A program made the translations under genes and the position numbers. The notes under the pieces are model-generated. The model did not search any database and had not been told where the DNA came from. It saw nothing but the letters and a program-made list of their open reading frames with translations. 55,008 bases of DNA from Candidatus Peregrinibacteria bacterium (lineage in GTDB: Bacteria > Patescibacteriota > Gracilibacteria > UM-FILTER-43-11): assembly GCA_003154375.1 (NCBI GenBank), contig PMDG01000084.1, forward strand, positions 21,384 through 76,391, given 5' to 3'. This document shows positions 1 to 55,008 of this stretch, one piece after another (position 1 is the stretch's first letter; every line of letters starts with the position of its first letter).

Positions 1-2
1 TC

Positions 3-1055
3 AAATCCACCGCGGTCACCGTGACCGCCTTCCATGCCGACCAGAAGACGGTCAAGGCGCTTTCCGTCGGAGTCAATGCCGTGAACCAAGCCAGCGATCT
101 GGATGCCGCCAAAAAGGCGATCTCAGACCTGAAAGCAGCCGTAGCGGACGCTCGTAAATTCGTCGACCTTAACGGCGTGGATTTCAATTATGTGGATCTC
201 CAGACCGCGGTTTCCAAGATCGAGACCCAGGTGGATGCCTTGGACAAGGCCTACTCCACTGCCACTTCGTTTGTTTCCAGAGATTATTTCGATACTCTGA
301 AGAAGCTCGGTTTCGGCGATCTGGGACTTGAGATCGGAGGTTTGCTTCGCGATCCAGTGGTCATCGGAAGCACCAACCAGCTTTCCCAGTCCCTCCTCAA
401 CGATGTGCAGGTCGGCAGCTTTGAGCTTTTGCCCGCCACGCCCTTGGAAGACCAGAAACTGTACGATGTGATCGCCACCGCGACCTTGGCCTCGACAACG
501 GTTTCCTCGAGCCCCATCCAGTTTGGCATCAACACGGGTTTCACGGTCAGCAAACCGATCCCGAGAACTCTTGGTGGCAAGCTGATCCCAGCCGGACAAC
601 TTTCTTTTGGCGGCGTATTGATTGATATTGCCCATGCTCAGGATAACTCGACCCAACAGCCCCAGATCGAAATCGACCAGGCTCGCCCCATCATTACGGG
701 TGACACTGAATTTGGATCCCAGGTTTTCGCCATCTGGAACAGCGTGGTCCTTTCTTCGTCCGTCATTTCGGACAGCGAGCAGGGCGCCTTCGAGATCCAG
801 GCCCCCAAAGATCTCGAGACCAATGTCGCCCACCGCGTCACTTTGTACGCAGTCAAGACCGACAAAAACAAAACCCTCCGCTCCGAGAGCGTGGATATCT
901 ATTTCCGCGTCAAATCGCAGGGTGGAAACGTCTGGCCTATCGCGTTGGGGATTATCAGCCTTTTCGTCCTTGCCGGTGGCGCCTATTACCTCATCCGCCG
1001 CATGCGGGACACCCGAAGCGTCATCCGATATCTAAGGACTTCCAGCCGCAAATAA
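3..1055 (+). CDS. C-terminal part of a membrane-anchored extracellular protein (partial at left edge)
   Basis: The reading frame is open from the window edge, so the true start lies to the left; the GTG at 21 is internal. The visible ~350 residues hold a mainly helical stretch (about 20-120) and a segment containing LPATPLEDQKLYDVIA. An Ig-like beta-sandwich follows at about 225-300 (PIITGDTEFGSQVFAIWNS to SVDIYFRVK). A single C-terminal membrane helix comes next (VWPIALGIISLFVLAGG), then an Arg-rich cytoplasmic tail (RRMRDTRS), giving an outside-out topology. It ends TAA, 83 bases before the next gene on the same strand, which fits an operon of surface proteins. The specific function is unknown; a cell-envelope anchor or sensor is inferred from topology and neighbours only. 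Confidence 0.75.
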   Translation, partial: KSTAVTVTAFHADQKTVKALSVGVNAVNQASDLDAAKKAISDLKAAVADARKFVDLNGVDFNYVDLQTAVSKIETQVDALDKAYSTATSFVSRDYFDTLKKLGFGDLGLEIGGLLRDPVVIGSTNQLSQSLLNDVQVGSFELLPATPLEDQKLYDVIATATLASTTVSSSPIQFGINTGFTVSKPIPRTLGGKLIPAGQLSFGGVLIDIAHAQDNSTQQPQIEIDQARPIITGDTEFGSQVFAIWNSVVLSSSVISDSEQGAFEIQAPKDLETNVAHRVTLYAVKTDKNKTLRSESVDIYFRVKSQGGNVWPIALGIISLFVLAGGAYYLIRRMRDTRSVIRYLRTSSRK

Positions 1056-1138
1056 TTCACGATGAATTGATATGAAATATTGTGAAAGAAATGTGAAATA
1101 ATTTGAAACTTGAAAACTGAAACCCGAAAACAAACCCA

Positions 1139-4100
1139 ATGAACAAAACGAACCGGAAAACACCTATGGCCAATCCTAACCCAAAAACCAAGATCAAGCG
1201 ACTTGTGAGTCTGGTCTTGCTTGCGCAGATCATTGCCATTTCTGGCTCTTCATCCGTATCCGCGAGTTTTTCGTTTTTCGGTCGGTCCGCCGCTCCGGAC
1301 ACCTATGCCGCAGAACAAGGTTTGACGGTTTCCCAAAGCATCTCGCTCACCGATTCGAATGAATTCCTCCGATACCTGAAGCGTTTGGACACCGATTCCG
1401 GCCGTGTGGCGTTCGGCAAGTCCCTGCAAGACATCCAAACCGAGAAGGCGAATTTGCAACGGATCCATGACAACCTTGTCTTTTTGGTGACCCAGACCAC
1501 CTTATCCCGTCTCAACGCCCAACGCCTGGAGGCCGAAAGCACCTCCGAGCCCCTTCTCCCAGCAGCCCCTCTTGAAAATCCATCGATTTCCGATCTCGTT
1601 CTGAGGATCCAAGGCGAGTTGCGCATCGATGCCCTGCTGAATCACAAGATCGAACTCAGCCAAGCCTTGGACAAGCTTCTGGAATCCAATTCTGCCCTTT
1701 CGAACCTGTCTGTCTTTGAGTCCCTTTCCATCGATGAACAGGAGACTCTCGGCTTGCTCGAAAAGAACGCCCAAGGCTCCAATTTACCCCTTTTATCCCG
1801 TTTACGATTCGATGCCTCAATGACTGATTTTTGGCTTTATTATGCCACCAAAGGCTCTTCGCTTTTGGCTGACGCAAAAGCCAATGCGGCCCAAGATGTT
1901 AGTTTTTTGGATTCGAAAGCAACCCGTGAGCAATCGGTTTTGGATCTGATCCAGACCCTTTATCCCACGGAAGCGGATCAAAAAGCGCAGATCCTCTCCG
2001 ACGAGGCGCTCGATCTTTTCAGGATTTATGAGAAAGAAAGTGTGCCCGAGGTTGTCTCAAGGCTTGAGAATGCCGTGACTGCCTTTGACCAGATCGTTTC
2101 CGACCTTAACTCCACTTTTTCATTTGACGCCTTGGATGATTTTCCAAGCCGTGCGCGGGTCCTGAGGGAAATCCTTGAAACCCTGAAGACGGATCCCATA
2201 CCCACGGTCCAATTCGAAGCCCAATCCCAGGAATACCTGGCCCTCCCTGTTCCGATGTCGGGTGCGGATCTCTCCAGTGACGATTTCATGCTCCGACAAT
2301 GGGAAGTTTTGAACGATTTCGAAAAATTGCTTCTCATGGGCAAGACCCCCAATCACAACGAAGGCATTGAACAAGAGAGGTCTGCCTCTATTTTGGTCGA
2401 GAATGAGGAGCGCGTGCTCAAGCGTGAGGTTTCCGCCATTCCTCCCGCGCCAGTGATTTTGCCTCCAGCTGAAACATCTCCCTCTGTGACCCCCGAGACC
2501 CAGACACCGACCGAGGAAACTCCAGCTACGACCCCAGAGGCTCAGCCTGTGGTCTCTCCTTCTGCACCCACCGAGATTCAGCCCGAGGCTGCCCCAGCCG
2601 TGACCCTAACTCCGGCGCCTGAGGCACCCGCACCCGAGGCTCCAATCCAACCTATTCCAAACTCGGAAACCGTCGCCCCCTCATCTGCAAATGCGGTCCC
2701 TGTCGAAGTGCCTGTTGCCCCTTTGGCCCCCCAAGGCAATTTAATAAAAGATGTGAGTGACCAGGTTCCTGTTTTGGGTCCCGTGATGAAGATTTTGGAC
2801 GTTGTCACCAACCCCGCCCAAACGTTGCTAGCCACGTTGACATCCGCCGGAACCCCATCGACTCCCACGCCCTCTGAGGAACCTTTGAAGGCTGCGGCTC
2901 CGACCGAAGTTTCCCCGACCGAAACTGTCCACCCTGCTACAGAGGCTCCCACGACCGAGGTCCCAGCGACTGAGATTCCTGCTGTAATTGAACCGACTGC
3001 TCCCGTTCCCGAAACACCAGTGACCGAAATCCCTGCGATAGCGGCTCCAACGACAGAAATCCCTGTCGAAACGGCACCCACAACCGAAACCCCAGCCACA
3101 GAAATACCAGCGGTAGAGGTCCCGGCCACCCCGACTCCCGTTCCCGAAATCCTCGCACCAGTCACGGAAGCTCCAGCGACCGAAGTACCCGCAGTCGAGA
3201 CCCCCGCCGTAGTTCAACCGGTTGTTCCCGCTCCCGAAACCCCTGCCCCCGTTCAAAACCTTCCTTCCTTGCAAGAGGTTTCCCAGGGAATCCAGGATTT
3301 TTTCTCCGATGCCTTGGCCGTCAGTTCGGCAATCGCTCAGGATGCCGGGATCAATACCGTGAACCAAGCCTTGGAGGCCAATGCCAAAACCGAAAGCCTG
3401 GCAATGCGTATCAAAGGTTTACTAGACCAAGTCGACGCGCTTAAGGTCAAACCCTCCGATTTCAAGAAAATTTTAGACAGCTTCTCGCTTAGCACCGATC
3501 AGTTGGACGAGCTCACCAGTTTCCTGAACCAGACAACCTTGAAGTTGGGCCTTGCAGACAAAACCGAGGCGTTCAACGGCAAAAACGGCGTTCTCCGTTT
3601 CGGCACGGACATTTGTCCGGATTTGGCCAAGGCCAAAGTTTTGACTCCCGAAAACGAAAAAGAGGGATTTTTCGACCTGAGTTCCAGCCGACAAAACGAC
3701 CTTCTCCTGAAAGAGAAGGGAAAGGAATCGGATCCCGATTATTTGCGTCTGAAAACGCTTCGGAAGCTGGATGCGGATTTTTGTTTTTCCGTTTCCGATG
3801 ACATCTCCACGAAAAACCTGATCGGCCGTGCCGATTACGCCAGACAGTCCAGGGATTCCGTTTCGATCGACGACAAGGACATTGGCCTCCGTTTTGAAAA
3901 CGATCCCTCGCGTTCCCTAACCCTTTCTTTGGGACAAGGTGAGTCCGCCCATTCGGTGGTTTTAAGCCACAGCTCCTCCAATGAGGAACCCGCGGTCGCG
4001 CCCGTGGCCCAGAAAGCGGATGACAAGCTGGTCGATGTTTCCGTTGCGCCCGTGGCATCCACAGACAATCCGTTGGCTTATTCCCTTTCCACGCTTGAAA

Positions 4101-7100
4101 ACCCTGACCGAACCCTAGCTTCGATGGACATTAGCCAGCGCGAGGCTCTCCAACGTGTCGTGACTTATGAGCAAAACAGCCACCGAAAGAATAGTGTGAC
4201 CCTGTTCACGGATGATGCGCATTTGGCCAATCCCCGTACCCTTGATGAGCATACGATTTACAATTTCGGCACGGGTCTTGAGAGCGAGACCCTTTCCTTC
4301 ACAGGCGCCATTCTCAGGGCATTGCCCGATGGCACGATCGAGGGGTACACCTTTGACCCTGTGGCGGCACGTCGCGAGATCCTGGCTTCGGCGCCGATCG
4401 ATAATCCTTTGTCCGAGGACCAGATCCAAGTTCGGCTTCAGGAGGTCATTTCCCAGATCCACGACAAGGGCATGGTCCGCCCCGATTTCATCATTTCCCA
4501 GCCTTTCGCGCTGGACAAAGATTCCAACCTGATCGATGGGCTCGGCACCGAAATCATCGGCGATGCCACCGACCAGCTTTCGCTGATCCTCAATGTGGAT
4601 CCGGCCCTCTATCCGATCGTTCTCCATACACGAATTTCAATCACTTCTCTCGGACAGACTTCCTATGACTCCTTGCTCCATTGGGACGAAGGCGCCTCGG
4701 CTCGCTTCGGCTCCTCCGTGGCGATCGGCGATTTCAATGGCGATGGCAAAAAAGATGTGGCGATCGGACTGCCTTTGGCCGACAACAGCCAAGGAAAGGT
4801 CGCGATTTACTATTCCGTCCCCACCACCAGCTTACCCGAAGGGGAGCCCGATACGGTGATCAATGGCGAAGCCCTCAGCCACTTCGGCTCACGGCTTTGG
4901 AGTGGGGATCTGAACGGCGACGGAATCGACGATTTGGCCGTCGGCAGCCCAGGGTTTGAAGACGGTCGAGGTCGCGTCTGGATTTTCCACGACTCATTGG
5001 CTTCTATGAAGGAACAACACACGGTCCTTTCCGCTGAAAATGCGGATCTTCGGATCACCGGTTCGGGTGCCGCGGACGAATTCGGAACCTCACTGGTTTT
5101 TGCCGATTTCACGAACGATGGCAAAAACGATTTGGCCATTTCCTCCCCTGGCGCCTCGAATAGCAGGGGGTCGGTCAGCGTTTTCGAGAACAGCGCGCTC
5201 CTCAAGGGCGGATCCCTCAATGCCGAGGAAGGTGTGCTCAAGTTCTCGGGCGAAGGAAACGAGGGTGGCCGTTTCGGCACCTCTCTTGCCACGTTGGATT
5301 ACGACCATGACGGCACCCAGGATCTCGCGGTCGGTGCCCCGGGCACCGGGACTTCCGTGAATCCGGATATCGGACGCGCCTATGTCTTTTTCCAGGACAC
5401 GATCCCATGGACTCATCATGACACGCCTTGCCTACGGAATTGTTCAGCCGAGAACGCGGACCTCGTGTTCGAAGGAGAATCCTCCGGTAGCCGTTTTGGT
5501 TCCGCCATTTCGGGCGGGGACCTGAACAACGATGGCCAGGACGACCTTGCCATTTCGGCCGATCATTTCAGCCTGACCGACACCATGGAGGAGGGCCGAG
5601 TTTATGTGTTCCTTTCAGATTGCGGATCGCAAATCGCCGATTGCAAGTTGAAGATTGGAGATTCCAAGGAGGGACCGATCTCCGCGAGGGAAGCCGATTT
5701 GAAGATCATCGGGCAACCGGGAGACCATTTGGGTCACGCGCTTCTCGCGTTCGATTCCCGCCAGGACTCTGGACTCGTTCTTGGGGATCGCGATTGCGAT
5801 GGCAATGCAGGTTGCGCCTTCGTTTATTTCAATCCCACCCTGACCAAACTTGTAGGCAAGGATAACGGATTCACCGATGCCAACGCGAGTAACGACCTCA
5901 AGTGGGAAGGATCCGCCCTGAACCAATTTTCCGAAAGCCTGGCCGCCCGCGATTTTGATGGCGACGGTTTCACGGATTTCGTTTTCGGCGCCCCTGAGCT
6001 CCATGATTCCGATGGCGCGGCCACTGTTTTCCGCGGGAAATTCATGTCTGCCTATGTGGTCAAACCTGTCGATCGAGGTCCTTCACAACCGATTCCCGTG
6101 GAGGAACTGAAACCGGTCGCGGAGGAAACCACGGAAGCTCCTCCTGTGCCGGAAACCAAACCCCCTGAATTCAACTTGCAGATCCAAGACATCACCCAAG
6201 CGGTCCAGGAGACAGCGAATCCAGAGTTCGCGCTGGACATCTCGGCGCCTGACATGCCGGTGATCTCCTGTCCCGGATTCGAATCCGGCATCGCTTCGCC
6301 CTTGACCCAGGCCGTTTGCTCCTGGTCCGACACCTCGGGCCCTTCCATGGGCACCTTCCGCTATTGCGTGGACACCACGAACACGTGTATTCCCGAAGCC
6401 GAGAGTTCCGACCGAACGGCCGAGACTGGCGCGCTCACCAATGTCCATACCTATCTGCGCGCGCAGACCGAAGATCTGGGCGGGAAGAGCGAAATCGCAT
6501 CCTTCGACTTGGTTTTCAACCATGCCCCCGTGGTCACTGTCGGCCCTTCCGATGGCGGATCCGACGTGACTAACCCAACACTCGAGGGGGGTCGGGTCGA
6601 ATTCTCCATGACTGCTACCGATGCCGAACAGAACCCCTATACCCTGCTCGTTTGCCGTGCCGATTCAACGCCTTTGTACAACGAAAAAATTGAACCCACC
6701 TGCCCAGGCCCCACGAGCAATCTGTATTGCATGTCCAAATGGACGGATAGCGGGAAGGAAGCCAAATGCTCATTTGACGTGAGCGAGGAGCCAACCCAAA
6801 CCTTGATCTGGTACGCCTTCGCCTGCGATAAATCAATTGGGGCAGGGGATTGCTCTCCGGCCCTCCAGGGTCAAGGCATTGACGGATCCCCCGTCTATAT
6901 CCGGCATCCGCAAAGCTTCGGCAAAGTGACCGTCACCGATACCCAAGGCGAAAGCATCGAACCCGGTGACCACCTGCGCTTTGTGCTTCCCCACTCCGAA
7001 ATGAAAGACATGCCCAAAGGCAGCAAAGTCACGTTGCACATCTGTTCCGCGGAAACCCAGCTTTTCGATTACGTGTCCGACGAATGCGTCGGCGGAACGC

Positions 7101-8272
7101 TGGTGTGCTCCTCGCCCGCCACGGATCCGGAGCTTGGCGGAGTTTCCTGCGATGAGGCTGGAACCACCTTGCTCACGCCCGTGCCCACGCCCTCTGGCGA
7201 AAAGGATTTCCAGGTGTACGTGGAACACGGCGACCACGGATTGGCCGATGGTCCGCATCTGCAAAAATACACAGTCACGGATGTGCGCCCCACGCTTATC
7301 AACTACATCAACGAGGCCACAGCCGATGTGCCCGTTGGCGGTACGGCCCCCGTACAATTTTCGGCTGTGTTCTCCGATCCCAACGGAGCGCAGGACATCC
7401 TTGGGGCGAACGGCGTGTTGTTCGATGCCAGTACCACCGATGACAACTGCTCCGCGGACGAGAACAACTGCTATCATGCCGACTCTTGCACCGTAATCCC
7501 CCTGAACGGCACCGATGCGCGCGCCGACTGCACGGTTGCCATTGGCTACAGTGCCGATGCCGGCAATCAATGGAAAGCCCATATGCACGTCATCGACATC
7601 CAAGGCGAGTACACGGATTTCCCGGATTCCGAATCCGGGGCCGAGGTTCCGGCGCTCGCGGCCATCAACCAGTCCGATGTCGCCATTCCCTATACCCTCA
7701 CGACGCCTGGCGAAGTCTCTAAGGCAGTGCCCTTTGTGTTGACCAACTTGGGCAACCAGCCAGTCGATGTGCTTATCAGCGGGACCGATCTGGTCGGCAA
7801 TTCTGGAACCATTCCCGCGGATTACCAGCGTTGGAGCCTGGTCCCCGATTTCGATTACGCCAAAGAGGGGATTCCACTTTCCACCTTTGCCACGGTTGGC
7901 GGAACCGCACAGGAAGGTTGCGCGGATCTGAACCTGAAGATCCATGACGAGGATCTCACTGAAAGCCAAGACGTGACCCTGTATTGGAAAGTGCTCATTC
8001 CCAAGAACCAGAAGGCGGATCTTTATAAAGGAACCGTGTCCTTCAATCAAACCGAAGATGGATGCAAACCTTTGGATCTAAGTTTCAACCCACCTTCCCA
8101 TTTGGTTGAGCCGGAAGTGACCGAGCCAGTTGTTCCGACAGAGACTCAGCCTGCCTTGCCAGAGGTCCAGCCCGCTACTCCGGCCGCCCCAACTGATACC
8201 GTCGTACCAGCCCAAACGGTTGAGCCAGCTCAGACTGTTGCTCCAGCCGAGAATGTTGTGCCTGTCCAGTAG
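1139..8272 (+). CDS. Large secreted protein with one seven-bladed FG-GAP beta-propeller and Cys-rich Ig-like modules
   Basis: 2377 residues. A Lys/Arg-rich N-terminus and hydrophobic core (LVSLVLLAQIIAISG) form a signal peptide ending near SVSA. A helical region covers about 50-430. A Pro/Thr/Glu low-complexity stalk built from variants of PATEIP covers about 431-705. Next comes a domain shared with the two giants downstream (YNFGTG...DGTIEGYTF, about 1040-1170). Seven FG-GAP repeats with Ca-binding DxNxDG loops fill about 1190-1640 (first FGSSVAIGDFNGDG, last FSESLAARDFDGDG), enough for one closed propeller; the sixth is degenerate. Cys-rich Ig-like modules follow to about 2175, then the C-terminal domain shared with the other large proteins (to about 2325) and a second Pro-rich tail. 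There is no membrane anchor or LPXTG motif. Probably an extracellular, Ca-dependent binding protein. No Shine-Dalgarno; an internal ATG at codon 10 is an alternative start. Confidence 0.85.
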   Translation: MNKTNRKTPMANPNPKTKIKRLVSLVLLAQIIAISGSSSVSASFSFFGRSAAPDTYAAEQGLTVSQSISLTDSNEFLRYLKRLDTDSGRVAFGKSLQDIQTEKANLQRIHDNLVFLVTQTTLSRLNAQRLEAESTSEPLLPAAPLENPSISDLVLRIQGELRIDALLNHKIELSQALDKLLESNSALSNLSVFESLSIDEQETLGLLEKNAQGSNLPLLSRLRFDASMTDFWLYYATKGSSLLADAKANAAQDVSFLDSKATREQSVLDLIQTLYPTEADQKAQILSDEALDLFRIYEKESVPEVVSRLENAVTAFDQIVSDLNSTFSFDALDDFPSRARVLREILETLKTDPIPTVQFEAQSQEYLALPVPMSGADLSSDDFMLRQWEVLNDFEKLLLMGKTPNHNEGIEQERSASILVENEERVLKREVSAIPPAPVILPPAETSPSVTPETQTPTEETPATTPEAQPVVSPSAPTEIQPEAAPAVTLTPAPEAPAPEAPIQPIPNSETVAPSSANAVPVEVPVAPLAPQGNLIKDVSDQVPVLGPVMKILDVVTNPAQTLLATLTSAGTPSTPTPSEEPLKAAAPTEVSPTETVHPATEAPTTEVPATEIPAVIEPTAPVPETPVTEIPAIAAPTTEIPVETAPTTETPATEIPAVEVPATPTPVPEILAPVTEAPATEVPAVETPAVVQPVVPAPETPAPVQNLPSLQEVSQGIQDFFSDALAVSSAIAQDAGINTVNQALEANAKTESLAMRIKGLLDQVDALKVKPSDFKKILDSFSLSTDQLDELTSFLNQTTLKLGLADKTEAFNGKNGVLRFGTDICPDLAKAKVLTPENEKEGFFDLSSSRQNDLLLKEKGKESDPDYLRLKTLRKLDADFCFSVSDDISTKNLIGRADYARQSRDSVSIDDKDIGLRFENDPSRSLTLSLGQGESAHSVVLSHSSSNEEPAVAPVAQKADDKLVDVSVAPVASTDNPLAYSLSTLENPDRTLASMDISQREALQRVVTYEQNSHRKNSVTLFTDDAHLANPRTLDEHTIYNFGTGLESETLSFTGAILRALPDGTIEGYTFDPVAARREILASAPIDNPLSEDQIQVRLQEVISQIHDKGMVRPDFIISQPFALDKDSNLIDGLGTEIIGDATDQLSLILNVDPALYPIVLHTRISITSLGQTSYDSLLHWDEGASARFGSSVAIGDFNGDGKKDVAIGLPLADNSQGKVAIYYSVPTTSLPEGEPDTVINGEALSHFGSRLWSGDLNGDGIDDLAVGSPGFEDGRGRVWIFHDSLASMKEQHTVLSAENADLRITGSGAADEFGTSLVFADFTNDGKNDLAISSPGASNSRGSVSVFENSALLKGGSLNAEEGVLKFSGEGNEGGRFGTSLATLDYDHDGTQDLAVGAPGTGTSVNPDIGRAYVFFQDTIPWTHHDTPCLRNCSAENADLVFEGESSGSRFGSAISGGDLNNDGQDDLAISADHFSLTDTMEEGRVYVFLSDCGSQIADCKLKIGDSKEGPISAREADLKIIGQPGDHLGHALLAFDSRQDSGLVLGDRDCDGNAGCAFVYFNPTLTKLVGKDNGFTDANASNDLKWEGSALNQFSESLAARDFDGDGFTDFVFGAPELHDSDGAATVFRGKFMSAYVVKPVDRGPSQPIPVEELKPVAEETTEAPPVPETKPPEFNLQIQDITQAVQETANPEFALDISAPDMPVISCPGFESGIASPLTQAVCSWSDTSGPSMGTFRYCVDTTNTCIPEAESSDRTAETGALTNVHTYLRAQTEDLGGKSEIASFDLVFNHAPVVTVGPSDGGSDVTNPTLEGGRVEFSMTATDAEQNPYTLLVCRADSTPLYNEKIEPTCPGPTSNLYCMSKWTDSGKEAKCSFDVSEEPTQTLIWYAFACDKSIGAGDCSPALQGQGIDGSPVYIRHPQSFGKVTVTDTQGESIEPGDHLRFVLPHSEMKDMPKGSKVTLHICSAETQLFDYVSDECVGGTLVCSSPATDPELGGVSCDEAGTTLLTPVPTPSGEKDFQVYVEHGDHGLADGPHLQKYTVTDVRPTLINYINEATADVPVGGTAPVQFSAVFSDPNGAQDILGANGVLFDASTTDDNCSADENNCYHADSCTVIPLNGTDARADCTVAIGYSADAGNQWKAHMHVIDIQGEYTDFPDSESGAEVPALAAINQSDVAIPYTLTTPGEVSKAVPFVLTNLGNQPVDVLISGTDLVGNSGTIPADYQRWSLVPDFDYAKEGIPLSTFATVGGTAQEGCADLNLKIHDEDLTESQDVTLYWKVLIPKNQKADLYKGTVSFNQTEDGCKPLDLSFNPPSHLVEPEVTEPVVPTETQPALPEVQPATPAAPTDTVVPAQTVEPAQTVAPAENVVPVQ

Positions 8273-8294
8273 GGAGAATTGTTTTTTGAATTCG

Positions 8295-8337
8295 AATCCG
8301 CCCTTTTTCGCTTAAGCTACGAAGGGCGGATTTTTTT
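8295..8337 (+). terminator. Rho-independent terminator
   Basis: Perfect 11-bp inverted repeat AATCCGCCCTT / AAGGGCGGATT (8295-8305 and 8322-8332) with a 16-nt loop, followed by five more T residues. It lies 23 bp after the TAG of the 2377-residue gene and would separate it from the strongly promoted gene at 8822. Confidence 0.9.
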
Positions 8338-8544
8338 GTGACGTAACGATTGTGCAATCCCTTGCGGATTCCCTCTCACCCCCCTTAGCCCAAGGGGAGA
8401 ACACCCTGGTCCGCAAAGGCGTCCCACCCAACCCAAAAAAGAAAAAACAAAAACTAACATTCCTCCCCTGGGTTAGGGGAGGCTAGGAGGAGTCCGCTGA
8501 TGTCGGCATAGTTTGAGTCTGCACTTTCAGCCCTGCTTCCATGC

Positions 8545-8580
8545 CAAGGGGGATTGGGGGATTTTTGCGCCTTTCCCCAT
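8545..8580. repeat. Copy of a 'GGGGGATTGGGGG' intergenic repeat
   Basis: CCAAGGGGGATTGGGGGA is followed by TTTTTGCGCCTTTCCCC. Related sequence recurs at 12661-12690 and 12781-12830, where the last copy also shares the trailing TTxGCxCCTTTxCC. The flanking 8375-8500 holds related hairpins (CCCCTTAGCCCAAGGGG and CTCCCCTGGGTTAGGGGAG). Confidence 0.6.
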
Positions 8581-8682
8581 ACCTATATATAGAAGGGGGT
8601 CAAACCAACGTCCTTTTTTTGTCAAAATTTCATCAATTTGGCCGGTTTTTGATCATTTAGGCTTTCTTCCCGATAAAAATTA

Positions 8683-8691
8683 TGTTATAAT
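8683..8691 (+). promoter_or_regulatory. Extended -10 promoter for the 851-residue surface protein
   Basis: TGT-TATAAT (8683-8691) is a perfect extended -10 element in a very AT-rich stretch. No good -35 lies 17 bp upstream (TTCTTC). The predicted leader to the ATG at 8822 is about 125 nt, with no Shine-Dalgarno near the start. Confidence 0.6.
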
Positions 8692-8821
8692 TTAACATTA
8701 ACGCCTATTTTTCCGACTTTTCCATTTGTTTTCCGATTTTCACAGTGGTAAAGTTTGTTTAACTAAGTACGTTATTACGTCACTTTTTATATCTCTAATA
8801 TTTATTTAATAAAAATAAACA

Positions 8822-11377
8822 ATGAATAAGAAATTCTTTTCAAAGTTTGCCGTACTGACTCTTGTGGTCGGTATTTTTGGGTACCTTGTACCCACCGTTC
8901 TAGCAGCGGCTCCTGCTGGAACCATGACCGGTTCAGTTTTCAGCGTGAACACTGGCGAGACCAAGGCCTTTACCAACACCATCACGGTGGCGGACTCCGG
9001 TGCTGAAATCAAAGCCACCACGGATATCCGGATCAAAATCAAGTCGACCACCAATGCGACTTGGGATCCCACCGACACCACCGCCACCATTGGCGGCACG
9101 GCTTCGGGCAAGGTGAGCACCACGGTTTCCTATGCCGGCAGCAACAAAATTTTGATTTTGGATGTCACCTCCGATTTCACAACCGGCCAGACCGTGACTA
9201 TTAGCGACCTGCACATCATTGGCGGAAGCACCTCTTCCGTTGCTCAGCCCTTACAATGGGCTGTTGATGGCAGCATCTATGCCGATGGCAATGCCAATAC
9301 TGGCATCACGGTGGCCAAGATCATCAGCACTTCCACCGATGTCGGCAATAATGTTCCTACTTTTACCTCGGTTACTGATAACGGTTCCGCAGCTGGCACT
9401 CCAACCATGGCTGGCCAGAACGTCACCTTCTCGGCCGCGGTCCATGACGACAACAAAGATGGCGTATACCTCGCCGTTTGCAAGACCAACGCCATCACAG
9501 AAGGTTCTGGATCTGCTGCCCCCACCTGCCCAGGTGGAGCTTGGGCTATAAGCACCCTTGCATCCTCAAACGGTTCGGGCAACTCAACCCCAAGCGTGAC
9601 CTACTTGGCCGCTTACGGCGACGGATCCCAGAACTGGTACGCATTTGCGTGCGACGACAATGCCGCTGCTACTTCTTGCAGCTCCATGCTCAATACTGAT
9701 TCCCCGTTTGTGGTCAGCGACCACGTTCCTACTTTGGGAACTGTTTCCGACTTCACGGGTGCTGGTGCTGTCCTTTCGGATGGAACCAACCCCACCAATG
9801 AAGGAACGGTTGTGACCTTTAAGGGCACTGCCGACGATGCCGCGAACGACACTTATTATTTGATCGTTTGCAAGACCGCCTTTGTGAAGCCGATGAGCAA
9901 TGCGGCTCCTCAATGTTGCTCCGATGCGGGCCGTCTCACCTGTAGCAATACCCCTGGCGACACCTATACTTGGGCTCTCAGTACGGAAACTACTCATAAC
10001 ACCGAAGCCTCCGCCACGGCCAGCACCACAGGCGATTCCAACCAAACCGAAACATGGCATGCGTACGCTTGCGACAAGAATACCGTCTCGGGTGGTGGCA
10101 AATGTTCCTCAGACAGCAACACCAATTCACCCTTCAACATCAATCATAGGCCTGTGATCGGCACAGTCACCGCCGGCCCAAGCTACGGCTCCAATGCCAG
10201 CGTTGACCCCGGTAACGGAACCGGTGGCCAAGTGTTCTTCCAGATCGGAGTCACCGATCCGGATACCGACACCACGCAGGACACCATCGACTATTACATT
10301 TGCAATGCCGCTACTACTGCTTTTGATCCCACCGGAGCTGGCGGCATCTTCTGCACAAACGGCACCCTTATCGGCTCCGGTACTGGAATCACCACAAGCA
10401 CCAATGCCCAGAACAACACCAACACCTTGGTTCCGATTCCAACCGCACACAATGCCGCAATCACAACGAAAATCTATCTCAGGGATAGCCATCATTTCGC
10501 GGATGTTGGATCCTCCAACACCAAAACTTACGCAGTCACGGATGTGAATCCGGCTGTGGATAGCTACACTATAAGCGACATCAGCCCCTCGGCTGGCAGC
10601 TCTGTTAACACCTCCTTCTCAGTCACAGTCCATGACAACAATGGCAACAACGACATCACCTCGGTGGATGGCTTGATTTATGATTCTGGCGCCTCCCTCA
10701 ATGTCACCACTGGCGACTGTCCAGGCTCAGTGACCAATGAGAAGAACTGCTATCGCCGCCCCACCTGCACTTTGGGTAGCCAGAGCGGTACCATCGCAAC
10801 CTTGACCCTTTCCTGCGATGCAATTACCACTTGGTATAACATCAACCCCACTGGTGGCGGTACCGTGTGGAAGGCCAAGGCTCGCGTTGCGGACCAAAAC
10901 GGCAACCGCGTTGGAGCGGATTCCAATGCCTTCACAGTCGATACCCTTTCCGCCGTGGCTATCAGCGAGTCCTCCATTGGCTATAGCGCGGTCACTCCTG
11001 GAAACGCATCCACCGCTCAACCCACGACCACGCAGAATGCGGGTAATATCGTGATCGATGTGGGTATCAACGGCACCGATATGACCTCGGGTGGAAATAC
11101 TATCGTCGCGGCCCAGCAACACTGGACCAACCAATCCTCCTGGACATGGGGAACAGGCGATTACGCCTTGATCACAGGCACAGTCACTTCTACTGGCACT
11201 GAGTCCCAAGGCTGTTCCAACACCAGCAATCCCGTCCGAACCGACCATACCTCTGGCGTCGGCTCCGATGTCGTCCGTTACTGGAAAATCTTTATTCCCG
11301 CGAACACACCCACTGGATCCTACACAGGTGTGAACACTTTCACCTCCATTGCCAATACCTGCACGGGTACGAACTAG
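8822..11377 (+). CDS. Secreted surface protein with Cys-rich Ig-like modules
   Basis: 851 residues. The signal peptide MNKKFFSKFAVLTLVVGIFG... ends near PTVLA. The N-terminal beta-rich domain (about 30-165; SGAEIKATTDIRIKI, KVSTTVSYAGS) is of a type I associate with surface proteins of Patescibacteria. Two disulfide-rich modules with the pattern LAVCKTN...C...WYAFACD...C lie at about 177-302 and 302-442. They are followed by a PGN-type module (443-574), a 'VTDVNP...D.NG..D' module (575-707) and the common C-terminal domain (708-851; INGTDM, QQHW, WTWGTGDYAL, TGSYTG). There is no propeller, membrane helix or sorting motif. It looks like the minimal member of the family to which the giants add propellers and lectin domains. 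An isolated strong promoter suggests high expression, perhaps as an abundant envelope component, which is inference. Confidence 0.85.
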   Translation: MNKKFFSKFAVLTLVVGIFGYLVPTVLAAAPAGTMTGSVFSVNTGETKAFTNTITVADSGAEIKATTDIRIKIKSTTNATWDPTDTTATIGGTASGKVSTTVSYAGSNKILILDVTSDFTTGQTVTISDLHIIGGSTSSVAQPLQWAVDGSIYADGNANTGITVAKIISTSTDVGNNVPTFTSVTDNGSAAGTPTMAGQNVTFSAAVHDDNKDGVYLAVCKTNAITEGSGSAAPTCPGGAWAISTLASSNGSGNSTPSVTYLAAYGDGSQNWYAFACDDNAAATSCSSMLNTDSPFVVSDHVPTLGTVSDFTGAGAVLSDGTNPTNEGTVVTFKGTADDAANDTYYLIVCKTAFVKPMSNAAPQCCSDAGRLTCSNTPGDTYTWALSTETTHNTEASATASTTGDSNQTETWHAYACDKNTVSGGGKCSSDSNTNSPFNINHRPVIGTVTAGPSYGSNASVDPGNGTGGQVFFQIGVTDPDTDTTQDTIDYYICNAATTAFDPTGAGGIFCTNGTLIGSGTGITTSTNAQNNTNTLVPIPTAHNAAITTKIYLRDSHHFADVGSSNTKTYAVTDVNPAVDSYTISDISPSAGSSVNTSFSVTVHDNNGNNDITSVDGLIYDSGASLNVTTGDCPGSVTNEKNCYRRPTCTLGSQSGTIATLTLSCDAITTWYNINPTGGGTVWKAKARVADQNGNRVGADSNAFTVDTLSAVAISESSIGYSAVTPGNASTAQPTTTQNAGNIVIDVGINGTDMTSGGNTIVAAQQHWTNQSSWTWGTGDYALITGTVTSTGTESQGCSNTSNPVRTDHTSGVGSDVVRYWKIFIPANTPTGSYTGVNTFTSIANTCTGTN

Positions 11378-11394
11378 TAATCGACCACTCGCAA

Positions 11395-11424
11395 GCTGGT
11401 CGACCGCCTAGGCGGTCGACCAGC
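11395..11424. repeat. Perfect 30-bp palindrome between two surface genes
   Basis: Arms GCTGGTCGACCGCC and GGCGGTCGACCAGC around a central TA. It lies 18 bp after the stop of the 851-residue gene and 26 bp before the next start. No T-run follows (CCTAAAATATT), so it is not a classical terminator. It could be an mRNA-stabilising hairpin that sets the ratio of the two products, or an operator. A partial extra copy of the half-site (TCGACCA) lies at 11381-11387. Confidence 0.8.
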
Positions 11425-11449
11425 CCTAAAATATTAATTAACTAATCCA

Positions 11450-12505
11450 ATGAAAATGAAGATGAACAAAACAGTCGGTTCATTGGTCGCCGTCCTTGCG
11501 GGGGTCGCTTTCTTCCTTCCCACCCATACCTTGGCTGCCGCCTTCGGTGTATCCCCGCCTTGGATCGAGAACGAAAACCTGAAGCCTGGCTCCAGTTTCG
11601 TGTACATCATCAACCTGAGCTCCAACCAGCTCCCAAACGATATGCTGGTCAGCTCCAAGGTCACGGGCGACCCGGAAGTTGCGCAATGGGTCAAGGTCCG
11701 CGATAGCGGAAACCTCGTTATGGCCCAAGGGCAGACCCAGATCCCCATGTATGTGGATCTCAATGTCCCTTCAAATGCCACGCTTGGCAAGTACTCGGGA
11801 ACCATTTCCCTCAGCCTTAACCCCAGGAACGCGACTGAGAAAGCCATCGCGGTGCTTCTTGGCGCCAACATCTCGGTCAAGCTCGATGTCATCAACCACG
11901 ACGTCACCGACTATTGGGTCCAGTCCATCACGGCCGACCCGGTTCGTGAGGACCAACCCCTTCGTCTGAACGTTCGTGTTAAAAACGATGGCAACACTGA
12001 TATCACCTCCGTCCCTGTGAAGGTCGTGGTGATGGACAGCAACAACCGAACCATGGTCGCCGAAGGCACTGCCGACAAGCTCAAGGCTCCTGTGCTCCCG
12101 CATACTTTAAACGAGGTCGCCATGGATGTTCCTGTTCCGCATCTTGCGGCAGGCAACTATTGGGTCAAAGCCTCTGCGTTAAAAGGCACCAAAGCCATTT
12201 ATGAAAACAGGCTTTATGTGGCCATCGAACCTTTGGGTATCAACAACATCGTCAAGACGGAAGTGATGGTCGCCGAAGAGGGCACCAAGCACGCCGCCCT
12301 AGAAGAACCCACTACCTCCGCCCCCGAATTCTATACGGGTGGAAAGGTTGATTTGCTTACGACGGTTACGGTGCGCGCCCCCTTCATCAACTCGCTGATC
12401 CTCATTGTGATCGGCCTGCTCTTGGTGATCGTCGGCATTGTTGGCAGGATCTTCTACACCATGCGTAAGAAAGAGACCCACCACCATGCTCACCATCATC
12501 GCTAA
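11450..12505 (+). CDS. Membrane-anchored protein with two Ig-like domains and a His-rich tail
   Basis: 351 residues. The signal peptide ends near HTLAA. The N-terminal beta-sandwich (about 27-145) opens with AFGVSPPWIENENLKPGSS. A second Ig/CARDB-like domain (about 150-262) contains VRVKNDGNTDITSVPVKVVV and NYWVKASALKGTKAIYENR. A linker and one C-terminal membrane helix (NSLILIVIGLLLVIVGIVG) precede a cytoplasmic tail rich in His (HHHAHHHR). It is a clear paralogue of the protein at 45327-46484, sharing SPPW, GNTDI, DYW/NYW and IYENRL. The layout resembles the DUF916 (WxL-interacting) proteins of Firmicutes, but I cannot claim that family. Its place between large secreted proteins suggests it tethers or presents them. 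The start gives a good signal peptide; no Shine-Dalgarno is visible. Confidence 0.8.
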   Translation: MKMKMNKTVGSLVAVLAGVAFFLPTHTLAAAFGVSPPWIENENLKPGSSFVYIINLSSNQLPNDMLVSSKVTGDPEVAQWVKVRDSGNLVMAQGQTQIPMYVDLNVPSNATLGKYSGTISLSLNPRNATEKAIAVLLGANISVKLDVINHDVTDYWVQSITADPVREDQPLRLNVRVKNDGNTDITSVPVKVVVMDSNNRTMVAEGTADKLKAPVLPHTLNEVAMDVPVPHLAAGNYWVKASALKGTKAIYENRLYVAIEPLGINNIVKTEVMVAEEGTKHAALEEPTTSAPEFYTGGKVDLLTTVTVRAPFINSLILIVIGLLLVIVGIVGRIFYTMRKKETHHHAHHHR

Positions 12506-12527
12506 ACGCGATTGAAGTTAGAAGTTG

Positions 12528-12559
12528 AAAAACCCCTCGGATAAAACCGGGGGGTTTTT
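12528..12559 (+). terminator. Rho-independent terminator
   Basis: Stem AAAAACCCCTCGG (12528-12540) pairs with CCGGGGGGTTTTT (12547-12559) through 13 pairs including one G-T wobble, with a 6-nt loop ATAAAA and a T5 tail inside the stem end. It lies 23 bp after the preceding TAA. Confidence 0.9.
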
Positions 12560-12601
12560 AGTTATGACAACATTTTTATGACCGAAGATAATCTCCCTTT
12601 T

Positions 12602-12830
12602 TCCCTCTTTATCAAGAGGGACCCCCACTGAACTATTAAACCTTCATGAAAATCAGATACCCCCTTGATAAAGGGGGATTGGGGGTTTGAGTTCCAGTCG
12701 TGAGCGATCTTCTCCTGTCATGAGGAGATTGTTTGTGTTTGTTTTTTCCCCCTTTCGATTTCCATGAAAGTCAAAAGCACCCCTTTGAAAAGGGAGGGGA
12801 TTGGGGGACTTTGGCACCTTTGCCTCGTTT
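12602..12830. repeat. Cluster of short-hairpin 'GATTGGGGG' repeats
   Basis: CCCTCTTTATCAAGAGGG (12604-12621), CCCCCTTGATAAAGGGGG with trailing ATTGGGGG (about 12659-12685), and CCCCTTTGAAAAGGG with trailing AGGGGATTGGGGG (about 12780-12807) are short hairpins with a common 3' tag. The last copy resembles 8545-8580 beyond the tag. No transposase is nearby, so they look like small non-autonomous or degenerate elements. Confidence 0.6.
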
Positions 12831-12999
12831 TTTCATTTTTTTTGCGTTTAAACCAGCCTTTTGCCAAAGTTTAAAACTTGAAAGATTTTTATTTGATTAT
12901 GAAATATCCTTTTTTCTTCAAATTTTCATTGTTTTTTATCACCTCATCACAAATGAGAAACGACGCAACATAAAGTAGAAACATTGGCAAGGTTTGGCA

Positions 13000-13028
13000 T
13001 TGGTTTTTCGAGCGAAAAATGTTAAAAT
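13000..13028 (+). promoter_or_regulatory. Promoter for the 6575-residue giant gene
   Basis: TTGGTT (13000-13005), a 17-bp spacer, then TAAAAT (13023-13028) with an upstream TG (13020-13021) one base before the -10. The leader to the ATG at 13104 is about 70 nt. Confidence 0.6.
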
Positions 13029-13103
13029 ATTAGGAGTGATAAAAGAATTCGGAAAATCCCTGAAAATCAAGATTCTCAAATCAAACCCCACTCGAAAGAG
13101 TCA

Positions 13104-16100
13104 ATGCAAAAACTTCGCTCAAAACTCCTCATCGTTTCGTTGGGAATAGTCAGCGTTGTTGCCGTGTCTTTGGTGTTTGCCGGACAGACCTCCATCCCCG
13201 TCGGCAACGTGGCTCCAGTGTTCGAGGATCTTTCGGGTAACGCGGTTCCTCCCTCCGATGGCGGCGTGGGCATTAACAACCCCGCGTCGGTCGGCGACGT
13301 CATCACTTTCACGGCCACGGCCACCGACTACAACGGCGACGACTGGTATCTCGCGGTGTGCAAATCCAAGGCCGTCACCGCGGTCGACGGACTTCCGCCC
13401 GTGTGCGACAAAGGCGCTTGGGCTGTTAGTCAAACTCCCGCCAAGAGCGGAGAAACAGTCAACCTAACCTACACCGTTGTTCCCGAGGACAAAGGCTCCA
13501 ACCCATGGTTCGCTTTCGTTTGCGATGCTCTCACCACGGGCAGCACCTGCTCGCCTTTCAACCAAGGAGTGGGGGAGTCCGGCTCACCATTTTTGGTGGC
13601 CAGGCGAGTCGGTTCCATCCGTATTGGCACCGATTGCCCCGATATTGCCACGTACCAAGCACTGAGCCCCGAGGATCGCGCTTCGCTTAGTAAACCCATC
13701 GATCCCTCCACCCTTTCGGCGACGATCGACGCGGAACTCGCGAATTCCCAGAACACCCTTGTTTCCCCAGAGCTAAATCTGGTCAAGGATCGGATCCAGT
13801 CGCTCAAGGCAATGGGCAAGAAGAAAGCGGTTTCCGACATCCAGAAAAAGGCGATCAAGGATTTTTTTGTGAATGAGCGCGAAAAACTCAACAAGGTCGC
13901 CAAGTCCGGCGCCAAGTTCTGTGTGGTCCCCACGGCCGACGATTCCCTCGGGAATGTGATGGGCGGAAAGGACCAAGACATCCACGCCACCAACGACCAC
14001 ACCATCAACAAGGGCGATGTGAAACTGGAGTTCAAGAACGATGCCGACCGTTCCGTCACCATTAATTTTTTGCAACAGCGCGCCGTGAAAAAGTGGGCGC
14101 TTCCCGCCGCGAAAATCGTTCACGGTCCGACCTTGGAAACCCGCGATTCAAAAACCGGGAAGACGGTTTCCGAAACACTAAGCAACGGGTTGCATTTGCC
14201 CGAGGTCAAATCCGTGTCGGTGGCCGATATGCCTACGCCGACCATCCAGTACAAGGATCCAAACGACCCGAACAAGCTGATGGACGCCACGGAAACCCAG
14301 AAGAATGCCCAAAGGGCACTCGAAGCCGAGTTAGCCAATTCCAAATCTACCGCGACGGTCCAATCCGCTCCTCAGGCTCCCCTCATTCCCGCCGGCGGAG
14401 CCGTTTTGCCAGCCACTTCTCCGGAAACTGGTGCCAGCCCAGCCCAAGCGCCGGCAACCGATGTATACCGAACGTTGGTTTTGCGACATGACCAATCCGT
14501 CGCGCCCACAGGCGCACTCGATCGTGCACTGACCCGCCTGTTCGGAAACGACCAACAGCAGTTGGCCGCGAGCGAGGCCGAATACGAAATGAATTCGGCG
14601 GCCGAGCCCATGGTGGCTTCCGATGCCCGGGCTGCCACCGAGGAAACCGTGAGCTATTCCAACCTGAGCAACCGAAAAGTGGATCTATACCGGGCCTCGA
14701 ACGATCCAACTTCGGCGCTTCCGAGCACAATCAAAAACTACACGGTTTACAATTACGGCACCGGCAGCGAGCAGGAGCTTTACACCATCGACAACGCCGT
14801 CTTGCACCAGAAAGAAGACGGCACCATCGAAGGTTATTATTTTATGCCTCCCGATTTGAGCGGACAGCAAGGCGCGGAAGGTGCCGACCCAAGCCTGCTG
14901 GCCCGCGCGTCCCGAACTTTGGCGAAAGACCAGATGGACGATCTGTTCAATAACGGCGGACCCAAGCCGGATTTTTTGATCCCTCCGATGATCGCGCTGG
15001 ATCGGAACAACAATGTCATTTCCACCCTCAAAATCGAGGTCACGGGCGATGGCCACAACCAGCTTTCCGTTTCGTTCACCCTGGCCCCGGATGCCTACCC
15101 TGCGGTGCTTGACCCCACCATGCAATTCAATGCGCCGGGGCTTTCGACCGCAGACTGGACCTTGGCATCCTCCCAACATTTTAGCACTACGATCGCCATC
15201 GGGGATATGAACGCAGATGGCAAGAACGACTTGATCATTGGCTCATCCGGGGCCAACGGCAAAGTTTCTATTTTTTTCAGCAAGGGTTCGTATCCAAGCG
15301 CCATCGCAGCGGCTGATGTCATTATTGCGGGGCCCACCGATAGCAGCGGATTCGGTTCCGTCATGGCGGTCGGCGACTTCAATGCTGACGGAAGGATGGA
15401 CTTGGCCGTTGGCGCCCCGCGCCACAGCAACACCTTCACGGGAATCGTGTTCATTTATTTCAACAACGGTGATGGAACCATTGGCAGCCCCGCCTGTTCC
15501 ACGGGTTGCTCTGAATACAATTACAACACCAACAACAATGCGAACGTGGTCATCACCGGCGAGACCACTAACAGCAATTTTGGGTTCGCCCTTTCCGCGG
15601 GGGATTTTGATAACGATGGCAAAACCGACTTGGCAGTGAGCGCCGAGCAATACGACTGTGTGAACACCGTCAACGGATGCTCCGCGAGCACCACCGATGT
15701 GGGCCGCGTTTATTACTACAAAAGCGCGGGAACAGGTTTCCTTGCCTGTGGTACCAGTTGCGCCGCTTACACCAATGCCACCAACGTGATCACCGGGGAG
15801 GCCGCCAGCAATTTTTTCGGCTCTAGTTTGGCCGCGGGCGACCTGGACAACGACGGCAAGGTTGATCTTGTGGTGGGCGCTTATGGAGCGGGCGCAACCA
15901 ACACCGGCAAGGCCTACATTTACAAAAATGCTGGCAGCGGCACATTCCTTTCCTGTGGTTCCACCTGCGCCGCCTCCACTAACGCCCTATCCGTGATCTC
16001 TGGCGAGACCACCAGCAACTTTTTTGGAGGCTATGCAGGGGGGGCCAATATTTTCGGCGAGAACGGAATCGCCACTGGCGACTTGAACGCCGATGGCAAG

Positions 16101-19100
16101 ACGGATCTTATCGTGGGCGCCATCGGCTATAACAGCAATCAGGGCCGAGCCTATATTTTCAATGGAAAAGCCAGCTGGTCTGCCACTTATAACGCCTCCT
16201 CCGCGGACGTGATCATCACGGGTGAAGGCACAAGCCAAAACTTCGGTTTTTCTCTCGCCACGGGCGACCTGAACGCGGATGGCAAAACCGATTTGGCGGT
16301 CGGCGCCACAGTAGCTGGTTCGTCCACGCAGGGCAGGGTTTATATTTTTACCAACACCGGAAACTATGCGACTGCCGCAGGCAATGCGGATGTGATTCTC
16401 ACTGGAGAAACCTCTGGCGACAAGTTCGGATTCACCTTGGACATTGGCGATGTGAATAACGATGGCGCCTCGGACCTTATGGTGGGTGCCGATGGATACA
16501 ACTCTTTTGGGGGCAAGGCATATCTCTATTTGGGCGAAGGCACGGGAAGTGTTAGCGATACAATTGTTGGCGAGGCAGCCGGCAATTACTTCGGTACCAC
16601 CATGGTCACAGGCGATTTCAATTCGGATGGCAAAACAGATCTCGCTGTGGGCGCCAGCGCCTATTCAAGTTCCTATGGTCGCGTCTATCTTTTTTACAAC
16701 GATGGAACACGGTATCCCGAGCTTGCGTCATCCGCGGATGCGACCATCACCGGTTCATCGGCCATCAGCTTTGGTGGCACCTTGGCTGCGGGCGACTTGA
16801 ATGCGGATGGCAGGACCGATTTGATTGTTGGCTCTGTTCCCTATTCCAGTTATGCCGGTGGAGTCTTTATTTTTTGGAACGATGGCCTGCCCTACCCCAC
16901 CGCATCGTCTTCCGCGGATGTGATCATCACGGGCGATGCCTCCTCCAGAATTTCTTCCGGGAACCAAAGCCTTGCGGTTGGCGACCTGAATGCCGATGGC
17001 AAGGCCGATCTCGCGGTTGGCGGATACTCCTATTCCTCCAGCACGGGGCGAGCCTATATTTTCAATGGTAAAGCCAGCTGGTCCGCCACTTATAACGCCT
17101 CCTCCGCGGATGTCATTATAACGGGGGAAGCATCCAGCTCGAATTTTGGCAACACCCTTGCCATCGGCGACCTGAATTCGGATGGGAAGGCCGACTTAGC
17201 AGTGAGTGCCTTTTCTTATGCTTCCTATATTGGGAAGGTCTATCTCTTCATCAATGGATCCAGTTCCTATCCAACCTGCACCACCACGTGCACTGCCGCG
17301 GCCAATGAAGCGTATGTGATCGCCCCTTCAGTGACCTCATCGTATTGGTTTGGAGATTCTTTGGCGATCGGCGATATCAATTCGGATGGCAAAGCCGATC
17401 TGGCGATTGGAGCCCCCGCCGTCGGCTCGTCTGCCGGCGCCGTCTATGTATTCTATCAAGATGCCACACTGTGGGGCACTTCCACCTGCACTGATTACAC
17501 CACTGGAACCGCCTCCTTTGTCGGAACTACCACGGTCACAGGGTCAGGCACCACATGGGATTCCACGATGGTCGGACGATTTATAAAAAACAATGCCAAT
17601 GGCACTTGGTTCAGAATCACTGCCGCAAGCGCGACCAGCATTACCATTAATACCACTCCAGGCACGTATTCCGGCGCCTACACCATTACCGGCTGTTTGA
17701 CCTCGAATGCCGATGTCACCATTACTGGTGAGGCAAGCAGTTATTTTGCTGAGACCAATTTGACCATCCAGGATATTAATTCGGATGGAAGGGCAGACCT
17801 TATCGCCGCGGCGCAACGCTACAACACTTACCAGGGCCGTGTTTATATTTTTTATAACGATGGATCCCTTCCCACCACCGCGACCACCGCGGACGTGATC
17901 CTGACTGGGGAAATCACCAACCAAGCCTTTGGTGGAAGCTTAGCGGTTGGCGACCTGAATGCCGATGGAAAGGCGGATCTGGCGGTCGGTGCATGGCTTG
18001 TCACCTCGACGAATCAAGGTCGATCCTATATTTTTTATGGCTCAGGAGGGGTGACGTCCAGCCTAAACAACACCATCGACGGTGGGGAGGCCGGAGCCTC
18101 TTTCGGCGGTTATAACGCAGTGGTTGGCGACTTCAACGCGGATGGCAGGATGGATTTCGCCATCCCTTCCAATAACTATGTCTACATCTTCTTCAACAAA
18201 GGTTCCGCTTGGCCCTCAGCGGCCTCTAGCGCGGATGTCCAAATTCACCTTGCGGGCATGTATCCTATGTTGGCCGCTGGCGATTTGAATTCAGATGGCC
18301 GAACCGACCTTTTGGTAGGCTCTTATTCCAACAACAAGGCCTGGGCGTTCTTCAATAATGGCGATGGCACCGTAGGCAGCCCCGCCTGCTCCACGGGTTG
18401 TGTCCCCGCAACCAACGCCAATATCATCATCACTTCTTCGGAAAGCGGCACCTATAACTATTTTGGCACCTCTGTCGCCGTGGGCGATGTGAACGCGGAT
18501 GGGCGGCAGGATATTCTGGTGGGCGCCAACGGAGGCAATGGTCGCGCCTACATTTTTTACAACGATTACTACAGTAGCTACACAGGCTTCGGGGCAACCT
18601 CGGGCAATGGCTGCACCACCGCTTGCGCCGCGCCCGCCAACGCCACGGTGACCATTACAGGTGACGCCACCAACTCCGCCTTTGGCAATTCGGTCAACGC
18701 GGGCGATGTGAACGCGGACGGCAGAGTGGACGTGATCGTTGGTGGCAACTACAGTTCCAACACCGGGCGCGTTTTTGTCTTCACCGCCGATGGCACGGTC
18801 AATTTCGGTAGCGCGACGTGTTCAGGCACCCCCGCCGCCTGCACTGCCGCCAACGCCGACTATATAATTACAGGAGAGGCAACGGGCGACTATTTTGGCC
18901 AAAATGGACCCAATATTGCCGTGGGCGACCTTAACAATGATGGAAAACCAGACCTTGTGGTCGGCGCTGGCGCGAAAAGCACCAATACGGGCCGTGTCTA
19001 CATTTTCTGGGACGACACGTCCCTTTTTGGAACCACGGCCTGCACCACAGGCTGTTTGGCCGCCAATGCCGATGTGATCATCGACGGCGAGACGACCAAC

Positions 19101-22100
19101 ACCAATTTCGGATCTATTGTAGCTGGCGGAATTGGCGACTTGAATGCGGACGGGCGCGCCGACCTTTTGATCGGATCCTATGGCTATAGCGGCAGCACGG
19201 GCCGGGCTTATGCTTTCTACAACAAGGGCACCTTTCCCTCGAACGCTTCGAATGCGGATGTGATCTTAACCGGGGGGGCCTCCAGCGATCAGTTTGGCCA
19301 ATCCTTTGCCATCGGCGACTTCAATTCGGATGGGGTGAACGATGTGGTCGTGACCGCCAAGAATTACAGTGCCGCCTTGGGTCGCGCCTATATTTACAAC
19401 GGCCAGCGACAGTACAGCTGGAAGACGCCTTACCCATATCCACCCTATTTATATGCTTCCCTAACCAATGTCGGATACCAATTCAAGATGACTGGCACGC
19501 AGACCAGCGAGAAATTCGGCGCCAGTTACGCGGTGGGCGATTTCAATGGCGACGGCATCAAGGATATGGCGGTGGGCGCGCCTGGCTACAACTCCAACAC
19601 GGGGCGTGTATATTTGTTCTTGAATCGGGGGACCCTGCCGACCACGAATACCTCCGCGGATGTGATCATTACCGGACCCGCAACCAACTCCGAATTCGGC
19701 TATTCCTTGGCCAAGGGGAATTTGAGCCAATCGACCCAATTCGATCCCGTGGACGACAATATCGATGACCTGTTGGTCGGCTCCCCGGGCAATAGCTCCT
19801 ATCGCGCCTATGTGATCAATGGCCGGGCCAATTGGCCAAGCGCTATCACAGTAACCACCGCTTGCGCTGCAGGCGGACTCAACTGCAACCAGTCCGTTAC
19901 ATGGAGCTCCTACCGATGTGGCGAACGGGTCGCGGCGGCGCCCATGAGAAATCTTGCCACCAGCGGCTCATACCGATACCGGGATGACATCATTTACTCA
20001 TGCCCAGGTTATTCAGACGGATATGCTTTCATCAGCTACAACGACGGTACTTATGCTAATTATGACGATTATGTTTATCAGGCCAATTCCTATCAGGGTT
20101 ATTCCCTTGCCGTCGGTGACGTGGATAGCAGTGGGGCCAACGATATCATCGTCGGGGCACCGACCAACACAAGCAACACGGGGGCCGTCTATATCTATTT
20201 GGATCCTGGCACCTCATCGAGTTCTCAAAGTACAGCCAATTATGTGATCACCGGCACCAGTGCTGGCGACAAATTTGGCGCCGCGGTGGCTGTAGGCGAT
20301 ATTAGCAACACGCGTGACGGCAAGGCGGATATCGTGGTGAGCGCCCCTGGCTACAATGCCGGCGCGAACTCGGGCCAGGTTTATATTTTCAACCAGGACG
20401 CCACCTATTCCGGATGGGGCACTGCTGCGTGTCCCACGGCCTGCGCCGCAAACAATGCCGATGTAAAACTTTCCGTTTCCGCTGGTACTTATGGCACTGG
20501 GCTTGCGGTGGGCGACCTCAACCACGACGGTCGAGCCGATCTCGCCATCGGTGTACCGACCGTCAGCGGTGGCACCGCTGGCACGATTTTCGTCTATTAC
20601 GGTGAAGGCAACATCGCTAGCAGCTATTACGATTACAGCAGTGGCGGTTCGTCCGCGGGCGACTACTTTGGGTCGACCCTGTTCATAGCCGATGTCAACA
20701 ACGACGGGTGGAACGACCTCATCGCCTCGGGAGCGGCCAATAGTTCGTATTCGGGTAGCGGTTATCTTAAACTTTATGATTTCAGAACCAGCCAGGTCAA
20801 CGGGACCACAGGCCTGAAACTTGGCACTTCCTTCGCGGTGGGGGATTTTGACGGCAATGGCAAAAAGGACTTGGCCGTGGGCGCGCCAGGCTACAACTCC
20901 AACCAAGGGCGTGTCTATATCTACCTCAAGGATCTTTCCAAAGACGACCAAACCTATGCCAATGCGGACGTGACAATCACCGGCAACACCAGCGCGGAAT
21001 TTGGCAACTCCTTGGCCGCCGGAGAGTTGAGCATCACCCCCGACACCATCGACGACCTTTTGATCGGCTCCCCCGGATCAGGCGGGAACTATATTTTCTT
21101 TGGACACAGGGCTTGGTCCCCCACCTATACCTATTCCAACGCGGATGCCACTTTTCAGTGGACCACTGGCCAACGCTGTGGTGAGACTGTCGCCATTGCC
21201 GACATGAATGGGGATGGAAGAAAAGATGCTCTTTATACATGCCCCTCCAATCAATATGCTTTCATAAGCTACAATAAAGGCACTCCTTATACCCCTACTG
21301 ATTCCTACCCCGCCTCAGCAACAAACTCCTCTATTGCCACAGGCGATTTCAATGGCGATGGCAAGATGGATTTGGCTGTGGGCGACCCCATTTACTCAAG
21401 CAACCAAGGCCAGGTTCGTCTTTATTTCAACCCCACAGGCACTGCCTTTGCACCAAGCGTGACTATCACCGGAGAAACCGGAAGCTCTTTTGGCAAGTCC
21501 ATTACCTCGGGTGATTTTAACGACGATGGCAAAATCGACTTGGCCGTGGGCGCCCCCAACTATAATGGCAACAGTGGTCGTACCTACATTTTCAATGGCA
21601 GATCCTCCTGGTCTTCCACCTACAACGCCTCGAACGCCGACGCGATCATCACTGGCTCCGCCGGTACGTTCTACACCACGGGAACCGCCTTATTCACTCA
21701 AAGTTCTGGCACGGTGGCAGGCTCCGGTGGCACCAACTGGACCTCCAGCATGGTGGGGATGAGTATCAAAAATAACAATAATGGTGTTTGGTACCCGATC
21801 ACCGCCGTGGGGAGTACAACCAGCCTCACCATTTCTCCCGTTTACGCGGGAACCACAACGCCTTCCGAAGCTTACACGATCGCCATTCCCGATCAGTTCG
21901 GCCAGAAGATGGCCGTTGGCGACTTCAACAATGATGGCAGGACCGACCTCATAGTTGGTGCCCCCTCCTATAATTCCTCCGATGGCCAATTTTGGGTCTT
22001 TTTCAACGATGGGGCAGCCTACCCCTCTAATGCCAGTTCTGCCGATTGGGGCCAATTTACCTCCGTCACTGGAGGTACCCTAGGCGCTGCCTTCGCCTTG

Positions 22101-25100
22101 GGAGATCTGAACCTCGACGGCCGTAACGATTTGGTCGTAGGCGCAACTGGCAATCCAGGCAACGCTGGCTCCAATTCCGGCGGATTCATGGTCTACAATG
22201 GTCAGCAATTCAACACGATGAGCCTCGGCTCGCTCAGCATCACGAATACCAGTGGATACACCGCCAGCGCTACCCCTATTCTTACCTTATCTATCTCAGG
22301 AGCCACTCCCACCCATGCCCAGTTCTCGTGCGATGGAGGCACCACGTGGAGCTCGCTCATCACGTATCAATCGGACAACACCTTCAACGATGTCACTGGT
22401 GACTTCAATATCACCTCTGGTGCCGGTTGCGTTGCAGGCGATGGAACCAAGACCGTGACGGCCCGTTTGTATAACAGTAACAATGGCGAATATTCCACGA
22501 CCGCTAGCGGTTCGGTGATCTTGGATCAGACCGGCCCCTCGGTCGGTGTCCCCACCGTGACCGCTGATTCCACTTCGCAGATCACCGTCGTTTCTGGAGC
22601 GCTTAGCGATTCCGGAATCGGCAACGGAGGCGCGGGCTGGACCTACGATATTCTGATGTTCGATGACGGAACCTGCACCCACGAGGTGGCGGAATTTGGC
22701 TGGAGGGCTTCCAATACCTCCGTATTCACTGGAATCCCCGCCAATGCCCTTCGCTCCTTTAGGCCTTATGGGGCAGACGGATTGGGCAATATGGGAGCTG
22801 GAAGCTGTTACACCAAATACACATGGGCCAACCAGCCTACTACCGCTGGCCACGGCAACCAGACCACCACGAACGTCCGCTACACGTGGGCCGCGCCAGG
22901 TTCAGGTGCGCCAGTGGCCTATGGTTATGCCTACGGTACCAGTTCGAATTGCACGGGTGGTACAGCAGGGTCACCCACTTCGCCCACGACTTCTTTGTAT
23001 TCGGATTTCACCTCCACCGCGAATACTCAAATCCCCCTACGCTACATCTGCAGTATCAATGAGGACAATTTTAAAAATGTCACTTCTCCTCTTACTGTTG
23101 GACCGTTCTATACCGCAGCCAGCACTCCAGGAACAACCTCCTGCGCAAGCGCCACTGGAACCACCCTGTATATCACACCTTCTGTAGGCGCCACCGAAAA
23201 GGATATGGCTGTCTATGTCGCCACTACCTCTGGCGCCTGCACCTCTTTGAGTGGCGGGCTCGGTTATGTGCAAAAGGCTTCGGGCACCATTGGTGGATCT
23301 GCCGATTGGCAGACCTCATGGCCTTCCCAGACCTTGAGTGGACTCAGCGGAAGTACTCAGTATTTCCTCTGTGGCGTGGCTCGGAACAATGACAACGACC
23401 AAGTTGTTGGCCCCGCAAACGTTGGAACGACCTGCTGGACCAAACCGATCATTAATGGCATTTCAATCGGCTACACGGGCACCGCTGGTCATACCAATAC
23501 CGCCACTCCTGCTATCACCCTCGGTTACACGGGGAATCCCCCCTATAGTTATCAATTGTCATGCGATGCTGGCACCAACTGGAGTATATCTTGGCTCTAT
23601 TCCACCTATCCAAGCCCCACGTCTGTTTTCAATATCACGAATGGTGCAACTGGCTGTTCGACCGCTCAAGGAAGCAAAACCATCAAGGCTCGTTATGCGG
23701 GAGGTGATGGCTCTTATAACGCTGCAGGCAGTGATAGTGACACCACGATTTACGATACAGTCGCCCCCTCAACCACCTCGGTTGTAGTCACGGATCAGAA
23801 CGGAAGCACAGCCATTGATGCCGGTGACAAAATCGCCATCACCTTCAGCGAGGTCATGGATACCTCCACCATTCGCGTGGACACGGCCGCCCACTTGAAT
23901 ACTGATCTTGGCTTGAGCGGCGGCCATACGTTCGATGGCATTTCTACCGCGCCTGTGTGGTCTGGCGGCAATACCATTCTCACTGTTACCCTTGGCTCCA
24001 GCTCCACGGTGGTTCATGGGGACACGATCAACCCGGCCGCCACGGTCAAGGATTTGGCTGGGAACGCGGATGCGTCCAGCAATGCTTATATATCCGACAC
24101 CTTCCAACCGATTGTTTCGGGCGGTGTCACCACGGCCCATGCGAACGGCTCCTTCAAGTCGGGCGAGGTCATCGACATCACCGTGGGCTACTCCGAGCCC
24201 GTGACCGTGAACATCGGTGGTGGCACACCCACCCTCGCCCTCAATTCGGGCGGATCGGCCAGCTACTACGGCGGCTCCACCACCAACACCCTCACCTTCC
24301 GTTATACCGTGGCTGGCGGCCAAACCTCCGCCGACCTCGACTACTCCGCAACCTCCAGCCTTGCCCTGAATGGCGGAACCATCTGGGACGTGGCTGGCAA
24401 CACTTCGATCAACACCCTCCCTGCTGTCGGCACTTTTGCCGGTGCCCATGCCATCGTGATCGACACCACCAACCCCACCATCTCCATTTCCGACGACGCA
24501 TCGGCCACTTGGACCACGAGCGACACCATCGCGGTGAGCGTGGCCGACACCGGAGGATCGGGTATCGCGGAGACCAAGTGGGTCATTCGGTCCGACAATA
24601 CCTCCTGCAATTCCGGAATAGACACCACTCTCGATGCGGGCACCTCGGGTACCAGCATGGCTGCCAACAACGACACAACGTACCAGACCAAGTACATCTG
24701 TTTCCGCACCAAAGATAACGCTGGCAACAAAAACTACGCCGTCTCCAATCAGATCAATTATGTGGACACCACCGCCCCGGTCATCACCTTATTCACGCCG
24801 TCCGCCACCAGCACCACCGCCATGCAGGCTTCCGCGTTAGCCGTGGATTCCGGCAGCGGCCTCCATTCCACTCCCTATGATTTCCGCATGCTGGAAGGCG
24901 GTACTTGCGGAGGGACTCCCACGGGTTTCACCACGACTCCAGCCAGTTGGACCGGGCTTACCAACAAAGACAACACCCAATATTCGTTTGACGTGAGGGC
25001 TAAGGATGCGCTGAACAATGGCTCCACGGGCTCGTACACCAACTGCACCCAGAAGTACACATTGGCCAAACAGCCCATATCCGGAGGCCATTCCGCAAAC

Positions 25101-28100
25101 ACGCCTACCAGCATCACCTACTCGTGGTCTGCGGACACGGGCAACACGCCCAGCGGCTATCGCCTCAGCGCCCCCGGCAATTGTCTTACGGCCGTGACTG
25201 GATGCGATTCCTCTACATGGGGCACCAGTTGCACCGATTCCACCTCCCTTTCGGCCAACACCCAGTACACCCGCTACGTGTGTTCCAAGAACGGCGATCT
25301 GGTGCGCAACATCACCTCGCCCCTTTCCATTTCGGCCTACACTGCGGCCAATACCCCTGGCACGCCCACCATCGGCACGGTCACCGCAACCACCATCCAA
25401 GTCACGCCTGTTTCGGGCGGGACCGAGAAAGATGTGGCGATCTACGCCGCTGGCGCCTCGGGGCAATGCGACGGCACGAACGGCTTAGGCTACGTGAAAA
25501 CCGATGGAACACTCAACAACGGTTACGACTACGATGGCCTAGCCTCCATCACAGTTCGGGGCTATACCGACTATGTTACCTCTGGGCTCATTCAGTCTGA
25601 TGACAAGGTTGTCACGGTCGGTTATTCATCCGATATCTACCATAATCAATTCGCGGTGACTCGTTTTCTGGCCAACGGATATCCCGATTCCTCCTTTGGC
25701 ACCAATGGCGCCCAAGTCGTCCCGATCGGCTCTTATGATGAAGCGCCACAGGCTGTCGCGCAACAGAGTGACGGCAAAATCGTGATGGCAGGGTATGCCA
25801 ATACCGCCACCGGCTATTACGATACCGAGTTGGTTCGCCTCACCACCGCTGGCGCCATGGATACCACCTTCAATTCCACTGGAAAGGTGATTTCGTCTAT
25901 TTCCTCCTCCTATAGCGATCAGGCCAATGCGGTCGCCATCCAGCCTTTTGACCAGAAGATTGTTGTGGGCGGGACGTACTACACAGGGACTGAATACCGA
26001 GGCTTTGTCGCCCGCTACAACACCAACGGCTCCTTAGACACGTCCGGCTTCGGAACCAGTGGCATCTACCAGTTCCCGTTCGCTTCCCAAATCAACGCCA
26101 TCGCCGTCCAATCCGACGGCAAGATCGTCGTGGCTGGATCTTACACGGCCACCAGCGATTTCCTGGTTGCCCGTTTGACCCCTGCCGGCGTTCTGGACAC
26201 CGCTAACTTCGCCTCGCCGAACGGTTACATTGCCACGGATATCGCTTCCCGCTGGGATTCCGCTAATGCGATCGTCATCCAACCTTCTGACCAAAAGATC
26301 GTAGTGGGTGGCACCGCCAACGATGGGGCCATTTACGCGTTCGCCCTGGCCCGCTACTCCACGGATGGCGCCTTGGACAACATTGGTTTCGGCACAGGCG
26401 GCAAGGTCACCACCGAGCTCGGCGTTTCCGAAGACAACCTCTACTCCCTCGCTCTCCAAAGCGACGGGAAGATTGTGGCCGCGGGTTCCAGCTACAACGA
26501 TTCTTACGACTACACCTATCCCGCGATCGCCCGCTACACCTCGGCTGGCGTTCTCGACACCTCCGTCTTCAACAGTCCCACTGGCTTTGTGCGAACCCCC
26601 TTGCATGACTCAGGCAACAACGAGGATTTCCGAATGGTCGGCATCCAAAGCACTGGGAAGATCGTGGCCGCCGGCACTTCCACCAACAATTCCTATTTGC
26701 CTGTTTTCGCCTCGGTCGGCTACAACTTCAACGGCACTTACTACACCAGCTCCTCCTCCACTGCGGCCTATCAGTCCATCGCCACCTGGGGCACCAAGAC
26801 GGTCGCGAACCTGACCCCCAACCAGGCCTACTCCTTCTGCGCCAAGGCTCGAAACACGGCCGATGAAGCGACCACCTTCGGCTCCGCCAGCACCGCGGCC
26901 ACCACGATCCCGGTTCTCAACTCGATCCTAATGTACAAAACGCCTTCGGGTTACACCAACCAAACCACCGATTCCACCTATCTGAATGTGCAGGGCAATG
27001 ATCCCGCCACCATGGATTATTCCTGCGACAATTCCCATTGGAACACCGGCAACACCTACCAGGGGAGCACCAATGTCTTCAACCTCACCAACGCCACGGC
27101 CTACTGCAATACCTACGCCACCGGCACCAAAACCCTTTATGTGCGGGTGGTCGGCCCTGGCGGGACCAGCGCGACCAAGAACGACACGGTGATTTTGGAC
27201 AACACAGGCCCGACCTCCACCTTTGCCAGTTCGGCCTCCACCGAATACACTACCATCGTCACAACCGAAAACACCCCTTCCGATCCTGCCCTTGCAGACT
27301 CCACCGCAGGAGTTGGCGGACCTTTCTACACCTATTTTTACGAGTACGCTGGTAGCGATAGCACTTGCGCGACCAGTCTGGCGACAGGGTACGCTTATAA
27401 TAATACTTTTTATTATTCCTTTGGCTCCCTTCTTCCGAATGCACAATATTGTTTCAGGGCCCAGGTTTACGATGGACTGAACAACCAAGGCGCCCTTTCT
27501 GCCTGCAAGGCGGCCAACAGTTGCGGTTACACGACACCTCGCGTGCGTGATGCCTACATCAACGTGTCGGGTTGCACGGGCACGGGTGGCGTTTGCAAGA
27601 TCGGCGACACGGTCTCGGCCACGTGGAACAACACTTCGGGCGGGGATAGCAACGCCAACACCATTTCCGCGGTCACCGCGGACTTCACCCAGTTCGGTGG
27701 CGGCTCCGCTGTGTCGGCCACGAACTCCTCGAACACGTGGACTGCTAATTACCAGATCGTCTCGGGGTCCATCGACACCACCAACCGTAATGTCTCGGTC
27801 ACGGCCACGGGTTCCGCTTCCGGTCTTACCTTCACGGCCGCTGACACCACGAGCAAGTCGGTCGACAATATTCCGCCCACAGTGACCGATGCCAAGATTT
27901 CCATCTCGGGCTGCACGGGCACAGGCGGGGCCTGCAGGATCGGCGACAGTGTCGGTGTCGCGTGGGATAATACCTCAGGCGGAGACAACAACACCGATAC
28001 CATCTCCGCCGCGACCGTGAACTTCTCCCAGTTCGGTGGCGGCACCGCGGTCGTGGCCACGAACGCCGCCAACATTTGGAGGGCCAGCTACACCATCGTG

Positions 28101-31100
28101 GCTGGGGCCATCGATGCCACGAACCGCAACGTTTCCGTGACGGCCACGGACAACGCGGGCAATACCACCACCACGTCCGACACCACCAACGCCACGGTGG
28201 ACAACGTTACGCCCACGGTCTCTGGGGCCTGTATTACGGTCACGGGTGCCACAGGAACCTCGGGGGCTTTCAAATATGGGAACAGTCCTGTGCCCACTTG
28301 GCACAACGATAACCCGGGCAGCGGTTGCACAGACAACAATTCCGACATCGGTTTCGTTTCCTTCAATGCCGCAAGTTTCAAAGCCACCGATACTGCCCGT
28401 GCCGGCTCCAACGCCTCGAATGTATGGACCGTCTCGCTTTCAGGCGCAATGGATAGCCAAGACGACACTGGCAACACCGTAACCGCCACGGTCACGGACG
28501 ATGCAGGCAACTCCACGGGTCCGATCACCAGCTCCACAAGCTACACCATCGACACCATCGTTCCCACCATCACCTCCACGGCCCCGGCTACTAGCGCTTT
28601 CATCAACGTTCAGCAGGTGAGTTACACCTACAGCGAAACCGCGTATTCGCCTTCGACTATCGTTTTCACCTACTCGTCTGGCGCCACGGATACCAACTCG
28701 CCCCATACCTGCACGCTTTCAGGGGCAAATCTCGCTTCCGGCGCGCATACCAACCTTGCCTTGAATAGCACGAACTGCGGAACCTGGAACAGCCTTGTGG
28801 ATGGCACCTTCTACACGGTCGCCTTCAACGCCACGGACGACGCGGGCAATGCGGCCAGCACCGTGACCAACACCAATGTCGGGTATGACACCTCAGGGCC
28901 AACTTGGTCCGTCCAACCCACGGCCACGGCCACTTCCGTCAGTGCGATCACGGCTAACGCAGGAACGCTCACCGATAGCCTTTCCGGAGCTCCTTATACC
29001 TATTTTTACAATAGCTACACCACGGGAGCTTGTTCCACGCCATTTGATGATTCCCACACTTACTTCAGTAGCACCACGTGGCCATTCACAGGTCTTTCAA
29101 CCCCCAACTTTCAGTACGGCTTCAAAGTGACTGGCAAAGACCAGCTGGGCAATGCGGGAACCATCAGCAGCTGTGTTCAGAAATACACGTGGGCCAACCA
29201 GCCGACTTCTGGCGGCCATTCGAACCAGACCACCACAAACGTCCGCTACATTTGGACCCCCCCTGGCACTGGCGCGCCAGTGACCTACGGTTATGCCTAT
29301 GGCACCACATCAAGCTGTTTGGACGGTTCCGTGACCACGCTCTACAAGGATTTCACCTCGACCGCCAACACCATGATCCCTGTGCAGTATATTTGCAGTT
29401 TGAACGAAGATAATATCAAAAATACCGCTTCACCTTTGGCGGTTGGCCCCTACTACACCGCGGCCGATGTGCCTTCTGCCCCCACGGTCAATACTCCTAC
29501 TGCCACCACTCTTGCCGTGAACCCTGCCTCTGGCGGGGCGGAAAGCGCTATGGCCATTTATCTTGAATCCGGCTCCACGTGCGACGGTAGCGGGGGATTG
29601 GGCTATATACAGGCCGACGGTTCGTATTCAACCGCATTCGGCACGGGCGGCAAGTTGGTCTCAGACTTAGGCGGGAACGATTTCGGCAATGCTGTCGCCA
29701 TCCAAACCGATGGGAAGATCGTGGTTGCGGGTTACAAAGACTCCGACTTTGCCCTAGCCCGTTACAATTCTGATGGATCGTTCGACACCTCTTTCAACAC
29801 TACTGGCAAGGTGACCACGTCCATCGGGCCCAGTTACGACCAAATCAACGCCATCGCCATCCAGTCCGACGGGAAGATCGTTGCAGCAGGGACCGCCACC
29901 ATCGGAGGCACCCCCATTTTCGCTGTGGCTCGTTACAATTCCGATGGCTCGCTGGACGCCACGGGTTTCAATTCAGGAGGCTCGTTACCAGGCACTATCA
30001 CCACGAATTTTGGATACGGTTCGGATGATGCCTACGCCATCGCCATCCAGTCCGACGGGAAGATCGTGGTGGCGGGAGATGGCTTCCCTGGCTCTAGCTA
30101 TAACGATATAGCCTTGGCCCGTTATAACACCAACGGCACTTTGGACACCACATTCAATTCCACAGGAATGGTGCTCACGCCCATCGGAGGCACCAATAAC
30201 GCCCGAGCTTGGTCCGTGGCCATCCAGTCCGACGGCAAGATCGCGGTGGCGGGGGATTGGGGAGGCACCCAGAAAGTCTTTGTTTTGGCCCGCTACACCA
30301 CCGCTGGGGCGCTAGACACGGCAACATTTGGCGGAGGATACGGATATGTGACCAATGCCTTTGGAGCCTATAATGATCAGGCCAAATCCCTCGCCATACA
30401 GAGTGATGGTAAATTCGTGGTAGGCGGTTTCGACAGCAATGGGACCTTTGACAAATTCCTATTGGCCCGCTATACCACCACTGGCGCGCTGGATACCACG
30501 TTCAACCCCTCAAACGGATATATAATCACATCTTTCGGAAGCAACAACGATGATGCCACTTCCGTTACTCTTCAGTCTGATGGCAAGATCATTGAGACGG
30601 GAAGTTCCACCAGCGGAGGCAATTTGACCTTCGCCGTGGCCCGTTTCACCACCACCGGCTCGCTGGACGGAACGTTTGGCACTGGAGGAAAGACGACTAC
30701 TACCGTGGGATCCAGTTCTGCCGCTGCCAACGCTGTTGCCCTTCAGTCCGATGGGAAGATTGTAGCAGCGGGCTGGTGCAGTGGTGGAAGCGATTTTGGC
30801 TTGGCCCGCTTCAACACGGATGGCTCGCTCAACACCGCTGGAGCGGCGGTCTGGCAGATCGATGCCACTTGGGGCACGACCACGGTCACTGGGCTTAATT
30901 CCAATACCCAATATTCCTTCTGCGCCAAGGCAAGAAACGGAGACAGCGACGAGACCGCTTTCGGATCGGCTGGCACTACCTACACCGACCGCGCGCCGAC
31001 CATCGGCACAGGACCCAGCGATGGAGGCTCCTACTCCTCGGCACCCACGAACGTGGGTTCCAATGTGACCTTTACGGCCACGGCCACGGATCCCGAGAGT

Positions 31101-32831
31101 CAAAATTACTATTTGGCGGTCTGTAAGACCAATTCGATCACCGCGGGCAACAATGCCGCGCCCACGTGCGCCACGGACCAGACCTGGGCCATTAGCTCGA
31201 ATTATGCGAGCGGTGTTGCTGCTTCGGTCAACTATACGGTTGCGTCCGATTACACCACGGGAACCGCCTTGTTCACAAACGGCTCGGCTAACGTGGTCGG
31301 CACTGGTACCACATGGACCAGCGCGATGGTTGGCAGGAAGATCAAGAACAACGCCAATGGCACGTGGTACACCATTTCCGCCTTCACGGATGGTGCCCAT
31401 GTGACCCTTTCCACAACGTATGCGGGGTCCACCACCACCTCAGACCCCTACACCATCACCGAGGCCGAAAGCAACGATTGGTACGCCTTCGCCTGCGACA
31501 AAAATACGAATGGTTTGGGTGTCTGCTCGCTTGCATCCCAAGGCACTGGCAATACGGGTTCACCGTTTGCCGTGAACCATGCGCCCACGTTCGGTACGGT
31601 CACGGTCACCGACCAGTCGGACGGAACCATCCAACCTGGCGAGTCGCTCCGCTTTAGGCTAGTTCACGGCACAGCTCTGGCCGATATAGACTCGAACGGC
31701 TCTCAGGACACCGTGAGCATGTATATCTGCGACCACGACACCACCTCGTTCAACTACACCACAAACGCCTGTGTTGGCGGCGGCTCCTCGACGCCGATCT
31801 GTTCAGTGACCGGTGTGAACCCTGCCACCACCGACGCCGTGTGCAACGAAAGTGGAAACACGCTCGTGCCGGTTCCGACTGTGGCCAAGAATTACAATTT
31901 CAACGTCTACGTTAAAGATTCTCATGGTACTCCGTACTTGGCTGGCGTAGGCACCAACCTGCAAACCTATCTGGTCCAGGACGTTGCCCCGACCTTCATC
32001 GGGTACACCATCAGCCCAAGTTCACCCATCAGCCTGTCCGCTGGTAGCTTCGTGCCGGTTACCTATTACGCCGATTTCCAAGACAACAACGGCGAAAATG
32101 ACATCCTGGGCGGCGCCGGCGAGTTCTGGGATTCCAATGCCACAACGAAAGCCTGTTCCTCGAACGACCTCAATTGCTATCCCGCGACCACGTGTGTGGT
32201 GAATGCCGCCTATGGCGACAACACCCAGTCCGAAGTCCAATGCACGGCTTACCTGTGGTTCGACGCCAACTATTCGTCGGGCTGGACCGCGCACATCGAT
32301 GTGGACACCCCTTCCGGACGAACTACCACCTTCTCCGACTCCAGCACCGTTTCCGTGGATGCCCTCTCAGCCATCAGCGTTGTTCAAGCGGGTATCGCCT
32401 ATGGCCCCCTGGCTCTCGGTGACACCTCGACGGGCCAAACCGCGACCTTGGAGAATGTGGGTAACCAAGTCATTGACGCCACGGTTTCCGGTACGGACAT
32501 GTGCACTGATTATCCCACTTGCGCTGGCAATACGCTTTCCAAGACCCAACAACATTTCCATGAAACCACGTTGAATTTCCTCTATGGAAGTGGCTATCCC
32601 TTGGTCGCCACGCCTAACTCGGGATGCACGGCGGGCGTGAGCTGTGATGAGAACTACGGCTGCCTGAACCGGAATCTGGCGGTGCGGAATCCCCATTACG
32701 ATGCCACCTCTGACGAATCCATATACTTCAAGTTGCAGATCCCGAATCCCCAGGGTTCCGGCACCTACAACGGCGTTGTGACGTTGAGCTCGATCGCCTC
32801 GACAGGCTATTGTTCGGGAACTTCTTACTAA
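13104..32831 (+). CDS. Giant 6575-residue secreted multi-propeller surface protein
   Basis: Signal peptide MQKLRSKLLIVSLGIVSVVA... ends near VFA. Then: a Cys-rich Ig-like module (about 33-171), a charged helical segment (173-275), the shared YNYGTG/DGTIEGYYF domain (545-676), and 35 FG-GAP repeats (694-3033) with Ca-binding GDxNxDG loops. That count equals five seven-bladed propellers; four repeats are degenerate. Ig/Fn3-like modules follow (3036-4139, 4566-5506), with two delta-60 sets of seven repeats each (4146-4546, 5508-5909). More Cys-rich modules lead to the shared C-terminal domain (6418-6575). A ~70-residue TTGTALF module is inserted near 1463, 2855 and 6049. There is no membrane anchor or sorting motif. 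The 19.7-kb frame is uninterrupted and no TGA interrupts it. Probably a very long Ca-stabilised adhesin; the ligand is unknown. Confidence 0.85.
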   Translation: MQKLRSKLLIVSLGIVSVVAVSLVFAGQTSIPVGNVAPVFEDLSGNAVPPSDGGVGINNPASVGDVITFTATATDYNGDDWYLAVCKSKAVTAVDGLPPVCDKGAWAVSQTPAKSGETVNLTYTVVPEDKGSNPWFAFVCDALTTGSTCSPFNQGVGESGSPFLVARRVGSIRIGTDCPDIATYQALSPEDRASLSKPIDPSTLSATIDAELANSQNTLVSPELNLVKDRIQSLKAMGKKKAVSDIQKKAIKDFFVNEREKLNKVAKSGAKFCVVPTADDSLGNVMGGKDQDIHATNDHTINKGDVKLEFKNDADRSVTINFLQQRAVKKWALPAAKIVHGPTLETRDSKTGKTVSETLSNGLHLPEVKSVSVADMPTPTIQYKDPNDPNKLMDATETQKNAQRALEAELANSKSTATVQSAPQAPLIPAGGAVLPATSPETGASPAQAPATDVYRTLVLRHDQSVAPTGALDRALTRLFGNDQQQLAASEAEYEMNSAAEPMVASDARAATEETVSYSNLSNRKVDLYRASNDPTSALPSTIKNYTVYNYGTGSEQELYTIDNAVLHQKEDGTIEGYYFMPPDLSGQQGAEGADPSLLARASRTLAKDQMDDLFNNGGPKPDFLIPPMIALDRNNNVISTLKIEVTGDGHNQLSVSFTLAPDAYPAVLDPTMQFNAPGLSTADWTLASSQHFSTTIAIGDMNADGKNDLIIGSSGANGKVSIFFSKGSYPSAIAAADVIIAGPTDSSGFGSVMAVGDFNADGRMDLAVGAPRHSNTFTGIVFIYFNNGDGTIGSPACSTGCSEYNYNTNNNANVVITGETTNSNFGFALSAGDFDNDGKTDLAVSAEQYDCVNTVNGCSASTTDVGRVYYYKSAGTGFLACGTSCAAYTNATNVITGEAASNFFGSSLAAGDLDNDGKVDLVVGAYGAGATNTGKAYIYKNAGSGTFLSCGSTCAASTNALSVISGETTSNFFGGYAGGANIFGENGIATGDLNADGKTDLIVGAIGYNSNQGRAYIFNGKASWSATYNASSADVIITGEGTSQNFGFSLATGDLNADGKTDLAVGATVAGSSTQGRVYIFTNTGNYATAAGNADVILTGETSGDKFGFTLDIGDVNNDGASDLMVGADGYNSFGGKAYLYLGEGTGSVSDTIVGEAAGNYFGTTMVTGDFNSDGKTDLAVGASAYSSSYGRVYLFYNDGTRYPELASSADATITGSSAISFGGTLAAGDLNADGRTDLIVGSVPYSSYAGGVFIFWNDGLPYPTASSSADVIITGDASSRISSGNQSLAVGDLNADGKADLAVGGYSYSSSTGRAYIFNGKASWSATYNASSADVIITGEASSSNFGNTLAIGDLNSDGKADLAVSAFSYASYIGKVYLFINGSSSYPTCTTTCTAAANEAYVIAPSVTSSYWFGDSLAIGDINSDGKADLAIGAPAVGSSAGAVYVFYQDATLWGTSTCTDYTTGTASFVGTTTVTGSGTTWDSTMVGRFIKNNANGTWFRITAASATSITINTTPGTYSGAYTITGCLTSNADVTITGEASSYFAETNLTIQDINSDGRADLIAAAQRYNTYQGRVYIFYNDGSLPTTATTADVILTGEITNQAFGGSLAVGDLNADGKADLAVGAWLVTSTNQGRSYIFYGSGGVTSSLNNTIDGGEAGASFGGYNAVVGDFNADGRMDFAIPSNNYVYIFFNKGSAWPSAASSADVQIHLAGMYPMLAAGDLNSDGRTDLLVGSYSNNKAWAFFNNGDGTVGSPACSTGCVPATNANIIITSSESGTYNYFGTSVAVGDVNADGRQDILVGANGGNGRAYIFYNDYYSSYTGFGATSGNGCTTACAAPANATVTITGDATNSAFGNSVNAGDVNADGRVDVIVGGNYSSNTGRVFVFTADGTVNFGSATCSGTPAACTAANADYIITGEATGDYFGQNGPNIAVGDLNNDGKPDLVVGAGAKSTNTGRVYIFWDDTSLFGTTACTTGCLAANADVIIDGETTNTNFGSIVAGGIGDLNADGRADLLIGSYGYSGSTGRAYAFYNKGTFPSNASNADVILTGGASSDQFGQSFAIGDFNSDGVNDVVVTAKNYSAALGRAYIYNGQRQYSWKTPYPYPPYLYASLTNVGYQFKMTGTQTSEKFGASYAVGDFNGDGIKDMAVGAPGYNSNTGRVYLFLNRGTLPTTNTSADVIITGPATNSEFGYSLAKGNLSQSTQFDPVDDNIDDLLVGSPGNSSYRAYVINGRANWPSAITVTTACAAGGLNCNQSVTWSSYRCGERVAAAPMRNLATSGSYRYRDDIIYSCPGYSDGYAFISYNDGTYANYDDYVYQANSYQGYSLAVGDVDSSGANDIIVGAPTNTSNTGAVYIYLDPGTSSSSQSTANYVITGTSAGDKFGAAVAVGDISNTRDGKADIVVSAPGYNAGANSGQVYIFNQDATYSGWGTAACPTACAANNADVKLSVSAGTYGTGLAVGDLNHDGRADLAIGVPTVSGGTAGTIFVYYGEGNIASSYYDYSSGGSSAGDYFGSTLFIADVNNDGWNDLIASGAANSSYSGSGYLKLYDFRTSQVNGTTGLKLGTSFAVGDFDGNGKKDLAVGAPGYNSNQGRVYIYLKDLSKDDQTYANADVTITGNTSAEFGNSLAAGELSITPDTIDDLLIGSPGSGGNYIFFGHRAWSPTYTYSNADATFQWTTGQRCGETVAIADMNGDGRKDALYTCPSNQYAFISYNKGTPYTPTDSYPASATNSSIATGDFNGDGKMDLAVGDPIYSSNQGQVRLYFNPTGTAFAPSVTITGETGSSFGKSITSGDFNDDGKIDLAVGAPNYNGNSGRTYIFNGRSSWSSTYNASNADAIITGSAGTFYTTGTALFTQSSGTVAGSGGTNWTSSMVGMSIKNNNNGVWYPITAVGSTTSLTISPVYAGTTTPSEAYTIAIPDQFGQKMAVGDFNNDGRTDLIVGAPSYNSSDGQFWVFFNDGAAYPSNASSADWGQFTSVTGGTLGAAFALGDLNLDGRNDLVVGATGNPGNAGSNSGGFMVYNGQQFNTMSLGSLSITNTSGYTASATPILTLSISGATPTHAQFSCDGGTTWSSLITYQSDNTFNDVTGDFNITSGAGCVAGDGTKTVTARLYNSNNGEYSTTASGSVILDQTGPSVGVPTVTADSTSQITVVSGALSDSGIGNGGAGWTYDILMFDDGTCTHEVAEFGWRASNTSVFTGIPANALRSFRPYGADGLGNMGAGSCYTKYTWANQPTTAGHGNQTTTNVRYTWAAPGSGAPVAYGYAYGTSSNCTGGTAGSPTSPTTSLYSDFTSTANTQIPLRYICSINEDNFKNVTSPLTVGPFYTAASTPGTTSCASATGTTLYITPSVGATEKDMAVYVATTSGACTSLSGGLGYVQKASGTIGGSADWQTSWPSQTLSGLSGSTQYFLCGVARNNDNDQVVGPANVGTTCWTKPIINGISIGYTGTAGHTNTATPAITLGYTGNPPYSYQLSCDAGTNWSISWLYSTYPSPTSVFNITNGATGCSTAQGSKTIKARYAGGDGSYNAAGSDSDTTIYDTVAPSTTSVVVTDQNGSTAIDAGDKIAITFSEVMDTSTIRVDTAAHLNTDLGLSGGHTFDGISTAPVWSGGNTILTVTLGSSSTVVHGDTINPAATVKDLAGNADASSNAYISDTFQPIVSGGVTTAHANGSFKSGEVIDITVGYSEPVTVNIGGGTPTLALNSGGSASYYGGSTTNTLTFRYTVAGGQTSADLDYSATSSLALNGGTIWDVAGNTSINTLPAVGTFAGAHAIVIDTTNPTISISDDASATWTTSDTIAVSVADTGGSGIAETKWVIRSDNTSCNSGIDTTLDAGTSGTSMAANNDTTYQTKYICFRTKDNAGNKNYAVSNQINYVDTTAPVITLFTPSATSTTAMQASALAVDSGSGLHSTPYDFRMLEGGTCGGTPTGFTTTPASWTGLTNKDNTQYSFDVRAKDALNNGSTGSYTNCTQKYTLAKQPISGGHSANTPTSITYSWSADTGNTPSGYRLSAPGNCLTAVTGCDSSTWGTSCTDSTSLSANTQYTRYVCSKNGDLVRNITSPLSISAYTAANTPGTPTIGTVTATTIQVTPVSGGTEKDVAIYAAGASGQCDGTNGLGYVKTDGTLNNGYDYDGLASITVRGYTDYVTSGLIQSDDKVVTVGYSSDIYHNQFAVTRFLANGYPDSSFGTNGAQVVPIGSYDEAPQAVAQQSDGKIVMAGYANTATGYYDTELVRLTTAGAMDTTFNSTGKVISSISSSYSDQANAVAIQPFDQKIVVGGTYYTGTEYRGFVARYNTNGSLDTSGFGTSGIYQFPFASQINAIAVQSDGKIVVAGSYTATSDFLVARLTPAGVLDTANFASPNGYIATDIASRWDSANAIVIQPSDQKIVVGGTANDGAIYAFALARYSTDGALDNIGFGTGGKVTTELGVSEDNLYSLALQSDGKIVAAGSSYNDSYDYTYPAIARYTSAGVLDTSVFNSPTGFVRTPLHDSGNNEDFRMVGIQSTGKIVAAGTSTNNSYLPVFASVGYNFNGTYYTSSSSTAAYQSIATWGTKTVANLTPNQAYSFCAKARNTADEATTFGSASTAATTIPVLNSILMYKTPSGYTNQTTDSTYLNVQGNDPATMDYSCDNSHWNTGNTYQGSTNVFNLTNATAYCNTYATGTKTLYVRVVGPGGTSATKNDTVILDNTGPTSTFASSASTEYTTIVTTENTPSDPALADSTAGVGGPFYTYFYEYAGSDSTCATSLATGYAYNNTFYYSFGSLLPNAQYCFRAQVYDGLNNQGALSACKAANSCGYTTPRVRDAYINVSGCTGTGGVCKIGDTVSATWNNTSGGDSNANTISAVTADFTQFGGGSAVSATNSSNTWTANYQIVSGSIDTTNRNVSVTATGSASGLTFTAADTTSKSVDNIPPTVTDAKISISGCTGTGGACRIGDSVGVAWDNTSGGDNNTDTISAATVNFSQFGGGTAVVATNAANIWRASYTIVAGAIDATNRNVSVTATDNAGNTTTTSDTTNATVDNVTPTVSGACITVTGATGTSGAFKYGNSPVPTWHNDNPGSGCTDNNSDIGFVSFNAASFKATDTARAGSNASNVWTVSLSGAMDSQDDTGNTVTATVTDDAGNSTGPITSSTSYTIDTIVPTITSTAPATSAFINVQQVSYTYSETAYSPSTIVFTYSSGATDTNSPHTCTLSGANLASGAHTNLALNSTNCGTWNSLVDGTFYTVAFNATDDAGNAASTVTNTNVGYDTSGPTWSVQPTATATSVSAITANAGTLTDSLSGAPYTYFYNSYTTGACSTPFDDSHTYFSSTTWPFTGLSTPNFQYGFKVTGKDQLGNAGTISSCVQKYTWANQPTSGGHSNQTTTNVRYIWTPPGTGAPVTYGYAYGTTSSCLDGSVTTLYKDFTSTANTMIPVQYICSLNEDNIKNTASPLAVGPYYTAADVPSAPTVNTPTATTLAVNPASGGAESAMAIYLESGSTCDGSGGLGYIQADGSYSTAFGTGGKLVSDLGGNDFGNAVAIQTDGKIVVAGYKDSDFALARYNSDGSFDTSFNTTGKVTTSIGPSYDQINAIAIQSDGKIVAAGTATIGGTPIFAVARYNSDGSLDATGFNSGGSLPGTITTNFGYGSDDAYAIAIQSDGKIVVAGDGFPGSSYNDIALARYNTNGTLDTTFNSTGMVLTPIGGTNNARAWSVAIQSDGKIAVAGDWGGTQKVFVLARYTTAGALDTATFGGGYGYVTNAFGAYNDQAKSLAIQSDGKFVVGGFDSNGTFDKFLLARYTTTGALDTTFNPSNGYIITSFGSNNDDATSVTLQSDGKIIETGSSTSGGNLTFAVARFTTTGSLDGTFGTGGKTTTTVGSSSAAANAVALQSDGKIVAAGWCSGGSDFGLARFNTDGSLNTAGAAVWQIDATWGTTTVTGLNSNTQYSFCAKARNGDSDETAFGSAGTTYTDRAPTIGTGPSDGGSYSSAPTNVGSNVTFTATATDPESQNYYLAVCKTNSITAGNNAAPTCATDQTWAISSNYASGVAASVNYTVASDYTTGTALFTNGSANVVGTGTTWTSAMVGRKIKNNANGTWYTISAFTDGAHVTLSTTYAGSTTTSDPYTITEAESNDWYAFACDKNTNGLGVCSLASQGTGNTGSPFAVNHAPTFGTVTVTDQSDGTIQPGESLRFRLVHGTALADIDSNGSQDTVSMYICDHDTTSFNYTTNACVGGGSSTPICSVTGVNPATTDAVCNESGNTLVPVPTVAKNYNFNVYVKDSHGTPYLAGVGTNLQTYLVQDVAPTFIGYTISPSSPISLSAGSFVPVTYYADFQDNNGENDILGGAGEFWDSNATTKACSSNDLNCYPATTCVVNAAYGDNTQSEVQCTAYLWFDANYSSGWTAHIDVDTPSGRTTTFSDSSTVSVDALSAISVVQAGIAYGPLALGDTSTGQTATLENVGNQVIDATVSGTDMCTDYPTCAGNTLSKTQQHFHETTLNFLYGSGYPLVATPNSGCTAGVSCDENYGCLNRNLAVRNPHYDATSDESIYFKLQIPNPQGSGTYNGVVTLSSIASTGYCSGTSY
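16145..16208 (+). repeat. Near-identical DNA repeat inside the giant gene (copy 1)
   Basis: About 62 bp encoding GRAYIFNGKASWSATYNASSAD after FG-GAP blade 5. It recurs with about three mismatches at 17048-17111 after blade 10. A protein-level third version (NGRSSWSSTYNASNAD) follows blade 33 near 21595. Confidence 0.75.
17048..17111 (+). repeat. Near-identical DNA repeat inside the giant gene (copy 2)
   Basis: Second copy of the element at 16145-16208. The high nucleotide identity, beyond what the protein motif needs, points to recent duplication or gene conversion between blades. Confidence 0.75.
17490..17700 (+). other. Inserted ~70-residue TTGTALF module, copy 1 (within FG-GAP repeat)
   Basis: Encodes DYTTGTASFVG...GTTWDSTMVGRFIKNNANGTWF...GAYTIT between TCT and GCLTSNADVTITGE. 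In blades without it those residues are contiguous (SCTTGCLAANADYIITGE). Other copies are at about 21667-21890, 31249-31465 and 36604-36820. Confidence 0.75.
19510..20208 (+). repeat. Four-blade segment duplicated one propeller downstream (copy A)
   Basis: Blades 22-25. Distinctive features are GDFNGDGIKDMAVGAPGYNS, then a blade with NIDDLLVGSPG in place of the Ca loop, then one with RCGERVA...Y.CP...YAFISYN. The same unusual series recurs in blades 29-32 (20811-21440), seven blades later. Confidence 0.75.
20811..21440 (+). repeat. Four-blade segment duplicated one propeller downstream (copy B)
   Basis: Blades 29-32: GDFDGNGKKDLAVGAPGYNS, then TIDDLLIGSPG, then RCGETVA...YTCPSNQYAFISYN. They match blades 22-25 in order, with a spacing of exactly seven blades (about 1.31 kb), as expected if a whole propeller was duplicated as a unit. 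Confidence 0.75.
21667..21890 (+). other. Inserted TTGTALF module, copy 2 (within FG-GAP repeat)
   Basis: Encodes FYTTGTALFTQSSGTVAGSG...NWTSSMVGMSIKNNNNGVWYPI...EAYTI between ITGSA and DQFGQKMAVGDFNNDG, so it splits the strand leading into FG-GAP blade 34. Confidence 0.75.
25540..26740 (+). other. Delta-60 repeat propeller 1 within the giant gene
   Basis: Seven repeats of the delta-60 type, with cores such as QSDGKIVMAGYAN, PFDQKIVVGGTYY and QSDGKIVAAGSSYN, each followed by ARYxxxGxLD. The set lies between GLGYVKTDG and AAYQSIATWGTKTV, splitting an Fn3-like domain that is uninterrupted at about 23225-23435 (GGLGYVQ...TQYFLCGVARNND). Confidence 0.7.
29625..30830 (+). other. Delta-60 repeat propeller 2 within the giant gene
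   Basis: Seven repeats (cores DGKIVVAGYKDS, DGKIVAAGTATI, DGKIVVAGDGFP, DGKIAVAGDWGG, DGKFVVGGFDSN, DGKIIETGSSTS, DGKIVAAGWCSG). They are inserted between GLGYIQADG and AAVWQIDATWGTTTV, the equivalent position to the first delta-60 set in a homologous host domain. Confidence 0.7.
31249..31465 (+). other. Inserted TTGTALF module, copy 3 (within Cys-rich Ig-like module)
   Basis: Encodes DYTTGTALFTNGSANVVGTG...TWTSAMVGRKIKNNANGTWYTI...SDPYTITEAE just before SNDWYAFACDK. The host is the CKTN...WYAFACD module, a different fold from the FG-GAP hosts of copies 1 and 2. Confidence 0.75.
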
Positions 32832-32886
32832 TTTCTCATAACCATAAGCCGTAAGCGTTAAGCTTTCAGCATTTCAAACCAACCAA
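32832..32886. other. 55-bp spacer with repeated words
   Basis: Contains CATAACCATAAGCCGTAAGCG followed by TTAAGC, a degenerate run of the word (A)TAAGC. There is no hairpin terminator, so the 6575- and 3649-residue genes could be co-transcribed. Confidence 0.5.
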
Positions 32887-35800
32887 TTGAACGTTAAACT
32901 TCGACATCTTAGGTCCCTTCTCCTCATTTTGCCCTTCCTTGCGCTGGCAACACTTCCGTTTGCCTTGGTGCATGGGAAATCCCAGCCTCTCACCATTCAG
33001 GGCGAGGGTGGGACCGTGTTCTCGTTTCCTGGCGGGGCAGGGGAGCCGGTTTCCTTTACTCTTCCAACCCAATCCGGAAAATCGGTCGACGTCTCACGGA
33101 TCGAACCCAAGACATTCCTTTCATGGCTCCATGCGGATCCCGAACCCCGTTCCGTCACCGTGGCTTCCGTTGACCCGCTGGTCCAAAAGCTCATGCCGAA
33201 TTTCGAGAGCGGCGTTTCCTATTTAGGCTCCCGAACTTCCGACTGGTACCTGAACAAGACAGGTAAGCCCGAGCTCAAGCATTACCGCGTCTACCAGTCG
33301 GGCGGTGGCCACGAGGAGGAGACCTACGAGTTCAAGAATGCTGTGCTCCACACCACCTCGACTGGCACGATCGAAGGCTGGTACGTTGAGCCTCCCGATT
33401 TTTCGAAAGACGCCAAAGCCAAGGATGCGCCGAAGGATCTGCTTTCGCGGGCGCAGTGGACGCTCTTCAGCGATCACATTTTTGATCTGCATCTTCATGG
33501 CGGGCCTAACCCTGATTTCACCATCCCGAAACCCATTGCCTACGACGGCAAACTCAATCCGCTCACCATTCGGGTCCGAATTGAAGGGGATTTACACAAC
33601 AACCTAGTCCTTTCTCTCGACACCCCTTCATATCCCGCTATTCTGGATCCATCTTTGATCCCGGCCCAAGCCATCGACATCCTCATTAGCGCAGGAGCCA
33701 CCAGCGTTACCGATTTCGGCTACACCCTCACCATCGGGGACCTGAACAACGACGGAAAAGGCGATTTGGCCGCGACGGTCGATAACTTCAACAGCAACAC
33801 TGGCAGGGTCTATTTGTTTTATCAGGACTCCTCCCTTTGGGGAACCGTTCCGTGCGTTTCAAATTGCCAAGCCTCGGGAGCAGATCGGATCATCGATGGC
33901 GAGGCATCCAACGACTATTTCGGCTCCTCCCTCGCTATCGGCGACCTGAACAACGACGGGAAAAACGACCTTGTGGTGGGGGCGTACGGCAATTCCACCA
34001 TCTCCTCATTCAGAGGCCGCGCCTACATTTTTATGCAAGACGGCACCTGGGGCAACACCCCCTGCACCACAGGATGCCTCGCGGCCAACGCGGACTACAT
34101 CATCACAGGAGAGAACACGAGCAACTACTTCGGCTCTTCCCTAGCCATCGGGGATATGAACAGCGATGGGAAAAACGACCTCGTGGTGGGGGCCTACCAG
34201 TACGGCGGCGGCGGTGGTCGCGTGTACCTCTTCCTCCAGGATTCCACCCTGTGGGGCACCAGTTCGTGCACCACGGGTTGCTACGCGAACACCGCGGACT
34301 ACATCATCTCGGGGGGTATCTATTTTGGCCAATCCCTCGCCATCGGGGATCTGAGTGGCGATGGGAAGAACGACTTGGCCGTCGGATCTCAAGCCTATTC
34401 CACCAATACCGGAACCGTTGCCATCTTCATTCAGGATTCCACCCTGTGGGGCTCTATTTCGTGCACCACGACTTGCTCTTATATCAACGCGGACTACATC
34501 ATCACGGGTGAGGCCTCGAACAACTACTTTGGTCGCTCCCTCGCCATCGGCGATCTGAACACCGATGGGAAGGGAGATCTTGTGGTCGGGGCAGATGGCT
34601 ACAGCTCCAGCGCGGGTCGCGTTTATATTTTTCTCCAGGACTCCACTTTGTGGGGCTCCGTGGGTTGCACCACGGGCTGCCTTGCGGCCAACGCAGACAC
34701 GATAATCACGGGACAATCTAACAGCAATTTCGGTCGCACTTTGGCCATCGGGGACCTAGACAACGACACTTATCATTACAATGATTTGGCCGTGGGAGGG
34801 TACGACGCCTATGGCGGCTACGGTCGTGTGTACATCCTTCTCTGGGACGCCTCCACCCCGTGGACCACGGGCTCCGCCTGCACCACCGGCTGCCTTGCGG
34901 CCAACGCGGATTACATCATCACGGGACAGGGGGGCTCCTCTTATTTTTTCGGTTATTCGCTCGCTATCGGGGATCTGAACAACGACGGTCATAACGATCT
35001 GGCCGTCAGTTCCATGGGCGTTTCTTCCACGAGCCGCGTGTACCTTTTCCTGTGGGACGCCTCCACCCCGTGGACCACAGGTTCCGCCTGCACCACGGGA
35101 TGCCTCGCGGCCAATTCGGACTACCTCATTGCGGGGCAGGCCACGAACAGCCAGTTCGGCTACTCCCTTGCCATAGGCGACTTGAACAATGACGGAAAGA
35201 AAGACCTGGCCGTGAGTGCCAACGGATACAGCTCCAACACGGGCCGCGTCTACCTTTTCCTCCAGGATTCCACCCTGTGGGGCACCAGTTCTTGTAGCAC
35301 CAATTGCAATGCCGATAACGCGGATTACATCATTACGGGTGAATCCAATAGCAAATTTGGCTGGTCTCTCGCCATCGGGGACCTGAACAACGATACCCAC
35401 AACGACTTGGTCGTTACTGGCATCTTTGCTTCCAGCAACGCCGGACGAGCGTATATTTTCCTGTGGGATGCCTTATATCCGTGGACCAACCAATCTTCCG
35501 TTTGCACCACGGACTGCTCCGCGGCCAACGCGGACTATACGATCACGGGAGAGGCTAACAGCTCTTTCGGCACCGCAGTCGCCATCGGCGATTTGGACAC
35601 CGATGGGAAGAACGACCTCGCGATCTCAGCCAACTACGGCAACTTCGGACGCGTGTATCTTCTTTTGTGGGACGCCTCCACCCCGTGGACCACAGGCTCC
35701 GCCTGCACCACAGGATGCCTTGCGGCCAACGCGGACTACATCATCACGGGCCAGTCCAGCATTACCTCCGATTTCGGCCAGTCCGTCGCCATCGGGGACC

Positions 35801-38800
35801 TGAACAACGACACCCACAACGATTTGGCCGTGGGTACTTATTCCACCATCACGGGAGGCTATCTCGGGCGCATCTACATTTTCCTGTGGGACGCCTCCAC
35901 CCCGTGGACCACAGGCTCCGCCTGCACCACGGGATGCCTCGCGACCAACGCGGACTATATGATTTCCGGATTGTCCAATTATGCCCTTGGCCAGTCCCTC
36001 GCCATCGGGGACCTGAACAACGACGGGAAGAGCGACCTTGTTTCGGGTTGCGGAGTCTATAGCAACTCCACTGACGGCGTTTATGTCTTTTTGCAGGATT
36101 CCACCTTGTGGGGCACCAGCTCCTGCACCACGGGATGCCTTTCCACCAACGCGGACACCATTATCCGGGGCGAGGGTACAACTTTCAATTTCGGCGGAGC
36201 CCTCGCCATCGGTGATCTAAGCAACGACACCAAGGTCGACTTGGCCATTGGGGCTTCCCGCTATTCCGGTTACGCCGGCAGAGCCTATATTGTCTATTCT
36301 ATTGGCCAACGCTCATCGGTTCCGCCCACCACCACGGTGAACAATCAGGCGCCCACTTTCGCCACGGGACCCTCCGATGGGGGATCGTCTACAACCACGC
36401 CGACCACGGTCGGCAACAACGTGACCTTCACGGCCACGGCCACCGAGCCCAACCACGAGGATTGGTATTTGGCCGTTTGCAAGACGAACAGCATTACGCC
36501 GGTGAACAACGCCGCGCCCACGTGCGCGACCAACCAGACGTGGGCTGTCAGTACGGCCACGGCCTACAACGGCACCGCCACTGTCACCTATGCCACTCAA
36601 GCTGACTACACCACTGGGACCGCCTTGTTCACCAATACTTCCGCCGCGGTCTTAGGCTCCAGCACAACGTGGACCAGCGCAATGATCGGCAGGAAAATAA
36701 GGAACAACGCCAACGGCGTCTGGTACACCATCTCCGCAGTTCCGGACACGACCCACCTTATCCTCTCCGCTGTCTATGCAGGGACAACCACCACTTCGGA
36801 TCCTTACACGATCATGGAGGCCGAAAGCAACGACTGGTATGCCTTTGAGTGCGACAAGTCGTCGTCTAGCCTTTGCACTGCAGCCTCTCAGGGCACTGGG
36901 GACACAGGTTCGCCATTCGCTGTGAATCACGCGCCCACGTTTGGAACGGTCGCTGTCACCGACATCTCGGGCGGGGCGGTCGATCCTGGCGATCTGGTCA
37001 AATTTACCTTGGCCCACCCCTCGCAGATCGCCGATCAAGACGTGGATCCCAGCCAGGATACAGTCAGCATGGCCATTTGCACTTCGGCCGCTACCGACTA
37101 TGCTTGCACGGGAGGAACTGCAGTTTGTTCCGTCACAGGGGTTAATCCCGCGACCACCGATGTGGTCTGCCAAGAATCCTCGGCTGTGATCGCCCCTCCG
37201 TCCGCCACCCACGGAACTGTGAACTTTAAAGTGTTTGTGAAGGATCAGCACAATTTAGCAGGCACTGGCACCAATGCCCAGAGCTTCACCCTTCCTAACT
37301 CCGCTCCCACGCATGGCACCCCTGAGCTCGCCATCCACTCGCCCATTCTTGCCAATTCCGTGGCCTCATGGCAGTTCGAGGACGGAAACGCGGCTACCAG
37401 TTTCGATGACGAGACAACCAATGCGAACAATGGCACCTGCACCAGTTGCCCCACGTGGACTCAAACTGGATATTCGGGCGGTGCCTACACGTTTGATGGA
37501 GCCAACAACGCGATCACGGTTCCCGATTCCAGTTCACTGAGCCTCACCACTTCCGGTGCCGTTTCATTCTGGGTCAATCTAGCAGGGGCTCCCTCCACGT
37601 TTGGAAACGTTTTCGACAAAGGCAACTGGGGTGGGGGACACAATTACTATTCCTGCTATTTTTATTCCGGCACCCTTAGGTGCGACACAGCTGGTGCCAG
37701 TAGCACCGTCGGTAGCGTTTCCACTACCACGGTGTCTCAGTTCCTGAATACATGGAAATACGTGGTGTTCACTTGGGACGGATCGAAACAGTATCTTTAT
37801 GTGAATGGCACCAAGGAAGACGAAGATACCCAGACCCAAACCCCGGATACGACGGGTTACACGTTTAACATCGGGCGGGCCAGTTATGCCCCGAACGGCA
37901 TTATTGACGAGTTGAATGTTTACAATCGCACCCTTTCGGCCGCGGAAATTACGGCCCTCTACAACGCTTACACCTACACCAACACGGGTTTTGTGAATAC
38001 CGGTTTGGCGGGTAACTGGACCTTGGATGATGGCGCGTCGGCCACCTCATTTTTGGATGCGTCCGGCAACGGGAAAACCGGAACTTGCAGCGGAGGGGCC
38101 TGCCCCACATGGGTAAGCGCCGCGATGAACGGAGGCGGATATAGTTTTAACGGAGTCTCAAACCACATCACGCTCCCGCAGGTCTTTTCACATCCTACGG
38201 AGATGACCTGGTCTATCCTATTCAAGTCGAATGTATCCAATGCCGCCGAGCAAAGGATATTGGTCTACAATAACGATGGCGTTTTCTTCCGCATCAATGT
38301 GAACGCGGGTACCCCGAACCTGATCACCGCGTATGCTCATGGAACTAGCGGTGGCGAATATTCCTCATCGACCACCGCGTACGATGTGACCCAATGGCAT
38401 GTCATCACCGCCACCGCCAAGGAAAACGACTACCTGAAACTGTACGTGGATGGTCAGGCAATTGGTTCACCAGTCGCCATCGGAGGTTTCCGGGATCTTG
38501 GAGGTGAATACGCTCGATATATCGGTTCCGCGAGAGATAGTACTTTGTGGGCCAATGGCATTATCGATGATGTCCGAATCTACAACCGCGCCCTGACGGC
38601 CGCCGAAGTCCTGCAACAATCCAACGCGTATCAGAATTTTGGGTTCAAAACCACCAATATGGACCTTTCGGCCCATCCAGTCACGGTGGCCGACCATGAC
38701 AACGATGCCACGACTACGATTTACAACTGGAAGAAGAACGGGGCCTCAATTGCAGCCATCAACATGCCGTTTGACAGCAACATCACCTCCACGACCTCCG

Positions 38801-41800
38801 ATGCTGTCCTAGACTATTCCGGCAACTCGAACAACGGCACCTTGGGCGGAGGGACCGCGACCTATATGCCAACGTGGACGAGTGGGGGAATCAAGGGGGG
38901 TGCCTATAGTTTTGACGGCACGTACGACTATATTCAGCTCAATGACACCTCATCGCTGAAGCCCAATTATGTAACTGTTGAGGCTTGGGTAAAACGAACA
39001 GGTTCGATGCCCAGCGGTGGTGGTATGATTTTTGATCATTTGTCAGGAACTCCTTATTACGGTTATGACTTTTACGTTGATTCGAACAACAAGGTGGAAA
39101 GCGACTTAAAGGCAAATACGTTGATTGGCAACAACCCAGGCAGCACAGCGCTCCAGCTAAGCACTTGGTACCATGTGGCAATGACTTATGATGGAGCTAA
39201 TGTGAAACTGTACGTGAACGGTTCGCAGGAAAGTTCTACGACTGATACTGGCGTTATCGATTACACAGCCTCAACTAGCCCCACGATAGGGAAAAGAGCG
39301 GGTTACGCTCAGAATTATTTCCCCGGCTACATCGACGAGGTCCGCGTGTATAACCGCGCCCTTTCCGCCGCCCAGATCGCCCAGGACTACAACAACGGCA
39401 AGCCGCTTTACAACACCGTCGCCCATCAGGAGCTTTCCTTGGCAGACACCAGCTGGACGGCCGACGTGACGATCAACGATGCTCAGACCCATACCCCGGA
39501 TTCCATCACCAAAACCACCAACGCCATCGACCCGAGCAACTCGGCGCCGGACCAAAATATTCCATCGACCCGCGCCCATGCGCTGGTTGATGCGAATTCC
39601 GTGGGCTACTGGCAATTCGAGGATGGAAACAGCGCCACCAGCTTCAAGGACCAATCCGCTAGCGCTCTCACGGGATCTTGCGCGGGTGGCAATTGTCCGA
39701 CCTTTACTCCTGAAGGCGCTGCAGGCGGCGGGTTTAGTTTCGACGGAACAAATGACAATGTAACATTCGGTGATTCGTTGGATAACGTTTTTGCCGGTCC
39801 AAACAAAAAATTCACCCTTTCAGCGTTCATTAAACAGAGTTTTACGGATGGCAATTCAAGAATTATCATAGGCAAACGGGCTGATGCGAATTTTTCGGAG
39901 AATCAGCGCGAGTTTCATAACGCCGTGGATACCGGGAAAGTCTATTTCACTTATTATGGCGATTTGGACGGCTATTTCTATCGTTCTATCCGCGCTGATA
40001 CCACCTCCATTTTGCCAAACACCTGGTATCAGGTGACGACGGTTTACGATGGGTCCCAAAGCCCCGACAACCGTGTTTCCATCTATATCAATGGCGTGGC
40101 CCAAAGTCTGACGGTTGCCTACTCGAGCGGCACCCCAAGCTCAATTCCTGATGGAACCGCCCCGCTCGCCGTGGGTGCGGAAGTTAATTCGGCAGGTTCT
40201 GTATCGGCAGATAATTTCAACGGCACCATCGACGAGCCTCATATCTACAACCGCGCCCTTTCCGCCACGGAAATTCAAAATCTCTACAACAGCACCTCCT
40301 ACGTCTACGACAATTACGACCTGGGTGCCTCCACACGAAGCCTGAGCGACAATGATGGGGATGCGCTCGCCTGCACCGTGGACTGGAGGAAGAACAGCAC
40401 GTCGCTGGCCTTGCTCAACATGTCGTTCAACAAAGATGCGACCACGCCCTCAGTGGCGGTGCCGGATTACAGCTCCTACGCTAACAACGGCACGCTAGGT
40501 GGTGGGAATGCGAACTTCGCGCCCTCGTGGACGGATGCCGCTACCTGTGGCAATAATTCAGGCGGGTGTTACAGCTTTGACGGAACGAATGACTACATCG
40601 CTTTGCAGAATCCTATTCCTGGAATCCAGGGTTCGGATTACACAATCAGCGCATGGATCAAACACCCCAATGCCATCGGTGGAAGCAGGCGTAATATTTT
40701 TGACCAAGACTATGACGGCTCTCATCAGATCCTGTTGCAATTGACTGAGACTTCCTGTTACGCAAGATTCGATACTTATGAGAGCGGGTATGGCAGTGTC
40801 GTCGGCAATTCCAGCTTATGCGATTCGAATTGGCACCATCTTGTCGCGGTCAAATCCGGGACTAGCGGCTCTCTTTATGTCGATGGGTCTTTGCAAGGTT
40901 CGGGTACAGTGAGAAATGTCACTTCGACAGACCATGCCAACATTGGAGCACAAGTTTATCCCGGAACCTCCACCTATTTTTTTGATGGATATATCGATGA
41001 AGTCCAAATTTTCGGCAAAGCCCTCTCTGCTACCCAGATTTCCACCCTGTACAATGCTGGTAAACCGAATGCCCAGAACTTGAGCAACGCTGATACCGCT
41101 GTTGCCGACCTATGGTCCGCCAACATGACCTGTGCAGACGCCAGTGGATTACAGGGAACCCCACTCACCTCGAACTCGGTCGAGATCCTCGGTTTTAGCA
41201 CCGATGTGTCGGACGGCGGATCTTCTACCACCGTTCCCACCACCGCTGGCAACAATGTGACCTTTACGGGCACCTATAATACGGTCTCGGGTCGAGATTG
41301 GTATCTAGCGGTATGCAAGACCCCCTACGTACTCGCCGGGAATAATACGGTTCCCCAGTGTTGCTCCGATGCAACCCTTTCCACTTGCGACAGCAACTTC
41401 CCGACTACCCACGCCTACACATGGACTGTGAGCAACCCTGCCAGTGATCAGGCTCAGGCGAGCGTGAATTACACCACTTCTTCCGGCGACGTGACCACCA
41501 ACGCCTGGTACGCCTTTGGTTGCGACAAGATCGCCTCTGTGGCCTCCTGTTCGCCGGCTAGCCAGGGCTCTGGCAACTCTGGTTCGCCGTTCGTGGTGAA
41601 CCACGCACCCGCCTTGGGCACCGTGAATATCGGACCTACGTGCGGTTCAACCGCGAGCATTGACCCGGGTAACACGAGGAGCGCAAAGGTGATCACACCC
41701 ATCGGTAGTGGCGCGGATGTCGCCCGTTCCGTCGCGATTCAATCCGACGGAAAGGTCGTATTGGCCGGGGCCAGCAATAACGGAAGCAACGACGATTTCG

Positions 41801-43836
41801 CCCTCACGCGCTACAATGCCGACGGCACCTTGGACACCACCTTCAACACGGCAGGCAAAGTGACCACGGCCATCGGCACTAGCGACGATTACGGCACAAC
41901 TGTCGCGATCCAGTCCGACGGGAAGATCGTGGCGGCGGGCCGTGCCTTCATATCGTCCAGCAACGATTTTGCCTTGGCTCGGTACAACATGGACGGTTCA
42001 CTGGATACCTCGTTTGGCACTGGCGGGAAGGTGACCATGGATTTTGGAACCACCACCGAAGCGATTTCGGCTCTTGCGATCCAATCCGACGGGAAGATCG
42101 TGGCAGGGGGTTACACCAACTATGGAGGACGATACGTTTTCGCCCTGGCCCGCTATTGCACCGATGGTAATCTGGACGATGGCACTCACTGTGGCACCCC
42201 CGCTTTTGGAACGGGTGGCAAGGTGACCACGGCCATCGGTAGTGTTGAAGATTATATCCAAGACATTGCCATCCAAACCGACGGAAAAATCGTGGCTGGC
42301 GGGTACTCCAACATTGGAGGCAACGCCGACTTCGCCCTGGCTCGCTACACCACCGCAGGGGCGCTGGACACCACCTTCAACACGACCGGCATGGTGACCA
42401 CGGCCATCGGTACTGGCGACGATTACGGCGTTTCCGTTGCGGTCCAGACCGATGGAAAGATCGTTTTAACAGGAGGAACAAACAACGGGGGCAATTGGGA
42501 TTTCGCCCTGGCCCGCTACACCACCGCAGGGGTCCTGGACACCACCTTCAACACGACCGGCAAGGTGACCACGGCCATTGGGAGCGGGAATGATTATATT
42601 TATGGTGTCGCTCTCCAAACTGACGGGAAGATCGTGGCGGGGGGTTATAGCAATAACGGTTCGAATAATGATTTTGCCCTTGTCCGTTACACAACCGCCG
42701 GCGCTGTGGACGACCTCTCGGGCTATGCCTGCGTGCAGGCGGGCGTCACGGATTCCGACTCCTCGAACACGGTGGATGTGTATGCTTGCGACGCGAGTAC
42801 CACGGGTTTCAACTACGGCGCCCGCACTTGCACGAATGGAACGCTCCTCTGTTCCATCACAGGCGCAAAGAACGGCGACAACGCCCAGTGCGTGATGAAC
42901 GGCAAGGTGTCGATTCCCACTTCCCATGGCTCCAAGACCGCCTATGTGTACACGGTCGACGGCTTTGGAATACAGGGGACGGGAACCTCTGCTCAGAGTT
43001 ACTCTGTCACTGATATAGCGCCTACGGTCGGGACCTACACTGTTAGCGACATCGATCTTTTGGCTGGCACATCCGCACCTGTTTCGTTCACGGTCACCAT
43101 TACCGACAACAACGGCGGAGGCGACCTGGTTTCCACCACTGGTGTTCTTTATAACTCTACTGGCCACAGCCTTTCCGGAGGCACGTGCAACGGCGGAACT
43201 CAGAACGACAACTGGTGTTATCCGGGCCTGAGCTGTTCCGGCGACACGCCCACCGACCAAAATCGTGTGTTCACTTGCAATTGGACGGGCGCGAACGGCA
43301 TTTGGTTCAATGCCGATGCCTCCTCGGCCTGGAAGATGCATGCGAACCCCGCGGACGGGCAGGGCGCCGTAACGACTGGGGCTGATTCGAATTCCATTAC
43401 CGTGAGCACGCTATCTGCGATCAATGTGGTGGAATCCAGCATCGATTACAGCTCTCTTGTGGTGGGAGGAACTTCCGCCGCAAAGACGACAACCCTGCAG
43501 AATGCGGGCAACATCGTGGTTGACACCCTGATCCACGGTGCCAACATGACTTCGGGAGGAAATACGCTTGGAAGGGCCCAACAACATTGGGCTACCAGCT
43601 CCGGGTTCACCTGGGGCACTGGCGACCATGCCTTGCAGGCCAGCGACCCGACCCCCCCGGCAAACGCCGATGCCGGTTGCGCGAACCGCTCGATCGCCGT
43701 GGCCACAGATCACAACACCATGACTTCCTCGCCGATTTATTGGAAGCTCCAGGTCCCCGCCTTAACGCCCACTGGAACCTATAACGGAAGCGACACCTTC
43801 TCTTCCACGGCGAACGACTGCACGGGAACGGATTAA
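32887..43836 (+). CDS. Giant 3649-residue secreted protein with FG-GAP, five LamG and delta-60 modules
   Basis: Starts at TTG: only this start keeps the signal peptide (VKLRHLRSLLLILPFLALA), since the next in-frame ATG is beyond it. The shared YQSGGG...GTIEGWYVEPPDF domain (about 132-255) is followed by 13 FG-GAP repeats (275-1138) with IGDLNNDG or NNDT loops. A CKTN/WYAF Cys-rich module with the fourth TTGTALF insert spans 1152-1348. Five concanavalin A/LamG-like domains lie at about 1488-2728 (YSFDGTYDYIQL, WYHVAMTYDG, LYVNGSQE, GYIDEVRVYNRALS patterns). Another Cys module (2768-2908) precedes six delta-60 repeats (2932-3277) inside a PGN-type module, and the shared C-terminal domain (3507-3649). 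LamG folds often bind glycans or proteins, so a ligand-binding adhesin is likely. No anchor or sorting motif is seen. Confidence 0.85.
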   Translation: MNVKLRHLRSLLLILPFLALATLPFALVHGKSQPLTIQGEGGTVFSFPGGAGEPVSFTLPTQSGKSVDVSRIEPKTFLSWLHADPEPRSVTVASVDPLVQKLMPNFESGVSYLGSRTSDWYLNKTGKPELKHYRVYQSGGGHEEETYEFKNAVLHTTSTGTIEGWYVEPPDFSKDAKAKDAPKDLLSRAQWTLFSDHIFDLHLHGGPNPDFTIPKPIAYDGKLNPLTIRVRIEGDLHNNLVLSLDTPSYPAILDPSLIPAQAIDILISAGATSVTDFGYTLTIGDLNNDGKGDLAATVDNFNSNTGRVYLFYQDSSLWGTVPCVSNCQASGADRIIDGEASNDYFGSSLAIGDLNNDGKNDLVVGAYGNSTISSFRGRAYIFMQDGTWGNTPCTTGCLAANADYIITGENTSNYFGSSLAIGDMNSDGKNDLVVGAYQYGGGGGRVYLFLQDSTLWGTSSCTTGCYANTADYIISGGIYFGQSLAIGDLSGDGKNDLAVGSQAYSTNTGTVAIFIQDSTLWGSISCTTTCSYINADYIITGEASNNYFGRSLAIGDLNTDGKGDLVVGADGYSSSAGRVYIFLQDSTLWGSVGCTTGCLAANADTIITGQSNSNFGRTLAIGDLDNDTYHYNDLAVGGYDAYGGYGRVYILLWDASTPWTTGSACTTGCLAANADYIITGQGGSSYFFGYSLAIGDLNNDGHNDLAVSSMGVSSTSRVYLFLWDASTPWTTGSACTTGCLAANSDYLIAGQATNSQFGYSLAIGDLNNDGKKDLAVSANGYSSNTGRVYLFLQDSTLWGTSSCSTNCNADNADYIITGESNSKFGWSLAIGDLNNDTHNDLVVTGIFASSNAGRAYIFLWDALYPWTNQSSVCTTDCSAANADYTITGEANSSFGTAVAIGDLDTDGKNDLAISANYGNFGRVYLLLWDASTPWTTGSACTTGCLAANADYIITGQSSITSDFGQSVAIGDLNNDTHNDLAVGTYSTITGGYLGRIYIFLWDASTPWTTGSACTTGCLATNADYMISGLSNYALGQSLAIGDLNNDGKSDLVSGCGVYSNSTDGVYVFLQDSTLWGTSSCTTGCLSTNADTIIRGEGTTFNFGGALAIGDLSNDTKVDLAIGASRYSGYAGRAYIVYSIGQRSSVPPTTTVNNQAPTFATGPSDGGSSTTTPTTVGNNVTFTATATEPNHEDWYLAVCKTNSITPVNNAAPTCATNQTWAVSTATAYNGTATVTYATQADYTTGTALFTNTSAAVLGSSTTWTSAMIGRKIRNNANGVWYTISAVPDTTHLILSAVYAGTTTTSDPYTIMEAESNDWYAFECDKSSSSLCTAASQGTGDTGSPFAVNHAPTFGTVAVTDISGGAVDPGDLVKFTLAHPSQIADQDVDPSQDTVSMAICTSAATDYACTGGTAVCSVTGVNPATTDVVCQESSAVIAPPSATHGTVNFKVFVKDQHNLAGTGTNAQSFTLPNSAPTHGTPELAIHSPILANSVASWQFEDGNAATSFDDETTNANNGTCTSCPTWTQTGYSGGAYTFDGANNAITVPDSSSLSLTTSGAVSFWVNLAGAPSTFGNVFDKGNWGGGHNYYSCYFYSGTLRCDTAGASSTVGSVSTTTVSQFLNTWKYVVFTWDGSKQYLYVNGTKEDEDTQTQTPDTTGYTFNIGRASYAPNGIIDELNVYNRTLSAAEITALYNAYTYTNTGFVNTGLAGNWTLDDGASATSFLDASGNGKTGTCSGGACPTWVSAAMNGGGYSFNGVSNHITLPQVFSHPTEMTWSILFKSNVSNAAEQRILVYNNDGVFFRINVNAGTPNLITAYAHGTSGGEYSSSTTAYDVTQWHVITATAKENDYLKLYVDGQAIGSPVAIGGFRDLGGEYARYIGSARDSTLWANGIIDDVRIYNRALTAAEVLQQSNAYQNFGFKTTNMDLSAHPVTVADHDNDATTTIYNWKKNGASIAAINMPFDSNITSTTSDAVLDYSGNSNNGTLGGGTATYMPTWTSGGIKGGAYSFDGTYDYIQLNDTSSLKPNYVTVEAWVKRTGSMPSGGGMIFDHLSGTPYYGYDFYVDSNNKVESDLKANTLIGNNPGSTALQLSTWYHVAMTYDGANVKLYVNGSQESSTTDTGVIDYTASTSPTIGKRAGYAQNYFPGYIDEVRVYNRALSAAQIAQDYNNGKPLYNTVAHQELSLADTSWTADVTINDAQTHTPDSITKTTNAIDPSNSAPDQNIPSTRAHALVDANSVGYWQFEDGNSATSFKDQSASALTGSCAGGNCPTFTPEGAAGGGFSFDGTNDNVTFGDSLDNVFAGPNKKFTLSAFIKQSFTDGNSRIIIGKRADANFSENQREFHNAVDTGKVYFTYYGDLDGYFYRSIRADTTSILPNTWYQVTTVYDGSQSPDNRVSIYINGVAQSLTVAYSSGTPSSIPDGTAPLAVGAEVNSAGSVSADNFNGTIDEPHIYNRALSATEIQNLYNSTSYVYDNYDLGASTRSLSDNDGDALACTVDWRKNSTSLALLNMSFNKDATTPSVAVPDYSSYANNGTLGGGNANFAPSWTDAATCGNNSGGCYSFDGTNDYIALQNPIPGIQGSDYTISAWIKHPNAIGGSRRNIFDQDYDGSHQILLQLTETSCYARFDTYESGYGSVVGNSSLCDSNWHHLVAVKSGTSGSLYVDGSLQGSGTVRNVTSTDHANIGAQVYPGTSTYFFDGYIDEVQIFGKALSATQISTLYNAGKPNAQNLSNADTAVADLWSANMTCADASGLQGTPLTSNSVEILGFSTDVSDGGSSTTVPTTAGNNVTFTGTYNTVSGRDWYLAVCKTPYVLAGNNTVPQCCSDATLSTCDSNFPTTHAYTWTVSNPASDQAQASVNYTTSSGDVTTNAWYAFGCDKIASVASCSPASQGSGNSGSPFVVNHAPALGTVNIGPTCGSTASIDPGNTRSAKVITPIGSGADVARSVAIQSDGKVVLAGASNNGSNDDFALTRYNADGTLDTTFNTAGKVTTAIGTSDDYGTTVAIQSDGKIVAAGRAFISSSNDFALARYNMDGSLDTSFGTGGKVTMDFGTTTEAISALAIQSDGKIVAGGYTNYGGRYVFALARYCTDGNLDDGTHCGTPAFGTGGKVTTAIGSVEDYIQDIAIQTDGKIVAGGYSNIGGNADFALARYTTAGALDTTFNTTGMVTTAIGTGDDYGVSVAVQTDGKIVLTGGTNNGGNWDFALARYTTAGVLDTTFNTTGKVTTAIGSGNDYIYGVALQTDGKIVAGGYSNNGSNNDFALVRYTTAGAVDDLSGYACVQAGVTDSDSSNTVDVYACDASTTGFNYGARTCTNGTLLCSITGAKNGDNAQCVMNGKVSIPTSHGSKTAYVYTVDGFGIQGTGTSAQSYSVTDIAPTVGTYTVSDIDLLAGTSAPVSFTVTITDNNGGGDLVSTTGVLYNSTGHSLSGGTCNGGTQNDNWCYPGLSCSGDTPTDQNRVFTCNWTGANGIWFNADASSAWKMHANPADGQGAVTTGADSNSITVSTLSAINVVESSIDYSSLVVGGTSAAKTTTLQNAGNIVVDTLIHGANMTSGGNTLGRAQQHWATSSGFTWGTGDHALQASDPTPPANADAGCANRSIAVATDHNTMTSSPIYWKLQVPALTPTGTYNGSDTFSSTANDCTGTD
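34843..35968 (+). repeat. Four nearly identical ~82-bp segments between FG-GAP blades
   Basis: Copies start near 34843, 35053, 35668 and 35887. They encode WDASTPWTTGSACTTGCLAA followed by N(A/S)DY(I/L)I. Differences are mostly single third-position changes. Adjacent blades are more diverged, so the segments look homogenised. Confidence 0.8.
36604..36820 (+). other. Inserted TTGTALF module, copy 4
   Basis: Encodes DYTTGTALFTNTSAAVLGSS...TWTSAMIGRKIRNNANGVWYTI...SDPYTIMEAE just before SNDWYAFECDK. Host module and insertion point are the same as copy 3 in the neighbouring giant gene. Confidence 0.75.
41680..42715 (+). other. Delta-60 repeat set in the 3649-residue gene
   Basis: Six repeats (DGKVVLAGASNN, DGKIVAAGRAFI, DGKIVAGGYTNY, DGKIVAGGYSNI, DGKIVLTGGTNN, DGKIVAGGYSNN), each ending in RY...G.LD..F and T.GKVTTAIG. 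They split a module that is continuous in the 851-residue protein: TASIDPGN lies before and YACVQAGVTDSDSSNTVDVY after the set. Confidence 0.7.
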
Positions 43837-43841
43837 ACTCC

Positions 43842-43861
43842 AAAAAACCGCTTCGGTTTTT
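43842..43861 (+). terminator. Rho-independent terminator
   Basis: AAAAACCG (43843-43850), loop CTT, CGGTTTTT (43854-43861). It starts 6 bp after the TAA of the 3649-residue gene. Confidence 0.85.
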
Positions 43862-44028
43862 CGGCCTTTTCCCGCTCAAGGTCTCGCCCTCGATCGCTCG
43901 CTTGGCTTCGCCCCGTTCACCCTCGGGGCCCGTCGGAGACTACCCAAGGTTGCGTGCGGGGCTACGCTCGCTCGTAATCTCGGGCTCGCTTTGTCCGTGG
44001 GTCGTTTTTTGCAACCTGACGCTTGTTG
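43862..44028. other. GC-rich spacer with recurring CGCTCG words
   Basis: About 165 bp, GC-rich, with repeated GCTCGCT / CGCTCG words (CGATCGCTCGCTTGGCTTCG, GGGGCTACGCTCGCTCG). Frames open through it on both strands give no recognisable protein. It could be a structured RNA or decayed repeat; I could not assign it. Confidence 0.35.
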
Positions 44029-44034
44029 TATACT
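44029..44034 (+). promoter_or_regulatory. Candidate -10 element immediately upstream of the glycosyltransferase
   Basis: TATACT at 44029-44034 lies seven bases before the preferred ATG at 44041, which would place the transcription start at or next to the start codon (leaderless). TTGCAA at 44009-44014 is only 14 bp away, so the -35 is weak. Confidence 0.35.
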
Positions 44035-44040
44035 GGGGAC

Positions 44041-45168
44041 ATGAGAATTGGTTTCGACATTTCGGCGCAGAGTCTCCAGCGGAGCGGTGTAGGCCAGTAT
44101 CAGCACCAGCTGATTCGTCATTTGCTCAAGATCGACTCGAAAAACGATTATTTATTGTACGGTTTCAATGTGCGAAATCGGAAACGCCTTGAGGCGGTCC
44201 GTTTTGACGCTCCCAACTGCCAAACGCGCGTTTTCCCCATTCCCCAGCGCCTCATCACGCTTTCGTGGATTTATTTTCGCGCCCCGGCCCTGGACCGAAT
44301 TGTGAAAGGATGCGATGTTTACCACGTTTCCGAAATCAGCATGCCACCAGTCCGAAAAGCCAAACGGGTGGCGTTTGTGCATGACTTGACCACGCTCCTT
44401 TTTCCGCAATTCCATGTGCCCTCCAACGTGTTCGTCCATCAGAGGCGTTTTGAACGTCTGGACGAGGCGGATGCGATTTTGACCAATTCCGAGACGACCA
44501 AGCGAGATATCGTCGATCGGCTGAGAATTTCCGCAGAAAAAATCCATGTGACCCATTTGGGGGCTGATGAAAGTTTCTGCCCCCTGGAGAAAGAGGGGAT
44601 TCAGCCTGTTTTGGAGCGCCACGGCATCCAGCAACCCTATTTGCTGTTTGTCGGTTCGCTTGAACCCCGAAAGAATCTGGAAACCCTGATTTTGGCCTTC
44701 AATCGTCTGAAGGAGAAGGAGCACATTCCTCATCAATTGGTGCTGGCTGGGCAAAAAGGGTGGCTTTACGAACCGATTTTTCGGGCTATTGAAAGTTCGC
44801 CGTACCGATCTGATATTGTTTTAACCGACTATTTGGCGGAAGGGGATTTGCCCGCCCTGATGAACGGGGCGGAAGTTTTTGTGTATCCTTCTTATTACGA
44901 AGGCTTCGGGTTGCCAGTTTTGGAGGCTTTGCAGTGCGGGACTCCAGTCGTGACTTCCAACGTTTCCAGCCTGCCCGAAATCGGCGGGGAGGCCTGTCTG
45001 TACGCTGATCCGCATTCGTCGGATTCGATCGGCGACCAGATCCGAATGGCGATCCAGAATCCCGACTTGCGGAAATCCCTGTCGGAAAAGGGGATTGCCC
45101 GAGCAAAACAGTTTTCATGGGATAAATGTGCGTGGGAGACGTTGGCGGTTTATGAAAATCTGAAATAA
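44041..45168 (+). CDS. Family 4 glycosyltransferase (GT-B fold)
   Basis: 375 residues from the ATG at 44041, which gives the usual GT4 opening MRIGFDISAQSLQRSGVGQY. The frame also reaches a TTG at 44023, but that adds residues not typical of the family. Features are the N-terminal Rossmann domain with SGVGQYQHQLIR, a middle VFVHDLTTLLFP-type segment (FVHDLTTLLFP at about 115), LFVGSLEPRKNLETLILAF (about 205), and the donor-binding EX7E motif EGFGLPVLE near 283, followed by CGTPVVTSN and ALF/LYADP. It transfers a sugar from an activated donor to a cell-surface acceptor at the cytoplasmic face; donor and acceptor cannot be told. Its place beside Ser/Thr/Asn-rich surface proteins makes envelope glycan or glycoprotein synthesis plausible. 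Confidence 0.9.
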   Translation: MRIGFDISAQSLQRSGVGQYQHQLIRHLLKIDSKNDYLLYGFNVRNRKRLEAVRFDAPNCQTRVFPIPQRLITLSWIYFRAPALDRIVKGCDVYHVSEISMPPVRKAKRVAFVHDLTTLLFPQFHVPSNVFVHQRRFERLDEADAILTNSETTKRDIVDRLRISAEKIHVTHLGADESFCPLEKEGIQPVLERHGIQQPYLLFVGSLEPRKNLETLILAFNRLKEKEHIPHQLVLAGQKGWLYEPIFRAIESSPYRSDIVLTDYLAEGDLPALMNGAEVFVYPSYYEGFGLPVLEALQCGTPVVTSNVSSLPEIGGEACLYADPHSSDSIGDQIRMAIQNPDLRKSLSEKGIARAKQFSWDKCAWETLAVYENLK

Positions 45169-45213
45169 CCGATGGGGCAGAATTGAACGGTTTCGTATGT
45201 TATGGGCGCCTTT

Positions 45214-45241
45214 GTAGGGACGCAATATTTTGCGTCCCTAC
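45214..45241. repeat. Perfect 12-bp inverted repeat (dispersed palindrome type)
   Basis: Arms GTAGGGACGCAA (45214-45225) and TTGCGTCCCTAC (45230-45241) around TATT. It lies 46 bp after the glycosyltransferase stop and is followed by GTTTTTTT at 45251, so it may also end transcription. Similar GTAGGGACGC palindromes are, from memory, dispersed repeats in varied bacteria. Confidence 0.8.
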
Positions 45242-45271
45242 GGAACCCACGTTTTTTTGCCCTTTCGGCTG

Positions 45272-45300
45272 TTGAATTATTGATCTATTTATGCTATAAT
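45272..45300 (+). promoter_or_regulatory. Near-consensus sigma-70-type promoter
   Basis: TTGAAT (45272-45277), 17-bp spacer, TATAAT (45295-45300), with TGC just upstream of the -10 (extended -10). The transcript would start about 20 nt before the ATG at 45327. Confidence 0.85.
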
Positions 45301-45326
45301 ATTCAGATAAAAATAAAACCTCAGCT

Positions 45327-46484
45327 ATGCGCCGTTTTCTCCGAGTCGGATTCCTGTTGGCACTTTTGTCTCTCGTCGGCCTGATCGCAGGCCTAAGTTC
45401 GAGCGCTCCCCAATCCGAGGCGGCTTTTGGCACGTCCCCCCCATGGGTGAAGAACGACCATATGCTCCCTGGGACCACTTTCGAGCAGATCATTAAGCTT
45501 AGCCGAGACGACACGGCCGAGGAATTCAAGATCAGCAGCCAGATCACTGGGGACAAGATGCTTCTCAAATGGATCAGCATCCAAGACGAAAAGAACCTGG
45601 TCATGAAAGCTGGTCAGTCCGTTTTACCAATCAAAGTGATCGTCAATGTCCCTAAGCAAGCCGCCATCCGGAACTATGTCGGTGGCATCTTCGTGGCTCT
45701 AAAACCTGCGGCATCCGATGAGGGAGGTGGCGCAGTCGCGATCAGCCTGGGCGCCCATATTGCGGTGAACATTACGGTGACCGGTGATAAGCTCACGGAT
45801 TTCACAATAAAATCCATCACAGTAGACCCCCTGAAGGAAGGGGATCCTTTCCACCTCACCGTCGAAGTGCAAAATCTGGGCAATACCGATATCGTGGAAC
45901 CCTCTGGACAGATTGATATCTACAACGGAAACAATACGGAAATCCTCAAATCGTTGACCTTTGTCCCATTGACAGAGGCGGTTTCTCCCAATGAGACCGT
46001 GAAATCCAGAATGGAGTTCAAGGATCTAATCCTCGACCCAGGCGATTATTGGATCGTGGTGAAGGCGACCAAGAACGGCAAGACCATTTACGAGAATCGT
46101 CTTTTCGAAGCAGTCATTGGAAAAGTGATTCCTGTCGTCACCCCCGAGGCCAACGTGGCCAAGAGGCCGAGCCTGCCCAAGGTGACTGAAGAAGAGGTTG
46201 TACCACCCACAACTCCTGCCGAGGTCCCCGCAGCTCCTGCCGAGGTCCCCGCCACGGGCGTTGCCCAAACTCAAACTACCACACCCCCTGTCGAGTTGAA
46301 GCCAGCTGCCCCAGTTGAGGCTCAATCCAACAATATCATCCTAATTTTCGGTCTCGCAGGCCTTGGATTCGGCCTGATCGCCATGATCGGCGTGATCGTC
46401 GCCCTCGTGATGGTGATCCGCAACCAGCGACAAGCCAACCTTGAACGCTATTTGGCCTCAAGGATGAGAGATAATGAGCCTTAG
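45327..46484 (+). CDS. Membrane-anchored protein with two Ig-like domains and Pro-rich linker
   Basis: 385 residues, paralogue of 11450-12505. The signal peptide (MRRFLRVGFLLALLSLVGLIAG...) ends near SEAAF. Domain 1 (about 33-150) opens with FGTSPPWVKNDHMLPGTTF. Domain 2 (about 155-260) contains VEVQNLGNTDIVEPSGQIDI and DYWIVVKATKNGKTIYENR. A Pro/Thr/Ala linker with two copies of PAEVPA (about 290-330) precedes a membrane helix (IILIFGLAGLGFGLIAMIG) and a short basic tail. It is transcribed from its own strong promoter and is followed by a PilT-like ATPase gene. Likely an envelope protein that binds partner proteins outside the membrane. The His-rich tail of its paralogue is absent. Confidence 0.8.
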   Translation: MRRFLRVGFLLALLSLVGLIAGLSSSAPQSEAAFGTSPPWVKNDHMLPGTTFEQIIKLSRDDTAEEFKISSQITGDKMLLKWISIQDEKNLVMKAGQSVLPIKVIVNVPKQAAIRNYVGGIFVALKPAASDEGGGAVAISLGAHIAVNITVTGDKLTDFTIKSITVDPLKEGDPFHLTVEVQNLGNTDIVEPSGQIDIYNGNNTEILKSLTFVPLTEAVSPNETVKSRMEFKDLILDPGDYWIVVKATKNGKTIYENRLFEAVIGKVIPVVTPEANVAKRPSLPKVTEEEVVPPTTPAEVPAAPAEVPATGVAQTQTTTPPVELKPAAPVEAQSNNIILIFGLAGLGFGLIAMIGVIVALVMVIRNQRQANLERYLASRMRDNEP

Positions 46485-46487
46485 CAG

Positions 46488-46625
46488 AAATTCTAAATTT
46501 GGCAATTCGCAATTTGCAAATAATTTTTAAATTTCGATTTCGAATTTCCAAACGATTCATTGAAAATTTAAACATTAAATATTGTAATTTGATTGCAAAT
46601 TGTCAAATTGCAAATTGAAAATTAT
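46488..46625. repeat. AT-rich spacer made of repeated words
   Basis: Variants of CAAATTG / CAATTTGCAAAT recur (GCAATTTGCAAATAATT, TTGCAAATTG, TCAAATTGCAAATTGAAAA), plus AATTTCGATTTCGAATTTCC. No open frame or clear promoter. Confidence 0.6.
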
Positions 46626-46639
46626 TTTAAGCAACGCCT

Positions 46640-47752
46640 ATGCAACCGAATTTAGACCCCAGTTCAATCGCATCCCAGGTCGCCATCGGGACCCAAGCCC
46701 CTTCCGAGCGCCGAATCACCCTCAACCAGCTGGTGAACCTCTGCATCGAGAAGGAGGCATCCGATATCCATTTCCGTGAAGGCGGTAAGCTGGCGCTTCG
46801 CGTGGGCGGAAAGATCGTTTTCATTGAGAATGTCGAGAAACTTTCCCGCGATGAAGCCAGGGGAATGATGGATGAGCTGCTCCCAGATCCGGAGGACAGA
46901 CGAAGGTTCAACACCTTGCGCGAACTCGATTTCTCTTACACCCATACCAATGGTGTTAATTTCCGCGTAAATCTGTATACCCAGAAGGGCAAACTCGCAG
47001 GGGTCATGCGCATGATCTCCAAGCATGTTCCTACCCTTGAGGAACTCGGAGTCCCAGAAACGGTCAAAAAATTCCTTAATCTACGCGAAGGGCTAATCAT
47101 CGTCTCTGGTCCAGCCGGTTCCGGAAAGTCCACCACGATCCAATCCATGCTTCGCTACATCAACGAGAATTCCGTGAAGCACATCCTGACGATCGAAAAT
47201 CCTATTGAATACGTGTTCGAGGATGACAAATCCATGTTCACCCAGCGCGAAGTGGGCAAAGATACCCTCACAATGGCCAGCGCCCTCCATTCGGCCCTGC
47301 GCGAAGACGCGAATATCGTGGTGGTCAGCGAGGTCGGCAATCAGGAAACCTTTGAAAACATCCTGAAATTGGTCGAGACCGGCCACCTCGTTATCGTTTC
47401 GATGCTCACCCGCGATGCGACCCACACCTTGGAGCGAATCATAAGCTTTTACCCTGTGGACCAGCAAAAGCTCGCCAAGGACCGCCTTGCCTCTTGCTTG
47501 GAGGCCATCGTCTCTCAGGATCTAGTCCAACGGGTCGACCAATCCGGGCTCATTGCCGTGTTCGAGGTGATGTCCATGAACCCGAGCATCCACAACATCG
47601 TTCGCCGTGGGAATTTCGTCCAGCTCAGGACCGCTATGCAAGCGGCCAACAATGAGGGGATGATCACCTTGGACAACTACGCTTACCATTTGGCGGAGCG
47701 GGGCATCATCAGCCAGGCGGATTTGAACGAGTATATCCAGCGCGAAGAATAA
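46640..47752 (+). CDS. PilT-like type IV pilus ATPase with altered catalytic motifs
   Basis: 370 residues, the usual PilT length, with PAS-like N-terminal domain (about 20-120; EASDIHFREGGKLALRVGG) and RecA-like core. Walker A GPAGSGKST is intact near 156-164. The Asp box reads TIENPIEYV where PilT has EDPIE. NQREVG is TQREVG. The Walker B region reads VVVSEVGNQETF where PilT has VGEMRDxET, and the His box reads VSMLTRDATHT where GTLHTNSA is usual. PilT hexamers power pilus retraction in the cytoplasm at the inner membrane. Here ATP binding looks possible, but loss of the His-box histidine and the Walker B changes suggest altered or regulatory activity. No pilin or PilC gene lies in the window. 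No Shine-Dalgarno; the downstream gene is convergent. Confidence 0.85.
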   Translation: MQPNLDPSSIASQVAIGTQAPSERRITLNQLVNLCIEKEASDIHFREGGKLALRVGGKIVFIENVEKLSRDEARGMMDELLPDPEDRRRFNTLRELDFSYTHTNGVNFRVNLYTQKGKLAGVMRMISKHVPTLEELGVPETVKKFLNLREGLIIVSGPAGSGKSTTIQSMLRYINENSVKHILTIENPIEYVFEDDKSMFTQREVGKDTLTMASALHSALREDANIVVVSEVGNQETFENILKLVETGHLVIVSMLTRDATHTLERIISFYPVDQQKLAKDRLASCLEAIVSQDLVQRVDQSGLIAVFEVMSMNPSIHNIVRRGNFVQLRTAMQAANNEGMITLDNYAYHLAERGIISQADLNEYIQREE

Positions 47753-48392
47753 AACTGATTTCGCATTTCTGATTTCAGATTTCGCATTTGCGGTATTTTT
47801 TATTGTACAAAAAAATAGTTCTATAATGCAAAAATCGTTGCCAAATATATTTGAATAAATTAATTGTTCAATTATTGAAATCCGATCCCCATTTTTGAAC
47901 CTAGTTTCTTAACAAAAAAGTCGCAGGGTCAGTTTTGAGATCCAAGATTATTTTGAGCACAATAAAATCGACAAAAAATTTGAATAAAAAAATTATTCAA
48001 AAGTTTAAATTATAATAATAAATTAAATGAATAATAAAATTGTTCATATAGATTGAAAAAGTGTATTAAAAATATTTGAACACATTTTTTAACAAATTTA
48101 TTTTGAATTTTATATAGTTATATATCCTATTATCCAGCCCAGAACGATCGCCAAAAGTACCCCCATTTATGATGGCTGTGAGCACAAAATGGCCTAACCC
48201 CATCCGGGTTTCCTGGTTGAACGTTTTTAGGTTTACTTTTTCTTACCTTTTTTCGTCATTCTCACGAAAGCGGGAATCTTCCATTAAGCCATCATCCGAC
48301 ACTAGCAATTTGCAGATTCCCTTCTACAAGGGAATGACAAATAAGGGCAAAGATCTAAGTTCAGTTTCAAATTCCAAGTTTCGTCGGAAGGT
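47753..48392. other. 640-bp non-coding convergence zone with AT-rich island
   Basis: Begins with two copies of GATTTCGCATTT (47757-47768, 47779-47790). About 47800-48130 is strongly AT-rich compared with the coding DNA, with short words such as AATAAATTAA, TTGAATAAA and TTCAAAAG. It has no open frame, no consensus DnaA box and no tRNA. A MITE-like inverted repeat follows at 48255-48338. It separates the rightward and leftward gene blocks. Confidence 0.65.
48255..48338. repeat. 84-bp MITE/REP-like inverted repeat
   Basis: The 24-nt arms start GTCATTCTCACGAAAGCGGG (48255) and end CTTCTACAAGGGAATGAC (48338). The arms match at GTCATTC...GGGAATC and each arm is itself partly palindromic. GTCATTCCC...GGGAATC ends are common in bacterial dispersed palindromic repeats. 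No transposase is nearby. Confidence 0.6.
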
Positions 48393-48746
48393 TTATATCC
48401 ACGTGCCAGTCCTAAAAACGCTCTCGAAGTGGATCTTGTCGTCTTTAAAAACCTCGATCACCTTGTATTTTCCTTTGGTCCAGACCTCTCCGTTGGCCAA
48501 AAAATGGGTCGATTCGAGGATTTTAATACTCGCCTTGGGACGAGACAGGGATTCGTTGCCTTTGGTCTCGATAAGGGGAATCTCGCCATCGAACCAGTAG
48601 TTTCTTTGGCCTTTTTTTAAAAAGGGGTACTCTTTTCCAGAATCCATCGTCTCTGGAATGCATTCCTCGGCCTTTCGGTTGCCATTTTTAAACTCTGAAA
48701 AAGCCCTTAAAGCCAAATCCGGATTGAATTCCACCTTGATTCCCAT
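48393..48746 (-). CDS. Conserved hypothetical protein
   Basis: 117 residues, soluble, no signal peptide or membrane helix. Notable stretches are VEFNPDLALRAFSEFKNGNR, GKEYPFLKKGQRNYWFDGE, LSRPKASIKILESTHF and WTKGKYKVIEVFKDDKIHFE. The general pattern agrees with a small protein I associate with Patescibacteria, but I know no function or named domain for it. It is the last leftward gene before the convergence zone, 106 bp after the PF04020 gene, with an inverted repeat between them. Confidence 0.7.
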   Translation of the reverse strand: MGIKVEFNPDLALRAFSEFKNGNRKAEECIPETMDSGKEYPFLKKGQRNYWFDGEIPLIETKGNESLSRPKASIKILESTHFLANGEVWTKGKYKVIEVFKDDKIHFESVFRTGTWI

Positions 48747-48763
48747 ACAAATTGAACTGATTT

Positions 48764-48855
48764 TAAGGATTCAGAATTCAGGAGTCAGGAATTAGCATTT
48801 TTGCCCCCAATTTCTTGCAAGTGGCTGAATCCTGAATCCTGTTTCCTGAATCCTA
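48764..48855. repeat. Imperfect inverted repeat of GGATTCAG / CTGAATCC words
   Basis: Left arm AGGATTCAGAATTCAGGAGT (from 48766), right arm CTGAATCCTGAATCCTGTTT and CCTGAATCCT (48825-48854). Each arm repeats its own word two or three times. Could end the leftward transcript of the membrane protein gene. Confidence 0.6.
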
Positions 48856-49227
48856 TTTTTTCAGAAGCCAATGGATGACCATATTGAAGAGGCTCATCAG
48901 GAAGCCGACCAGGAGGTAGGAGAAGAAGCCGCCCGTGATCACGATGGCCACCCCGTCGAATTTCAGCACGTCGAGGGCATATTGGGCGAACCAGACCAGA
49001 AATGAGTTGATGACGAAGATGAAGAGACCCGCGCTGACGAGGACGAAGGGGAGCGAGAGGAGCTTGAGGATCGGCTTCACGAGCCCATTTAAGAGACCGA
49101 AGATGATGGCGCAGATGAGATACCCTTTCCAGGAGCCGGTGATCTCGAATTTTCCGACCAGGATTACCCCCACAAAGTAGAGGGCGATGCCGTTGGCCAC
49201 GAGATGGGCGATAATGTGTTTAATCAT
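48853..49227 (-). CDS. Phage holin family 4 / YvlD-type membrane protein (PF04020)
   Basis: 124 residues, almost wholly hydrophobic, four membrane helices: about 5-25 (HLVANGIALYFVGVILVG), 32-50 (GYLICAIIFGLLNGLVKPI), 55-80 (LSLPFVLVSAGLFIFVINSF) and 93-118 (IVITGGFFSYLLVGFLMSLF). The NGLVKPILKLLSLPF segment is typical of PF04020. Despite the family name these chromosomal proteins are not proven holins; the role is unknown, with a cytoplasmic-membrane location. It follows the IleRS gene by 95 bp on the same strand and may share its transcript. Confidence 0.85.
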   Translation of the reverse strand: MIKHIIAHLVANGIALYFVGVILVGKFEITGSWKGYLICAIIFGLLNGLVKPILKLLSLPFVLVSAGLFIFVINSFLVWFAQYALDVLKFDGVAIVITGGFFSYLLVGFLMSLFNMVIHWLLKK

Positions 49228-49322
49228 TGATTAGGTCTTTTAAGACTATTGAGCCTATTGGGAGGCGGGACTTTCAAATTTCATTTTAAATGCAAATTCA
49301 GAAATCCGAAATGCAAAATGAT

Positions 49323-52300
49323 CTACCGTTTCACCTTCACCGTGATGCCATCCAATGTTCCGAACTGGTCGGGTTCGAGGATATCAAGCTCGATAGAGGT
49401 GGCGAGGGTCTCGGATTTAATGGTATCGCCGAATTTGGCCAACAACTCGGGTTTCACGCCAATCACCGCGATTTTGATTCGGTCGCTCACATGGTACTTG
49501 GCGGCCTTGCGGAGATCCTGGATTTGGCGGACGACATCGCGCGCAACGCCTTCCATCTCCAACTCCGGCGTGATGACCGTATCCAATGCCACAAGGATAC
49601 CCTCGGCGGTCTCGATGCTGGCCCCTTCCTTGCCTTGGTAACCGATTTCGATCTCTTGCGGGGTCAGTTCATGCCCTAGCACCTTGAGGTTTCCGTTGGC
49701 CAGTTTCTCGAAATGGCCGGCTTTTGCCTCTTGGATGATGGATTGGACCTCTTTGCCGAACTTGGGCCCCAAAAGCTTGGCGTTGGGCTTGGCGATCACG
49801 GTGGCGACCTCTTTGGCGTCGCGGATCAGCTCAACCTCTTTCACATTCAATTCCTCCATGATGATTCCAGACTGGGCCTTCAGGAGTTCTGGGTTGAATT
49901 GGCCACCGATGGCCACTTGAATTTTTTGAAGTGGCTGGCGGACCTTGAGTTTCAGCTTGCCACGGGCGGCCAGGCCGAGCGAAACCACGGTTTTCGCCAG
50001 GAACATCTCCTCCTGCAATTGCGCGTCGCCCTCGGTCTTGGCGGGTTTCGGGTAGGCGGTCAAATGGACCGACTCTTCGCCGGTCAGGTTCCGGTAGATC
50101 TCCTCGCTCACGAAAGGCATGAATGGAGCAATGACTTGGCACAGATTCGTGAGGACATGGAATAGCGTGGCGTAGGCCATCTTCTTGTCCCCATCGTCCT
50201 CTGTTTTCCAGAAGCGTCGGCGGGAGCGGCGGATGTACCAATTAGTGAGGTCGTCCACGAATTTGTAGATCGCGTTGCTTGCCTTTTGGAGGTCATAAGC
50301 CTCCATGTCCTCGATTTGTTGTACAATTAATTTGTTCAACTCGAGCAAGATCCAGCGATCGAGCTTGTTCTCGGATTTCACCTTCTTTTTGCTCGGTTTC
50401 CATTGGTCGATCGAGGAATACGTGACAAAGAAGCTGTAGGCATTCCAAATAGGCAAAATCATATTCCGGACCACGTCGGACACGCCCTTTTCCGAGAAGC
50501 GCAGGTCGTCGGCCTTCACCACGGGCGAGTTCATCAGATAGAAGCGCAGTGCATCGGCGCCATGGGCTTTGAGGACCTCGTTCGGATCGGGGTAGTTTTT
50601 GAGCTTTTTGGCCATTTTCTGGCCATCCTCAGCCAGCACGATGCCGTTCACGATCACGTTTTTGAAAGCGGCTTTGCCGAACAGGGCGTTCGCCAATACG
50701 TGGAGCGTGTAGAACCAACCACGGGTCTGGTCCACCCCCTCGGCGATGAACTCGGCCGGGAAATTGTTCTCGAATTTTTCCTTATTCTCGAATGGGTAGT
50801 GGAGCTGGGCGTAGGGCATGGAGCCGCTCTCGAACCAGCAGTCCAACACCTCGGGCACGCGTTTCATATTCCCTCCGCAGGGGCAGGGAATCGCGATCTC
50901 GTCCACGAAATGCTTATGAAGGTCGGGCACCTTTTTACCGCTAGCCTGTTCTAGCTCGGCGATGCTTCCGAAAACCTTGAGTTCATCGCATTTCTCGCAA
51001 CGCCAGATGGGGAGCGGTGCGCCCCAGTAGCGGTTGCGGGAGATGGCCCAGTCGCGTGCGCCCTCAAGCCATTTGCCGAAACGGCCGTCCTTGAGGTGCT
51101 CGGGTACCCAGCCGATCTTCTGGTTCGTTTTGACCAGCTTCGACTTCAGGCTCTCCACATCCACGAACCACGTGGAGATGGGGCGGTAGATGAGGGGCGT
51201 ATCGCACCTCCAGCAGAAGGGGTAACTGTGATTGATGGTCTCGTGGCGGACGATCTTTTTTTCGGCCTTCAGTTTTTCCAGGATCAAGGGGTTGGACTCG
51301 AACACGTTCTTGCCCTCGTATTCCTTCACCTCGGCGTTGAACTTGCCCTCGGCATCGAGCGGATACACCGCCTCGACTTTCATCGCCTTCAGCACGTTCA
51401 TGTCGTCCTCGCCGAACGGGGCAATGTGGACGAGACCCGTGCCGTCTTCCAGGCTGACGAAATCACCCGAAGTTACGGTGAAAACCAGTTTCTCCTTCTT
51501 TTCCGCATAATAGGGGAGCAGGGGCTTGTATTTTTTGCCGACCAGTTTTTCACCCAAAAATTCCTCGAGCACCTTGTAGTCGGCTGGATTCTTGTAGTAA
51601 TGGGGGATTCGGTCAAGCGCGAGGATGTATTTCTCGCCACTCACATCCTGGATCTTGGCGTAGGTCAAATCCTTGCCCACGGCCACAGCCAGATTGCTCG
51701 GGAGCGTCCACGGAGTGGTCGTCCACGAGAGCAGATAGGTTCCAGGCTCGTCCACCAACTCGAACTTGATGGTCAGCGCGGGATCCTGCTTGTCCTTGTA
51801 GCCCTGGTTCGTCTCGAAGTTCGAAAGGGGCGTGGCGCACCGGATGCAATAGGGGACGATCTTGTGGCCCTCGTAGATCAGGTTCTTGTCCCACAGGCTC
51901 CTAAACACCCACCAGATGGACTCCATATACTCGGGATTCATGGTCTTGTAATCGTGTTCCATGTCGACCCAGCGGCCCATGCGGTTCACGGTTGCCTTCC
52001 ACTCATTCGCGTAGCGCAAGACCACGGCCCGGCAAGCCTCGTTGAACTTGGCGATGCCGAATTGCTCAATGTCGGTCTTGCTTTTGAGCCCCAGCTCCTT
52101 TTCGACAATGTTTTCGACTGGCAGCCCGTGGCAATCCCAACCCCATTTGCGTTCGATCTTGTAACCGCGCATGGCCCAGAAACGCGGAACCACGTCTTTT
52201 AGGGTTCCAGCCAACAAGTGGCCGTAGTGGGGGAGTCCCGTGGCGAACGGAGGCCCGTCGTAGAAGGAATACTCCTTCTTTCCGCGCACGGATTTCTCGA

Positions 52301-52382
52301 AGGTCTTGTTCTCTTTCCAATAGGCGAGGATATCCTCTTCCATTTGGGGGAAAGATTGCTTGGGATTGACCGGATTAAACAT
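49323..52382 (-). CDS. ileS: Isoleucyl-tRNA synthetase, eukaryote-like (IleS2) type
   Basis: 1019 residues. Charges tRNA-Ile with isoleucine in the cytoplasm, using ATP and releasing pyrophosphate. The HIGH motif is HYGH in PPFATGLPHYGHLLAGTLKD, a sequence typical of the IleS2 group rather than IleS1. WGWDCHGLPVE follows. The CP1 editing domain shows SWTTTPWTLPSNLAVAVG. The KMSKS loop reads GQKMAKKLKNYPDP, with Ala for the Ser. The anticodon-binding domain begins about residue 650 (NMILPIWNAYSFF) and is followed by a C-terminal extension. Preceded by 29 bp and the pyrophosphatase-like gene, and by a T-box-like leader, so both are probably induced when tRNA-Ile is uncharged. No Shine-Dalgarno. 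Confidence 0.95.
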   Translation of the reverse strand: MFNPVNPKQSFPQMEEDILAYWKENKTFEKSVRGKKEYSFYDGPPFATGLPHYGHLLAGTLKDVVPRFWAMRGYKIERKWGWDCHGLPVENIVEKELGLKSKTDIEQFGIAKFNEACRAVVLRYANEWKATVNRMGRWVDMEHDYKTMNPEYMESIWWVFRSLWDKNLIYEGHKIVPYCIRCATPLSNFETNQGYKDKQDPALTIKFELVDEPGTYLLSWTTTPWTLPSNLAVAVGKDLTYAKIQDVSGEKYILALDRIPHYYKNPADYKVLEEFLGEKLVGKKYKPLLPYYAEKKEKLVFTVTSGDFVSLEDGTGLVHIAPFGEDDMNVLKAMKVEAVYPLDAEGKFNAEVKEYEGKNVFESNPLILEKLKAEKKIVRHETINHSYPFCWRCDTPLIYRPISTWFVDVESLKSKLVKTNQKIGWVPEHLKDGRFGKWLEGARDWAISRNRYWGAPLPIWRCEKCDELKVFGSIAELEQASGKKVPDLHKHFVDEIAIPCPCGGNMKRVPEVLDCWFESGSMPYAQLHYPFENKEKFENNFPAEFIAEGVDQTRGWFYTLHVLANALFGKAAFKNVIVNGIVLAEDGQKMAKKLKNYPDPNEVLKAHGADALRFYLMNSPVVKADDLRFSEKGVSDVVRNMILPIWNAYSFFVTYSSIDQWKPSKKKVKSENKLDRWILLELNKLIVQQIEDMEAYDLQKASNAIYKFVDDLTNWYIRRSRRRFWKTEDDGDKKMAYATLFHVLTNLCQVIAPFMPFVSEEIYRNLTGEESVHLTAYPKPAKTEGDAQLQEEMFLAKTVVSLGLAARGKLKLKVRQPLQKIQVAIGGQFNPELLKAQSGIIMEELNVKEVELIRDAKEVATVIAKPNAKLLGPKFGKEVQSIIQEAKAGHFEKLANGNLKVLGHELTPQEIEIGYQGKEGASIETAEGILVALDTVITPELEMEGVARDVVRQIQDLRKAAKYHVSDRIKIAVIGVKPELLAKFGDTIKSETLATSIELDILEPDQFGTLDGITVKVKR

Positions 52383-52411
52383 AGGGAAAATTAAGAATTA
52401 CGAATTATGAA
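52383..52411. repeat. Spacer with repeated GAATTATGA words
   Basis: TAAGAATTACGAATTATGAA then TTATGAG: near-tandem copies of GAATTAYGA, running into the end of the pyrophosphatase-like gene. Confidence 0.5.
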
Positions 52412-52765
52412 TTATGAGTATTTTTCTCTGATAATGATTGATTTAAAGAATTTTTCTTGGAAATCGGTTAATGATTTTATCTGTTCGTCCGTGTAGGATG
52501 TTCCGTCTGGAACCACGACCAGCTTATCATCATTGTCATTGTTCCGATGGATGATGGCGATGCATCGGCCCTCAAGGGTTTCCAATGGTCCGAAGTCACC
52601 GAGGACATAGGCGTCCAACTCTTCCCCGTCGGGGGCAAAAACCCCTTCGACGTATCCGTAATTCTGGGAGTAGACCAGATCCTTGAATTTAGGATGCCGA
52701 GATCCTATTGGACGATCGACCATAACCGTAACGATTTTGCCGAGGAAAGGGGTCGAATAGTCCAT
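52412..52765 (-). CDS. Small inorganic pyrophosphatase-like protein
   Basis: 117 residues. Matches the short family annotated as inorganic pyrophosphatase: GKIVTVMVDRPIGSRHP, QNYGYVEGVFAPDGEELDAY, IIHRNNDNDDKLVVVPDG and FQEKFFKSIIIR. The signature D-x-D-P-x-D of classical family I enzymes reads DGEELD, so one Asp is Glu and the Pro is absent, and the protein is shorter than the classical ~175 residues. Activity on pyrophosphate is therefore uncertain. Placed first in a leftward unit with ileS, 29 bp apart, it could remove pyrophosphate made by aminoacylation. An AGGA at 52777-52780 (minus strand), ten bases before the ATG, may be a Shine-Dalgarno. Confidence 0.8.
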   Translation of the reverse strand: MDYSTPFLGKIVTVMVDRPIGSRHPKFKDLVYSQNYGYVEGVFAPDGEELDAYVLGDFGPLETLEGRCIAIIHRNNDNDDKLVVVPDGTSYTDEQIKSLTDFQEKFFKSIIIREKYS

Positions 52766-52786
52766 GGGTTTCGATTCCTACGAACT

Positions 52787-52815
52787 AAAAAACAGACATT
52801 CAACAAGATTGAACG
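52787..52815 (-). terminator. Leader terminator candidate upstream of the pyrophosphatase-ileS unit
   Basis: On the minus strand, CGTTCAA (52815-52809) pairs with TTGAATG (52803-52797) around loop TCTTG. Four bases later comes T6 (52792-52787). The stem begins next to the 3' strand of the T-box antiterminator, so the two could compete. Confidence 0.55.
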
Positions 52816-52817
52816 CT

Positions 52818-52965
52818 TAGGGTCCCAAAGCACATCGGGACAGGTACCACCTAGGCTTATGCTTGATTTCAATTGATTACGGAGATGCTCTCCGGGTCGT
52901 TCTACTTATCTTTCGACTTTCTTCGACCAGCTTATCCCTTGATCGGGGACTCGGACGCTTTTACA
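52818..52965 (-). promoter_or_regulatory. T-box riboswitch candidate (tRNA-Ile sensing)
   Basis: Minus-strand leader. The T-box core AGGTGGTACC (52852-52843) forms the textbook antiterminator: helix A1 TAGG (52853-52850) with CCTA (52821-52818), bulge TGGTACCT, helix A2 GTCCC (52841-52837) with GGGAC (52826-52822). TGGT would pair with the ACCA end of a tRNA with A73, as in tRNA-Ile. Upstream, hairpin TCCC-CGATCAA-GGGA (52949-52935) exposes the Ile codon ATC followed by A. A GGTCG/CGACC stem (52928-52895) contains an AGTAGAA S-turn-like loop. A perfect hairpin CGGAGA-GCA-TCTCCG (52894-52880) follows. The short layout resembles the compact ileS T-boxes of Actinobacteria. Downstream terminator and possible Shine-Dalgarno leave the mechanism open. 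Confidence 0.75.
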
Positions 52966-52971
52966 GAGGAA

Positions 52972-53000
52972 ATCATAGTTTGACTCTCTCTTCGGGTCAA
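52972..53000 (-). promoter_or_regulatory. Near-consensus promoter for the T-box leader
   Basis: Minus strand: TTGACC (53000-52995), 17-bp spacer, TATGAT (52977-52972). Predicted start near 52965, giving a leader of about 200 nt before the ATG at 52765. It starts right after the dCMP deaminase stop codon. Confidence 0.85.
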
Positions 53001-53005
53001 GGCGC

Positions 53006-53605
53006 TTATTTTGCGCCAGCGATTTTTTCCTTCAGCGCGGGCGAAATTGTGACTGAGGCCTTTTTCATGGAAGCCTCGAGATCTTTGTAATCGGTGCAGT
53101 ATTGTTCCTTGTCGTCGATGATATCGTTCTCTTGCCATTCCTTCACCCAGTCTGCCACATGGAAAATTTTGAAGCCACCCTCCTTGAGCGAGCTGATAAC
53201 GCGTTTAAGACCCGCGTTGATGATCATTTTTTTGCAGATGTAGCAGGGGAAGGCATCGAGCAATACGTCCGTGCCGTGCCGTTTGCCGTACAGGTAGATG
53301 TCGCCATCCAGCAAACTTACTCCTGAACGGGCCGCGTTGATGATGGCATTCTGCTCCGCGTGGACCGAACGGCAAATCTCGTAGCGATGGCCCGAGGGAA
53401 TACCCAGCTTTCGGCGCAGGCAGTATTCGTGCTCCAGCGAGCTCTTGGTGCCGCGCGGAGAGCCATTGTAGCCGGTGGAAACCACTTGGTCATTTCGAAT
53501 AATGACCGCCCCGATCTCGGAGCTGAGGCAGGTGCCACGCCGGCTGACTGCCTTGGCGAGATCCAGATAGTATTGATCTTTTGAGGGGCGAGTGTTGTTT
53601 TCCAT
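53006..53605 (-). CDS. dCMP deaminase (ComEB-like)
   Basis: 199 residues. Converts dCMP to dUMP, feeding thymidylate synthesis in the cytoplasm. Cytidine-deaminase fold with zinc motif HAEQNAI (His and catalytic Glu near residue 86) and PCYICKKMI (two Cys, near 120). The family-typical opening is QYYLDLAKAVSRRGTCLSSEIGA with VVSTGYNGSPRG. Slightly longer than the ~150-residue core, with a charged C-terminal tail (KEKIAGAK). It follows the P-loop kinase gene by 35 bp on the same strand, which suggests a shared nucleotide-metabolism unit. A new promoter starts directly after its stop codon. Confidence 0.92.
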   Translation of the reverse strand: MENNTRPSKDQYYLDLAKAVSRRGTCLSSEIGAVIIRNDQVVSTGYNGSPRGTKSSLEHEYCLRRKLGIPSGHRYEICRSVHAEQNAIINAARSGVSLLDGDIYLYGKRHGTDVLLDAFPCYICKKMIINAGLKRVISSLKEGGFKIFHVADWVKEWQENDIIDDKEQYCTDYKDLEASMKKASVTISPALKEKIAGAK

Positions 53606-53640
53606 AGGTTTTGAAATAAATAGAAAAAATTTGAAAAGAA

Positions 53641-54216
53641 TTATAAATTGAAATTCTTTTCTTTACAGATTCGATCGTAGAGTTTCAAAAATTCCTTTTC
53701 GACCTTATCGATCGGAATCGAGTTATCGAAATAGTATTCGGCCAAACGGACGCACAGGCCCACCTGTTGCCCCTCGGGCGGCTCGTTCACACCCCAGTCA
53801 CGTCGAAGCCTCCGTTTGATCTCCTCGGGATCTGTGGGGTCGATGTCCCTTTTCCGGGCCAAAATTCGCCTCACGATTTCCATTTCCGAAAGCATGACTG
53901 CAACCAGCACGAAAGAAGGGTCTTTTTGCAATTCGTCGATTTCGGACGGGTTTCTGATCCCATCGATGACCCAGTCTTTCCAACCCTCCTTTTTTGCCTT
54001 TTCAAGACAACGCCTCGCCCATGCGCCCGCGCCTTCCTTGGCGCGCACCGAATTCGCGAAATCCTGCATCTTGGCCCGTTCCGCCGGGATGCCTTGAAGT
54101 TCCATTTCACCTCGGATCACATCCGACATCGTGACGCTTTTGAATCCCTTTTTTTTGAGGGTTTCGATGATCGTGGCCTTGCCTGAGGCAATGGGCCCAG
54201 TGAGTCCGATGATCAT
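53641..54216 (-). CDS. P-loop nucleotide or dephospho-CoA kinase-like protein
   Basis: 191 residues. N-terminal P-loop GPIASGKAT (GKxT type, as in adenylate kinases), then TMSDVIRGEMELQGI and a second-motif WVIDGIRNPSEIDEL, and an Arg-rich lid region RRILARKRDIDPTDPEEIKR. This is the layout of dephospho-CoA kinase-like proteins of the UPF0200/AAA_18 kind. The substrate is not determined: dephospho-CoA and a nucleoside monophosphate are both possible. Its position beside dCMP deaminase favours nucleotide metabolism only weakly. Ten bases separate it from the small upstream gene, so co-transcription is likely. Confidence 0.8.
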   Translation of the reverse strand: MIIGLTGPIASGKATIIETLKKKGFKSVTMSDVIRGEMELQGIPAERAKMQDFANSVRAKEGAGAWARRCLEKAKKEGWKDWVIDGIRNPSEIDELQKDPSFVLVAVMLSEMEIVRRILARKRDIDPTDPEEIKRRLRRDWGVNEPPEGQQVGLCVRLAEYYFDNSIPIDKVEKEFLKLYDRICKEKNFNL

Positions 54217-54226
54217 GGGTTTTGGG

Positions 54227-54427
54227 TTATTTTTCCAGGTTTTTCACCTTGTCTCGTAGATTGTTTGCGATTTCCCATTCTTCCTCCTCTTTTGGAGACA
54301 TTTGATCCGGATGCTCCAATGCCTCCGCCTCTTGCGTCATTTTTTGCTTGTGGGCATCGACTTGTTTCTTCGGAACGAACACGTTTGGGTAGAGTTCGAC
54401 AAGATCCTTATTTTTGCGGGAGGACAT
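54227..54427 (-). CDS. Small hypothetical protein
   Basis: 66 residues, very charged, no membrane segment. It opens MSSRKNKDLVELYPNVFVPK and continues as a Lys/Glu-rich helix likely to be a short coiled coil (KEEEEWEIANNLRDKVKNLE). No family recognised. Support comes from tight packing: ten bases before the kinase start and 42 after the DUF1653 gene, all on the same strand. Confidence 0.6.
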   Translation of the reverse strand: MSSRKNKDLVELYPNVFVPKKQVDAHKQKMTQEAEALEHPDQMSPKEEEEWEIANNLRDKVKNLEK

Positions 54428-54469
54428 AAATAAAATGGGTTAGGGCTAGCGGCCCATTATACCACTTGC

Positions 54470-54697
54470 CTAGTCCAGAGTGCCCAAATATTCGAACATG
54501 GGGACCATGGCCCCGTTGTGCCTGACCTTGCTTTTGAATTCCTCGATGGGCTGGCACCAAAGTTGGCGCTCGTCCTCGACCGATCGGAAAACAACCATCT
54601 CCTCTAGCGTGTCGGCGTTTTTTGCGATTTCGATCACTTTGTAGATTTTTCCTTTGTAGTGTCGGTAACGGCCTGCGGTGATGATGGGTTCTTTCAT
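54470..54697 (-). CDS. DUF1653 domain protein
   Basis: 75 residues covering one DUF1653 domain: GRYRHYKGKIYKVIEIAKNA, TLEEMVVFRS, LWCQPIEEF and VPMFEYLG are the conserved strands. Small cytoplasmic beta-rich protein of unknown function. It lies between the deacylase fragment and the hypothetical gene on the same strand. Confidence 0.88.
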   Translation of the reverse strand: MKEPIITAGRYRHYKGKIYKVIEIAKNADTLEEMVVFRSVEDERQLWCQPIEEFKSKVRHNGAMVPMFEYLGTLD

Positions 54698-54767
54698 AGT
54701 TGGGGACTAGGGGCTAGGGACTAGGTTTTAGACTGCTGACGAGTGTATCAGATAAATTTGTCTTTCA
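54698..54767. repeat. Spacer with repeated GGGGCTAG words
   Basis: GGGGACTAGGGGCTAGGGAC followed by TAGG (54702-54725) is three imperfect copies of GGGACTAG, immediately upstream of the DUF1653 start. Confidence 0.55.
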
Positions 54768-55008
54768 CTATTTTTTGGTGTCGGGCTCTTTGGTGAACTC
54801 GAAGACCGTTGTTTTCACCAGTTTCAAATAGCCCGAGACCCTCATCACGATCGAATCCGTGATCGAGCCCGCGTTGAAGGCGATTTCCTCGTTTTCGGTG
54901 ATCGATTTATCGAGAAAATGATCGAACGGGAGAAACGGTTTTCCGAATGGCGGGACTGTACCCGATTCCAATCCTGTCATCGCCATTAATTCCTCTCGGG
55001 TGGCGAAC
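54768..55008 (-). CDS. YbaK/aminoacyl-tRNA deacylase-type domain protein, C-terminal part (partial at right edge)
   Basis: The frame stays open upstream of the ATG at 54986 to the window edge (FATREELM before MAMTGLESG), so the start lies outside. Visible motifs are typical of the YbaK/ProX editing domain: REEL.A.TGLESGTVPPFGK, NEEIAFNAGSITDSIVM and SGYLKLV. These proteins hydrolyse mischarged aminoacyl-tRNA in the cytoplasm. The substrate cannot be told from this half. It would be the most upstream visible gene of the leftward block. Confidence 0.85.
   Translation of the reverse strand, partial: FATREELMAMTGLESGTVPPFGKPFLPFDHFLDKSITENEEIAFNAGSITDSIVMRVSGYLKLVKTTVFEFTKEPDTKK

Follow-up and report, generated by a model that had tools for sequence, protein, structure and literature searches.

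Most reported T-box riboswitches come from Firmicutes and Actinobacteria, and Chloroflexi, Deinococcus, and Proteobacteria have contributed a few cases (PMC2494555, 2008). The class I, or transcriptional, T-boxes, covered by the Rfam family RF00230 and exemplified by Bacillus subtilis tyrS and glyQS, combine a promoter-leader-gene order with an antiterminator carrying the UGGNACC bulge and a terminator that shares the A1 strand. Rapid capture of the tRNA by transcriptional T-boxes is currently held to depend, as a rule, on a long Stem I that carries an elbow-binding motif (PMC7583486). The class II, or translational, T-boxes found before ileS in Actinobacteria, such as Nocardia farcinica and Mycobacterium tuberculosis, are Ile-specific, have an ultrashort Stem I with an apical specifier and a K-turn-like base, an S-turn in Stem II and a IIA/B element, and act through Shine-Dalgarno sequestration (PMC7583486, PMC10651847). 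For T-boxes with a short Stem I, the TBDB authors worked with a separate model (PMC7778990).

Here, we analyzed the window, i.e., the whole stretch of 55,008 nucleotides, and concluded with high confidence that a leader on its minus strand is a tRNA-Ile-specific T-box riboswitch controlling a pyrophosphatase-ileS operon by transcription attenuation. That it binds tRNA, that it senses charging, and which way it switches are inferred. All the evidence is computational, and there are no binding or expression data. The features of the locus are listed in Table 1. The nearest named ileS is 72% identical and comes from a 'Patescibacteria group bacterium', and this, along with the kinship labels of the relatives, bears out the Patescibacteria host assumed in an earlier note on this DNA. 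Moreover, in several families of the class, the open reading frames indicate that UGA is read as a residue in these genes, suggesting that they belong to Gracilibacteria.

Table 1. Position of the leader elements and neighboring genes in the window.
Feature	Position	Strand	Remarks
dCMP-deaminase-like gene	53006-53605		other flank of the leader
sigma-70-like promoter	52972..53000	-	TTGACC-17 bp-TATGAT, about 10 bases 5' of Stem I
whole T-box aptamer and antiterminator	52815..52961	-	extent of the match to model R2
ultrashort Stem I	52929..52959	-	about 31 bases, specifier loop at the apex
parts of Stem I			base AGC/GCU, K-turn-like internal loop GUCCGA/AA, 5-bp stem GUCCC/GGGAU, apical loop CGAUCAA
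specifier codon AUC	52941..52943	-	reads the GAU anticodon of tRNA-Ile; AUCA kept in the window's family
Stem II with GAA/AGUA S-turn	52895..52928	-	GGUCG-AAGAAA-..-AAGUAGAA-CGACC
Stem IIA hairpin (IIA/B element)	52880..52894	-	CGGAG/CUCCG
A-rich (purine-rich) linker in the place of Stem III	52857..52879	-	conserved AAAUYAAG
antiterminator	52815..52856	-	GCCUAGG-UGGUACC-U-GUCCC..GGGAC-CCUAAGC; A1 GCCUAGG/CCUAAGC, A2 GUCCC/GGGAC
T-box bulge UGGUACC	52843..52849	-	UGGU complementary to ACCA of tRNA-Ile (A73)
intrinsic terminator	52787..52816	-	GCGUUCAAU-CUU-GUUGAAUGU then CUGUUUUUU; hairpin 52816-52796
inorganic pyrophosphatase gene	52412..52765	-	Pfam PF00719; first in the controlled operon
ileS, isoleucyl-tRNA synthetase gene	49323..52382	-	Pfam PF00133, orthologues; second in the controlled operon

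Apart from the output, the traits of class II named above recur in the window leader, the IIA/B element being supported through its helix IIA. The likeness to compact actinobacterial ileS T-boxes that had been proposed holds for the tRNA-binding part; it does not extend to the output, which looks transcriptional. Instead of Shine-Dalgarno sequestration, the Patescibacteria leader has an intrinsic terminator, no Stem III helix was seen, the relatives also read AAC/GAC (aspS) and probably GUC (valS), and the host phylum is Patescibacteria. This likeness rests on the published architecture, without direct sequence comparison. With class I, the leader has in common the antiterminator bulge, the terminator sharing the A1 strand, and the gene order, and its Stem I base fits the RF00230 consensus layout; the RF00230 alignments of three loci of the class (L009, L019, and L020) share the Stem I base, the S-turn, and the UGGUACC consensus. 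In contrast to class I, the short Stem I of the window lacks the distal arm that bears the tRNA-elbow-binding motif (IDTM), and there is neither a Stem III helix nor a match to RF00230. The window leader thus carries features of both known classes and fully fits neither definition; it is a variant within a known T-box class, compact in layout and transcriptional in output.

We then considered the sequence of the window on its own. A promoter with 17-bp spacing, an ATC-bearing hairpin loop, and a stem with an S-turn-like loop had all been reported upstream of the pyrophosphatase-ileS pair, and every element was found in the order claimed. The promoter matches 10 of 12 consensus positions (one found versus 0.2 expected in shuffles), and the S-turn motif of Stem II reads GAAGAA..AGUAGAA, its GAAGAA being invariant within the window's family. 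The CGGAG/CUCCG hairpin described as the third one is present; it corresponds to Stem IIA of the IIA/B element and not to Stem III. The analysis of column pairs in the leaders revealed neither a helix nor covarying pairs in the linker columns. The antiterminator with the TGGTACC bulge folds as proposed (−13.9 kcal/mol), with the correction that its A1 helix contains one C-A mismatch. The terminator was far more stable than shuffled sequences (−7.3 kcal/mol, z −4.2). The fold energy of the whole leader was no better than that of shuffles (z −1.05), and the minimum-energy fold was uninformative. The Rfam check that had been suggested failed to support the claim, with no match in the window at the gathering threshold of release 15 and nothing relevant at E values up to 5; a match to Bp1_684 at the permissive threshold (E 2.9) was dismissed as chance. 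A comparison with phages gave no DNA match. The energy of the whole leader alone is not unusual; the reality of the T-box was decided by its relatives, in which the elements are conserved and covary.

The same leader with the UGGUACC bulge was found before ileS orthologues in eight genomes of the family, the window included, and one further locus of this family (L119) carries the bulge variant UGGUAAC. At other loci, the box is located further upstream, before thrC or ridA (L183, L193, L126/L184, and L131/L200), and directly upstream of ileS in L122 there is a decayed T-box, which retains the start of Stem I and the terminator and has lost both Stem II and the UGGUACC bulge. The pyrophosphatase gene was too rare to serve as a handle for finding relatives. 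Five leaders of the family, with that of the window among them, served to build a covariance model, R1, whose score for the window is therefore circular; this model matched 109 of 353 genomes of the class, and several genomes of the family gave no match. The training set of a second model, R2, consisted of 37 leaders from other families, to the exclusion of the window and its own family, and the alignment was guided by the structure of R1, which had included the window. R2 recognized the window leader with 114 bits and an E value of 3.5e-27, as the sole match in its genome, and it matched 114 of 380 genomes across the phylum; the E values of both models are only rough. Outside the phylum, R2 matched only two of 16 genomes: an Anaerolineales genome had two weak matches (best E 1e-4), and a Vibrio genome had a single one at E 0.086. 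The Anaerolineales locus (L317, Chloroflexota; E 1e-4) has an S-turn, CCCGUUA, and GGUGGUACC, and lies directly before a probable valS.

When RF00230 was searched in 192 genomes of the same class, its cut-off (93 bits) was reached in none of them, and even a long argG T-box scored only 81 bits. Sub-threshold matches were detected in 25 genomes (best E 3e-18), the weakest of which may be chance, and many of them sit before argG, thrS, ileS, trpS, glyS, or thrC. These T-boxes, e.g., those of argG (L009 and L010), thrS (L012, L013, L018, and L026), trpS (L016), and glyS (L029), follow the same antiterminator logic, and their T-box base fits the expected discriminator, with UGGA before thrS and glyS and UGGC before trpS. 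They differ from the window leader in the genes they precede and, for the argG pair, in a long canonical Stem I; these two T-boxes lie at 300-573 (+) of L009 and 1501-1790 (-) of L010, and scored 81 and 70.6 bits, respectively. Stem III is kept in L019, an ileS T-box from this class that does not belong to the ultrashort group.

The covariation of the helices was assessed in 91 leaders of other families, where 94.9% of the pair cells held standard pairs and 31 of the 33 pairs had changed on both sides. The two-sided changes amounted to 783 cells, versus a shuffle mean of 208, and pairing dropped to about 50% when the partner was slid by one column. Kinship inflates the counts of two-sided changes; the sliding control retains this kinship. 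Both helices of Stem I (helices 1 and 2) were paired in 98%, with two-sided changes in seven of eight pairs, those of Stem II (3 and 4) in 96-97%, with such changes in every pair, and Stem IIA (5) in 97%, with changes in four of five; helices 6 and 7 of the set were A1 and A2 of the antiterminator. Within the IIA/B element, helix IIA was supported, and the pseudoknot pairs showed no covariation signal. Nine family leaders aligned with MAFFT by sequence alone gave a result of the same kind, with 87.2% pairing and 48 two-sided changes versus 15.5. The covariation check asked of the relatives' leaders was passed, with the helices, S-turn, specifier, and TGGTACC bulge conserved and covarying, and the identification as a T-box is supported.

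Next, we related the specifier to the T-box base. In the leaders where both could be read, the AUC specifier occurred with UGGU in a ratio of 48:0, and AAC/GAC with UGGC in a ratio of 25:1. This pattern was not built into R1, since this model was trained on Ile boxes only; the sequences are related, so the p-value of the coupling is not that of independent samples. Of all column pairs that are not base pairs, the strongest link was that between the central base of the specifier and base four of the T-box; these two do not pair with each other, and both read one tRNA. The cognate tRNA was also found: the genome contains one detected gene for tRNA-Ile(GAT), with A73 and an encoded CCA, and the Ile specificity inferred earlier from TGGT and A73 agrees with it. 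The same genome has G73 in tRNA-Asn and tRNA-Asp and U73 in tRNA-Thr, and the latter is what UGGA before thrS fits. The window leader fulfills two criteria for a T-box, namely, a specifier that matches both the downstream gene and a genomic tRNA anticodon (AUC, ileS operon, and tRNA-Ile(GAT)), and a UGGN between A1 and A2 complementary to the discriminator base (UGGUACC and A73).

The output of the switch could lie in transcription or in translation. A terminator-like hairpin with a U-run was found downstream in 84 of 104 leaders, as compared with 12 in reversed sequence, and in 83 of these 84 its 5' arm starts within the 3' strand of A1, which makes the terminator and the antiterminator mutually exclusive. 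In the window, this overlap comprises only two bases, the last two of A1 being the first two of the hairpin, and the terminator is weaker than in most relatives; the same scan detected no terminator in L121 and L193 and only a very weak one in L124. In addition, a promoter with at least 9 of 12 consensus positions was present within 50 bases before Stem I in 65 of 103 leaders, versus 11.9 expected, mostly 5-15 bases before this stem. These terminators and promoters point to transcription attenuation. If the switch were translational, the strand freed in the charged state would mask the pyrophosphatase Shine-Dalgarno sequence, which is how the actinobacterial ileS T-boxes work. The tRNA-binding part does have their layout (PMC7583486), and a UAGG in the leader, close to the start codon, could indeed pair with CCUA in the 3' strand of A1. 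Nevertheless, control through this pairing was rejected because it was seen only in the window. The U-run hairpins of the relatives also speak against a translational switch, and in several of these relatives (e.g., L122, L123, and L183) the U-run abuts the ATG, with no Shine-Dalgarno sequence. We consequently regard a translational output as unlikely.

A decayed T-box, still recognizable and no longer switching in this genome, would be in line with the C-A mismatch in A1, the weaker terminator, and the losses among relatives, where L122 retains a remnant with the terminator and several family genomes have no match. Yet, the promoter, specifier, S-turn, Stem IIA, T-box bulge, and terminator of the window are all intact, and its leader is among the best scores of R2, a model that never saw it, making decay very unlikely. 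The absence of an Rfam family and the unremarkable fold of the whole leader would also be expected if hairpins followed the promoter merely by chance, or if this were some other leader RNA; this is refuted by the covariation and by the coupling of specifier and T-box base, and chance leaves the gene context unexplained as well, so that we give it practically no credence.

The mechanism of a T-box attenuating transcription in response to tRNA-Ile can be outlined by analogy. The nascent leader would bind tRNA-Ile through the AUC specifier loop of the very short Stem I, and the S-turn of Stem II would hold the tRNA from the side. When tRNA-Ile is uncharged, its free ACCA end would pair with UGGU of the bulge, stabilizing the antiterminator and letting RNA polymerase read through; with charged tRNA-Ile, the antiterminator would not be stabilized, the downstream hairpin and U-run would form, and transcription would stop. 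The assignment of read-through to uncharged tRNA is an inference that follows the way T-boxes are known to work (PMC7583486, PMC7778990).

Ultrashort T-boxes were found in front of several genes. Those reading AUC lie upstream of ileS operons and ridA, with single cases before ilvA (L229) and thrC (L273), and some of them head gene runs whose later genes were left unfollowed. Threonine synthase and RidA each have a link to the pathway that leads from threonine to isoleucine. At two loci (L183/L127 and L193/L129), an Ile T-box stands at the head of an apparent thrC-ridA-ileS run, and the leader is seemingly common to all three genes. The AAC and GAC boxes are mostly located upstream of aspS, and AAC, an Asn codon, along with UGGC was observed in this position in L203, L214, L216, L220, L226, L230, L234, and others; this is consistent with an AspRS whose substrates include tRNA-Asn and whose control runs through that tRNA. 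Among the phylum-wide R2 matches, five (L297, L300, L302, L303, and L310) have GUC in the specifier loop and precede valS-like genes about 27% identical to IleS, and Val-specific versions of the ultrashort T-box probably exist. In three loci of other classes (L295, L304, and L290), the linker before the antiterminator contains CACCAA, complementary to a UUGGUG just before the downstream U-run; these motifs suggest another type of expression platform, one in which the antiterminator would be enclosed.

Collectively, we consider it likely that Patescibacteria possess a widespread T-box class that joins an ultrashort Stem I without the elbow motif, so far described for translational switches, with transcription attenuation. 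Stem III would often be missing from this class, and the amino acids read would be Ile, Asn/Asp, and probably Val. T-box riboswitches were not found named together with Patescibacteria, CPR, or Gracilibacteria in the literature, which was covered only in part, and an earlier mention is not excluded. Ultrashort T-boxes occur in about 30% of the sampled Patescibacteria genomes, below the Rfam cut-off, in organisms whose gene regulation is little known. One and the same architecture reads Ile in some leaders and Asn in others, which offers ready-made pairs for studies of specificity. Since a Stem I of 31 bases is paired here with a terminator, these leaders are a natural test of the long-Stem-I requirement, and, if the class is as described, transcriptional T-boxes would not need the contact with the tRNA elbow.
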